From NCBI GenBank assembly GCA_002011735.1, contig MTOQ01000086.1, positions 1 to 43,782 of the forward strand: a stretch of DNA of 43,782 nt, read 5' to 3'. The notes under the pieces were generated by a model that was not told where the DNA came from, did not search any database, and saw only the letters and a list, made by a program, of their open reading frames with translations. Made by a program: the position numbers and the translations under genes. Positions 1 to 43,782 of the stretch are shown here, piece by piece. The DNA comes from Nitrospirae bacterium JdFR-81 (GTDB lineage Bacteria > Nitrospirota > Thermodesulfovibrionia > UBA6902). The number at the start of each line of letters is the position of its first letter. The first letter of the stretch is position 1.

Positions 1-53
1 GGGTGTACCTCCTTTCTTTAAATTTTGTTTTTTAATCAATGGAGGATACACCC
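1..53 (-). promoter_or_regulatory. Inverted repeat able to hide the transposase ribosome binding site
   Basis: Bases 1-12 (GGGTGTACCTCC) and 41-53 (GGAGGATACACCC) are complementary with a single one-base bulge. In a minus-strand transcript the GGAGG of the ribosome binding site would be locked in the stem. Such fold-back structures are known in IS10 and IS200, where they stop read-through transcripts from being translated into transposase. The same role here is an inference from position. Confidence 0.5.
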
Positions 54-100
54 TATTTTTATATTTCTCAAGATTTTTACACAAAATATTTTACGCTACC
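1..100 (-). mobile_element. End of an IS256-family-like insertion sequence; transposase lies off the window edge
   Basis: Read on the minus strand, the block begins at base 100 with GGTAGCGTAAAATATTTTG followed by TGTAAA. This resembles the terminal repeats I recall for IS256-family (mutator-type) elements, which commonly start GGTAGTGT and carry TTTTGTGTAAA. About 85 bases inside it stands a strong ribosome binding site, AAAGGAGG (bases 15 to 8), and the window ends seven bases after it, where a start codon would be expected. So the element's left end is here and its transposase should run leftwards outside the window. No transposase residues are visible, so the family rests on the terminal repeat alone. 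Confidence 0.6.
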
Positions 101-118
101 ATAATGTCCTTTATTTTT

Positions 119-148
119 TAGACCAAAATGCCCTCTCAGTGATATAAT
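119..148 (+). promoter_or_regulatory. Possible sigma-70-type promoter for the 258-3636 genes
   Basis: A perfect TATAAT at 143-148 is preceded, at an 18-base spacing, by TAGACC at 119-124, which matches four of six bases of the -35 consensus. It lies just outside the insertion sequence and about 110 bases before the first start codon. A GTG-started 18-codon frame at 154 is open in the leader but has no recognisable product. Confidence 0.35.
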
Positions 149-257
149 AAGCCGTGAACACCAGGAGAAGGCCTGAACAGTTAAAGACCCTTCAATACGA
201 GACTGTATAGGTGCTTCTGAGGGCCTAACGCCTGAGTCCATCGGTGGTTATCAGGTC

Positions 258-2405
258 ATGCAATTCTTCCCTGTCATATTAATGGGAGCAAGCTCGCTCC
301 TGCTCCAGATAGTATGCCTCAGGCAACTGCTCAGTGTATTTTCAGGAAACGAACTCATCATCGGGATAACAATAGGTGGCTGGCTTGTGCTTGTTGCCCT
401 GGGTAGCCTTGCTGGCTCAAGGGTCAGATACGATGTTGCCTTCGGCCTGTCATTTCTGTGTATCGGCCTTTTATCACAACCCACCGTGATACTGATAAGG
501 TCCATCAGGTCATTCGCATCCATTGAATCTGGCGAGATAATACCCCTTCCCTCAACCATACTCTGGACGGTCATCTCTATTGCGGCCATCTGTATGGTGA
601 TAGGTGCCCAGTTTCCCCTCGCCGTGAGGCACCTCAGGGAGAGGCTGGCAGAGGTCTATGGTCTTGAGGCGATCGGGGCCTTTATGGCCGGAGGGTTATT
701 CACCCTTCTGGTCTCTGGCAGGGTCGAGACCCACACCCTTGTCATGACCCTTGCGATAATAAACATCCTCGCCTCTGCCCTCATGCTCAGGGGTAGATGG
801 CCCCTATTCCTGGTGATAATCCCGATAGCCATTTACATGATTAGAGGATGGTTCACAACTCCGGGCTACAGGGGGCTTGAGTTCATTAATGCTGTAGAGT
901 CAAGGTATGGGGAGATCGCAGTCTTCAGGATAAGAGGTCAGTACAACATCTATTATTCAGGCAAATACCTGTATTCCTATCCTGACACCCAGACAGAGGA
1001 GCTGAAGGCACACCTTCCGATTTTGGTGGTTAATGGAAAAACCACCATCAAAAACACCCAGACAGAGGAGCTGAAGGCACACCTTCCGATGACACTCGCC
1101 TCCGATATAAAGGACATACTCATCGTTGGAGGCTCACCTGCCATCATAAGGGAATTCCTCAAGTATCCTGTCTCAGGGGTGGAGTTTGTTGAGATCGACC
1201 CCCTCCTTGTAAAGGTGGCAGAGGGCCTGCTTTCAGACAGGGACAGGGGATATCTCGATGACAGGAGGGTGAGGATGATATATATGGATGCAAGGAGGTA
1301 TATAAAGTCATCAGCACCATCAAGATATGACCTCGTCCTCCTTAACATAGCAGAGCCATCCACCGCAAATATAAACCGCTTTTATACGGTTGAGTTCTTT
1401 AAGGAGGTGAGATCCATCCTCAGGAAGGATGGGTTGTTATATCTCAGCCTTCCAACATCATCAGGCTATATCGGAAGGGGGATGCAGAAGGCGAACGGTT
1501 CTGTGTATGCCTCTCTGAGGGAGGTCTTCCCTTATGTTGTGAACTCATCAGAGGAGTACGGGATCATAATAGGCTCCATGTCGCCTGTAGATGTAAGCCC
1601 TGAGGTCCTGATAGATCGTTTCCAGGATGCAGGTATAACCACCTCCTTCTTCCGTCCATATATACTCAGGGACGCCTTCATGCCACTTAAGGTTGAGATG
1701 GTCAGGATGAGGCTCTCCGGGGTGAGGGAGATAAACACCGATCATCGTCCGATCTCCTATCTCTACAACCTCATACTCTGGAGCGAGGCCCATGGAGGGG
1801 TGTGGCTCAGGCCACTGCTTGGGAACAAGGTGCTGGTATTCCTCCTTCCACTTGCTCTGATACTTGCCATGATCTTCATCCTGAGGGGAGAGGGTCCGTT
1901 CTATGCTATATTTACATCTGGCTACTTCACCATGGCCTTCACATTGATCCTCATCCTTACATATCAATCACGATTTGGGTACATATATGAAGCCATAGGC
2001 ATACTCTCGGGCACATTCATGCTCGGAGGGGCAGCTGGTGCCTATCTCATGAGGCACAGGGCGGATCCATTGAACTGGCTCAGGGGCCTTGATGTGTCCT
2101 CGATACTCCTGCTGTTCATCGCAATGGCACTCATGGATAAGGAATGGTCATTCTATATCTTCATATTTCTGGCAGGCCTCATAGGTGGAGGGGAGTTTGC
2201 CCTTGCAGGCTCGGTATACAGGGAGAGGGGAGACAGTGGCCTGTCAGGGAGGCTCTATGCCATTGACCTTGCAGGCTCCTTCCCGGGTTCATTCATCACA
2301 ACGGTCTCCATGCTGCCTGTTGCAGGGATGGTGAGCACCATACTCTTTCTGATCTTTATGAAGCTCACATCATTTATATCGCTTATGATTTATAGAAGGG
2401 CTTAG
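258..2405 (+). CDS. Membrane protein with a spermidine-synthase-like (Rossmann methyltransferase fold) domain
   Basis: The 715-residue protein has a hydrophobic N-terminal half (about residues 1-200, several membrane segments), a soluble central domain, and a second membrane block from about 520 to 710. The central domain has the spermidine-synthase-like core: ILIVGGSP (glycine-rich cofactor loop), VEFVEIDP (acidic end of strand two), YMDARRYI and YDLVLLNIAEP. This is the layout of the fused membrane/spermidine-synthase-like proteins common in anaerobes. Real polyamine synthesis is doubtful, because the canonical DxSDP stretch reads NIAEP and the membrane blocks point to another role. An in-frame 23-residue insertion at about 257-279 duplicates the peptide TQTEELKAHLP (separate entry). 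Only one base separates its stop from the next gene, so the two are likely co-transcribed. A weak GGTGG ten bases before the ATG supports the start. Confidence 0.75.
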   Translation: MQFFPVILMGASSLLLQIVCLRQLLSVFSGNELIIGITIGGWLVLVALGSLAGSRVRYDVAFGLSFLCIGLLSQPTVILIRSIRSFASIESGEIIPLPSTILWTVISIAAICMVIGAQFPLAVRHLRERLAEVYGLEAIGAFMAGGLFTLLVSGRVETHTLVMTLAIINILASALMLRGRWPLFLVIIPIAIYMIRGWFTTPGYRGLEFINAVESRYGEIAVFRIRGQYNIYYSGKYLYSYPDTQTEELKAHLPILVVNGKTTIKNTQTEELKAHLPMTLASDIKDILIVGGSPAIIREFLKYPVSGVEFVEIDPLLVKVAEGLLSDRDRGYLDDRRVRMIYMDARRYIKSSAPSRYDLVLLNIAEPSTANINRFYTVEFFKEVRSILRKDGLLYLSLPTSSGYIGRGMQKANGSVYASLREVFPYVVNSSEEYGIIIGSMSPVDVSPEVLIDRFQDAGITTSFFRPYILRDAFMPLKVEMVRMRLSGVREINTDHRPISYLYNLILWSEAHGGVWLRPLLGNKVLVFLLPLALILAMIFILRGEGPFYAIFTSGYFTMAFTLILILTYQSRFGYIYEAIGILSGTFMLGGAAGAYLMRHRADPLNWLRGLDVSSILLLFIAMALMDKEWSFYIFIFLAGLIGGGEFALAGSVYRERGDSGLSGRLYAIDLAGSFPGSFITTVSMLPVAGMVSTILFLIFMKLTSFISLMIYRRA
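985..1090 (+). repeat. 37-bp direct repeat flanking a 32-bp hairpin inside a gene
   Basis: Bases 985-1021 recur exactly at 1054-1090. The 32 bases between them (1022-1053) contain an inverted repeat: GGTGGTT at 1025-1031 pairs with AACCACC, and TTTG pairs with CAAA across a two-base bulge. The period is 69 bases, exactly 23 codons, so the reading frame survives and TQTEELKAHLP appears twice in the protein. Removing one unit leaves a continuous run into the cofactor-binding strand, so the extra unit looks inserted. Confidence 0.85.
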
Positions 2406-2406
2406 G

Positions 2407-3636
2407 ATGAAGTGGACGAGGATCATATTGTTGATCCTGACCATCGCATCGCTTATCGCAGGCCGTCTCCTCTTTCCAGAGGAGGAGATAGATGAAAGGC
2501 CATATCTTCAGGAGGTTGCACCTGGTGTGGCCTTCTCTCAAAAAGGAGGCATACCCCCACACTATGAATCAGCCTCAGGGATCAGTGCATTTAACAGCTA
2601 TGATATAGTGCCCTCGATAAGGGGATATGCAGGGCCCATCAAGCTCCTCATCGCAATAAACGATAAGGGTATTATCACAGGGATCAAGGTGCTTGAGCAC
2701 AAAGAGACGGAAAACTATGTGAGATACATGCTGAGCCATAAGTACCTGAGTGGCTTTCTTGGTAAGAGCGTGAACGACCCCTTTGAGGTGGGAAGGGATG
2801 TGGATGCGATAAGCAGGGCAACGATAAGTGTCAATGCCCTTGTAAGGACGATAAGGGAGTCTTCAAGGAGGGTTGCAGAAGGCGTCTACGGGATAAAGGT
2901 TAAGGAGACACCTGGAGAGGTAAGGGGTGGAATGGGCTGGGTGTTATATCTGGTGCTCTTCCTCTCGGCCCTCACACTTTATTACATAACAAGGAGGACA
3001 GAGGGGCTCTCAAGGGCAAGGGATGTCATCCTCCTCTTATCCATCATTATAACAGGTGTGTACCTCTCCACCCCTTTCTCCATACTCCATGTCTTCAACC
3101 TCATCATGTGGAGGCTCTCATCATCTACACTCTGGTATGTGATCGTCATAAGCAGCCTCCTGTCCATAATCATTGCTGGAAGGCTCTACTGTGGGTGGCT
3201 GTGTCCCTTCGGCGCGATCTGCGAGTTTATTGGAAGGGCCTCATCTGGGAAGTGGCAGATATCAGGGGAGGTTGATGAGAGGTGGAGGAGGCTTAAATAC
3301 CTCCTCCTTGGGATGATCATTGTGCTCGTCCTGACAACACGGCATATAGAGTATGGAAACTTTGAGACATATATCGTGCTGTTCTCACTCCATGGAAGTG
3401 TGCTTACATGGATACTCGTTGGATTGATGCTCATCATAAATCTCAGGGTGGAGAGGTTCTGGTGCAGGTACATGTGTCCTGTTGGTGCATTGACAGGCCT
3501 CCTTTCAAGAAGGGACAGCGGGTATGTAAGCAGGGGGGACTGTCCCATGGGCAACAGGGCAGACCCGCACATATCAGAGTGTATAAGGTGTAACAGGTGT
3601 TATAAGGGGGTGTCCGATAGGCTCAGTCAAAGGTGA
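2407..3636 (+). CDS. FMN-binding / 4Fe-4S membrane electron-transfer protein (NosR/NapH-like)
   Basis: The 409-residue protein starts with a signal-anchor, followed by an extracytoplasmic FMN-binding domain (about 60-160). That domain contains DAISRATIS, which resembles the flavinylation site where ApbE attaches FMN to threonine in NqrC/RnfG-type domains. Several membrane segments follow, carrying two polyferredoxin motifs, YCGWLCP and WCRYMCP. The C-terminus has CPMG and then CIRCNRCYKGV, where a final Cys-Pro would normally complete a second cluster. Skipping one G in the G5 run at 3606-3610 would read CYKGCPIG and end at 3649, restoring the canonical CxxCxxCxxxCP. The annotated end may therefore be a frameshift. 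The role is probably electron transfer across or outside the membrane; the partner is unknown. It is paired with the spermidine-synthase-like gene upstream, and its 3' end overlaps the convergent dehydrogenase gene. Confidence 0.75.
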   Translation: MKWTRIILLILTIASLIAGRLLFPEEEIDERPYLQEVAPGVAFSQKGGIPPHYESASGISAFNSYDIVPSIRGYAGPIKLLIAINDKGIITGIKVLEHKETENYVRYMLSHKYLSGFLGKSVNDPFEVGRDVDAISRATISVNALVRTIRESSRRVAEGVYGIKVKETPGEVRGGMGWVLYLVLFLSALTLYYITRRTEGLSRARDVILLLSIIITGVYLSTPFSILHVFNLIMWRLSSSTLWYVIVISSLLSIIIAGRLYCGWLCPFGAICEFIGRASSGKWQISGEVDERWRRLKYLLLGMIIVLVLTTRHIEYGNFETYIVLFSLHGSVLTWILVGLMLIINLRVERFWCRYMCPVGALTGLLSRRDSGYVSRGDCPMGNRADPHISECIRCNRCYKGVSDRLSQR

Positions 3637-4648
3637 TGATGACCTTTAGTGACTCCTCTGCCCTTGCCACCACCCTGTAGGCAAGGGCTGTATCATCTAT
3701 CCTGAACCTGTGGGTGATGAGTTTTTCTGCATTCACGACCCCTTCGTGTATATACCGTAGGGCCTCGACCGTGTCGTCAGGCCCGCACGAATAACTGGTG
3801 ATGATGCTTATATCATTGAAATAGATATAATTGGGATCGATGGTGAGCCTTTCATCAGGCATGGCAGGTGTGAAGAACAGGACACTCCCTCCAGGTGCAG
3901 CACACTCAATGCCTGATCTCATCGCCTCTACACTGTTTGGCCCCACGATCACTATATCCGCACCCCTTTCGTCTGTGAGCTCAAGGACAGACGCCTTCAG
4001 GCCCTCCCTCCTTACGTCTATAACCCTGTCTGCACCGAGCTCCAATGCCCTGTGAAGCCTGAACCCTACCATGTCAGCACCTATTATCATCCCTGCACCC
4101 ATCTCCTTCAAAAGCAGGATGTGTATCATCCCCATGACACCGAGCCCTATCACAAGTACTGTGTCGCCTTTCTTGATCCCTGCCCGTCTTAAGGATTTAA
4201 CCACACAGGCAGTCGGTTCAATCAGTGTGGCATCTTCAAAGGTGATGTTGTCAGTCAACAGGAGTGTGTCGTTTTTAAGGATGCCCTCGGGCACCAGTAT
4301 ATATTCAGATATGCCACCTGGTATTATCCTTGAACTCTTCCATTCACTGCACTGCACATAATCGCCCCTCAGACAGAACCTGCATCTCATACAGGGTGCA
4401 TGGTGGTGAACAAACACCCTGTCTCCTATCCGGAAGCCCTCCACATCCCTGCCGATCTCTATGATCTCACCAGAGGGCTCGTGCCCGAGCACAAGGGGTG
4501 CCTTCTTCTCTATATACCACCTCATGGCGTCACCTGAACATATGCCTGATGCCCTGACCCTTATAAGTGCCTCTTTATCCCCTGGCCTGGGCCTTTCTAT
4601 CTCCTCTATCCTCAGGTCATTAAAGCTATACAGCCTTGCAACCTTCAT
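3623..4648 (-). CDS. Zinc-dependent medium-chain dehydrogenase (first of a pair)
   Basis: The 341-residue protein is a complete member of the zinc-dependent medium-chain alcohol/polyol dehydrogenase superfamily. Cys37, His56 and Glu57 (GHEPSG) are catalytic-zinc ligands. Cys86, Cys89, Cys92 and Cys100 form the structural-zinc lobe. GLGVMG at 168-173 is the NAD(P)-binding loop. Substrate cannot be read from the sequence; sorbitol/threonine-dehydrogenase-like enzymes are the nearest broad group. It is the last gene of a six-gene minus-strand operon, and its ATG overlaps the stop codon of the neighbouring dehydrogenase by four bases. The two dehydrogenases resemble each other only moderately, so they more likely act on different or successive substrates than arise from a recent duplication. 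Confidence 0.85.
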   Translation of the reverse strand: MKVARLYSFNDLRIEEIERPRPGDKEALIRVRASGICSGDAMRWYIEKKAPLVLGHEPSGEIIEIGRDVEGFRIGDRVFVHHHAPCMRCRFCLRGDYVQCSEWKSSRIIPGGISEYILVPEGILKNDTLLLTDNITFEDATLIEPTACVVKSLRRAGIKKGDTVLVIGLGVMGMIHILLLKEMGAGMIIGADMVGFRLHRALELGADRVIDVRREGLKASVLELTDERGADIVIVGPNSVEAMRSGIECAAPGGSVLFFTPAMPDERLTIDPNYIYFNDISIITSYSCGPDDTVEALRYIHEGVVNAEKLITHRFRIDDTALAYRVVARAEESLKVIITFD

Positions 4649-5646
4649 GGCCTGATTATGTATTTTATCCCCTTCCCCTGTTTTAACAGCCTGAATGCCT
4701 CTGTGATATCCCTGAGGGTGAATTCTCCTGAGAGGAGGGGTGAGAGATCAAGCCTCTGTTCGGTGATGAGTTTAAAGGCCTCTCTTACGTCCTCTGGGGT
4801 ATAGTGGAATGAGCCATGGAGGGTTATTTCATCATAGTGCAGCCTGTGGGTATCATAGCTCACCCTACTACCATGGGGGCATCCACCAAATAGTATGACC
4901 CTCCCCCCTCTCCTCAGATAATCCACGCTCCTCTGCCAGACATCCTCCTTGCCTGTGCATTCAACAACCAGATCCATCCCAAGGCCCTCCCTGAGTTCCA
5001 CTGCCTCATTCTCTCTGACCACCTCTGCACCCATACGGGATGCAAGACCACGCCTCTCCTCTGAGATGTCCATGGCGAAGACCTTTACACCCCTCAGCCT
5101 GAGGTAGGCGATGTGCATAAGACCGATGGCCCCTGTGCCGATCACAAGGGCACTCTCTATCCCGTCCAGCAGGACCACCCTGTAGGGATGGACAACGCAC
5201 GAGAGTGGTTCAAGGAGTGATGCATGCTCAAACCCTATATGAACAGGTTTATGATAGAGGTTCTGACTCACTATATGCCTGGGCAGGAGTATATACTCGG
5301 CGAATGCACCAAGGGCCTTTGTCTCCATTATATTCTCGCACAGATTGAAGAGGCCCCTTTCACAGTACCTACATTCAAGACACGGTGCACTGTGGACTCC
5401 CATCACGGGATCACCCTCTTTAAAACCCTTCACGCCCCTACCCGTCCTTTCTATATATCCTGAGTATTCGTGGCCGAATGGACCGGGCATCGGGATGAGT
5501 GGATGGCCACGGATATAGGCCTTCAGGTCAGTGCCACATGTGAGGGCTGTCTTCACCCTCACCACCACCTCCCCGTCCGATGGTTCTGGCAGGATGGTCT
5601 CTTTTAACTCGATCCGTCCAGGCTCTAAAAGGAATGCCTGTAGCAT
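4645..5646 (-). CDS. Zinc-dependent medium-chain dehydrogenase (second of a pair)
   Basis: The 333-residue protein has the same architecture as its downstream neighbour. Cys37 (TCGTD), His59 and Glu60 (GHEYSG) are catalytic-zinc ligands; Cys89, Cys92, Cys95 and Cys103 are structural-zinc ligands; GTGAIG is the dinucleotide-binding motif. It should oxidise an alcohol or polyol, or reduce the matching carbonyl, with NAD(P). The substrate is unknown. Its ATG shares one base with the stop codon of the small membrane protein upstream (TAATG), and its stop overlaps the next dehydrogenase start, so translation is probably coupled across all three genes. Confidence 0.85.
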   Translation of the reverse strand: MLQAFLLEPGRIELKETILPEPSDGEVVVRVKTALTCGTDLKAYIRGHPLIPMPGPFGHEYSGYIERTGRGVKGFKEGDPVMGVHSAPCLECRYCERGLFNLCENIMETKALGAFAEYILLPRHIVSQNLYHKPVHIGFEHASLLEPLSCVVHPYRVVLLDGIESALVIGTGAIGLMHIAYLRLRGVKVFAMDISEERRGLASRMGAEVVRENEAVELREGLGMDLVVECTGKEDVWQRSVDYLRRGGRVILFGGCPHGSRVSYDTHRLHYDEITLHGSFHYTPEDVREAFKLITEQRLDLSPLLSGEFTLRDITEAFRLLKQGKGIKYIIRP

Positions 5647-5894
5647 TATACCCCTAACCTTGAGCCTGCTATCTGTCCGATGATCGCTGCAAGGACAAAG
5701 ATGGGGATGTATTTAAAGTCGATATGGGATAAGACCCGTGCAAGGAAGACAAAGGGTATGGGCAGGTGAATGTATAAGAACCATTTGAAGGAATACTTTT
5801 TGCTTCTGCCCCTCAGATAGCCAAAGGGCAGGTTGATCAGGCAGGTGAAGATGAATAACCCGATAATCAGTACGGCGTCCAGACTTAATGCCAT
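5646..5894 (-). CDS. Small hypothetical membrane protein, 82 residues
   Basis: The short protein has about three hydrophobic stretches (roughly 7-25, 38-55 and 60-78) separated by a basic loop, RGRSKK, and no cysteine pair, histidine cluster or other catalytic signature. I do not recognise a family. It sits between the ribonucleotide reductase gene, six bases away, and the second dehydrogenase, with a one-base stop/start overlap, so it belongs to the same operon. Length, hydrophobic pattern and tight spacing support a real gene; function is open. Confidence 0.7.
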   Translation of the reverse strand: MALSLDAVLIIGLFIFTCLINLPFGYLRGRSKKYSFKWFLYIHLPIPFVFLARVLSHIDFKYIPIFVLAAIIGQIAGSRLGV

Positions 5895-5900
5895 AAGATA

Positions 5901-7628
5901 TTATACCACCTCTTCTGCCTTTATCAATGTGCCCCTTTTTGAGCCATACCTGAAGACCGTGATGCCCTTACAGCCCTTCTCATAGGCCAGGAGGAAGGCC
6001 CTTGCCACATCCTCCCTTGTCGCCCTGTTTTTCAGGTTTATGGTCTTTGATACTGCGTTGTCAGTGAACTCCTGGAAGGCAGCCTGCATCTCTATGTGAT
6101 CCTCTGGGGGTATCTCCAGTGCGGTTACAAAGACCCTCTTGACATCACCTGGCACCTCTTTTATACCCCTCAGGTTGCCCTTTCTATTTATCCTCTGGAT
6201 TAATTCAGGGCTGTAAAATCCCCTCTTCCTCGCAATCTCAAGGAAGTACGGGTGTATCTCATAGAGTTCGGTATCAAGGACGAGCCTCTTGTAGGCGATG
6301 GCAAAGAGTGGTTCGATCCCGCTTGAACACCCTGCGATGATGGAGAGGGTGCCTGTTGGGGCAATGGTGGTTGTTGTTGCATTTCTGAGCCCACCCCTTG
6401 ATCGGTATTCAGGGGTGTCATAGACGGAGCCTTCAAAGTTTGGAAAGCTGCCCCGTTTCCTTGCAAGCTCAGACGATGCCTCCCGTGCCCTGTTCCTTAT
6501 GAAGCCCATGACCTCCCTTGCGAGTCTGAAGGCCCTCTTCGAGTTGTATCTTATCCCGAGCCTTATGAGGAGGTCGGCCCATCCCATCACACCAAGTCCG
6601 ATCTTCCTGTTGCCCTTATGCATCCTCTCTATCTCAGGCACGGGATATTTATTGGCATCGATTGCATCATCAAGGAAACGAACGGCAAGTCTTACAAGGG
6701 ATGAGAGGAGTTCCCAGTCAATCTCATATCTGTGTAGAGCGTGACTTCCCTCCTTTAATACCCTCGATAGGTTTATCGATCCGAGCACACACGCCTCATA
6801 GGGCAGGAGGGGCTGTTCACCACATGGGTTTGTGCTCTCGATCTCACCTATATGTGGGGTGGGGTTATCCCTGTTTATCCGATCAATAAAGACGAGCCCT
6901 GGATCACCCGTCTCCCACGCACTCTCAACTATCTCATCAAATACCTCCCTTGCCCTCAAACGGCCTGTAACCCTTCTGCTCCTTGGGTTTATCAGCTCAT
7001 ACTCTGTGTCGTCCCTGAGCGCCTGCATGAATCTGTCGGTTATGGCAACAGATATGTTGAAGTTGGAGAGCTCCTCCTCCTGCCTCTTTATCCTGATGAA
7101 CTCAAGTATATCAGGGTGATCAACCCTCAATATACCCATGTTGGCACCCCTCCTCGCACCACCCTGCTTGATCACCTCTGTGGCGGTATTGTAGATCCTC
7201 ATGAATGAGACAGGGCCACTTGCGATACCGCCTGTTGACTTCACTATGTCAGACCTGGGCCTCAGCCTTGAGAATGAGAAGCCCGTGCCACCACCACTCT
7301 GGAGGATGAGTGCTGCATTCTTCAGGGAGTCGAATATGCTCTTCATTGAGTCGTCAACAGGCAGGACAAAGCAGGCTGCAAGTTGTCCTATCTCCTTCCC
7401 TGCATTTATCAGGGTGGGTGTGTTCGGGAGGAAGAGGAGATCGGTCATTACCTTATAAAACCTCTCTTCCCATTCCAGGGGATCCTCGCCATAGAGGGAT
7501 TCTGAGGATGCGATGGCCCTTGCCACCCTCCTGAACATCTCCTCAGGGGACTCCACAACCTCTCCCTTCTCGTTCTTGAGGAGATAGCGTGTCCTTAAGA
7601 CCTTGAGTGCGTTCTCGGTGAGCTGCAT
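5901..7628 (-). CDS. nrdJ: Adenosylcobalamin-dependent (class II) ribonucleotide reductase
   Basis: This enzyme reduces ribonucleotides to deoxyribonucleotides using a thiyl radical generated from coenzyme B12, independently of oxygen. Visible class II features are LPNTPTLINAG at about 67-77, Cys86 (AACFVLP), the catalytic segment NPCGEQPLLPYEAC with Cys269, Glu271 and Cys280, and APTGTLSIIAG near the C-terminal third. Cys269 and Cys280 are 11 apart, the spacing I recall for the radical and redox cysteines of the Thermotoga enzyme. At 575 residues it stops right after GCKGITVFRYGS and lacks the C-terminal CxxC tail that normally re-reduces the active site, so it is somewhat short for the family. 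It lies between argB and a small membrane protein in a biosynthetic operon. Confidence 0.92.
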   Translation of the reverse strand: MQLTENALKVLRTRYLLKNEKGEVVESPEEMFRRVARAIASSESLYGEDPLEWEERFYKVMTDLLFLPNTPTLINAGKEIGQLAACFVLPVDDSMKSIFDSLKNAALILQSGGGTGFSFSRLRPRSDIVKSTGGIASGPVSFMRIYNTATEVIKQGGARRGANMGILRVDHPDILEFIRIKRQEEELSNFNISVAITDRFMQALRDDTEYELINPRSRRVTGRLRAREVFDEIVESAWETGDPGLVFIDRINRDNPTPHIGEIESTNPCGEQPLLPYEACVLGSINLSRVLKEGSHALHRYEIDWELLSSLVRLAVRFLDDAIDANKYPVPEIERMHKGNRKIGLGVMGWADLLIRLGIRYNSKRAFRLAREVMGFIRNRAREASSELARKRGSFPNFEGSVYDTPEYRSRGGLRNATTTTIAPTGTLSIIAGCSSGIEPLFAIAYKRLVLDTELYEIHPYFLEIARKRGFYSPELIQRINRKGNLRGIKEVPGDVKRVFVTALEIPPEDHIEMQAAFQEFTDNAVSKTINLKNRATREDVARAFLLAYEKGCKGITVFRYGSKRGTLIKAEEVV

Positions 7629-7638
7629 GATCTCTGTA

Positions 7639-8520
7639 TTATCTTACTATCTCTGTGCCTATCCCTTCCTGTGTGAATATCTCAAGGAGGAGGGCATGGT
7701 GTATCCTGCCATCTATTATGTGTGTCTTTCTGACACCGCCCTTTAATGCCTTCTGGCAGGCCTGGACCTTTGGGAGCATACCCCCTGAGATCACACCCTC
7801 TGAGACCAGCCTCTTTATCTGCCTCTCATTCAGGGTTGAAATGAGCCTCCCATTCCTGTCCTTTATACCCTCGACATCTGTAAGCAGGATCAACTTCTCA
7901 GCCCTGAGGGAGTGGGCTATCATGCCAGCAACATAGTCTGCATTGATATTCAGTGTCTCGTTCTTACTACCCGTGCTTATAGGGGCTATAACAGGGATGA
8001 ACCCTTCCTTCTCTATGGATATTATGATCTCGGGGTTGATCTCCTTTATCTCGCCCACAAGGCCAAGGTCTATTATCTCAGGTGTCCCTGTCTCGGGTGA
8101 GACCTGTTTTATGACCTTCCTCTTTGCCTTTATTAGGTTTCCGTCCTTCCCGCTTATACCTATAGCCCTTCCCCCATGGCTGTTTATCAATGAGACTATC
8201 TGCTTGTTTATGAGCCCTCCAAGGACCATCTCAACGATATCGATGGTCTCCTTGTCTGTAAACCTCTGGCCATGGACAAAGGTGGGCTTCTTGCCCATCT
8301 GTTCCATTATCCTGTTTATCTCAGGGCCCCCGCCATGGACGATAACAGGCTTTATCCCTATGAAGCTGAGCAACACTATATCCTCTGCAAAGGCATCCTT
8401 TAGCCCCTCCTTGACCATTGCAGCGCCACCGTATTTGATCACAAAGGTCTTGCCGTAGAAGTTCCTTATATACGGCAGCGCCTCTATCAGCACGTTCGCC
8501 TTCTCCACAAGCCTCTTCAT
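7639..8520 (-). CDS. argB: Acetylglutamate kinase
   Basis: The 293-residue protein phosphorylates N-acetylglutamate in arginine biosynthesis, in the cytoplasm. The amino-acid-kinase fold is clear: FVIKYGGAAM near the N-terminus (phosphate-binding lysine and glycines), VIVHGGGPEIN, the substrate segment NINADYVAGMIA, and the nucleotide-binding LLTDVEGI. Length is normal for ArgB. The N-terminal ALPYIRNFYGK stretch resembles that of the arginine-sensitive hexameric enzymes, so feedback inhibition is possible. It follows trpC by nine bases and precedes the ribonucleotide reductase gene by ten. No other arginine genes are in the window. Confidence 0.95.
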   Translation of the reverse strand: MKRLVEKANVLIEALPYIRNFYGKTFVIKYGGAAMVKEGLKDAFAEDIVLLSFIGIKPVIVHGGGPEINRIMEQMGKKPTFVHGQRFTDKETIDIVEMVLGGLINKQIVSLINSHGGRAIGISGKDGNLIKAKRKVIKQVSPETGTPEIIDLGLVGEIKEINPEIIISIEKEGFIPVIAPISTGSKNETLNINADYVAGMIAHSLRAEKLILLTDVEGIKDRNGRLISTLNERQIKRLVSEGVISGGMLPKVQACQKALKGGVRKTHIIDGRIHHALLLEIFTQEGIGTEIVR

Positions 8521-8529
8521 GCCTATATC

Positions 8530-9318
8530 TTAACCCTTTCTACCCATTAATTCATCAATCCTCTCACCTATGTCCCCTGCCTTCATCAGGGATGTGCCCA
8601 CGAGTATAGCATCGATACCTGCTGACCCGATCCTCTCCACATCTGTCCTTGATTCGATTCCGCTTTCACTCACGGTGATTTTACCTTCAGGGATGTCCTT
8701 TATTAAATCAAGGGTTGTATTGAGGTCTACATCAAGGGTATTCAGATCCCTGTTGTTTATCCCGATTATCCCGGCATTACAATAAAGGGCCGTGTCAAGC
8801 TCCTTCAGGTTATGGACCTCGACGAGACAGTCAAGCCCGATTTCTCCTGCAAGCCCCATGAGGTCCATCAGCTGTGACCTCTCAAGTGCTGAGACGATGA
8901 GGAGTATGGCGTCTGCACCATAAGCCCTTGCCTCATAAACCTGGCATTCATCGATTATAAAGTCCTTCCTCAACAGTGGTCTTGTTGTCCGTGCCCTTGC
9001 GGTCCTCAGGTGCTCAATGCTTCCACCAAAATACCTCTCATCTGTGAGTATGGATATAGCGTCAACGTTCTTTCTTTCGTATATATCCAGTATCTCAGGG
9101 AGGTTGAAGGCCTCCCTTATAATACCCCTTGAGGGGGATGCCCTCTTCACCTCTGCGATCAACCTCAGCGGGCCGTCTCCCCTTCTGATCGCATCCCCGA
9201 ATCCCCTTACAGGTTCTGCATCCCTTGCCCTCTCCCTGAGTTCCCTGAGTGCAGAGGAACCCTTCTTCTCCCTGAGTTCCTCCCTCTTGGCCCTCAGTAT
9301 CTCCTCAAGCACACCCAT
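8530..9318 (-). CDS. trpC: Indole-3-glycerol phosphate synthase
   Basis: The 262-residue TIM-barrel enzyme closes the indole ring in tryptophan biosynthesis. Family signatures run in order: LIAEVKRASPSRG (catalytic lysine), LLRKDFIIDE, LVEVHN, GINNRDLNTLDVDL and SESGI. The length matches stand-alone TrpC; no TrpF domain is fused. It is the first gene of the minus-strand operon and the only trp gene here, so the usual trp cluster is scattered in this genome. No ribosome binding site precedes the ATG and the putative -10 lies only eight bases upstream, so the message may be almost leaderless. Confidence 0.95.
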   Translation of the reverse strand: MGVLEEILRAKREELREKKGSSALRELRERARDAEPVRGFGDAIRRGDGPLRLIAEVKRASPSRGIIREAFNLPEILDIYERKNVDAISILTDERYFGGSIEHLRTARARTTRPLLRKDFIIDECQVYEARAYGADAILLIVSALERSQLMDLMGLAGEIGLDCLVEVHNLKELDTALYCNAGIIGINNRDLNTLDVDLNTTLDLIKDIPEGKITVSESGIESRTDVERIGSAGIDAILVGTSLMKAGDIGERIDELMGRKG

Positions 9319-9326
9319 TAAGCAAG

Positions 9327-9355
9327 ATTTTATAGATAAGTTTATGCTTTTTCAA
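9327..9355 (-). promoter_or_regulatory. trpC: Putative sigma-70-type promoter of the trpC operon
   Basis: On the minus strand TTGAAA (9355-9350) and TAAAAT (9332-9327) are 17 bases apart, each one or two mismatches from consensus. Transcription would start around 9320, practically at the trpC ATG (9318), implying a leaderless or near-leaderless transcript. Confidence 0.5.
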
Positions 9356-9371
9356 GTAAAATTAATACAGC

Positions 9372-10316
9372 ATGATGTGGGAGAGCATAAAAGAAGGCTT
9401 CAGGCTGACCCACAGGAACTGGCAGTTGGTGGTTATCCATATCATCACAGCGATTATAAATTTCGTCGGTATGATCATATTCATCGGCACACCCCTTATT
9501 ATAGGGATAGCCTACCTTGGTTTTGACATAGCCCATATGAGGGATCTGCTTACAGAGCTCCTGAATACACCGGCTGACTTCGTTGCCCGATACATTGGCC
9601 TGGTCCTTTTCTTCATAATAGCGGCCTTATTTTATTTGGTATTCGCCTCCATTATATACCTGTATACACTGAGCGGGACACTCGGGGTGCTCGGGGTCTC
9701 TTCAATAGATCATACCTATACCTTCAGACTCTCCTCCTTCTTTGCTGAGGCGAAGAGGCATTTTGGCCGTATCTTCTGGTTGCTCTCGTTCCTCCTCCTC
9801 GTATTTACGGGCCTGATCATCGTATTTGCCGTCTTTGGAGGCATCGCTACAGCGGCCATACAGGGGATGGATACAGGCACCCCTTCTGTGCAGATGTTCT
9901 TCAATTCCTTTATCAGCCTGTTTGTGATAGTCTTTGGATCAATACTCCTCTATGCCTTCCTTGTCTTCATGCTCTACTCCCTGGTGATCTCTGTTGTCGA
10001 GGGCAGGGGCGTAACGGACTCTATAAGGCTTACCTATGAGTTCCTGAGGGACAATACAAGGACCTTCCTCTACTACCTGATCATCCTGGGTATCGGCTTT
10101 GTTGTTAATCTCGTGATCCTCTCCCTGAGCGCGTTCCCTGTCCTTGCTTCATTGATAAATATGTTCCTCCAGAGTTACCTCTCGGTCGCGTTATGGGGCT
10201 GTCTGATCGCCTTTTATATTAAATCCACCAGGCCAGGTCCGATGACTGTTACACCTGACTCGGCAGGGGATGATTCATCTCCTCATATTCCACCCCCTGG
10301 TGGAGTATCTCTCTGA
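9372..10316 (+). CDS. Multi-pass membrane protein of unknown function
   Basis: The 314-residue protein has about six long hydrophobic segments (roughly 20-42, 72-98, 133-158, 172-205, 230-255 and 260-280), a short soluble start (WESIKEGFRLTHRNW) and a proline-rich tail. The repeated pattern of a charged amphipathic piece before membrane segments recalls the DUF975/glycerophosphodiesterase-membrane-domain type of integral protein, but I cannot assign a family. No catalytic motif is seen. It is divergent from trpC and its last 42 bases overlap the convergent lipoate-transferase gene. The start could equally be the second ATG at 9375. Confidence 0.7.
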   Translation: MMWESIKEGFRLTHRNWQLVVIHIITAIINFVGMIIFIGTPLIIGIAYLGFDIAHMRDLLTELLNTPADFVARYIGLVLFFIIAALFYLVFASIIYLYTLSGTLGVLGVSSIDHTYTFRLSSFFAEAKRHFGRIFWLLSFLLLVFTGLIIVFAVFGGIATAAIQGMDTGTPSVQMFFNSFISLFVIVFGSILLYAFLVFMLYSLVISVVEGRGVTDSIRLTYEFLRDNTRTFLYYLIILGIGFVVNLVILSLSAFPVLASLINMFLQSYLSVALWGCLIAFYIKSTRPGPMTVTPDSAGDDSSPHIPPPGGVSL

Positions 10317-11045
10317 CTCAAGCTCACGGGCACGCCTCATCTCAAGGTCCGTGGGTCTGTCTGAGATCATCCTCACGCCAAGGACTTCTTCAAACCCCCT
10401 CCTCAGGGCATCCCTTATCTCTCTGACGGTGATACCAGGTTTGATGTCTCTGAGTCCAGCCACATCGTCAAACCCCTCGTTGAATATACGTTTTAGCTCG
10501 AGCCTGTCTATACTCAGCGGTATCGAGCCCTGCTGGAGCAGTCCATCTGTAAACCTCTTCTGGGCATTGCCTGTTATCTTCCTTCCGTCCACTGTTATCT
10601 CTCCATATGAGACGGATTTAAAACAGGCGGTGCTCCTCTGTCCTCTCTGTCTCTTGGAATGGTTGAGTATTGCATCAATGCCGCATAGGCTCAATGCACA
10701 GAGTATGGCATTCCCTATGACTGAATAGTCGCTGTGCAATCTGCCCGTGAAGATATTACCGTCAAAACGGGAGGAGATGCTGTATGTGATCTCATCATCA
10801 TGGAGGATCGCCCTTCCACCTGTCAGCCTCCTTACAATTGCATAGCCCCTCTCCGAGCAATAGTGCATATCTATGTCCGAGGCCCTCTGGAAGTATCCGA
10901 TGGTGATCGATGGAGACTCCCACTGATAGAGCCTCAGCGTTGGTGGAGAAAGCCCCTTTCTCACAGCCTCTGATATGGCCTCATCAAGTGCCATATTGAA
11001 GGGGGCACTTCCGCCCTCCTGTATGATGAGACGCATGAACCGCAT
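10275..11045 (-). CDS. Lipoate-protein ligase / octanoyltransferase family (LplA/LipM-like)
   Basis: The 256-residue protein belongs to the BPL/LPL catalytic-domain superfamily that attaches octanoate or lipoate to carrier lysines of 2-oxoacid dehydrogenases and the glycine cleavage H protein. Visible motifs are NMALDEA at the N-terminus, RRLTGGRAILHDDEITYS (acyl-binding loop), a Cys at 141 followed by GEITVDGRKITGNAQKR with the conserved lysine at 156, and LLQQGSIPL. The Cys141 position is similar to the active cysteine of LipM octanoyltransferases, but an ATP-using ligase or GcvH transferase cannot be excluded. The gene follows the CooT-like gene by 17 bases. A second in-frame ATG lies three codons in. 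Confidence 0.8.
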   Translation of the reverse strand: MRFMRLIIQEGGSAPFNMALDEAISEAVRKGLSPPTLRLYQWESPSITIGYFQRASDIDMHYCSERGYAIVRRLTGGRAILHDDEITYSISSRFDGNIFTGRLHSDYSVIGNAILCALSLCGIDAILNHSKRQRGQRSTACFKSVSYGEITVDGRKITGNAQKRFTDGLLQQGSIPLSIDRLELKRIFNEGFDDVAGLRDIKPGITVREIRDALRRGFEEVLGVRMISDRPTDLEMRRARELESERYSTRGWNMRR

Positions 11046-11062
11046 TTATGAATGGGGTCGTT

Positions 11063-11248
11063 TTATCTCTTGAGGACTATCCTGTGTTTTGTGAGCGAGA
11101 TCTCCTTGATAGAGCCTTCAAAGGTCTTCTGCTCTCCAAAGAGGCTCTTCATAAATATCCTGTCCCCTTCGGGCCTTACGATATCCACATTCTCAAGATA
11201 GAGTTCTTCCTTCCCATCATTATCAATATATACATTGGTCTCGCACAT
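11063..11248 (-). CDS. cooT: CooT-like small nickel-binding protein
   Basis: The 61-residue protein begins MCETNVY and matches the CooT pattern: Met-Cys at the very N-terminus, a beta-rich body (LENVDIVRPEGDRIFMKSLFGE) and a C-terminal ISLTKHRIVLKR strand. CooT of Rhodospirillum rubrum is a small dimeric protein that binds nickel through Cys2 and supports carbon monoxide dehydrogenase maturation. Here Cys2 is present. No CO dehydrogenase gene is in the window; hypF elsewhere shows nickel hydrogenase maturation in this genome. It is co-directional with the lipoyl transferase, for no obvious functional reason. Confidence 0.75.
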   Translation of the reverse strand: MCETNVYIDNDGKEELYLENVDIVRPEGDRIFMKSLFGEQKTFEGSIKEISLTKHRIVLKR

Positions 11249-11349
11249 AATACACCTCTCCTTTTTAATTTCATCTTAACCACCATCCCAGATGGAAATC
11301 AAGACAGGCCTGTTCAAGGCTGGTATTTGAGAGGCAACCTCTACCAGAG

Positions 11350-11557
11350 AATCTTATTGAGCCAGCACCTGAGGGTGGGCACCGGGCTATTTGTCCAGAG
11401 ATACCTGGTGCAAATGGACAGGGTGAGACAATAGAGGAGGCAAAAATAATTTACGAGAGGCTATCGAATTGATTTTGAGGATCGCAGGCAGGGTATCCTT
11501 CGTGGATTGCCTGAAGACGTAATACAGGAGAAGGTAGTGATTGGTGAAACGGCGTGA
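11350..11557 (+). pseudogene. hicB: Decayed hicB antitoxin
   Basis: Three reading frames together spell a HicB antitoxin. Frame one gives EPAPEGGHRAICPEIPGAN and then GQGETIEEAK (up to about 11445). A one-base loss shifts to NNLREAIELIL. A second one-base loss near 11477 leads to EDRRQGILRGLPEDVIQ and then EKVVIGETA, ending at the stop 11555-11557. These are the typical HicB core, the helix after it and the C-terminal strand, so the gene was once intact. The N-terminus before about 11350 is not recognisable. No functional product is possible without repairing two frameshifts. Confidence 0.75.
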
Positions 11558-11724
11558 ATTTAGGGCGGGGATTAAGGATTGCGGTTTGTTATTTAAGACG
11601 CGAAGGCAGGTCTCACTCCCTTTGGATCAAACCGAAGACTGGAGCTATTGAGGCAGTGCCTCGTCATAATGAGATAAAGGAAACCCTGGCAAAAAAGATA
11701 CTGAAAAATTTAAATGCAGAATAA
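11544..11724 (+). pseudogene. hicA: Decayed hicA toxin
   Basis: The frame from GTG 11544 reads VKRREF, the usual HicA start, overlapping the end of the hicB remnant as in live hic operons. A short unrecognisable stretch and a one-base insertion (extra T at about 11586) follow. The second frame then continues YLRREGRSHSLWIKPKTGA and VPRHNEIKETLAKKILKNLN to the stop 11722-11724. It retains the double-stranded-RNA-binding-like body with the catalytic histidine region (GRSHS). The ribosome would read the wrong frame after KDCG, so this toxin is dead. Confidence 0.75.
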
Positions 11725-11899
11725 AGAACCCTGTCCACTTTCCAAGTAGGTGTTGGGCAGTCCCTATGTGAATGGTCACTGTTGGGGAGCTCTCACATCT
11801 TTAAGTTAAGGCCTAACAGGTTATCTTCTGATACCCGCACCCTTTTACAAGATCCTCAGGTTGCCATGATCAACAATTCATAACTATAATAACTTAGCT
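11725..11899 (+). other. Spacer between the hicBA remnant and dprA; no gene seen
   Basis: This stretch of about 175 bases has stops in all frames. No ribosome binding site precedes the dprA start, and I see no convincing promoter or hairpin. Confidence 0.5.
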
Positions 11900-13009
11900 A
11901 TGCCCGATCTTAAATACTGGGTTGCCCTCAACCTCCTGTCCAGCATAGGGCCTGTGCTTGCGAGGAGGCTGGTCTCTGTCTTTGGAGACCCTGAGAATGT
12001 ATTTCATATGGATCCGCATGAACTTATGAAGATGGGCAGCATAGGGGAGGAGAGGGCGCGACAGATCACGGGCTTCAGGGATTGGGACAGGGTTGAGAGG
12101 GAGATAGAGGCCGTTCATAGGAGTGGCGTAAGGCTTGTCACTATCAGGGATGAGGATTATCCTGATGGGCTCAGACAGATCGATGATGCACCAATAATGC
12201 TGTATATGAAGGGAGAGATCAGAGATTCTGATAAGTATGCCATTGCGATGGTCGGTTCAAGGACGCCCACATATTATGGCGTGCAGGTTGCGGAGAGGAT
12301 CAGCCATGACCTTGCTGAGAGGGGTCTTACGATCGTGAGTGGTATGGCAAGGGGCATTGATTCCGTATCACACAGGGGTGCATTGAAGGCCAAGGGCAGG
12401 ACCATAGCAGTCCTTGGCTCCGGGATAGACGTCCCCTATCCAAGGGAGAACAGGGGGTTGATGGATGAGATAGCATCGTCAGGTGCCGTAATTAGTGAGT
12501 TCCCCATGGGCACATTGCCTGATAAGGGCAACTTTCCAAGGAGGAACAGGCTCATAAGTGCACTCTCACTCGGTGTGATAGTTGTGGAGGCCACAGGCAA
12601 CAGCGGATCGTTGATTACGGCAAATTATGCACTTGATCAGGGCAAGGAGGTCTTTGCGGTCCCTGGGAATATAACATCAAAGAGGTCAAAAGGCACAAAT
12701 GATTTGATAAAGAAGGGGGCGAGGCTCATCGAGGGGGCTGATGATGTGATCGAGGAGTTGAGACCACAATTGGCGGGTATTATAAGGGAGCACGGGCCCG
12801 GTGTTCAGGGGTTGATGCCACAGGTGACAGAGGAGGAAGAGGCGATATTAAGACACCTCGGCTGCGAGCCGAGGCATATAGATGATATTGTGAGGGAGAG
12901 CAGGCTCTCCATTAATAAGGCCCTGTCGCTGTTGCTTGCACTTGAACTCAAGGGTATTGTAAAACAGATGGATGGCAAAAATTTTATAATTAATATAGGA
13001 TTGGATTGA
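11900..13009 (+). CDS. dprA: DNA-processing protein DprA
   Basis: DprA protects incoming single-stranded DNA and loads RecA during natural transformation. The 369-residue protein has an N-terminal helix-hairpin-helix-like part (IGPVLARRLVSVFG, about 16-29), the Rossmann-like core with MVGSRTPTYYG, IVSGMARGIDSVSHRGAL, VLGSGIDVPYPREN and TGNSGSLITANYALDQGKEVFAVPG (shown in part), and a C-terminal winged-helix domain (about 305-365). All are intact. It precedes topA with the stop and next start only five bases apart, a common dprA-topA pairing. Whether the organism is transformable cannot be told from this alone; the secreted ComEC-like hydrolase at 39525 is not itself a competence channel. Confidence 0.95.
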   Translation: MPDLKYWVALNLLSSIGPVLARRLVSVFGDPENVFHMDPHELMKMGSIGEERARQITGFRDWDRVEREIEAVHRSGVRLVTIRDEDYPDGLRQIDDAPIMLYMKGEIRDSDKYAIAMVGSRTPTYYGVQVAERISHDLAERGLTIVSGMARGIDSVSHRGALKAKGRTIAVLGSGIDVPYPRENRGLMDEIASSGAVISEFPMGTLPDKGNFPRRNRLISALSLGVIVVEATGNSGSLITANYALDQGKEVFAVPGNITSKRSKGTNDLIKKGARLIEGADDVIEELRPQLAGIIREHGPGVQGLMPQVTEEEEAILRHLGCEPRHIDDIVRESRLSINKALSLLLALELKGIVKQMDGKNFIINIGLD

Positions 13010-13014
13010 AGGCC

Positions 13015-15261
13015 ATGAAGTCGCTTTTAATCGTTGAGTCACCAACAAAGGTAAAGACGCTGAGCAAATTCCTTGGTAAGGAGTTTGTTATAAAGGCCTC
13101 TGTTGGCCATGTGAAGGATCTGCCGAAGAGGGAGCTGGGGGTGGATATCGAGGATAATTTCAGGCCCACATATGTGGTGATAGATGGAAAGGATAAGATC
13201 CTCAGGGAGTTGAAGAGGGCTGCACGGGATGCTGACAGGGTCTTTCTTGCGCCTGATCCTGACAGGGAGGGAGAGGCCATAGCATGGCACATAGCAGAGG
13301 AGCTGGACGGCGACTCTGATAAGATACTGAGGGTGGAGTTCAACGAGATCACCGAGAGGGCTGTGAAGGAGGCCCTGAAGAATCCCAGGAGGCTCAATCC
13401 CGATCTCTTCAATGCCCAGCAGGCAAGGAGGATACTGGACAGGCTCGTGGGATACAAGCTTTCTCCCCTCCTGTGGCGTAAGGTGAGGCGTGGCCTGAGT
13501 GCTGGGAGGGTCCAGTCTGTGGCACTCAGGCTCGTGGTTGACAGGGAGAGGGAGATCGAGGCATTCAGGCCTGTTGAATACTGGAGCATAACAGCCACCC
13601 TTGAGGGAGGAGAGCCACCACGGTTTGATGCCAAACTCCACCAGCTGGATGGCAAGAAGGCAGAGATAGGGAATGAGGCAGAGGCAAAGAGGATCGTGGA
13701 TGAGGTGGACGGCAGGCCGTTTATCGTTAAGAGGGTAGAGAAGAAGAGGAAGACCCGTTCACCATCACCCCCTTTTATCACGAGCACACTCCAGCAGGAG
13801 GCAGCAAGAAAGCTCAGGTTTACTGCCAAGAGGACGATGCTCATTGCACAACAGCTTTATGAGGGTGTTGAACTGGGGGACGAAGGCTCTGTCGGGCTCA
13901 TCACTTACATGAGGACAGATTCTGTAAGGGTTGCGGTTGAGGCACAGGATGAGGCAAGGGAATATATCAGGGAGGCATACGGCGAGCAATATATCCCTCC
14001 AAAGCCTCCGGTGTATAAGAGCAAGAAGACAGCGCAGGAGGCCCATGAGGCGATAAGGCCGACCTCTGTCTTTAGGACCCCGGACAGAGTTAAGGGGTTT
14101 TTGAGTCGTGACCAGTATCGCCTATATACCCTTATATGGAACCGCTTTATTGCAAGCCAGATGAGGCCTGCACAACTCGAGCAGACCACAGTGGACATTG
14201 AGGCAGGCAGGTGTCTCTTCAGGGCCACTGGGACCGTGGTCAGGTTTCCTGGCTTCATGTCCCTTTATACCGAGGGCGTTGATGATGCCACAGAGGAGGG
14301 TGAAAAGAAGCTGCCATCGTTAAAGGAGGGGGATTCCCTCAGGGTGTTGTCCATAGTGCCCCGTCAGCACTTCACCCAGCCACCACCAAGATACACAGAG
14401 GCAACCCTTGTCAAGGAGCTTGAGGCAAGGGGTATTGGAAGGCCAAGCACCTATGCAACCATCCTCTCCACCATACAGGAGAGGAAGTATGTCGAGAAGG
14501 TGGATGGCAGGTTCAGGCCCACTGAACTGGGTGTCCTGGTTAACGACCTCCTTGTCCAGAGGTTCTCTGACATCATGGATTATAACTTTACCGCAAGGAT
14601 GGAGGATAACCTTGATAAGGTGGAGGCAGGTAAGTTCAGATGGGTGGATGTGGTTATGGACTTTTACAGGCCATTTGATAAAGACCTGACAGAGGCGATG
14701 GAGAGCCTTGGAAGGATAAAGCCAGCGGATATCCCGACCGATGAGGTCTGTGAGAGATGCGGCAGGCCGATGGTTATAAAATGGGGGAAGCACGGGAGGT
14801 TCATTGCCTGCTCAGGCTTCCCAAAGTGCAGAAACAGGAGGCCACTCAGGAACGAAGAGGCCGAGGTGGAGGCGCAGGAGACGGACGAGGTGTGTGAGAA
14901 GTGTGGCTCCCGAATGGTCCTGAAGAAGGGGAGGTTCGGCAGGTTCCTATCGTGCAGCAGGTATCCTGAATGCAAGAATACAAAGCCATATGGGCTTGGG
15001 ATTAAGTGTCCTGAGGATGATGGTGAGATAGTGGAGAGGAGGACAAAAAAGGGCAGGGTGTTCTACAGCTGTAGTAACTATCCTGCCTGCAAGTTTGCGA
15101 CATGGTATAGACCTGTCCCGAGGAATTGTCCAAGGTGTATCGATGGTGTCCTTGCAGAGAAGAGGACGAAGAAGGAGGAGGTGTATGTCTGCCTGAAGAA
15201 GGGCTGTGGATATAAAGAGCAGATACCTGCACATGTAGAGGAGGCTGGGGCTCGTGGTTGA
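13015..15261 (+). CDS. topA: DNA topoisomerase I
   Basis: The 748-residue type IA topoisomerase relaxes negative supercoils. The Toprim domain is at the N-terminus (SLLIVESPTK; acidic triad DPDREGEAIAWH), the active-site tyrosine lies in GLITYMRTDSVR, and LEARGIGRPSTYATI follows. The C-terminus has four cysteine modules: CERCGRPM...CSGFPKC, CEKCGSRM...CSRYPEC, a third beginning CPEDDG...CSNYPAC that lacks its first CxxC partner, and CPRCIDG...CLKKGC. Length is normal for bacterial TopA. A TTG nine bases upstream (13006) is in frame, but the ATG at 13015 directly gives the conserved N-terminus and is preferred. Confidence 0.95.
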   Translation: MKSLLIVESPTKVKTLSKFLGKEFVIKASVGHVKDLPKRELGVDIEDNFRPTYVVIDGKDKILRELKRAARDADRVFLAPDPDREGEAIAWHIAEELDGDSDKILRVEFNEITERAVKEALKNPRRLNPDLFNAQQARRILDRLVGYKLSPLLWRKVRRGLSAGRVQSVALRLVVDREREIEAFRPVEYWSITATLEGGEPPRFDAKLHQLDGKKAEIGNEAEAKRIVDEVDGRPFIVKRVEKKRKTRSPSPPFITSTLQQEAARKLRFTAKRTMLIAQQLYEGVELGDEGSVGLITYMRTDSVRVAVEAQDEAREYIREAYGEQYIPPKPPVYKSKKTAQEAHEAIRPTSVFRTPDRVKGFLSRDQYRLYTLIWNRFIASQMRPAQLEQTTVDIEAGRCLFRATGTVVRFPGFMSLYTEGVDDATEEGEKKLPSLKEGDSLRVLSIVPRQHFTQPPPRYTEATLVKELEARGIGRPSTYATILSTIQERKYVEKVDGRFRPTELGVLVNDLLVQRFSDIMDYNFTARMEDNLDKVEAGKFRWVDVVMDFYRPFDKDLTEAMESLGRIKPADIPTDEVCERCGRPMVIKWGKHGRFIACSGFPKCRNRRPLRNEEAEVEAQETDEVCEKCGSRMVLKKGRFGRFLSCSRYPECKNTKPYGLGIKCPEDDGEIVERRTKKGRVFYSCSNYPACKFATWYRPVPRNCPRCIDGVLAEKRTKKEEVYVCLKKGCGYKEQIPAHVEEAGARG

Positions 15262-15263
15262 TC

Positions 15264-15614
15264 CTACAGGAATATCATGCCCACAATCGATCCCATGATG
15301 CCGATCAACACTGTGAGGATGGGTAGCACCATGAACATCATCGAGGCGGTTGATGAACCTGAGGCGATCCTCCCCCAGTCATAAAGCCATGCAAGGTGGA
15401 AGAATCCCACGGACATGATCGAACATGCTATATAACCTATAGATGCAGACCTCGCCCTGCCATTTAACCCTTTAAGTAGCGATGTCAACAATGCGGCTAT
15501 CATCAGTGGAGAGATGTTCCATATCGAGGTGATGTGGACGCCCTCTTCCACTATGAAGACGAACACCGCTGTAAGGGCTATGAAGAGAAACAGTATCCTC
15601 TTAAGATGCTCCAT
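15264..15614 (-). CDS. Hypothetical membrane protein, four hydrophobic segments
   Basis: The protein has about 116 residues with segments near 8-25, 32-50, 60-80 and 92-114, and a GVHITSIWNISP loop. I recognise no family. The ATG at 15614 overlaps the glutaredoxin-like gene's 3' end by 14 bases, and an AAGGTG lies just before it; an in-frame GTG at 15620 is a weaker alternative. It is the last gene of the redox-defence operon, and only two bases separate its end from the convergent topA end. Position suggests a role in the same stress response, but nothing in the sequence proves it. Confidence 0.65.
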   Translation of the reverse strand: MEHLKRILFLFIALTAVFVFIVEEGVHITSIWNISPLMIAALLTSLLKGLNGRARSASIGYIACSIMSVGFFHLAWLYDWGRIASGSSTASMMFMVLPILTVLIGIMGSIVGMIFL

Positions 15615-15876
15615 GGACACCTTGCAGGGCCTCTCTCAGTTCATCCTCGCTATAACCGACTATCACCCTCTTGCCCTTGTCTATCACAAGGGTGGGGAAC
15701 GTCTCCTGTGGATTGAACCTCCTGAGTTCTTTGAGCAACCTGTCTCTTGAGTCAAGGTCAACAAGGTCGAGGTCTACGATCACGGCATCGATACCAAGCT
15801 CCTCGAGCAATCCCTTGGTCTTTTTACATGCAGGACATGTGCTCAGTGCAAATAAGACTATATTACCACCCTCCAT
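15601..15876 (-). CDS. Glutaredoxin-like thiol-disulfide protein
   Basis: The 91-residue protein has the small thioredoxin-fold layout: NIVLFALSTCPACKKTKGLL with the active pair Cys-Pro-Ala-Cys (14-17), the cis-proline motif ETFPTLVID, and a C-terminal VIVGYSEDELREAL helix. CPAC instead of CPYC suggests a thioredoxin-like or NrdH-like reductant rather than a glutathione-dependent glutaredoxin. It sits between a flavin reductase-like gene and a membrane protein in the redox operon, so it may be a dithiol partner there. Confidence 0.85.
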   Translation of the reverse strand: MEGGNIVLFALSTCPACKKTKGLLEELGIDAVIVDLDLVDLDSRDRLLKELRRFNPQETFPTLVIDKGKRVIVGYSEDELREALQGVHGAS

Positions 15877-15881
15877 GATCT

Positions 15882-16454
15882 TTACCCCCTTACGAGCTCC
15901 CTGCCTGCCTCATATACCTCCTTCAGTGCCTCAGGGTGTCTGAGTATCTCACCCTTTGCATCGATCTGTTTATAATAGAGCCTCTTATGTTCAGGGACAC
16001 TTATGGTCCTGAAGAAGGCAGTTGCAGTGGCATCTCCACACTCAAATCCTATCTCCCTCTTCATACCACCCACCATGAGGAGGAGTCCCCTTCTGCCATG
16101 AGGGCCTGGTTTGATCGGCCTTTTAAGCAGATACTTTTCACACCAGATGGCCTGACATCTGTCGATCATGGCCTTAAGCTGTGCAGGAAGGCCAAAGAAG
16201 AAGATAGGTGATGCTAACACAAAGCGGTCTCCTCTGCGGATGGCCTCATAGACCCCTTCCATGTCATCATGAATGATACACCTTCCTGTATCAACACAGC
16301 CATCACAGTTGAGGCAGGGAGATATATCCATCTGTGACGGCCTGAATATGGTTATCTCATGCCCCTCTTCCCTGACGCCCCTCAATGCCTCATTGAGTAG
16401 GACCTCTGTATTCCCTTCGACCCTGGGGCTACCAAGAAAGGCTATCACCTTCAC
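15882..16454 (-). CDS. Flavodoxin-like NAD(P)H:FMN reductase / iron-sulfur flavoprotein
   Basis: The 190-residue protein has the FMN-phosphate loop GSPRVEGNTEVLL at 8-20, then CLNCDGCVDTGRC (about 47-59), which is the compact cysteine motif of archaeal and clostridial iron-sulfur flavoproteins, and ASPIFFFGLPAQLKAMIDR, which binds the flavin ring. It should carry FMN and perhaps a 4Fe-4S cluster, transferring electrons to the neighbouring rubredoxin or flavo-diiron protein. It follows the desulforedoxin gene by 15 bases in the oxygen-defence operon. The C-terminal region about 110-190 is typical of this family and complete. Confidence 0.85.
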   Translation of the reverse strand: MKVIAFLGSPRVEGNTEVLLNEALRGVREEGHEITIFRPSQMDISPCLNCDGCVDTGRCIIHDDMEGVYEAIRRGDRFVLASPIFFFGLPAQLKAMIDRCQAIWCEKYLLKRPIKPGPHGRRGLLLMVGGMKREIGFECGDATATAFFRTISVPEHKRLYYKQIDAKGEILRHPEALKEVYEAGRELVRG

Positions 16455-16469
16455 CTTTATCCACCCTGA

Positions 16470-16598
16470 TCACTCCTCGCCGATCAGCTCCATCGGCTGG
16501 CCACAACAGACCAGCTCTCCACCACCCACCTTGGTGACCACCACCTCATTACCACACACATTACACCTGTATTTCTCCCCTGCCTTCTTAACAGCCAT
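16470..16598 (-). CDS. Desulforedoxin-like FeS4 protein, 42 residues
   Basis: The minus-strand frame from ATG 16598 to the stop at 16470 gives a 42-residue protein. It matches desulforedoxin: an N-terminal YRCNVCGNEVVV with a CxxC pair, GGGELVCCGQPM with the adjacent Cys-Cys, and an acidic end. These four cysteines bind one iron as a distorted rubredoxin-type centre. Desulforedoxin is usually the N-terminal domain of desulfoferrodoxin; here it stands alone, without the superoxide-reductase domain. A strong AAAGGAGG stands seven bases before the start. It is placed between rubredoxin and the iron-sulfur flavoprotein. Confidence 0.88.
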   Translation of the reverse strand: MAVKKAGEKYRCNVCGNEVVVTKVGGGELVCCGQPMELIGEE

Positions 16599-16616
16599 AA
16601 GCCCCTCCTTTCTTAA

Positions 16617-16748
16617 TTATAACGGCTCAAAGGCCTCCTTTGGAGCGTTACAGACAGGACAGTTCCAGTCCTCTGGTAACTGGTCAAAGGGCGTCCCCTC
16701 AACGGCCTCATCATATATATAGCCACAGACGGTGCACTTATACTTCAT
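16617..16748 (-). CDS. Rubredoxin, 43 residues
   Basis: The frame [20 protein letters not shown], then about ten residues, then [15 protein letters not shown] is a short classic rubredoxin. The two Cys-x-x-Cys knuckles (Cys5-Cys8 and Cys30-Cys33) bind one iron. It lacks part of the central loop of 52-54-residue rubredoxins. It carries electrons to the flavo-diiron oxygen reductase encoded just upstream: the start overlaps that gene's stop by four bases (ATGA), so the two are translationally coupled, matching their known electron-donor relation. Confidence 0.95.
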
Positions 16749-17977
16749 CTGTCCTCCCCCTTGGTGAATCCTTCATGATATCCCTTTACTGCACGGGCAA
16801 ACTGTATACCAAACTCGTAGGCCCTATCCATATCCTCTGCGGTGGGCCGGTACTGCACCTCAAGGCCTGGTTCAATGGTCTCAAGCTTCATCGCCCGAAA
16901 CTGCTCATACAGCCACTTTACCGCACCAGCCCCCCATCCATAACTCCCAAAGGCAGCAGCGATCCTGTTTGCAGGCCTCAGTCCCCTGAGGTGGGTTATA
17001 AACTCTGCCACCGAAGGGTACACCTCGTTATTCAATGTAGGAGAGCCAACCAATAGCCCCCTTGACTTCCAGAATTCGGTTATTGCAACTGACATGGGTG
17101 TGGCCCTCAGCTTTATCACCTGGCAGTCTACCCCTTCGTCCTTAACACCCTGCATGATTGGCTGGGTGAGCATCTCTGTACTATGCCACATTGTGTCATA
17201 GATGAGTGCTATCCTGAGGCTCGTCTTTCCACCTGCCATATCCAGATACATCTGCACTGGTCTCATCGGTTCACGACGCCATATAATGCCATGATCAGGT
17301 GCTATCATATCGATCTCCAGGCCCATCTCCTGGAGCTGTTTGATCTTTGACTTTATGAGTTTGCTGAATGGCATGAGGATGTTTGCATAGTAGTCAATCA
17401 CCGCATTCTCTAACTCGGCATAGGAGGCACACTCGATAAACTCATCATCAAACCTGGCAGTGGTGGCAAGGTGCTGTCCAAAGGCATCCTGCGAGATGAG
17501 GAGCCTTGCCTCCCTTACATAGGTCATCATGCTGTCAGGCCAGTGGAGCATGGGGGTTTCGATAAAGAGGAGGGTATGCCTGCCTATCTTGAGCTCATCC
17601 CCTGTCTTTACCTCTCTGACATTCCAGCGTGATGTGTCAAAGAACCTCTGCATACCCTGATGCCCCCTCTTTGTTGTGTATATCACGGCCTCAGGGCAGA
17701 GCTCCATGTATGCGCCAAGTGCACCCATATGGTCATTCTCTATGTGGTTTACAATCACATTCTTGATCCTTGCAGGCTCTACGACCGATTTGAGCGTGGC
17801 TATCCCTACCTCTGCAAAATCATACTTCACTGTATCCACAAGGGTGATCTCCTCATCCATTATGAGATAGTTATTATATGTAGTTCCGTGTGGTGTGACG
17901 TATCCGTGAAAGTCCCTGACCGCCCAGTCAATGGCGCCAACCCAGTATATATCAGGTTTGATCTGTATGGCCTTCAT
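16745..17977 (-). CDS. fprA: A-type flavo-diiron protein (FprA; oxygen / NO reductase)
   Basis: The 410-residue protein reduces oxygen to water and/or nitric oxide to nitrous oxide in the cytoplasm of anaerobes. The metallo-beta-lactamase-like domain carries the iron ligands His78, Glu80, Asp82 and His83 (NHIENDHMG), then the LHWPDSM histidine, QDAFGQH and a later GIIW-preceding histidine (APDHG). The flavodoxin domain starts near 255 ([12 protein letters not shown]) and includes [12 protein letters not shown] and GSYGWGAGA. Length is normal and both domains are complete; no rubredoxin domain is fused, because rubredoxin is the next gene. A GGAGGTG ribosome binding site precedes the ATG. Located 25 bases after the rubrerythrin-like gene. 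Confidence 0.95.
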
Positions 17978-18002
17978 TGTAACACCTCCGTTATCTTATA
18001 GT

Positions 18003-18497
18003 TTAACCTCCTTCAACGATGCTCATCTCCTCCCACATGAACCAGTTGCCGGTATCTTCAAGGAAGCTATGGGTATTATCCAGGAGTTCATAGTGGCGCT
18101 GTTCCTCTGTGGTTAGGACCTCAAAGAGCCTCTTCACCTTTGGATCATCCGCCCTTTCTGCAGCTGCCTTGTAAAAATCATATCCCTTTTTCTCCATGTC
18201 AAGGGCCAGTTTTATCGCCTCCCTCTCATCCGCTGTCGCTGATATGCGCTCCATCATCTGATCCTTGAGATCAGAAAAGATGGTCTTCACATCGCCTGTG
18301 CACTCTATGCGCGGGTCTATATCAAGACCCTTGAGTATATCCTCAAGATACCTGAGGTGCCGTGTCTCGTCCTTTACGAAACTCTCGAACATCCTCTTAC
18401 CTGCAGGATGACTGGTTTTCCCTGTCGCCTCTCTGTAGAAGTTTATTGCATCTGTCTCCATCCTTATGGCCGTCTCTATCGCATCCTGGATACTCAT
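18003..18497 (-). CDS. Rubrerythrin-like diiron ferritin-family protein
   Basis: The protein, 164 residues from the ATG at 18497, is a ferritin-like four-helix bundle. Diiron motifs are visible as two E-x-x-H pairs and flanking glutamates: MSIQDAIETAIRMETDAINF, KDETRHLRYLE, DMEKKGYDFYKAA and TEEQRHYELL. It lacks the C-terminal rubredoxin domain of true rubrerythrin. Such erythrin-like proteins reduce peroxide or bind iron. The ATG at 18497, with AAAGGAGG seven bases before it, is better than the upstream candidate at 18539, whose extra 14 residues are not conserved-looking. It heads the oxygen-defence operon. Confidence 0.9.
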   Translation of the reverse strand: MSIQDAIETAIRMETDAINFYREATGKTSHPAGKRMFESFVKDETRHLRYLEDILKGLDIDPRIECTGDVKTIFSDLKDQMMERISATADEREAIKLALDMEKKGYDFYKAAAERADDPKVKRLFEVLTTEEQRHYELLDNTHSFLEDTGNWFMWEEMSIVEGG

Positions 18498-18525
18498 ATA
18501 TACCTCCTTTCCTGAATTTTTAACC

Positions 18526-18531
18526 ATTATA
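18526..18531 (-). promoter_or_regulatory. Putative -10 box of the oxygen-defence operon
   Basis: A perfect TATAAT on the minus strand lies about 29 bases before the rubrerythrin-like start, with the AAAGGAGG site between. The matching -35 (TGGCAA, 18 bases away) is weak, which suggests activator dependence or a different sigma factor. I could not match a PerR or other peroxide-regulator box. Confidence 0.4.
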
Positions 18532-18608
18532 CCCATCATGGACGATCTATTGCCACTTAAAAGGCCCTTAATAATTTAGAATCATTCTTTTTTAGGAAGA
18601 ATATCACA

Positions 18609-19568
18609 TTATAAGGGAAATGTCAAATCGTTGCCGTCATCAAGCCCTATATCTTTCATTGCCCTCTTCATATCCACTGGCAGGGGCGCCAGGAGGTGGA
18701 GTGGACTGCCTGTTACAGGGTGTCCGAGCCACATCTCAGATGCGTGCAGCATCTGCCGTTCGAACCTTATCTCCCTTTGTCCGAGCCTCAGTATGGTCTT
18801 CCTTCCGTAGGTCCTGTCCCCAAGGACAGGGTGACCTATCGAGGCAAGGTGTACCCTTATCTGGTGTGTCCTGCCTGTGACCAGTCTCACTTTAAGGAGT
18901 GAGGCAAATCTGCAATCCCTGATCACCTCATATCGTGTAATGGCCTCTTTACCCCTTCTCACCCTTGTCGACATCCTCTTCCTGTCAGAGGGAGACCTTC
19001 CGATGATACCCCTGATCTCACCATCCCTCCTGCTCAGGACACCATATACAATGACAGTATAGTACTTCTTGATCTCACGGGCCTGAAATTGCCTGATCAG
19101 ATTCAGATATGCTGTATCATCCTTTGCAAGCACTATCAGGCCTGATGTATCCTTGTCCAGTCTGTGTACAATCCCTGGCCTCAGGGGTGCACCTGTGCGA
19201 GCCAGCCTCACACCCATCCCCATAAGGGCATTTACAAGCGTCCCCCTTATGTGGCCTGCTGAAGGATATACCACCATCCCTGCTGGTTTGTTAATCACTA
19301 TAATATGGGGGTCATCATATACGACATCAAGTGGGATATGTTCTGGGATTAATACCTCCTCCTTCTCTTCTTCAGGGATGCTCAGGCTTACCCTATCGCC
19401 CACTTTTACCCTATAGCCTGCCTTTACGGTCATTGAGTTTACAGTAACCTCCCCCTCCTTGATGAGCCTCTGGATAAAGGAGCGGGACAGCCCGATCTTT
19501 TTTGAGATGAATATATCAAGCCGCTGCCTCTCCTCTTCGTGGCCGACAAGATATGCCTCTTTCTTCAT
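18609..19568 (-). CDS. rluD: RluD-type ribosomal pseudouridine synthase
   Basis: The protein of about 319 residues has an N-terminal S4 RNA-binding domain (RLDIFISKKIGLSRS...GEVTVN), then the pseudouridine synthase core with NKPAGMVVYP, the catalytic aspartate in HRLDKDTSGLIVLAK, and GRTHQIRVHLASIGHPVLGD. It should isomerise uridines of 23S rRNA (RluD-type; the exact site is not predictable). The ATG at 19568 is preferred over 19577 because it yields MKKEAYL; no strong ribosome binding site is seen for either. It is divergent from the sigma-54 regulator. Confidence 0.9.
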   Translation of the reverse strand: MKKEAYLVGHEEERQRLDIFISKKIGLSRSFIQRLIKEGEVTVNSMTVKAGYRVKVGDRVSLSIPEEEKEEVLIPEHIPLDVVYDDPHIIVINKPAGMVVYPSAGHIRGTLVNALMGMGVRLARTGAPLRPGIVHRLDKDTSGLIVLAKDDTAYLNLIRQFQAREIKKYYTVIVYGVLSRRDGEIRGIIGRSPSDRKRMSTRVRRGKEAITRYEVIRDCRFASLLKVRLVTGRTHQIRVHLASIGHPVLGDRTYGRKTILRLGQREIRFERQMLHASEMWLGHPVTGSPLHLLAPLPVDMKRAMKDIGLDDGNDLTFPL

Positions 19569-19643
19569 GATCCCCAAATGCCCTATTTATTTGCCTATGT
19601 TATGGTAAAATAAATCATATAAATTTTGAATTGGTTTCCTTTT

Positions 19644-21377
19644 ATGGAGAGAAGAGAGACCCTTTATCCTTCCATACTACAGAGCATCGCAGAAGGGATA
19701 GTCGTCATAGGCCTTGACAGGAGGATCGTATTCATCAACAGGATGGCAAGGGAGCTCCTTGGTCTTGCCATGGATACCCCCCTTGAGGGAAGACGGTGCG
19801 ATGAGGTGATAAAGACCGAGCTCTGTCTGAATAACTGCCCGTTTGACTCTGGCGACGGGATATGTAAGGGCACGTCACACTTTATCAATATCAATCTCTA
19901 CAAAGAGGACAAATCATCCATCCCGCTCTGCCTGAATGTTGCACCGCTTTATGACAGTGAAGGCAGGGAGATAGGGATAATAGAGAACTTCAGGCCGATG
20001 AGCGAGGCGATCAGGGTGATAGAGTCCCTCAAGAAGAGTAACATCATCCTCTCTCAGGAGAAGGGAAAGGTCGATTCCATCATAGAGAGCCTTGCCGATG
20101 GCGTCTTCACCGTGGACAGGGACCTCAGGATAACGAGCTTTAACAGGGGGATGGAAAACCTGACAGGGCTCAAGGAGGCCGATGTTATCGGTATGAGGTG
20201 CGAGGAGGTCCTGAAGGCGGACAACTGTAATGATGCCTGCCCCTTGTCCAACACACTCAGAAGAGGGTACGGGATGGCAAATGTGAGCGAGAGGCTGGTG
20301 AGGAAGGATGGTGAGACGATCCCTGTCTACATCAGCACAGCATTCCTCAAGGACAGCCCTGAGGGCATAGAGCTGGTCGCAACCGTGAGAGATGCATCAG
20401 AGATAGAGAAGCTGAGGAAGGAGATAAATGATAGATTCAAGTTCTCCAGTATAATCGGCAGGAGCAAGCAGATGCAGCAGATATTCGAGCTGATAGAGGT
20501 GCTTGCTGATACAGACTGTGCAATACTCATAGAGGGTGAGAGCGGGACGGGCAAGGAACTCGTATCAAGGGCCATCCACCACGAAAGCAGACGCAGGGAC
20601 AAGCCGTTTATAAAGGTCAATTGCAGTGCCATTGTTGAGGGACTCTTTGAGAGCGAGCTGTTTGGCCATGTTAAGGGGGCGTTCAGTGGTGCAATAAGGG
20701 ATAAGGTCGGGAAGTTTGAACTTGCTGATGGCGGGACGATCTTTCTTGATGAGATCGCTGACATGCCCCTGGCATTACAGCCAAAGCTCCTGAGGGTTCT
20801 TCAGGATATGGAGTTTGAGAGGGTTGGGGACACGAAGACAAGGAAGGTGGATGTCAGGGTCATAGCTGCCACAAACAAAGACCTCAAGGAGGAGATAAAA
20901 GCAGGAAGGTTCAGGGAGGATTTATACTACAGGCTCTGTGTTGTCCCTGTGGTCATCCCACCACTGAGGGAGAGGAAGGAGGATATTCCCCTCCTTGTGA
21001 GCCACTTCCTTGAGAAATGCCACACAAAGATGCCTAACAGGCCAAGGATCACAGATATAGCACCTGATGCCCTCTCTGCCCTGCTTGACTATGACTGGCC
21101 TGGCAATGTCAGAGAGCTTGAGAACGCCATAGAACACGCATACATAAAGTCAAGGACAGAGAGGATAGAGCTGGACTCCCTTCCTGCCACAATACTTAAC
21201 AGTGCTGAGGCCTCACATCCAAGGATTGATCCCTCCCATGGAGGGGAAAGTATTGATGAGCTTGAACGCAGGCACATCCTTGAGCTCCTCAAGAGATACA
21301 GGGGTAACAAGACGATGGTCGCAAAGACCCTTGGCATCAGCCGAACTACCCTGTGGAGGAGACTGAAGGCAATGTAA
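19644..21377 (+). CDS. Sigma-54-dependent activator with two cysteine-bearing PAS domains
   Basis: The protein has about 577 residues. It has two PAS domains (about 10-120 and 145-255), an AAA+ sigma-54-interaction domain (about 275-500) and a Fis-type helix-turn-helix (NKTMVAKTLGISRTTLWRRL). AAA+ signatures are GESGTGKE (Walker A), GGTIFLDEI (Walker B), RFREDLYYRL and WPGNVREL. The loop that contacts sigma-54 reads GAFSGA instead of GAFTGA, a threonine-to-serine change. Each PAS ends with clustered cysteines: CDEVIKTELCLNNCP followed by C, and CEEVLKADNCNDACP. These may bind a metal or cluster or react with sulfur species. It lies immediately upstream of a palindromic site and a -24/-12 promoter for the DsrE2-TusA-FadL genes, so it is their likely activator. 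A TTG at 19626 is an alternative start. Confidence 0.92.
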   Translation: MERRETLYPSILQSIAEGIVVIGLDRRIVFINRMARELLGLAMDTPLEGRRCDEVIKTELCLNNCPFDSGDGICKGTSHFININLYKEDKSSIPLCLNVAPLYDSEGREIGIIENFRPMSEAIRVIESLKKSNIILSQEKGKVDSIIESLADGVFTVDRDLRITSFNRGMENLTGLKEADVIGMRCEEVLKADNCNDACPLSNTLRRGYGMANVSERLVRKDGETIPVYISTAFLKDSPEGIELVATVRDASEIEKLRKEINDRFKFSSIIGRSKQMQQIFELIEVLADTDCAILIEGESGTGKELVSRAIHHESRRRDKPFIKVNCSAIVEGLFESELFGHVKGAFSGAIRDKVGKFELADGGTIFLDEIADMPLALQPKLLRVLQDMEFERVGDTKTRKVDVRVIAATNKDLKEEIKAGRFREDLYYRLCVVPVVIPPLRERKEDIPLLVSHFLEKCHTKMPNRPRITDIAPDALSALLDYDWPGNVRELENAIEHAYIKSRTERIELDSLPATILNSAEASHPRIDPSHGGESIDELERRHILELLKRYRGNKTMVAKTLGISRTTLWRRLKAM

Positions 21378-21382
21378 CAGAA

Positions 21383-21419
21383 TGAAACATGAAACAAATA
21401 ATGTTTCACACATGTTTCA
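21383..21419 (+). promoter_or_regulatory. Four-half-site palindrome: likely upstream activating sequence
   Basis: Two direct copies of TGAAACA (21383-21389, 21390-21396) are followed by two of TGTTTCA (21402-21408, 21413-21419), forming nested palindromes. A further degenerate half-site (TTTGAACA) continues to 21429. It sits about 110-145 bases upstream of the -24/-12 promoter, the distance at which sigma-54 activators bind, and directly after the activator gene. The four halves fit two activator dimers. Confidence 0.7.
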
Positions 21420-21526
21420 ATTTTGAACATCATTTTGCAGTTATTGACAGGAGAGGATAATATTAATATCTGCGGATCTACTTATTGTGGACACCCCACT
21501 CCTCTGCTGAACCATTTTAAATATAC

Positions 21527-21542
21527 TGGCATCATAATTGCT
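21527..21542 (+). promoter_or_regulatory. Sigma-54 (-24/-12) promoter
   Basis: TGGCATCATAATTGCT matches the sigma-54 consensus TGGCACG-N4-TTGCW closely, with the invariant GG and GC at the exact required spacing. A transcript would start near 21553, leaving a 30-base leader with GGGAGG before the DsrE2-like start at 21585. Confidence 0.85.
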
Positions 21543-21584
21543 ACTAAAACTTTGAAATAATGAAGACGAGGGAGGTATAGATTT

Positions 21585-22067
21585 ATGGCAGAGGAGAAGA
21601 GAAAGAGGATGGCTATTATTGCTTCAAAGGGCACGCTTGATATGGCGTATCCACCACTGATACTTGCCTCCACGGCTGCTGCCATGGATGTGGAGACCGC
21701 CATATTCTTCACACTCTATGGGGTGGACATAATAAACAAGAAGAAGTATGCATCGCTCAAGGTGGCACCTGTTGCAAACCCCGCAATGCCCTCACCGGTC
21801 CCGTTCCCTAATATACTCGGTATACTCCCTGGTATGACACCCATGGCGACCACGATGATGAAGGGTATGATAAAGAAGATCAACTGGCCGACAATCCCAG
21901 AGCTTGTACAGACCTGTATCGAGGCCGATGTCAAGATGATAGCCTGCACCCCGACGCTTGAGATGACAGGTGTTAAGAAGGAAGATCTTGTTGAGGGTGT
22001 TGTGGTGGCAGGTGCGGCGGAGTTTCTGAACTTTGCCCTTGATGCAGACATAACGTTATTTATTTGA
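21585..22067 (+). CDS. DsrE2-like sulfur-carrier family protein
   Basis: The 160-residue protein belongs to the DsrE/DsrF/DrsE2 family of small sulfur-relay proteins. Seen are KRMAIIASKGTLDMAYPPLILAS... (shown in part), the hydrophobic PSPVPFPNILGILPG stretch, Cys111 (LVQTCIEADV) and Cys121 (MIACTPTLEMTGV), and the family end EFLNFALDADITLFI. Cys121 sits where the active persulfide cysteine of DsrE2 proteins lies. It is the first gene after the sigma-54 promoter, followed by tusA, a pairing known in sulfur-oxidising and disproportionating bacteria as part of rhd-tusA-dsrE2 modules, though no rhodanese is present here. A GGGAGG site is seven to nine bases before the ATG. Confidence 0.85.
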   Translation: MAEEKRKRMAIIASKGTLDMAYPPLILASTAAAMDVETAIFFTLYGVDIINKKKYASLKVAPVANPAMPSPVPFPNILGILPGMTPMATTMMKGMIKKINWPTIPELVQTCIEADVKMIACTPTLEMTGVKKEDLVEGVVVAGAAEFLNFALDADITLFI

Positions 22068-22107
22068 CGCTATACGATATCAAGAGAGAGGGAGGAGGTG
22101 TGTGTAG

Positions 22108-22335
22108 ATGGAGGCAGACAAGGTCCTTGATTGTAAGGGTTTGAACTGTCCCATGCCCATTGTCAAGACGAAGAAGGCGATCGAGGAGATGGAGTCAGGG
22201 CAGGTACTGAGGGTCGAGGCCACGGACAAGGGCTCAAAGTCGGACATCGCTGCCTTTGCCGAAAGGACGGGGCATGAGCTCCTTGAGTCAAGGGAAGAAG
22301 GCGGTGTGTTTATATTCTATCTCAGAAAAAAATAG
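22108..22335 (+). CDS. tusA: TusA-type sulfur-carrier protein
   Basis: The 75-residue protein is a complete Tus[21 protein letters not shown] with the persulfide-accepting Cys14 in the CPMP motif, then the beta-alpha-beta body ending VFIFYLRKK. TusA passes sulfane sulfur between proteins, either for thiouridine synthesis or, when clustered with DsrE-type genes, for dissimilatory sulfur metabolism. Clustering with a DsrE2-like gene under a sigma-54 promoter favours the latter. A GGGAGGAGG element 10 bases before the ATG is a strong ribosome binding site; the gap from the previous gene is 40 bases. Confidence 0.92.
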
Positions 22336-22351
22336 AAAGGAGGTTTATGAG

Positions 22352-23659
22352 ATGAAAAGGACGGTCCTCAGTCTGGTCATCATGGCCATGGTCATAATAG
22401 GTTTTATGGCCACTGGTTATGCAACAAATGGAGACAACATGATCGGTGTATCACCTGCCTCAAGGGGCATGGGTGGCACTGGTGTCGGGATGCCGGTTGG
22501 TCCGACTGACACCATCTTCAGAAACCCTGCTTGGATGTCCTATTATGATGGGTTTCATCTGAGCTTTGGGGGGATACTCTTTATGCCCTCTGTCAAGGCA
22601 AGGATACAGAATCCCATGGGAGACTCAGGCTGGCAGACATCCAAGGCTGACACCTTTGGTGTTCCTGAGGTTGGACTTATCACACAATTGAACGACAGGC
22701 TCACATTCGGCCTTGGTATGTTTGGTGTCTCTGGCATGGGTGTTGATTACAGGAATAACCATGATCTTCAGTCAGCCATGGGCAGAGACCTCAATATGCA
22801 TACCAATTTCCAGTTCATGAGGTTTATCCCCAGTGTTGCCTACAAGGTCAATGAGGCCCTTTCTATCGGCGGTGGTGTTCATCTTGCCTATGGTTCACTG
22901 GACATGGGGGCCGTGATGTGTGCTGATGCAGCAGATCCAAACTCATGCTGGAATGCAGGTGGCGGGCAGTCACAGGATTTTGGTATTGGTGCACACCTGG
23001 CCATCGCATACAGGATAACAGATTCTATATTTGCAGGCCTGACATATGAAAGCCCTTTATCAATGACCTATGAGAGGCTGTTTGATACAAATGGAGACGG
23101 AGAGTACGAGGACATGAGTCTTACACAGCCCCAGGAGGTTGCATTTGGTATCGGCATAATCCCTATTGATAACACCAAACTTATTGCAGATCTCAGATGG
23201 ATAAACTGGGCAGATGCAAAGGGATACAGGGACTTCCAGTGGGAGGATCAGTGGGTGATTGCCATAGGTGGAGAGTTCAGGCCAACACCAAGGCTTGCGC
23301 TCAGGGCAGGATGGAACTACGCAAAGACTCCGATAAGGGAGGAGGATGGTCTTGAGGGCTACCCGATGTCCGAAAACTCCATCCCTGACTTTGATAGCCC
23401 ATTCGGAGACTTTAACATCGCATTCTTCAACCTCATCGGTTTTCCAGCCATTACAGAACACCACATAACACTCGGCCTTGGATATGAACTGACAGATAGC
23501 ATGAGCATAGACCTCGCATACAAGCATGCCTTTGAGAAAGAGGTGACCTCAAAAGGGACATATTATGATATGGGCGCCTGTTCAGCAGGCTGTCCAACAA
23601 CCATCTCTGCAAAGAATGCCCAGGACGCCCTGGCAGTGGGTGTGAACTGGAAGTTTTAG
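22352..23659 (+). CDS. OmpP1/FadL-type outer-membrane channel
   Basis: The 435-residue protein starts with a signal peptide ([19 protein letters not shown]...; cleavage likely after GYA near residue 25), followed by the FadL hatch-like start [20 protein letters not shown] and [16 protein letters not shown]. The alternating aromatic beta-strand pattern runs to a terminal phenylalanine (VNWKF), the usual barrel end. FadL channels import hydrophobic compounds. Here it is the third gene of the sulfur module, so it may admit a hydrophobic or polymeric sulfur compound rather than fatty acids; this is an inference. Start at 22352, preceded by AAAGGAGG, 16 bases after tusA. Cysteines near 190-200 and 420-430 are unusual for a barrel. 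Confidence 0.85.
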
Positions 23660-23670
23660 AAACATGGTGG

Positions 23671-23704
23671 ACAGAGACCTGCATATTGAGATGCAGGTCT
23701 CTGT
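23671..23704 (+). terminator. Strong hairpin, probable transcription terminator of the sulfur operon
   Basis: ACAGAGACCTGCAT (23671-23684) and ATGCAGGTCTCTGT (23691-23704) form a perfect 14-base-pair stem with a six-base loop, 11 bases after the FadL-like stop. The following CTATTTGT is only a weak U-tract, so efficiency is uncertain. Confidence 0.75.
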
Positions 23705-23967
23705 CTATTTGTAAATAGTTAAGAGACCTTATATCTTTTCATGGGTTGCAAGTATGTCAGTCTGAAATACGAGCCTCCTCAATTCGTTTATCTCCTGCGT
23801 GCATGGCAATTGGGTATTAAACACGGTCTGATTTGATTTCTGTGCAGAGAACGATTAAGGCAATGCAGGACCCCCATCTGATGAGCCGATGCTCTTATAC
23901 CGGATTCTTTACCATCTCGATGGATAGCTTGCACTTCCTCTGCATCCCTGTGTTACTATTTAAAACT
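23705..23967 (+). other. Spacer between terminator and M16 peptidase gene; no gene seen
   Basis: This segment of about 260 bases contains only short frames. On the minus strand a 31-codon open stretch (EINELRRLVFQTDILATHEKI in part) ends near 23730 and is preceded by stops; it resembles nothing I know. The upstream in-frame part of the M16 frame (from 23833) lacks a signal peptide and is probably untranslated. Confidence 0.4.
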
Positions 23968-25308
23968 ATGAGACGATATCTTGCTGCAATCCTCTTTCTG
24001 TTCCTTCTTATCCAATCGGGGTGTGTTCATGCCCTGCCGGAGACGAGGCGGGCAGAGAAGGTTTCTGTATATGAAGAGGTCCTGCCAAATGGCCTGAAGG
24101 TCATCCTTCTCAGGGATCCCAGTGCAATACTTGCGGTCTTCCAGATCTGGTATTATGCAGGCTCAAGCAATGAGCAGATAGGCAAGAGCGGCATGAGCCA
24201 TCTGCTTGAGCATATGATGTTCAAGGGGACGCATAAACATAAGGAGTTTTCAAGGATCATAAAGAGGGTGGGTGGAATAGATAACGCAGGCACCAGCAGG
24301 GATTATGCATTCTATTATCAGAAGCTTGCACCTGAGAATCTGCATCTCTCTATCGAGCTTGAGGCAGACAGGATGCAGAACCTCCTTATTGATCCCGAGG
24401 AGGTGGAGTCGGAGAGGAAGGTTGTGATGGAGGAGAGGAGGCTCAGGTATGAGGATGACCCACAGGGCCTGCTGTATGAGGAGGTTGTGGCGGCTGCGTT
24501 TAAGAATCATCCGTACAGATGGCCTGTTATAGGATGGATGTCAGACCTCAAAAGGATAACAAGGGATGATCTCTATGGGTATTACAGACGGTATTATGTG
24601 CCTAACAATGCATTCATAGTGGTCGCAGGGGACATAGATACAGAGAGGGTCCTTGAGATGATAAAAGAGGAGTTTGGCCCAATCCCTCCAGGAGAGGATA
24701 TAAAAAGGACGATGATTGAGGAGCCGCCACAGTCAGGTGAGAAGAGGGTCTATTTAAAGAAGGAGGCAGAACTCCCCTACATACTGATCGCATACAAGGC
24801 ACCGAATATATTCAATGAGGACAGTTATGCCCTTGATGTGCTTGCATACATACTGTCGGATGGCAGGACATCGAGGCTTTACAGACACCTTGTTGACCAG
24901 AGACAGATGGCCATCTCGGTCGGTGCAGGTTATGATAACCTTCAGAGATACCCCTTCCTCTTTTACCTCTATGGCACACCAATGCCTGGCAGGGACATAA
25001 AAGAGCTTGAAGATGCATTGTATGAAGAGATAGAGGAGATAAAGAAGAATGGCCCAACAGAGAGAGAGGTCCAGAAGGTGAAGAACCGCATAGAGGCAGA
25101 ATTCATAATATCCCAGGATTCTATATTTTATCAGGCAAGGCTTATAGGGATATTCGAGGTTCTGGGCGACTGGAGGTTGAAGGACCGGTATCTTGAAGGG
25201 ATAAGGAGGGTTACAGCACAGGATGTCCAGAGGGTGGCAAAGAAGTATCTGACAGAGGATAACAGGACCGTGGGGATATTGATACCAAAAGGCAGGGGTT
25301 CAAGATGA
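23968..25308 (+). CDS. M16 family zinc peptidase (catalytic subunit)
   Basis: The protein of about 446 residues has the inverted zinc motif HLLEH (His78, Glu81, His82 from this start) and downstream SERKVVMEERR carrying the third ligand glutamate. The C-terminal half contains the substrate-binding RTSRLYRHLVD-like segment. An N-terminal hydrophobic stretch, LAAILFLFLLIQSG followed by Cys, indicates export; it may be a lipoprotein, though Gln at -3 is atypical, so ordinary signal cleavage after VHA is possible. The start at 23968 gives a proper signal peptide; an upstream in-frame ATG at 23833 does not. It overlaps the next gene by four bases, forming the usual catalytic and non-catalytic M16 heterodimer in the periplasm. 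Confidence 0.9.
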   Translation: MRRYLAAILFLFLLIQSGCVHALPETRRAEKVSVYEEVLPNGLKVILLRDPSAILAVFQIWYYAGSSNEQIGKSGMSHLLEHMMFKGTHKHKEFSRIIKRVGGIDNAGTSRDYAFYYQKLAPENLHLSIELEADRMQNLLIDPEEVESERKVVMEERRLRYEDDPQGLLYEEVVAAAFKNHPYRWPVIGWMSDLKRITRDDLYGYYRRYYVPNNAFIVVAGDIDTERVLEMIKEEFGPIPPGEDIKRTMIEEPPQSGEKRVYLKKEAELPYILIAYKAPNIFNEDSYALDVLAYILSDGRTSRLYRHLVDQRQMAISVGAGYDNLQRYPFLFYLYGTPMPGRDIKELEDALYEEIEEIKKNGPTEREVQKVKNRIEAEFIISQDSIFYQARLIGIFEVLGDWRLKDRYLEGIRRVTAQDVQRVAKKYLTEDNRTVGILIPKGRGSR

Positions 25309-26639
25309 GAGGCTCAGGGTTCCTGAAGATAGTCCTCTTTGTATTAATCTTCCATCTCTCCTGCATCTCCACTCCCTCCTACAGCCTTGATGTAGAGAGG
25401 GAGGTGCTTGACAACGGTCTCACCCTTCTCATTGTGGAGAGGCATAACCTGCCCATGGTGGTTGTTACCGTTGGTATAAGGGCAGGCAGTGTCCTTGAGC
25501 CTCCTGAGAAGGCAGGGCTATCTAACCTTACAGCAATGCTCCTTAAGGCAGGGACCCGTAACAGGACAGCAGAGCAGATAGACGAGGAGATAGAATTCGT
25601 GGGAGGAGAGCTTGAATCATCGGGTGGATATGACTATATAACCGTAGGTCTCACAATCCTCAAGAAGGACATCATCCTTGGTCTTGACCTCCTCTCTGAC
25701 ATCATACTCAATCCGGTGTTTCCTGAAGGGGAGATAAAGAAGAAGATCAAGCTCATCAAAGGAAGTCTTAGGGCGTCTGAGGATGATCCTAATTTTGTTG
25801 CATCAAAGGCATTTATAAAAGAGGTGTTTGACGGCCATCCATATGGAAGATTGATTGAGGGGTCTGAGGAGTCACTAAGGGGTATCAGCAGGGACGATAT
25901 TATAGACTTCCACAGGACATACTATCTTCCAGCCAGCTCCATAATAGCGATTGTCGGGGATATAACAGCCGATGAGGCGCGGTCACTGATCAGCAGGTAT
26001 TTCCAAATATGGAAGCCAGGTGGCCCAACACATCCCAGGGTGCCATCTCCACCCAGGGGCAGAGGTGGCAGGACCATAGTTATAGATAAGGATCTCACAC
26101 AGGCCAATATCATCATCGGCCATACAGGTGTGGGCAGGGATAATCCCGATTACTATGCCATATCAGTAATGAATTATATACTCGGTGGGGGTGGCTTTGC
26201 GTCCAGGCTTATGCAGAAGATAAGGGATGAGAAGGGATTCGTCTATGATATCTACAGCACATTCTCTGCAAGGAAGTATGGAGGGGCATTTGAGATATCC
26301 CTTCAGACAAGGAATGAATCAGCGGATGAGGCAATAGAAGAGATCATGGGAGAGATTGAGAGGATAAGGGAGGAACCCGTATCGGATAGAGAGCTTGAGG
26401 ATGCAAAGTCCTTTCTCACAGGTGTCTTCCCTGTAAGGATAGAGACGAGCAGGAGGATTGCGGACTTTCTTGTTGCTGTCGAATATTATGGACTTGGCAT
26501 GGATTATATCGACAAATACCCTGAATATATTAACAGTGTGACGAAGGAGGATGTCCTGAGGGTTGCAAGGAAGTACATCAGACCTGAAGACCTGACCATC
26601 GTTATTGTGGGAGACAGGGAGAAATTGCAGACATGGTAG
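25305..26639 (+). CDS. M16 family peptidase-like protein (non-catalytic subunit)
   Basis: The 444-residue protein starts with a signal peptide (SGFLKIVLFVLIFHLSCIS) and has the M16 fold (VLDNGLTLLIVERHNLPMVVV, VGIRAGSV). Where the catalytic subunit has HLLEH it has NLTAM, so zinc binding and hydrolysis are lost. Its C-terminal half keeps GGGGFASRLMQKIRDEKG FVYDIYS (the substrate-binding Arg/Tyr region), the feature that the non-catalytic partner contributes to the shared active site. Translational coupling through the ATGA overlap supports a fixed 1:1 pair with the upstream gene. Confidence 0.9.
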   Translation: MRGSGFLKIVLFVLIFHLSCISTPSYSLDVEREVLDNGLTLLIVERHNLPMVVVTVGIRAGSVLEPPEKAGLSNLTAMLLKAGTRNRTAEQIDEEIEFVGGELESSGGYDYITVGLTILKKDIILGLDLLSDIILNPVFPEGEIKKKIKLIKGSLRASEDDPNFVASKAFIKEVFDGHPYGRLIEGSEESLRGISRDDIIDFHRTYYLPASSIIAIVGDITADEARSLISRYFQIWKPGGPTHPRVPSPPRGRGGRTIVIDKDLTQANIIIGHTGVGRDNPDYYAISVMNYILGGGGFASRLMQKIRDEKGFVYDIYSTFSARKYGGAFEISLQTRNESADEAIEEIMGEIERIREEPVSDRELEDAKSFLTGVFPVRIETSRRIADFLVAVEYYGLGMDYIDKYPEYINSVTKEDVLRVARKYIRPEDLTIVIVGDREKLQTW

Positions 26640-26655
26640 AGACCGGGGTTAGTCT

Positions 26656-26952
26656 TTACTTGATCGTTACGGATGTGGCCCTGTTGCCATTATCCTCTTC
26701 CCTGTATCTGACCGTCACCCTATCACCGAGCTTGATATCCCTGATCGAGTCCCTCTTAATGCATTTCCTGATCTTTGTCCTGTCCTTTATGTTAATCGTG
26801 ACCTCTCTATCCTTCTTCCTGACCGTTATGATACCGTTTCTCACATCAATGGATGTTACAACGCCTGTAATCTGCCTGGTCCTTGCAGGATCGGCAAGCG
26901 CAGGCGAATACAGGAGGGGCAGGATTATTATCAGAATGAGTAACCTCTTCAT
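26656..26952 (-). CDS. Small secreted beta-rich protein (DUF5666-like)
   Basis: The protein of about 98 residues has a signal peptide (MKRLLILIIILPLLYSPALA) with an AxA-type cleavage site. The mature part begins DPARTRQITGVVTSIDVRNG, then runs ITVRKKDREVTINIKDRTK and IKLGDRVTVRYREEDNGN. The pattern of short strands with GxVxxID and KxGDRVxVxY is the OB-like fold of small periplasmic proteins such as DUF5666. Function unknown. An in-frame GTG at 26979 is a weaker start, since the ATG at 26952 gives the normal signal peptide. The gene is convergent with the M16 pair. Confidence 0.7.
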   Translation of the reverse strand: MKRLLILIIILPLLYSPALADPARTRQITGVVTSIDVRNGIITVRKKDREVTINIKDRTKIRKCIKRDSIRDIKLGDRVTVRYREEDNGNRATSVTIK

Positions 26953-27052
26953 GCCCTGAGGTATATCCTTCCTTAACACTTGAATAAATATAATAACACA
27001 AAGGCCGCCTTACACAACCCCCCAATCCTTATTAAGAGGAGGGTGAAGGTAT

Positions 27053-27508
27053 CTACAGGTTACCTGATTTGATCGCCTTCTGTATGGCGTCATGTGGATC
27101 GGTGGCCTTTATCACGCCTTCTATATCCCATGTCTCTATCCCTATGACAGGCTTCTCAAGCTGGAGGGAGAATGCTATCTCAGAGAGTGTCCCGTACTCC
27201 CCACCGATGGCAATAATCACATCCGCTGTCCTCGCTATAATGATGTTCCTGCCGATACCGAATCCTGTTACTATGGGGATGTCTATATAGGGGTTGGCAT
27301 ACTCCTTTGTCTCCTGGGGCAGTATCCCGATGGTTATACCACCTGCCTCCTTTGCTCCCTTTGAGGCGGCCTCCATTACACCACCAAGCCCTCCACATAC
27401 CAGGAAGAAGCCTTTTTCCGCTATCAATCTTCCCACCTCCTCCGCTGTCTCAAGGAGCCTCTTCTTCACCCGTCTTCCTCCAATCACGCCCATTATGGCC
27501 TTACCCAT
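27053..27508 (-). CDS. SLOG/LOG-like nucleotide-binding protein (TIGR00725-type)
   Basis: The 151-residue protein has a compact Rossmann-like fold: MGVIGGRR at the N-terminus, FLVCGGLGGVMEAASKGAKE AGG, VTGFGIGRNIIIARTADVIIAIGG, and GTLSEIAFSLQLEKPVIGI. The GGLGGVME and GTLSE motifs are those of the SLOG/TIGR00725 family related to lysine decarboxylase-like (LOG) proteins, which bind or cleave nucleotide-like ligands. The PGGxGTxxE catalytic motif of true LOG phosphoribohydrolases is only partly kept (IGGEYGTLSE). The molecular substrate is unknown. It follows the glycosyltransferase-like gene by two bases. Confidence 0.8.
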   Translation of the reverse strand: MGKAIMGVIGGRRVKKRLLETAEEVGRLIAEKGFFLVCGGLGGVMEAASKGAKEAGGITIGILPQETKEYANPYIDIPIVTGFGIGRNIIIARTADVIIAIGGEYGTLSEIAFSLQLEKPVIGIETWDIEGVIKATDPHDAIQKAIKSGNL

Positions 27509-27510
27509 AT

Positions 27511-28608
27511 CTATCCTCCTTTTAAAATATTACAGATGAATTCTGCGATCTTGATGGCGCCATTGTCCCTGGTATGTTTAATGCGGGGCATCTCAAGAAG
27601 CTCTTTTATGTCCTCCAGACACCTCCCATCCTTCAGCCTCTCTTCATCAATGCTCAGACAGTGCATCTCCCTCCTGCAGAAACCCTCAAGCCTCTCCGAC
27701 TCCCTGAAGGTCTTTCTTGTCAGATAGCCGAAAGGCACGCCTGCATGATATACCTCCGCAACGGTGCTGTAACCAAGTTTTCCTATGGTTACATCACTCG
27801 CATTTACAAGGTCAGGATGCGAGAGATGGGTGTCCTGCGGGAGCAGGATGATATTGCCCCTCTTTTCGGTCTTCTGTGATATACCAAGGGCAACAAAGAA
27901 GATGTCTTCGGTGCCGTCTATCATCCTGATGAATCCATAGCCCTCCGTGTTTCCGCTTATTGTGAGCACTACCATCATCGAGTCCTGTGGTATACCGAGG
28001 CTCTCCCTTATCTTCTGGGCCCGTATCCTTATTCTTCTGCTTACAGGTGCGGTCTTTAGATGTATGTTGAGTGGGTTGCATATCGGTTCGGTCTGTATAT
28101 GATAGTCAACAGAGCTATAAATACCCCTGAGATATTCTATGTGTCTTTTTAATCTGTCACGATGGTTTCTGTATCCCTCGTATATCCAATCCCATGTGAA
28201 GTTCTCTATTAGCACCGATGGTATACCGGCCCTTTTTGCAACGACTATCCCAAGTGCTGATATATCACATATCATCAGGTCACATCCAATCTGATTTATA
28301 ATACCTGTAAGTTCCTCTATATAGTCAGGATCAAAGGGTAGAAATTCATCAAGCCTCTCTATGGTCTTCTCTACATCCTCTATCAATGGCGTCTTCTGCA
28401 CAAGCCCTATATCTGTTAGGGTATGGTGATAGCCAAATAATGGCAGCGGCAGGGACCTCCTGAAGAACCACTCTGGAACAAGGGTGAATATCTCAAACCG
28501 CGTCTCGGGCATTATCCTCCATATCTCCTCCATGACAGCAGATGCCCTTGAGGCATGGCCAAGGCCATGGGGAGAGATGAAGTATGCAATGGTGAAAGAC
28601 TTATGCAT
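27511..28608 (-). CDS. GT-B-fold glycosyltransferase-like protein
   Basis: The 365-residue protein begins IAYFISPHGLGHASRASAVM, the HGxGH loop of UDP-sugar-using GT-B enzymes such as MurG and of the N-terminal domain of plant arabinokinase. The second half contains VLTISGNTEGYG and the acceptor-donor region SDVTIGKLGYSTVAEVYHAGVP, which corresponds to the conserved nucleotide-sugar end (GGxxTxxEaxxxGxP). It should transfer a sugar from a nucleotide donor; donor and acceptor are unknown. It heads a small minus-strand unit and is divergent from namZ, whose start is 52 bases away. Confidence 0.75.
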   Translation of the reverse strand: MHKSFTIAYFISPHGLGHASRASAVMEEIWRIMPETRFEIFTLVPEWFFRRSLPLPLFGYHHTLTDIGLVQKTPLIEDVEKTIERLDEFLPFDPDYIEELTGIINQIGCDLMICDISALGIVVAKRAGIPSVLIENFTWDWIYEGYRNHRDRLKRHIEYLRGIYSSVDYHIQTEPICNPLNIHLKTAPVSRRIRIRAQKIRESLGIPQDSMMVVLTISGNTEGYGFIRMIDGTEDIFFVALGISQKTEKRGNIILLPQDTHLSHPDLVNASDVTIGKLGYSTVAEVYHAGVPFGYLTRKTFRESERLEGFCRREMHCLSIDEERLKDGRCLEDIKELLEMPRIKHTRDNGAIKIAEFICNILKGG

Positions 28609-28660
28609 AGTCCATATTATAAAATAATCCGTTAAATGGGGTTATCAGGATGGTGGATCT

Positions 28661-29830
28661 ATGAGCATAAGATCGGGTCTCGAGCTCCTCAGGAGAGGAT
28701 GGCCGCGTAGGCTTAAGGGTCTGAGGGTGGGCCTGCTTGTCCATCCTGCCTCTGTTGATAGCAGGCTTACACATGCGGTCGATATATTCCTTGAGTTCAG
28801 GGATGTGAGACTCGTGGCACTTTTTGGGCCGCAGCACGGGATATTTGGTGAGACGCAGGACAACATGGTTGAATGGAGGGGTTTCAGGGACAGGAGGACA
28901 GGCCTGAGGGTGCACAGCCTCTACGGAAGGGTGAGGAAGCCAGGGAAAGGGATGCTCAGGGATATAGATGTGATGGTCATCGATCTTCAGGATGTGGGAT
29001 CAAGATACTATACCTATATCTGGACCATGTATCTATGTATGCAGAGGTGTGAGGAGATGGGCAGGTCTGTGGTTGTGCTTGACAGGCCCAATCCAGTCAG
29101 TGGGAGGTTGATCGAGGGGCCTGTTCTTGATGAGGGATATTCATCCTTTGTTGGTCTGAGGCCCCTTCCTGTGAGACACGGGATGACAGTAGGCGAGATA
29201 GCGATGTATCTTGGGGGTGAATACCATCCCTCCCTTGATCTACATGTGATCCCGTTAAAGGGCTGGAGGCGGAAGATGTGGTTTGATATGACAGGTCTTC
29301 CATGGGTCATGCCATCGCCGAATATGCCCACACTGACCACGGCCACCGTTTATCCTGGTATGTGCCTGCTTGAGGGGACGAATCTGAGTGAGGGCAGGGG
29401 AACGACAAGGCCATTTGAGATATTTGGTGCCCCATTTATTGAGCCAGAAAGGCTTGTAAATAGACTCGGTGATTATAGACTGAAGGGTGTTGTCTTCAGG
29501 CCACTCTATTTTAAGCCGACATTCCACAAGTATGCGGGAAGGATGTGTGGGGGTGCCCAGATACATATCACTGAGAGGGAGAGGTTCAGACCGTTCAGGA
29601 CCGCTGTCGCGATCTTAAAGGCCGTTTATGAGCTTTATCCTCAGAGGTTCAAGTGGAGGAGACCACCCTATGAATACGAGACAGAGAGGCTACCGATAGA
29701 TATCATTGCCGGAACGGACAGGTTGAGGAGGGACATAGAGGCTGACAGGCCACTCAAAGAGATGGAGGCCTGGTGGGCCGAGGATTGCAGGAGGTTCAAC
29801 AGGAAGAGGGAAGGATACCTTATATATTAG
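28661..29830 (+). CDS. namZ: DUF1343 exo-beta-N-acetylmuramidase-like protein (NamZ family)
   Basis: The 389-residue protein is a full DUF1343 member: GLRVGLLVHPASVDS, LVALFGPQHGIFGETQDN, DVMVIDLQDVGSRYYTYIWTM, VLDRPNPVSGRLIEGPVLD, and PWVMPSPNMPTLTTATVYPG, LLEGTNLSEGRGTTRPFE. NamZ of Bacillus subtilis releases MurNAc from peptidoglycan chain ends. Here no signal peptide is seen, so it may act on imported fragments inside the cell, or be exported another way. A MurU-AmgK-like fusion 4.2 kb downstream on the same strand would use the freed MurNAc. Its TAG stop overlaps the AGGAGG site of the P-ATPase gene. Confidence 0.88.
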   Translation: MSIRSGLELLRRGWPRRLKGLRVGLLVHPASVDSRLTHAVDIFLEFRDVRLVALFGPQHGIFGETQDNMVEWRGFRDRRTGLRVHSLYGRVRKPGKGMLRDIDVMVIDLQDVGSRYYTYIWTMYLCMQRCEEMGRSVVVLDRPNPVSGRLIEGPVLDEGYSSFVGLRPLPVRHGMTVGEIAMYLGGEYHPSLDLHVIPLKGWRRKMWFDMTGLPWVMPSPNMPTLTTATVYPGMCLLEGTNLSEGRGTTRPFEIFGAPFIEPERLVNRLGDYRLKGVVFRPLYFKPTFHKYAGRMCGGAQIHITERERFRPFRTAVAILKAVYELYPQRFKWRRPPYEYETERLPIDIIAGTDRLRRDIEADRPLKEMEAWWAEDCRRFNRKREGYLIY

Positions 29831-29839
29831 GAGGCCGCT

Positions 29840-32482
29840 ATTTACTGGAATAAGGGGATAGATGAGGTAATCATAGAGACCGGCTCTTCACTTGATGGTC
29901 TTTCTCAATCAGAGGCCACAAGACGCCTGCAAGAGTATGGTCCCAACACCATAAAGGAGAGGAAGGGGAAGACCGCCTTCAGGATGCTCCTTGACCAGTT
30001 CAGTGATTTCATGATCATAGTCCTCATCGTTGCTGCGGTCATATCAGGCTTTATCGGAGAGCCTGCGGATATGATCGCCATCATCGTGATCGTAATCCTC
30101 AACGCAATTATAGGGTTTGTTCAGGAGTACAGGGCTGAGAGGGCCGTTGAGGCACTCAAGAGGATGGCAGCACCGACCACCACCGTCCTGAGGGATGGCG
30201 TGCCGTCTGAGATACCGGCTTCCGAGGTAGTGCCTGGTGATATCGTGATGCTTGAGGCAGGCAGGATCGTGCCTGCTGATATGAGGCTCATAGAGGTTGC
30301 ACAACTTAAGGTTGATGAATCCGCCCTTACAGGTGAGTCTGTGCCTGTGGAGAAGATGGTCGATACATTGAGGGATGGGGATATCCCGCTTGGAGACAGG
30401 AGGAATATGGTTTACAGGGGCACCATCATTACATATGGAAGGGGGAGGGGTGTGGTGGTCGCCACAGGCATGCAGACAGAGCTTGGAAGGATCGCCACCA
30501 TGCTGCAGGAGGAGGAAGAGGTGAAGACGCCCCTGCAGAAGAGGCTCCAGGCATTTGGTAAGAGGCTCGCCATAGCAATCCTTGGCATATGCGCAATAGT
30601 ATTCGTGGTGGGCCTAATAAGGGGAGAGGATACGATGAGGATGTTCCTCACGGCGGTTTCGCTTGCGGTTGCCGCCATCCCAGAGGCACTGCCTGCGGTC
30701 GTTACCGTGTCCCTTGCACTTGGTGCAAGGAAGATGGTCAAGCAGAATGCCCTTATAAGGAGGCTTCCTGCGGTTGAGACCCTCGGATCAGTGACATACA
30801 TATGCTCTGATAAGACAGGCACGCTCACACAGAACAGGATGACAGTGGAGGAGATATGGATGAAGGGAGAGGGAAGGTGGGATATGAAGAGTGGGGCAGG
30901 AGGTTTCAAACTCCTGATGGCAGGGCTTTCGCTCAATAATGATACAGGGGTGGATGCGAATGGCAATGTGATGGGTGATCCAACAGAGGTGGCGCTCTAT
31001 AATGTCGCAAGGCAGAATGGTTTTGACAGGGCAGGGCTGGAGAGGCTCATGCCGAGGGTTGGGGAAGTCCCCTTTGATTCAAAGAGGAAGTGCATGACGA
31101 CGATACACAGGATAGAGGATTCGGGCCTGAACACCTACGGGCTTCCAAGCCTCCATACCAACACGGTCTCTTTCACAAAGGGTGCTGTTGAGGCGGTGGT
31201 TGAAAGGGCTGATACTATACTCACCCCAGAGGGGGAGGTGCCCATAGAGAGGGAAGAGGTGAACAGGGTGGCAGAGAGGATGGCAGCAGACGGCTTGAGG
31301 GTCCTTGCCATTGCGATGAGGCAATGGGATGCCCCTCCTCAGGATCTGAGGCCCGAGGATGTGGAGTCAGGTCTCACCTTCTTGGGGCTTGTGGGCATGA
31401 TGGATCCACCAAGGGAGGAGGCAAGGGAGGCCGTGGCACTCTGTAAGACAGCAGGCATAAGGCCTGTGATGATCACAGGCGATCATCCCATAACCGCAAG
31501 GGTCATAGCACGGAGGATAGGCATACTGGAGGATGACTCCAGATCAGTGGTGACCGGAAGGATGCTTGAGAGACTGCCGATGGAGGAGTTTGAGGAACAG
31601 GTAGAGCATATCAGGGTCTATGCGAGGGTTGCGCCTGAGCAGAAGTTGAAGATAGTCAGGGCCCTCCAGGATAAGGGGGAGTTTGTTGCAATGACAGGGG
31701 ATGGTGTTAATGATGCGCCCGCACTGAAGAGGGCAGATATCGGTATATCCATGGGCATCACAGGGACCGATGTGGCAAAGGAGGCCTCACACATGATACT
31801 CCTTGATGACAACTTTGCCACCATTGTGAACGCCGTCAGGGAGGGGAGAAAGATATACGATAATATCAGGAAGTTCATAAAATACCTCCTCACCACCAAT
31901 TCAGGAGAGATATGGACACTCTTTCTTGCACCCCTTATCGGATTGCCTGTGCCCCTCCTTCCAATCCATATACTGTGGATAAACCTGATGACCGATGCCC
32001 TCCCAGCCCTTGCCCTGTCGATGGAGGGCGAGGAGAGGGGGATCATGAGGAGGCCACCAAGGCATCCTGAAGAGAGCATCTTTGCCCATGGACTCGGCAT
32101 ACATGCCATATGGGTTGGGCTGCTTATGGCAGGCATAGTCCTTGGCATACAGGCGTGGTCTATAAGGACAGGTCATGCCCACTGGCAGACAATGGTCTTT
32201 ACCGTCCTGTGCCTCACACAGCTTGGGCATGTCATGGCCATAAGGTCTGAGACGGAGTCGCTGTTCAGGATGGGTGTATTCTCCAATATATATCTGATCG
32301 GTGCCGTCCTCTCCAGTTTCACCCTCCAGATGGCCACCATATACATACCATTCTTAAACCCCGTATTCAAGACACAGCCGCTTGGCCTTGATGAATTGCT
32401 GATCACACTCGTCTCATCATCCATGATATTCTTTGTGGTGGAGATAGAGAAGTTTGTAAAGAGGAGAAAGATGTTGTTATAG
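29840..32482 (+). CDS. Calcium-type P-ATPase (cation-transporting), ATT start proposed
   Basis: The protein of about 880 residues is a type IIA P-ATPase. Visible are LTGESVPVEK (actuator), the phosphorylation site SDKTGTLTQNRM, the membrane motif AAIPEALPAVV in segment four, GDGVNDAPALKRADIGISMG, and a six-segment C-terminal membrane block. Coding extends well upstream of the first ATG (29984): in frame from 29840 comes YWNKGIDEVIIETGSSLDGL and LQEYGPNTIKERK, the normal cation-ATPase N-terminal domain. No ATG, GTG or TTG exists there, but ATT at 29840 lies five bases after a perfect AGGAGG (29829-29834), so ATT initiation (as in infC) or a sequence error is proposed. It probably exports Ca2+ or Mn2+. 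It is coupled to namZ. Confidence 0.88.
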   Translation: MYWNKGIDEVIIETGSSLDGLSQSEATRRLQEYGPNTIKERKGKTAFRMLLDQFSDFMIIVLIVAAVISGFIGEPADMIAIIVIVILNAIIGFVQEYRAERAVEALKRMAAPTTTVLRDGVPSEIPASEVVPGDIVMLEAGRIVPADMRLIEVAQLKVDESALTGESVPVEKMVDTLRDGDIPLGDRRNMVYRGTIITYGRGRGVVVATGMQTELGRIATMLQEEEEVKTPLQKRLQAFGKRLAIAILGICAIVFVVGLIRGEDTMRMFLTAVSLAVAAIPEALPAVVTVSLALGARKMVKQNALIRRLPAVETLGSVTYICSDKTGTLTQNRMTVEEIWMKGEGRWDMKSGAGGFKLLMAGLSLNNDTGVDANGNVMGDPTEVALYNVARQNGFDRAGLERLMPRVGEVPFDSKRKCMTTIHRIEDSGLNTYGLPSLHTNTVSFTKGAVEAVVERADTILTPEGEVPIEREEVNRVAERMAADGLRVLAIAMRQWDAPPQDLRPEDVESGLTFLGLVGMMDPPREEAREAVALCKTAGIRPVMITGDHPITARVIARRIGILEDDSRSVVTGRMLERLPMEEFEEQVEHIRVYARVAPEQKLKIVRALQDKGEFVAMTGDGVNDAPALKRADIGISMGITGTDVAKEASHMILLDDNFATIVNAVREGRKIYDNIRKFIKYLLTTNSGEIWTLFLAPLIGLPVPLLPIHILWINLMTDALPALALSMEGEERGIMRRPPRHPEESIFAHGLGIHAIWVGLLMAGIVLGIQAWSIRTGHAHWQTMVFTVLCLTQLGHVMAIRSETESLFRMGVFSNIYLIGAVLSSFTLQMATIYIPFLNPVFKTQPLGLDELLITLVSSSMIFFVVEIEKFVKRRKMLL

Positions 32483-32534
32483 ATCGCATAAAAATGGTAT
32501 CATTTTATATGAAAAGAATTTATGGAGGTTTTTT

Positions 32535-32744
32535 ATGTCAAGGATAACCATTACACTCCCCAACGATTTAATAGATGAACTCATGTCAGTGGTTAAGGCA
32601 AAGAACAAGACCAGGGCAGTGATAGAGGCCATAAGGGACGAGATCAGGATGAAGAAGAGGGAGAGGATCAAGTCGATGGCAGGGAAGATGGAGTTTGTGA
32701 GATCAGCGTCAGGGCTCAGGCATGGAGACAAGAGGCTCGGATAA
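32535..32744 (+). CDS. vapB: VapB-like antitoxin
   Basis: The 69-residue protein starts with a short beta strand and helices, SRITITLPNDLIDELMSVV, typical of ribbon-helix-helix DNA-binding antitoxins, followed by KNKTRAVIEAIRDEI and a charged tail that would wrap the toxin. GGAGG precedes the ATG by eight bases. Its end overlaps the PIN-domain toxin gene by 23 bases, the usual antitoxin-toxin coupling. It should repress its own promoter; no clear operator was found in the 52-base gap before it. Confidence 0.85.
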   Translation: MSRITITLPNDLIDELMSVVKAKNKTRAVIEAIRDEIRMKKRERIKSMAGKMEFVRSASGLRHGDKRLG

Positions 32745-33138
32745 GGTCCTTGTGGATACATCCGTATGGATCGACTTCTTCAGGAAGCGTGAGCCTTTTT
32801 ATACCATTGTGCGTCAGCTTATAGATGAGGACAGGGTGTGCTGTCTTGATATGATCCTTGCCGAGTTGATTCAGGGTGCAAGATCAGAAAGGAAGGTGGA
32901 TGTCCTTAAGGACTTTCTCCAGGCCTTTGATTTCATCCATGTGCACTCTGGTTTATGGGAGCAGGCCGGAATGTTATCATATCATATGCGTAAGAAGGGC
33001 AGACCACTGGGCCTTGCTGATTGTTTCATCGCTATTGTTGCGTATTCAAACAAGATAGAACTCCTCACCCTTGATAAGCACTTTAAGTATATTAAGGGAG
33101 AGATAGGGTTGAGGCTGTATCCTGTTAAGGGTAGATGA
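32722..33138 (+). CDS. vapC: VapC-like PIN-domain ribonuclease toxin
   Basis: The 138-residue protein is a PIN-domain nuclease. The acidic active site is intact: KVLVDTSVWIDFF (first Asp), ILAELIQGAR (Glu), LADCFIAIVAY (Asp) and LTLDKHF (Asp). VapC toxins cleave RNA, often tRNA or 23S rRNA, and are held inactive by VapB. The ATG at 32722 is used because it keeps the frame overlapping vapB. All key residues are present, so this pair appears alive, unlike the hicBA remnant. Confidence 0.92.
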   Translation: METRGSDKVLVDTSVWIDFFRKREPFYTIVRQLIDEDRVCCLDMILAELIQGARSERKVDVLKDFLQAFDFIHVHSGLWEQAGMLSYHMRKKGRPLGLADCFIAIVAYSNKIELLTLDKHFKYIKGEIGLRLYPVKGR

Positions 33139-33160
33139 CTTGACCAAAGGGAGGGAATAG

Positions 33161-34039
33161 ATGCCTAATATCGTGATGGAGACGGCCCTTGATGGAGTAA
33201 GGCTCCTCAAGAGGGGGAAGGTGAGGGATATATATGAGGTGGATGGATACCTCCTCATGATCGCCACAGACAGGGTGTCTGCCTTTGATGTTGTCCTGCC
33301 GAATGGCATACCTGACAAGGGCAGGGTTTTGACCCAGATCTCGATCTACTGGTTTAATCTGATGAGGGAGATGGTCGAGAATCATATCGTTGCTACAGAT
33401 GTGGACGATTATCCCAAGGCGCTCCACGGGTACAGGGATATACTGGAGGGAAGGAGTATGCTTGTGAAGAAGGCAAGGCCACTGCCCGTGGAGTGTATCG
33501 TGAGGGGTTATCTATCAGGGTCAGGATGGAAGGAGTATACGCAGAGTGGGACGGTCTGCGGGATAGGCCTGCCAGAGGGGCTCGTTGAGTCGGCAAGGCT
33601 TGATGAACCGATCTTTACTCCAAGCACAAAGGCAGAGGAGGGGCATGATATAAACATCAGGTATGAGGAGGTTGAGAGGCTGGTCGGTAGAGAGATGGCA
33701 GGGAGGTTGAGGGATATAAGCCTCATGATCTATAAAAAGGCGAGGGAGATCGCAGAGGCGAAGGGCATAATAATTGCAGATACAAAGATGGAGTTCGGGA
33801 TATGTGATGACAGGCTTATACTCATTGATGAGCTCCTCACTCCTGATTCATCAAGATTCTGGGCGATGAAGGACTATGAGCCAGGAAGACCGCAGGATAG
33901 CTATGACAAACAGATTGTGAGGGACTACCTTCTTTCCATCAGATGGGACAAGAGGCCACCTGCCCCCCGGTTACCTGCGGAGGTGGTGAACAAGACGGCA
34001 CAGAGATACAGGGAAATAATGGAGATATTGACTGGCTGA
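33161..34039 (+). CDS. purC: Phosphoribosylaminoimidazole-succinocarboxamide synthase
   Basis: The 292-residue protein joins CAIR and aspartate with ATP in purine synthesis. The family pattern is clear: LLKRGKVRDIYEVD, LLMIATDRVSAFDVVLPNGI, VRGYLSGSGWKEY, the metal/aspartate region IADTKMEFG, and SRFWAMKDYEPGRPQDSYDKQ. This is the 290-residue form seen in many bacteria and yeast. It has a GGGAGG site before the ATG and is followed after two bases by the MurU-AmgK fusion. No other purine gene is present in the window. Confidence 0.95.
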   Translation: MPNIVMETALDGVRLLKRGKVRDIYEVDGYLLMIATDRVSAFDVVLPNGIPDKGRVLTQISIYWFNLMREMVENHIVATDVDDYPKALHGYRDILEGRSMLVKKARPLPVECIVRGYLSGSGWKEYTQSGTVCGIGLPEGLVESARLDEPIFTPSTKAEEGHDINIRYEEVERLVGREMAGRLRDISLMIYKKAREIAEAKGIIIADTKMEFGICDDRLILIDELLTPDSSRFWAMKDYEPGRPQDSYDKQIVRDYLLSIRWDKRPPAPRLPAEVVNKTAQRYREIMEILTG

Positions 34040-34041
34040 AG

Positions 34042-35862
34042 ATGGAGGCCCTCAATGCCTTTATACTCGCTGCAGGGCTTGGGGAGAGGCTGAGGCCTAT
34101 AACATGGCATATCCCCAAGCCACTCCTTCCGATCCTTGGCAGACCAGCCCTCCAGTATGTGCTTGAGGCCCTACAGTCCATCCCTGTCGAGAGGATAGGG
34201 ATAAACCTTCATTATGGCGGGGATGTGATTGCAGGGTGGGTGAGGGGTTCTATGTTCGGTGATAGGGTGGAGCTCTTCTATGAAAATGAGCTACTCGGTA
34301 CAGGCGGTGCCCTGAAGAATGCAGGTGATCTTCTTGGAGGCAGGACATTCATCGTCCATAATTCGGACATCATCACAGACATGGACCTCGGGAGGCTCAT
34401 AGAGCACCACCTCTCTACAGGTAACATAGCAACCCTTGCCGTTCATGATTATCCCCCCTTTAACAGCCTCGAGATAGACTGTGACGGCCTCTTAAGGGGT
34501 GTGAAGTCGCCTGCATCAGGGCCTGGCCTGTTAGCATTCACAGGGATTGCAGTCTATTCGCCAGGGTTTCTTGATCTCCTTCCAGGTGGTGTGGGCAGTG
34601 TTATAGAAGGGTGGCTGAATGCGATCTCCCGAGGGCTCAGCATAGGGACATTCAATATTGATGGCTGTCGATGGTATGACATCGGCACTCCATCGTCATA
34701 CGCAGATGCGGTGTTCGGGATGTTGAGGCAGCAGGGAGAGACATTCTATATCCATCCAACCTCAACAGGGTGTGAGCATGCCCTGCTTGAAGGGTGTGTT
34801 GTTGTTGAAGGTGGATGCAGTATCGGAAGGGATGTCCTCCTCAGGGACTGCATCGTGCTTCCAGGGGTCTCTATCAGGGACAGAGGGGTGTATAGGGATG
34901 CCATCATAGGATGCGATTTTACCATTGATATATCACCAGGGCCAAACACAGGAGAGGGGTTGGCCTTGATCGGTTCAGGGGGCTCTGACAGGAGGTATTA
35001 CAGGATAGGGGATGGCAGGGGTGTGCTTATGTGTGACAATAATAAGGAGGAGTTTACAAGGACCGTTGAATATACCAGGTTCTTCAGGAGACATTCGGTC
35101 CCTGTGCCTGGGTTGAGGGGTGTTGATAATGGAGGTATGACTGCTGTGTTTGAAGACCTTGGAGACGTCTCTCTATATAACTGGCTCAGATGTCCACGGA
35201 GTGATGAGGCTATAGAGGAGGTCTATAAAAGAGCCCTTGATATCCTTATACTTATACATACCGTGGTTACAGAGAATGTCTCTGAGTGTCCCCTGCTCAA
35301 TGGGAGGGTATTTGATTATGGTCACTTCCGATGGGAGAGTGAGTATTTTATCAGGGAGTTTGTGAGGGGTCTAAGGAGGATGGATATCGCTGACAGCCAT
35401 ATGCTTGATGATGAACTCAAACTCATTGCCCATAGGGCAGACTCATTCAAAAAGACCATCATCCACAGGGACTTCCAGTCACAGAATATAATGGTGACCA
35501 GGGATGGATTGTATATACTGGACTATCAGGGTGCACGTATGGGACCTCCTGCGTATGATGTGGCCTCCCTGCTGTGGGACCCATACTATCCCCTCGAGGA
35601 GAGACTAAGGCAGAGACTGCTTGATTATTATATCAGCAGGATGAGCCGTTCATTTAAGATCGATGGATTTATGGAGTCACTGAGCATATGCCGTCTTCAA
35701 AGGCATATGCAGGCGCTCGGGGCATATGCCTTTTTATCCATGAAAAAGGGTAAGAGGCATTTCCTGAAGCATATCCCCGAGGGCCTGAGGCTACTCAAGG
35801 AGGATGTGGAGGCCCTGGGGGATGAGTACAAGACATTATACAGACTCATTATGTCCTTATGA
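34042..35862 (+). CDS. Fused sugar-1-phosphate nucleotidyltransferase and kinase (MurU-AmgK-like)
   Basis: The 606-residue protein joins two enzymes. Residues 1-240 form a nucleotidyltransferase (LNAFILAAGLGERLRPITWH with the nucleotide loop and KPLLPI, then HNSDIITDM). About 240-320 is a hexapeptide-like beta-helix part (CVVVEGGCSIGRDVLL). Residues 330-606 are an aminoglycoside-phosphotransferase-like kinase with the catalytic HRDFQSQN and the metal site LDYQGARMGPPAYD. The pair corresponds to MurU (MurNAc-1-P uridylyltransferase) and AmgK (MurNAc/GlcNAc anomeric kinase), which are separate genes in pseudomonads. Mannose-1-phosphate guanylyltransferase-like activity is an alternative for the N-terminal half. 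The ATG at 34042 is preferred; an earlier in-frame ATG (33943) would overlap purC. Confidence 0.8.
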   Translation: MEALNAFILAAGLGERLRPITWHIPKPLLPILGRPALQYVLEALQSIPVERIGINLHYGGDVIAGWVRGSMFGDRVELFYENELLGTGGALKNAGDLLGGRTFIVHNSDIITDMDLGRLIEHHLSTGNIATLAVHDYPPFNSLEIDCDGLLRGVKSPASGPGLLAFTGIAVYSPGFLDLLPGGVGSVIEGWLNAISRGLSIGTFNIDGCRWYDIGTPSSYADAVFGMLRQQGETFYIHPTSTGCEHALLEGCVVVEGGCSIGRDVLLRDCIVLPGVSIRDRGVYRDAIIGCDFTIDISPGPNTGEGLALIGSGGSDRRYYRIGDGRGVLMCDNNKEEFTRTVEYTRFFRRHSVPVPGLRGVDNGGMTAVFEDLGDVSLYNWLRCPRSDEAIEEVYKRALDILILIHTVVTENVSECPLLNGRVFDYGHFRWESEYFIREFVRGLRRMDIADSHMLDDELKLIAHRADSFKKTIIHRDFQSQNIMVTRDGLYILDYQGARMGPPAYDVASLLWDPYYPLEERLRQRLLDYYISRMSRSFKIDGFMESLSICRLQRHMQALGAYAFLSMKKGKRHFLKHIPEGLRLLKEDVEALGDEYKTLYRLIMSL

Positions 35863-36572
35863 TTAGGTGTGGATGTCTATTGATCCTCTTTTTGATCCTG
35901 TCCATCCCTCCATATACACATGCCAGGGTGGTGTTTTTTGATGATGTGGCTGTAAAGGGCCAGCCGGTTATGCTGAGGGCAGAGACGAGGGGGAGGTTCT
36001 TCCCAAGCGGTGGGCAGATGGTTGAATTCTTTGTGAATGGTAGATCCATCGGGAAGAACCTCTCTGGTGGTGACGGGATCGCCATGAAGGAGTTTGTCCC
36101 AGGGAGGAGAGGCCTCTACAGGATCACTGTAAAGTCAGGTGGAGAGGAGGATGAAGGGTATCTCCTCTCGCTTAATAGGGGTGAGGGTGTGGTTCTTATA
36201 GATATAGAGGGTGGTCTGTTTGATGGCCTTTATTCCATGAGGCCAAGGGATGGCAGCAGGGAGGCTATAAGGAGCATCTCAAAGAGGTTCCCTGTTGTCT
36301 ATCTGAAGACAGGGGTGCTTACCAGGGAGCTCCTGGAGGAGTGGCTTGAGGAGAAGGACTTTGAGGGGGCTCCTGTGCTTGAATGGGACGATGGGGGGGT
36401 GTTTGACATGATATATGATAAGGGTCTGAGGGTGAAGGCCGTAGTGGGCTCAGCACAGGTTGTGAGTTCAATAAGGGGTGAGGGGGTCAAGGCGTTCAGT
36501 TTTGAAGAGGTTGATGATGCTGAATGGGTTAAGGACTGGAAGGAGGTCGAGGAGGGATTGAGGGCAGAGTGA
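35859..36572 (+). CDS. Secreted protein with a degenerate HAD-like C-terminal half
   Basis: The 237-residue protein has a signal peptide (LLILFLILSIPPYTHA) and an N-terminal beta-rich part (about 24-105, DVAVKGQPVMLRAETRGRFF and so on) that looks like an immunoglobulin-type fold. The second half starts VVLIDIEGGLFDGLYSMRPR, reminiscent of the LNS2/HAD motif DxDGTLxxxD but with an altered second acidic residue; PVVYLKTG follows. Function unknown. Its ATG overlaps the fusion gene's stop by four bases, so it belongs to the same transcript. A polysaccharide-related role is possible from context only. Confidence 0.6.
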   Translation: MIRCGCLLILFLILSIPPYTHARVVFFDDVAVKGQPVMLRAETRGRFFPSGGQMVEFFVNGRSIGKNLSGGDGIAMKEFVPGRRGLYRITVKSGGEEDEGYLLSLNRGEGVVLIDIEGGLFDGLYSMRPRDGSREAIRSISKRFPVVYLKTGVLTRELLEEWLEEKDFEGAPVLEWDDGGVFDMIYDKGLRVKAVVGSAQVVSSIRGEGVKAFSFEEVDDAEWVKDWKEVEEGLRAE

Positions 36573-36839
36573 TCATGAGCTGGACTCCTTCAGGCAGGTC
36601 TTTAGTATCAGCGTGAGCTCCTCCTCCTTCTCTGCATCTCCGTTCCTGAGCTCCTCAAGGAGCTTCCTCGGTATCTCCACTGAGCACATCTTGTTGTTCT
36701 TTAAGAGCTGAAATTTATAGGATATATTCTCGATACTATAAAATACCCTCAGTATTATAACCGTACCGTCAAGCTCCCTGATCTTCTCCTCGACCTTCTC
36801 GTATGAAGGGATCCTCTCCTTTGGAACCTGCGGATCCAT
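36573..36839 (-). CDS. Hypothetical protein, 88 residues
   Basis: A charged soluble protein of mixed helix and strand with no signal peptide or metal motif. It has a middle stretch IILRVFYSIENISYKFQLL, which could be a beta hairpin, and ends in an acidic helix. No family recognised. It follows the M23 peptidase gene by three bases, in the same operon, and its stop is adjacent to the end of the convergent secreted-protein gene. Confidence 0.6.
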   Translation of the reverse strand: MDPQVPKERIPSYEKVEEKIRELDGTVIILRVFYSIENISYKFQLLKNNKMCSVEIPRKLLEELRNGDAEKEEELTLILKTCLKESSS

Positions 36840-36842
36840 GTT

Positions 36843-38192
36843 TCATCCCTCCGTCCTGGCAAGATAGTCTTCCATTTTATCAGAAATATTGACCTTAATC
36901 CAGTGCTCATCCCACCAGTAGATGGGTGAGACCTCGTAGCCATGTATAAGTATACCAAAATGCAGATGATCACCGCCTGCAAAGCCTGTTGAACCCGTCC
37001 TCCCTATGACCGCACCCTTCTTCACGGCCTCACCCTCTCTCACCATGATCTCTGAGAGGTGACCATAGAGGCTCATCAGCCCCATACCATGATCTATAAT
37101 AATTGTGTTTCCATAGATGCCAAGTTCACCTGCGTATTTTACAATCCCTGTGTTTGCGGCCTCAACGAGTGCATTGGATACAGAGGCAAGGTCATAGCCA
37201 AGATGCACACTCTCGCTGATCTCCTCACCCTTATAGTAATATGTCCTTCTGTCGCCATATGTTGCCATCACCTTGCTGTTCCTTAACTGGAGGAACCTTC
37301 CCTTCCACAGCATCTCAGGGTTGCTATCCCTTGAAATGTCGCGCAGTCTCTTTATATCCTTCCTCCTCCACTCCTCGTTAACGGTCTTGAACGCCTTAAC
37401 AGGGTCTGTCACTGTATTATTCAAAAGGGGGAAGACGACCCTCTTTATAAAATCATCGGTTATCTCGATGGTGGTTGCCCTGTAGACTTTCTTTCTCAGC
37501 CTGGTGGGAAGAGACTTTATGTCCCTGTTTCCTGCCTTATCCTGGGCGACAGCATAAATGATGCTGTCCTCCTTTGTATCAAGGGGTACAGGGAAGAAGG
37601 CAAGATAGGTCCTGGACTGTTTGCCCCCTAACAGCCTGTCCTCCTGTTGTCCAGGCGCCTGGGAGGCCCTGAACCTTTCATCCTCAATCCTGATGAATAC
37701 AGCATCGGCATCCCTTGCCCTGAGTATTGCGAACCCGGCACCTCCCTGATACACCTGGTATGATGCACTTATAACCTGGATATCTGGAGGTATGGTATCG
37801 ATGATGGCATCTATCTCATGTTCTATGCCCTTAAATATGCTCGACCTCGCCCTCACAATAACCCTTGCCTGACCATCCCTGAGCTGTAACTCCTTTGGCT
37901 TTATATTCAATGTGTATCTCTTCTCATTGTAATCGGGGACGTCTTTTAATATCGTCCTTGCCGTGCCGTCCTGATGGATGGTTATCTCTATCGAGTGTAT
38001 ATTTTTACCCTCAATGGTGATGGTCTTGTCAATCGGAAGATGCTTAAATTCATCCAGCCCAATGATGGTGGGCTCTGGCACAAGGAATACCTTATAGACA
38101 AGATAGGCTATAACGAGTATGACAATGGGCAGTAGGGATAGCCATATGAACTTCTTTAACCCCCCACCCCTCTTATATCTGCTGTCTCTCAT
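36843..38192 (-). CDS. Membrane-anchored M23 (LytM-type) peptidoglycan endopeptidase
   Basis: The 449-residue protein has a cytoplasmic basic start, one membrane anchor (FIWLSLLPIVILVIAYLVY, about 14-32), two or three beta domains (40-300) and a C-terminal M23 domain. Zinc motifs are present: HLGYD (H-x-x-x-D) and GDHLHFG (H-x-H), plus the YGNTIIIDHGMGLMSLYGH loop. The enzyme should cut peptide cross-links in the periplasm, or, if degenerate, activate another hydrolase; here all zinc residues appear intact. It precedes a hypothetical gene, and its own upstream neighbour is the VanZ-like gene on the same strand. Confidence 0.9.
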   Translation of the reverse strand: MRDSRYKRGGGLKKFIWLSLLPIVILVIAYLVYKVFLVPEPTIIGLDEFKHLPIDKTITIEGKNIHSIEITIHQDGTARTILKDVPDYNEKRYTLNIKPKELQLRDGQARVIVRARSSIFKGIEHEIDAIIDTIPPDIQVISASYQVYQGGAGFAILRARDADAVFIRIEDERFRASQAPGQQEDRLLGGKQSRTYLAFFPVPLDTKEDSIIYAVAQDKAGNRDIKSLPTRLRKKVYRATTIEITDDFIKRVVFPLLNNTVTDPVKAFKTVNEEWRRKDIKRLRDISRDSNPEMLWKGRFLQLRNSKVMATYGDRRTYYYKGEEISESVHLGYDLASVSNALVEAANTGIVKYAGELGIYGNTIIIDHGMGLMSLYGHLSEIMVREGEAVKKGAVIGRTGSTGFAGGDHLHFGILIHGYEVSPIYWWDEHWIKVNISDKMEDYLARTEG

Positions 38193-38257
38193 CTCTCCTC
38201 CTGAACTTTGATGACATCTAATATAATATCTTCAATAAACTGAATCAAGTTGGAACC

Positions 38258-39472
38258 TCATCCGTGGAGTTGTCTGCTGTATAGGCCTCCCCCTATCCAC
38301 AGGGATATTATTGTTATAAGTATCACCAGCCATGCACCACAGGGATTAAAGGATGTTATCATACCGCCTGTCCTGCTCACATAGGGTTCCTCGCCCGAGG
38401 GCCTTTCAGTCCTGAGGGTGTTTATGACCCCCTCGGCCAGCTCAAGGCCTGAGTATCTCAGGGTATTGCTGAAGTATCGTTCGAGGATCAGGTTTTCGGT
38501 GAAGGCGATGATACTATTCTTCTGTACCACACGGGGGTTATCCGATCCCTCCAGCTCCTTCAGTGCCTCATCCCTGAGGTCAAGATGGCGGATGAACTCA
38601 TAGAGAAAAGGGTTGGTCAGGGGATTATAAGACCTTATCAGATCTCCGTATGTCATCCCATTATTGATGGCCTCTGATATCTCCCTGCCATATGAGGCCC
38701 CATAGAGCCTGTCCGTCTCCAGGAGTCTCTCCATCTCAAGGCGTGAATAAAAGGTGCCCACTTCAGGATCAATATGCCTGTGTCCATACTCCACCATCGG
38801 CTCTTCATCCCTCAGCCAGAGCAGGGGGCTTAACCTGTTCGTATAATAATCCACGGCCCTTGGCGTGTTTGAGAGGCACAGGCCAAGGAGGATGAGGTCT
38901 ATGGTGATCATCCACTGGAGGAACCTTATAGAATGCCTGCTGACATCCTCCTGGATTATCCCTGGTCTTATACCCTTCCACAGGGCAATCATTAAGATGG
39001 CAGATCCTATGACATTGATCCCTATATCCCTGAAACCCCAGTATCTCCCTGGCATCATCCATTGTATAAACTCATCAAGGATACCGATAAATAGCACGAT
39101 CAGGGTTGAGGTTATGTATATCGTCCTGTCATGTATCCTCCTGCTCAGTGCCCTGAATGATAGGTATCCAAGCAGACCATATTCAAGGAGATGGATGGCC
39201 TCCTCAGGGTGTCTCCTTAATCTGAGCGTTAGATACCCGTAGAGGCCCGCGCACGAGAGGAGCCAGATATATTGCGATGGTCTTCTGATGTTGAGCCTGA
39301 AGATGAAGAGGTAGAGGAGTATCGTCAGCCCTGCAAGTATGGCGAATAAGACTATATATGTGAAGGCCTCCTTGCCAAAGGTGTTATAGACAGACCTCTG
39401 GATGCCACGGGCAATGGGTATGGTTGAGAAGATAAGGATAGAGTATAAAACCACACATAACCATGCCCTCAA
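38258..39472 (-). CDS. VanZ-domain membrane protein with a long C-terminal extension
   Basis: The 404-residue protein has a VanZ-type domain in its first 190 residues: HLLEYGLLGYL, FIGILDEFIQWMMPGRYWGFRDIGINVIG (shown in part), the E/H, D/E, Q and D/N residues of the family. It continues for about 200 residues with a soluble charged region (VDYYTNRLSPLL..., FYSRLEMERLLETDRLYG) that I cannot assign, and ends in one more membrane helix. VanZ-family proteins affect teicoplanin susceptibility, but their molecular function is unclear. It sits 52 bases downstream of the ComEC-like hydrolase, on the same strand, and upstream of the M23 peptidase gene, forming a possible envelope unit. Confidence 0.75.
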   Translation of the reverse strand: MRAWLCVVLYSILIFSTIPIARGIQRSVYNTFGKEAFTYIVLFAILAGLTILLYLFIFRLNIRRPSQYIWLLSCAGLYGYLTLRLRRHPEEAIHLLEYGLLGYLSFRALSRRIHDRTIYITSTLIVLFIGILDEFIQWMMPGRYWGFRDIGINVIGSAILMIALWKGIRPGIIQEDVSRHSIRFLQWMITIDLILLGLCLSNTPRAVDYYTNRLSPLLWLRDEEPMVEYGHRHIDPEVGTFYSRLEMERLLETDRLYGASYGREISEAINNGMTYGDLIRSYNPLTNPFLYEFIRHLDLRDEALKELEGSDNPRVVQKNSIIAFTENLILERYFSNTLRYSGLELAEGVINTLRTERPSGEEPYVSRTGGMITSFNPCGAWLVILITIISLWIGGGLYSRQLHG

Positions 39473-39524
39473 TGCCTACCCCTCCTTGGCCGATAGATCC
39501 CAGACAATAGGATGAGAATATCTG

Positions 39525-40382
39525 TTAAGATCTGGTGCCTGGTTTCAACCGTCTTATCCTGTATTCCCTTCCATCGGTCTCAAGTATGATGGTTCCATCC
39601 TGGTCTGTCCTGAAGACCTTCACCCCTGCCTCCTCCAATCTCGTGATAAGGGCAGGGTGTGGTCTTGCGTATATGTCTGACCTGCTGACCGATATTATCG
39701 CATATTCAGGCTTCACAGCCATGAGGAACTCCTTGGATGTGGTATCATTCTCACCGTGATGTGCCAGCTTTATCACCTGACTTCTGAGGTCTACGCCAAG
39801 TTTAAGGAGCCTCCTCTCAGCAACACTGGTCATATCACCTGTAAATAATACCTTCATCTCCCCATAAGTGAGCCTCAGTGCGATTGAATCTGTATTGGGA
39901 TCGCCTGTCGGCGGAAGGATAGGGTTTATGACATCGATCCTTACATCACCGATATCAAGGGACTCACCAGCCTGAAGGAGTCTGTATCTTGAGAGGTCCT
40001 GCCTGACCACGCTCACATAGTCCCTGTACATATCATCCCCAAGATTACATAGGCCACTGTCATAGAGCTTGCCCACCTGGAGTCTTGGTATAAGTCCAAA
40101 TAGGCCGCCGATATGGTCATAGTGTGGATGTGTGAGGATGAGGTGGTCGATCCTCTCAATCCCGAGCGATCTTAGGTATTTGATGAGCCTGTTCACTGAT
40201 AGAGGACTCCCTGTATCTATAAGTATGTTCTCTCCGGATGGGGTGATGATCAGTGTGCTGTCGCCATCTCCTATGTCTATGAAATGTATATACAGGGGTG
40301 AGGAGGGGACAGAGGGTATCGGAATGAGAGAGAGGCAGAGTACGAAGAGTATAAACTTGATGATGATCCCTCTTGGTGACAT
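39525..40382 (-). CDS. Secreted ComEC-like metallo-beta-lactamase-fold hydrolase
   Basis: The 285-residue protein has a signal peptide (IIIKFILFVLCLSLIPIPS) and a complete metallo-hydrolase domain: IDIGDGDSTLIITPSGENILIDTG (shown in part), the metal motif HPHYDHIGG, a second-metal aspartate in LFTGDMTS, and KLAHHGENDTTSKEF. It resembles the C-terminal domain of ComEC/Rec2, here as a stand-alone exported protein without the channel. Such proteins may degrade nucleic acids, but this is not shown. It starts at the ATG 40382, sharing one base with the hypF stop (TGATG); a TTG three bases upstream is unlikely. Confidence 0.85.
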   Translation of the reverse strand: MSPRGIIIKFILFVLCLSLIPIPSVPSSPLYIHFIDIGDGDSTLIITPSGENILIDTGSPLSVNRLIKYLRSLGIERIDHLILTHPHYDHIGGLFGLIPRLQVGKLYDSGLCNLGDDMYRDYVSVVRQDLSRYRLLQAGESLDIGDVRIDVINPILPPTGDPNTDSIALRLTYGEMKVLFTGDMTSVAERRLLKLGVDLRSQVIKLAHHGENDTTSKEFLMAVKPEYAIISVSRSDIYARPHPALITRLEEAGVKVFRTDQDGTIILETDGREYRIRRLKPGTRS

Positions 40383-42652
40383 CAAAGGTTATTATAAATG
40401 TTATGGAAGTGGCCTGCAACAATCTGGCCGAGCGATATGCCACCATCATTTGGAGGGACGAGCTGGTGTATTAAGGGGATGAAGCCCCGCTCCTTCAGCC
40501 GGTGGTAGAGGCCCTCTGTGAGGATGGTATTCTGGAATACACCACCAGACAGGGCAACAACCCTTATACCCGTGCCATCTTTCAGGGTCTCAGCGATATT
40601 GAGGACGATCTCCATGATGGTGTTATGAAACTTTTTTGCGATCACCTCTGCCTCTATCCCTGAACGCCTCTCCATAACAATGGCCTGGATGATAGGACGC
40701 CAGTCAATGCTGTTGTGGTTGATAACAAATGGATACACATCTTCTGTCTCGGCCTTCGTGGATAGCTGTTCAAGCTCGATCGCAGCCTGTGCATGATAAG
40801 ACGCCCTGTGCCTGAGCCCTATGATTGATGAGACCCCATCAAAGAGTCTGCCCATGCTTGTTGTGACCGGTGAGTTTATCCCCTTCTTGATCATATGTAT
40901 TAAGAAGGACGTCTCCTCCTTCCCGATGGGTGGCAGAGGGTCCTCGGGTGCTTTATCACCGAATGTCTCATAGAGGAGTGACAGGGCAGTCCTGAACGGC
41001 TCCCTGATGGCCTTTTCCCCACCTGGCAGCCTGTATGGTCTGAGGTGATAGAGCCTCTTAAACCCCCTGTATGATACGATCATCACCTCTCCCCCCCATA
41101 TACTCCTGTCGGTCCCGTAGCCTGTGCCATCAAAGGCAAACCCTATCACCTCCTCTCCTTCTGGTATCTCGTTCTCTATCATGCATGAGAGTATGTGGGA
41201 GAAGTGATGCTGCACCTTTATAAGGCCCTTGGAGAAGTGCCTCTCTCCGTATCTGGTACTGTAGTAGTTAGGGTGAAGGTCACACACAACGATAGCAGGC
41301 CTCACATCAAATATCTCTAACATCTCCTTTATAGTCTCGCCATAGAACTCCATCGCGAGGGGGGTGTCAAGATCGCCGATATGCTGGGAGAGATAGACCC
41401 TGTCCTCGATTCCGAGGGCGATGGTGGTGTTCATATACGCCCCGAGGGCAAGCACAGGCTCCTTCAGTCTGAATGGTATGATTACAGGCAGCGGGACAAA
41501 CCCCCTTGATCGCCTCACGGGCACCTGCCTTTCAGCCATAACTTTTACAACCGAGTCGTCACACCGCCTCACGATGGGACGGTTGTGTGTGAGTATGAAG
41601 TCAGCTATACCGTTCAGTCTCCTGAAGGCGTCTTCATCATCCTTCACAATGGGGTCATCGGTCCTGTTTGCACTTGTGGCCACCAGGGGTCTCCCCATCT
41701 CATGGATTATCATATGGTGCAGTGGTGTATATGGCATAAATACACCAACCGTTGAGTTGTTTGGTGATACCAGGGCTGACAGGGTGGTATCCTCCCTCTT
41801 CCTGACTATAACGATGGGCCTCTCAATGGAGCATATGGCCCTTTCTTCAAGCCTGTTGAGGTGAGTCTCGGCCCTGATCATCTCTATACCTGGAAACATC
41901 ACGGCCATGGGTTTTTCCTCCCGGCACTTCCTCTGCCTCAACCTGTTTACCACATCATCGTCTGTTGCATCACACATGAGGTGAAAACCACCGATGCCCT
42001 TTAAGGCGACTATGGCCCCATTCCTCAGTTTATCGACGGCTCTTTCAATAGCGGTATCACCCTCTGCCATAAGGAGGCCCTTTATGTCATAAAGGGCCAC
42101 ATGAGGTCCGCACATATGGCAGGCATTGGGCTGGGCATGAAACCTCCTGTCGTCGGGCCTGTGGTACTCCTTCTCACATTCAGGACACATCCTGAAAAGT
42201 CTCATGGATGTGTTCTTACGATCATACGGCAGCCTCTCTATGATGGTAAATCTGGGACCGCAGTTTGTGCAGTTTATGAATGGATACCTGTGCCTCCTGT
42301 CAGATGGGTCATACATCTCTCTCAGGCAGTCATCACAGGTTGAGATATCAGGAAGGATGTTCGCATGGATCTCACCTGACTCATCACTATCCCGTATCTC
42401 AAACCCGGAGAGGCCCTTGTCTTCAAGGAAGGAGTGTTGAAGGCTGTATATCCTTGATACAGGGGGATGATCTGATTCAAGCCTTATCAGGAACTCATCA
42501 AGCCTCTCCTTATGCCCCTCTACCTCTATCAGTACCCCTACCGTGTCATTCCTTACATATCCACTCAGGCCAAGCCCCACAGCGAGTCTATATACAAAAG
42601 GACGGAATCCAACACCCTGGACTAACCCAGTTACCCTGACCCTCAATCTCAT
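40382..42652 (-). CDS. hypF: Carbamoyltransferase HypF, hydrogenase maturation
   Basis: The 756-residue protein makes the carbamoyl group that HypE turns into the cyanide ligand of nickel-iron hydrogenases. Domains in order are an acylphosphatase (VTGLVQGVGFRPFVYRLA, 7-24), two zinc fingers (CDDCLREMYDP...CTNCGPR and CPECEKEYHRP...CHMCGP, about 108-185), a YrdC-like domain (about 200-385, ALKGIGGFHLMCDAT), and the Kae1-like C-terminal domain (FSHILSCMIENE, FAFDGTGYGTDRSIWGGE, SGGVFQN). It is complete. No other hyp or hydrogenase gene lies in the window, so the maturation genes are dispersed. Its stop overlaps the downstream ComEC-like gene by one base. Confidence 0.95.
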   Translation of the reverse strand: MRLRVRVTGLVQGVGFRPFVYRLAVGLGLSGYVRNDTVGVLIEVEGHKERLDEFLIRLESDHPPVSRIYSLQHSFLEDKGLSGFEIRDSDESGEIHANILPDISTCDDCLREMYDPSDRRHRYPFINCTNCGPRFTIIERLPYDRKNTSMRLFRMCPECEKEYHRPDDRRFHAQPNACHMCGPHVALYDIKGLLMAEGDTAIERAVDKLRNGAIVALKGIGGFHLMCDATDDDVVNRLRQRKCREEKPMAVMFPGIEMIRAETHLNRLEERAICSIERPIVIVRKREDTTLSALVSPNNSTVGVFMPYTPLHHMIIHEMGRPLVATSANRTDDPIVKDDEDAFRRLNGIADFILTHNRPIVRRCDDSVVKVMAERQVPVRRSRGFVPLPVIIPFRLKEPVLALGAYMNTTIALGIEDRVYLSQHIGDLDTPLAMEFYGETIKEMLEIFDVRPAIVVCDLHPNYYSTRYGERHFSKGLIKVQHHFSHILSCMIENEIPEGEEVIGFAFDGTGYGTDRSIWGGEVMIVSYRGFKRLYHLRPYRLPGGEKAIREPFRTALSLLYETFGDKAPEDPLPPIGKEETSFLIHMIKKGINSPVTTSMGRLFDGVSSIIGLRHRASYHAQAAIELEQLSTKAETEDVYPFVINHNSIDWRPIIQAIVMERRSGIEAEVIAKKFHNTIMEIVLNIAETLKDGTGIRVVALSGGVFQNTILTEGLYHRLKERGFIPLIHQLVPPNDGGISLGQIVAGHFHNIYNNL

Positions 42653-42678
42653 TGTCTTTTTATCCTGTCTGACTACAA

Positions 42679-42725
42679 AAGGGGTCGAGGGTGTAATCTT
42701 TGAACACCGGACCCTTCGACCCCTT
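42679..42725 (-). terminator. Interrupted hairpin between the TPR gene and hypF
   Basis: AAGGGGTCGAGGGT (42679-42692) and ACCCTTCGACCCCTT (42711-42725) pair with one bulge, and inner GTGT/ACAC could extend the stem. Read on the minus strand, the hairpin ends in CCCCTTTTG, a short U run, 15 bases after the TPR gene's stop. It may terminate that gene's transcript before hypF. Confidence 0.55.
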
Positions 42726-42740
42726 GAAATAATGTGATGG

Positions 42741-43643
42741 TTAATCTTTTTTATTAAACCTCATCTCATATATAATCTCGTCCTGCTTTTTGTTGATCCT
42801 TCGGGCTATATCGATCTTATTCGGGTGATCCTTTAGTATCTGTTCACACATCTTCAGGGCCTCTTCATACCTTCCCATCTTCATGAGGGTGTCTGGTAAG
42901 AGGACAACGGCCGCTGGGCCCCAATATGAAGGGTCCTGCTCATATGCCTTCTTGAGATATTCAAAAGCCTTCGCCCAGTCTTTTCTTTTTCTGTAGACCT
43001 TTCCCATCTCATACAGGACATCTATACTTTCTGGATATATTTTAAGGGCCTCTCCATAATGCACCTCTGCCTTGTCAGTATCCCCTGTCTTCATATAGAA
43101 GTCTCCTATCAGCCAGTGCATGGAGAAAGGGGATATGACAAAGAAGGTTAACATTGCCAGGATGGGACCAGCGCTTGCTGAGATGCCCCAGAATATCTTC
43201 TTTGATGCAGACTCCCTCTTACCGCGAAACCTTCCCACTATCAGTTTCATCGTCATACCCATGGGTAATAGCCCGAAGGGGATGACAAGCAGTGGATACA
43301 CCCTTGAGGCCGTGATGGTTGGCGAATAGTAGTATAGAAGGGTTGCTGTGAGTAAGATCAAGAAGACACCCATGGCAGACAATGGGATTATCAATGTATC
43401 CACCATGGCATCCTTAGGTGGATACTCAAGGACCTTCCCAAGTGACGGGTCAATAGATGCCCCCTTTGCATTGGCTATCAGAAATCGCACCACATCCTGA
43501 TATTGTTTATTTGCAGAAGGCAGTATGTTGAGCCTTCGTTCCTTCCCCTTAGTGTCAGTGTAAACAACGGTTGTTGCACCGTATCCTGCGATTACAAGAG
43601 CCTGGTATTGGAGGGCCTTTACATTATCCCATGGAATGATCAT
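42741..43643 (-). CDS. PH-like/TPR membrane protein, 5' end removed by an insertion sequence
   Basis: The first visible ATG (43643) gives 300 residues, but the frame continues upstream in register with NEEGIQKRK to an in-frame stop at 43683, exactly where the insertion sequence begins, with no start codon or ribosome binding site. So the true N-terminus was lost. What remains is the second half of a PH-like domain (MIIPWDNVKALQYQALVIAG), two to three membrane segments (about 80-170), and a run of TPR helix pairs (HYGEALKIYPESIDVLYEMGKV, WAKAFEYLKKAYEQDPS, YEEALKMCEQILKDHPNKI). It would be a membrane scaffold; with its start gone it may be dead. Confidence 0.75.
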   Translation of the reverse strand: MIIPWDNVKALQYQALVIAGYGATTVVYTDTKGKERRLNILPSANKQYQDVVRFLIANAKGASIDPSLGKVLEYPPKDAMVDTLIIPLSAMGVFLILLTATLLYYYSPTITASRVYPLLVIPFGLLPMGMTMKLIVGRFRGKRESASKKIFWGISASAGPILAMLTFFVISPFSMHWLIGDFYMKTGDTDKAEVHYGEALKIYPESIDVLYEMGKVYRKRKDWAKAFEYLKKAYEQDPSYWGPAAVVLLPDTLMKMGRYEEALKMCEQILKDHPNKIDIARRINKKQDEIIYEMRFNKKD

Positions 43644-43682
43644 TTTTCGTTTCTGTATGCCCTCTTCATTTAATATCCATCC

Positions 43683-43782
43683 TCAGTAGTGTCCGCTAAA
43701 AAATTATCATAAGGCTTGAAACCTCTGTCAAAGGTGATAGAATATCACCTGTACAACCAATAATGACAGGAGGTTCAAGCCA
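43683..43782 (+). mobile_element. Left end of a second insertion sequence, family not assigned
   Basis: The segment from about 43683 interrupts the PH/TPR gene. It begins near TCAGTAGTGTCCGCTAAAAA; a TGTCC-C-rich terminal repeat followed by an A-run is seen at ends of several IS families, but I do not assign one. At 43768-43773 an AGGAGG precedes the last base (an A) by the eight-base spacer TTCAAGCC, so an ATG should start the transposase at the window's final base. Confidence 0.5.
43713..43781 (+). promoter_or_regulatory. Long hairpin hiding the second transposase ribosome binding site
   Basis: GGCTTGAAACCTCTGTCA (43713-43730) pairs with TGACAGGAGGTTCAAGCC (43764-43781), with two one-base bulges. 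The AGGAGG site is inside the right arm, so it is sealed when the stem forms. A second perfect hairpin, GGTGATA/TATCACC (43733-43749), lies within the loop. Confidence 0.65.

Follow-up and report, generated by a model that had tools for sequence, protein, structure and literature searches.

IS10 and IS50, two members of the IS4 family, are the textbook cases of transposase genes shielded from outside transcription: an inverted repeat near the left end of the element covers the ribosome binding site with its 3′ arm, while its 5′ arm lies outside the native mRNA, and the fold-back leader silences read-through RNA while sparing the native message. A related device is carried by IS200, whose transposase is unrelated to that of the element studied here. 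The tnpA leader of Salmonella IS200 contains a stem that blocks access to the ribosome binding site (PMC12594629, PMC3196728) and a further stem terminates impinging transcripts (PMC3196728), while in ISPpu9 a 5′-UTR structure conceals the transposase start and is opened by an antisense sRNA (PMC8450116). The promoters of IS10 have also been described (PMC5006887).

We analyzed a 43,782-nucleotide stretch of DNA (the window) that makes up the whole of one contig (C14) in a 2.05-Mb, 95-contig genome, and whose last 99 bp (43684–43782, + strand) are the left end of an element that we assign to the IS4 family. By analogy, this end would carry a read-through-blocking leader of the kind known from IS10, IS50, and IS200, and the device itself is not new, but the leader looks here like a shared, co-evolving trait in a large group of related elements. 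In silico, the ribosome binding site of read-through RNA is covered by a stem, as in leaders of that kind, and the native mRNA is predicted to lack the 5′ arm; it is the 3′ arm that overlies this site, as in IS10 and IS50. Unlike in those two elements, no antisense RNA overlapping the leader is evident in the sequence here. The studied element also belongs to a different transposase group and has CA rather than NT ends (PMC2266710). It shares with IS200 the leader stem over the transposase ribosome binding site (PMC12594629, PMC3196728), but we found in it no terminator-like site corresponding to the transcript-ending stem of IS200 (PMC3196728), and whereas the ISPpu9 leader is opened by an antisense sRNA (PMC8450116), here a predicted promoter would bypass the stem. 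We consider it highly probable that a fold-back stem closes off the transposase start site and that this stem arises exclusively in RNA coming from outside the element.

The insertion sequence, its copies and its relatives

The studied left end closes 15 contigs and is absent elsewhere in the genome, each copy breaking off about 100 bases in. Over the 97–100 bases present, the copies are 99–100% identical, and the element boundary was placed where their flanks diverge. The window stops before the transposase gene, its last bases being CCA where the other copies read CCAT. Reading all 190 contig ends, we found the corresponding right end (CACTACTGTCCGCTTAAAAT) at 16 of them, and an exact 9-bp duplication pairs 6 of the 15 left ends—the window's copy included—with a right end; the remaining 9 have no exact 9-bp duplication partner among the 16. 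In the window the target-site duplication is ATCCATCCT (43675–43683), an exact match between the left flank (contig end C14E) and a right flank (C72E), so that its second copy lies on contig C72, where this insertion has its right end. The left terminal inverted repeat, CAGTAGTGTCCGCTAAAAAATTA (43684–43706, + strand), matches the right end as well as the ends of relatives. The copies, the paired ends and the duplications together establish that the studied element is a multi-copy insertion sequence (IS) beginning at 43684.

The interior of the element, transposase gene included, is missing from the assembly, and neither DDE_Tnp_1 (PF01609) nor DUF4372 (PF14294) has a match in its own genome. 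The smallest of the contigs analyzed measures 2502 bases, and a collapsed IS-sized contig would presumably have been excluded. That two ISs bound the window, a coincidence on which the initial annotation had drawn, is an assembly effect of the kind that repeats produce, because the window is a whole contig and, at repeated ISs, contigs in this genome end about 100 bases into the element. Two other repeat clusters, D1 and D2 (e.g., C7S, C5E), with ends GGTTAGGACATAGTATCCACC and GGTTGAGACATAGTATCCACC, take up 30 and 25 of the 190 contig ends, so that the fragmentation of this genome is mainly due to repeats; one copy of D1/D2 type (C18E) is inserted within a right end of the studied element.

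Relatives point to an IS4-family insertion sequence with a transposase of the DUF4372 plus DDE_Tnp_1 type. Leader relatives at 80–91% identity were found in four genomes of the class (L117–L120), and one of them (L119/L046) reads AGGAGGTTCAAGCTATG at the same Shine-Dalgarno and runs on through the arm into an ATG and a DUF4372-like remnant frame (MSHHNIIYNQLLHLIPRHQF...), the remnant (L046) matching the start of DUF4372 at E 5e-4, under the curated cut-off. A degenerate coding pattern for that DUF4372-like start yielded 27 stretches from 84,980 species genomes. Both full relatives run against Pfam contain DUF4372 plus DDE_Tnp_1 (the latter at E 4e-31 and 1e-26), and the one run against NCBIfam matches transpos_IS4_1 (E 1e-76). 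Complete relatives are 1262–1276 bp long (n = 5 measured; the studied element's own length is not in the assembly), 9-bp duplications flank two of these five, and the encoded proteins have 370–383 aa. A YREK motif can be recognized by eye in relatives (such as YKARWQVELFFKWIK in L161), the studied element's own gene being unassembled.

Target duplications in the IS4 family are about 10 bp long (PMC2266710), and the 9-bp duplications of the studied element agree with this. The IS4Sa subgroup is tabulated with CA------T ends, duplications of 8–10 bp, and sizes of 1150–1750 bp (PMC2266710, Table 1); the studied element has the same ends (left CAGTAGTGT, right CACTACTGT), which together with its 9-bp duplications agree with this subgroup. 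In that paper the passages on IS4Sa mention no fold-back leader, the main text has 0 occurrences of "secondary structure", "ribosome", or "stem", and a literature search returned no paper on such a leader for the DUF4372/IS4Sa group, which is weak evidence of absence.

Across 41 genomes (the element's own and 40 relatives), the leader was found outside its own genome as one end fragment in one genome. An exact leader search had no match in genome_contigs or viral_contigs, the coding pattern had none in viral_contigs, and a phage collection gave none, while a plasmid collection gave a single weak match that was left unused. Rfam returned no match in the window, and Pfam assigned no family to the C-terminal peptides of the studied element and of the element at the left edge of the window. 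In one relative (L118, G333:C89) the leader has an extra palindromic stretch (TCTACGACTCGTAGA) directly 5′ of the Shine-Dalgarno, and its contig likewise stops inside the IS.

The leader stem and the predicted promoter within it

The initial annotation had described an AGGAGG at 43768–43773 sealed in an 18-base stem with an additional inner hairpin. The AGGAGG (+ strand) is indeed the Shine-Dalgarno of the transposase gene, judging from the sequence and from L119, and both the fold and a duplex test place the arms at the same positions, 43713–43730 (GGCTTGAAACCTCTGTCA) and 43764–43781 (TGACAGGAGGTTCAAGCC; both + strand), though these 18-nt arms form only 17 pairs, with one bulged base per strand. 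The inner hairpin (43732–43750, + strand) was also recovered, with 8 pairs (43732–43739 with 43743–43750) and a loop of 3, and its palindrome is identical in L119 and nearly so in L117 and L118. Within the stem lie the Shine-Dalgarno and everything from there to the start codon, beside which the 3′ arm ends.

The minimum free energy of the leader is -32.1 kcal/mol, compared with -15.8 (sd 2.9) in 200 dinucleotide shuffles (z -5.6), no shuffle being as good. When the start region is kept fixed and the upstream part shuffled, p = 0.002, which is the floor of the test. The 34 host-gene starts in the window, taken as control, show no comparable start-region pairing (2 with p ≤ 0.05, 0 with p ≤ 0.01), and the right end of the studied element folds like shuffles (z -0.2).

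A consensus scan predicts an inward promoter inside this structure (score p 0.005 vs. shuffles), although the model is that of E. coli. It comprises a -35-like hexamer, TTGAAA (43716–43721, + strand), within the 5′ arm, a 16-base spacer, and TAGAAT (43738–43743), the latter belonging to an extended -10 (TGATAGAAT, 43735–43743, + strand) that overlaps the inner hairpin and recurs at the same site in relatives. Transcription is predicted to start at about 43750, downstream of the entire 5′ arm. The initial annotation thus overlooked that the 5′ arm likely lies upstream of the start of the element's own mRNA, an overlap of arm and promoter that is predicted to recast "translation control" as a specific filter against read-through RNA.

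In the mechanism we propose, RNA from a neighboring promoter would have both arms and would for that reason form the stem, which would shut off the ribosome binding site together with the start region, leaving the transposase untranslated. The element's own promoter, whose -35 falls within the 5′ arm and whose -10 follows shortly after it, would instead begin the native mRNA past the 5′ arm; starting after that arm, the native mRNA could not form the stem, and the transposase would be translatable. The expected benefit to the element would be low transposition inside transcribed genes.

These predictions are consistent with the folding energies, RNA from the predicted native start to the contig end having only -2.0 kcal/mol vs. 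the -32.1 kcal/mol of read-through RNA, and with the probability that the Shine-Dalgarno is unpaired, which is 0.17 in read-through RNA and 0.56 in native-start RNA of the window leader. Among 36 leaders of relatives (assembled as described below), median openness of the Shine-Dalgarno is 0.56 in native and 0.23 in read-through RNA and rises in 29 of 33, the other 3 having no native value since the predicted start falls beyond the Shine-Dalgarno. Truncating any leader increases openness slightly, and the same truncation in the 34 host genes raises it from 0.52 to only 0.60. In 30 of the 36 leaders the whole 5′ arm precedes the predicted start, whereas in 4 the predicted start comes before the arm. 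Sigma-70-like promoters on the + strand reach p ≤ 0.05 in only 8 of 36, being weak in many relatives beyond the constant -10. That -10 is an extended one located 49–52 nt from the element end in 13 of the 24 elements with short leaders, the window's included (shuffle mean 0.07, max 2).

The constant position of the -10, downstream of the 5′ arm, also bears on whether the stem is confined to outside RNA. If the stem were present in the native mRNA too, it could act as a general translational brake to be opened by an sRNA, Hfq, or the ribosome, as proposed for ISPpu9; structured transposase leaders that conceal the start are described for ISPpu9 (PMC8450116) and IS200 (PMC12594629), and the transcription start of the studied element is a prediction. 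We nevertheless regard such a brake as unlikely, given this fixed -10 and the good promoter located within the stem, and favor a stem formed only in RNA from outside.

It counts against the proposal that the neighboring gene in the window is directed away from the element, as is the nearest ORF at 8 of the 15 copies, though a host ORF is directed into it at 7. The consensus scan additionally marks a possible outward promoter, TTGACA-17-GATAAT (43703–43731, − strand; 11 of 12 consensus bases, p 0.005 in this copy), that could drive the gene at 42741–43643 (− strand), whose start codon is 40 bp off; by eye, the signals are weaker in L117–L119.

Arm complementarity across relatives

For comparison we collected 49 leaders, of which 36 were kept after reduction at 85% identity. 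Dropped were four of the 27 coding-pattern loci—L149, with no start codon, and L158, L165, and L169, with no end found—and, from 30 PF14294 loci, L092, L093, L096, L108, L109, L110, L111, L112, L113, L114, and L115, where the scan gave no Shine-Dalgarno plus ATG (the exception being L112, with a 38-residue frame only). L094 was kept despite a doubtful end assignment, and the remnants L117, L120, and L121 (the last being the same stretch as L160) were left out of the leader set.

Relatives with differing arm sequences maintain the complementarity of their arms, a second point overlooked at first. Paired with each other, a leader's own arms average -17.8 kcal/mol across the 36 leaders vs. -11.2 for swapped arms, with 0 of 20,000 permutations as good, a count that overstates significance and is not a true probability, as the relatives share ancestry. 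When the start region is fixed and the rest shuffled, arm pairing reaches p ≤ 0.05 in 26 of 36 leaders, compared with 2 of the 34 host genes; 10 leaders miss this threshold, and 21 of the 24 relatives with short leaders (85–105 nt) reach it. The condition that the initial annotation had set for refutation, an absence of stems from other copies or families, thus fails. That the complementarity is a chance feature propagated by the copying of one element we consider extremely improbable: the 15 near-identical copies in the genome do count as one, but it is strongly disfavored by the host-gene control and by the swap test, which drew on 36 leaders of divergent sequence.

In a table of 24 elements, registered by hand with the register picked by eye, the 8 pairs adjoining the start codon are formed in 175 of 192 cells vs. 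a mean of 109 (max 138) with swapped partners, and each of the 8 positions has at least three Watson-Crick pair types. Compensating arm changes are apparent by eye, with GGCTTGAA/TTCAAGCC in the window element, GGCCTGAT/ATCAGGCC in L172, GGTCTGAT/ATCAGACC in L166, GGCTTAAATCTC/GAGATTTAAGCC in L168, and GTTGAGTCC/GGACTCAAC in L101 vs. GTTGAGCCC/GGGCTCAAC in L103. A MAFFT alignment of 19 leaders (A1) misaligned some arms by eye, and no pair counts were drawn from it. Of the 24 short-leader elements, 21 have a 5′ arm beginning 25–31 nt from the element end, and nearly all have a 3′ arm that stops ≤3 bases from the start codon. Other DUF4372 elements follow a second, less regular layout in which the leader measures about 140 nt and the arm lies near the gene.

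The arms could alternatively be DNA sites, half-sites for the transposase or a repressor, with the RNA stem as a by-product. Such sites would fit a -10 lying within a palindrome, and A-C mismatches that are not rarer than G-U pairs: the non-Watson-Crick core cells of the 24-element table comprise 11 A-C and 4 G-U, an excess that is not expected from RNA pairing alone and comes from few independent cases. DNA sites are nonetheless quite improbable, in our view more so than the general brake, since complementarity persists while arm sequence varies and the 3′ arm keeps so close to the start codon. Right ends also lack the arm, the longest match to the 5′ arm being 4–6 bases in the right ends of 5 complete relatives and 5 bases in that of the studied element, and binding sites were rejected as the main explanation on this ground. 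As an observation on the table itself, A-C mismatches in the arm core are G-U on the opposite strand.

Extending the outside-only stem from this element to the whole DUF4372 branch is a broader proposal, to which we would give even chances. One stretch of DNA about 28 nt from the end would then have two roles, as -35 of the transposase promoter and as the arm silencing any transcript from outside; its partner would sit at the start codon, and the two would have co-evolved across phyla. ISs of unrelated kinds within this genome would have arrived at a similar solution, and insulation against read-through would be general and predictable at IS left ends, where it could help to locate true transposase starts. 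The finding itself takes a control that is textbook for IS10 and IS50 beyond a handful of laboratory elements and into a broad natural group, and its evidence is evolutionary, namely compensating changes in the two arms, instead of the genetics of one element. If the reading is true, the arms at left ends could serve to annotate promoters and transposase starts where an IS is unassembled, and the insulation may be part of the reason why ISs attain dozens of copies without activation by host transcription.

Fold-back leaders in other repeats of the genome

The left-hand edge of the window (1–100, − strand) is the left end of another element, whose terminal inverted repeat (GGTAGCGTAAAATATTTTGTG) runs from 100 downwards and whose arms (41–53 and 1–12, by fold and duplex test) lie over an AGGAGG. 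Its left end is present 10 times in the genome and its right end 12 times, and duplications of 8–9 bp provide 8 of the 10 left ends with a partner. The initial annotation held that both elements, despite their different ends, hide the ribosome binding site in the same way, and this was borne out: in a 101-base copy of the left-hand end the stem has z -4.2 and duplex p 0.001, next to the z of -5.6 for the studied element. A third repeat type (C63E/C69S) has 13 consecutive pairs, TACCTCCCGTACC/GGTACGGGAGGTA (duplex p 0.001). By eye, the place of the promoter relative to the arm is less clear in the left-hand and C63E/C69S elements.

The further suggestion that such control may be widespread in the ISs of this genome proved partly true. 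Three repeat types have the stem, whereas the IS-like ends D1, D2, E, F, and G, where start codons were not located, fold no better than shuffles (z 0.56 to 1.96), so that fold-back leaders are present in several, not all, of the repeat types examined.

The third IS-like left end reads GGTAGTGTAACATTAATTGTGTC (C63 end, L215; C69 start, L221), and its perfect 13-bp stem lies over a GGGAGG before an ATG, with the reading frame after the stem beginning MKDTKEILPFF.... Elsewhere in the window, the gene at 258–2405 contains a 36-bp stretch repeated in frame (985–1020 and 1054–1089; 69 bp apart), and the 33-bp insert between the repeats, which contains a palindrome (TGGTGGTT...AACCACCA), is perhaps a small mobile hairpin with a target duplication.
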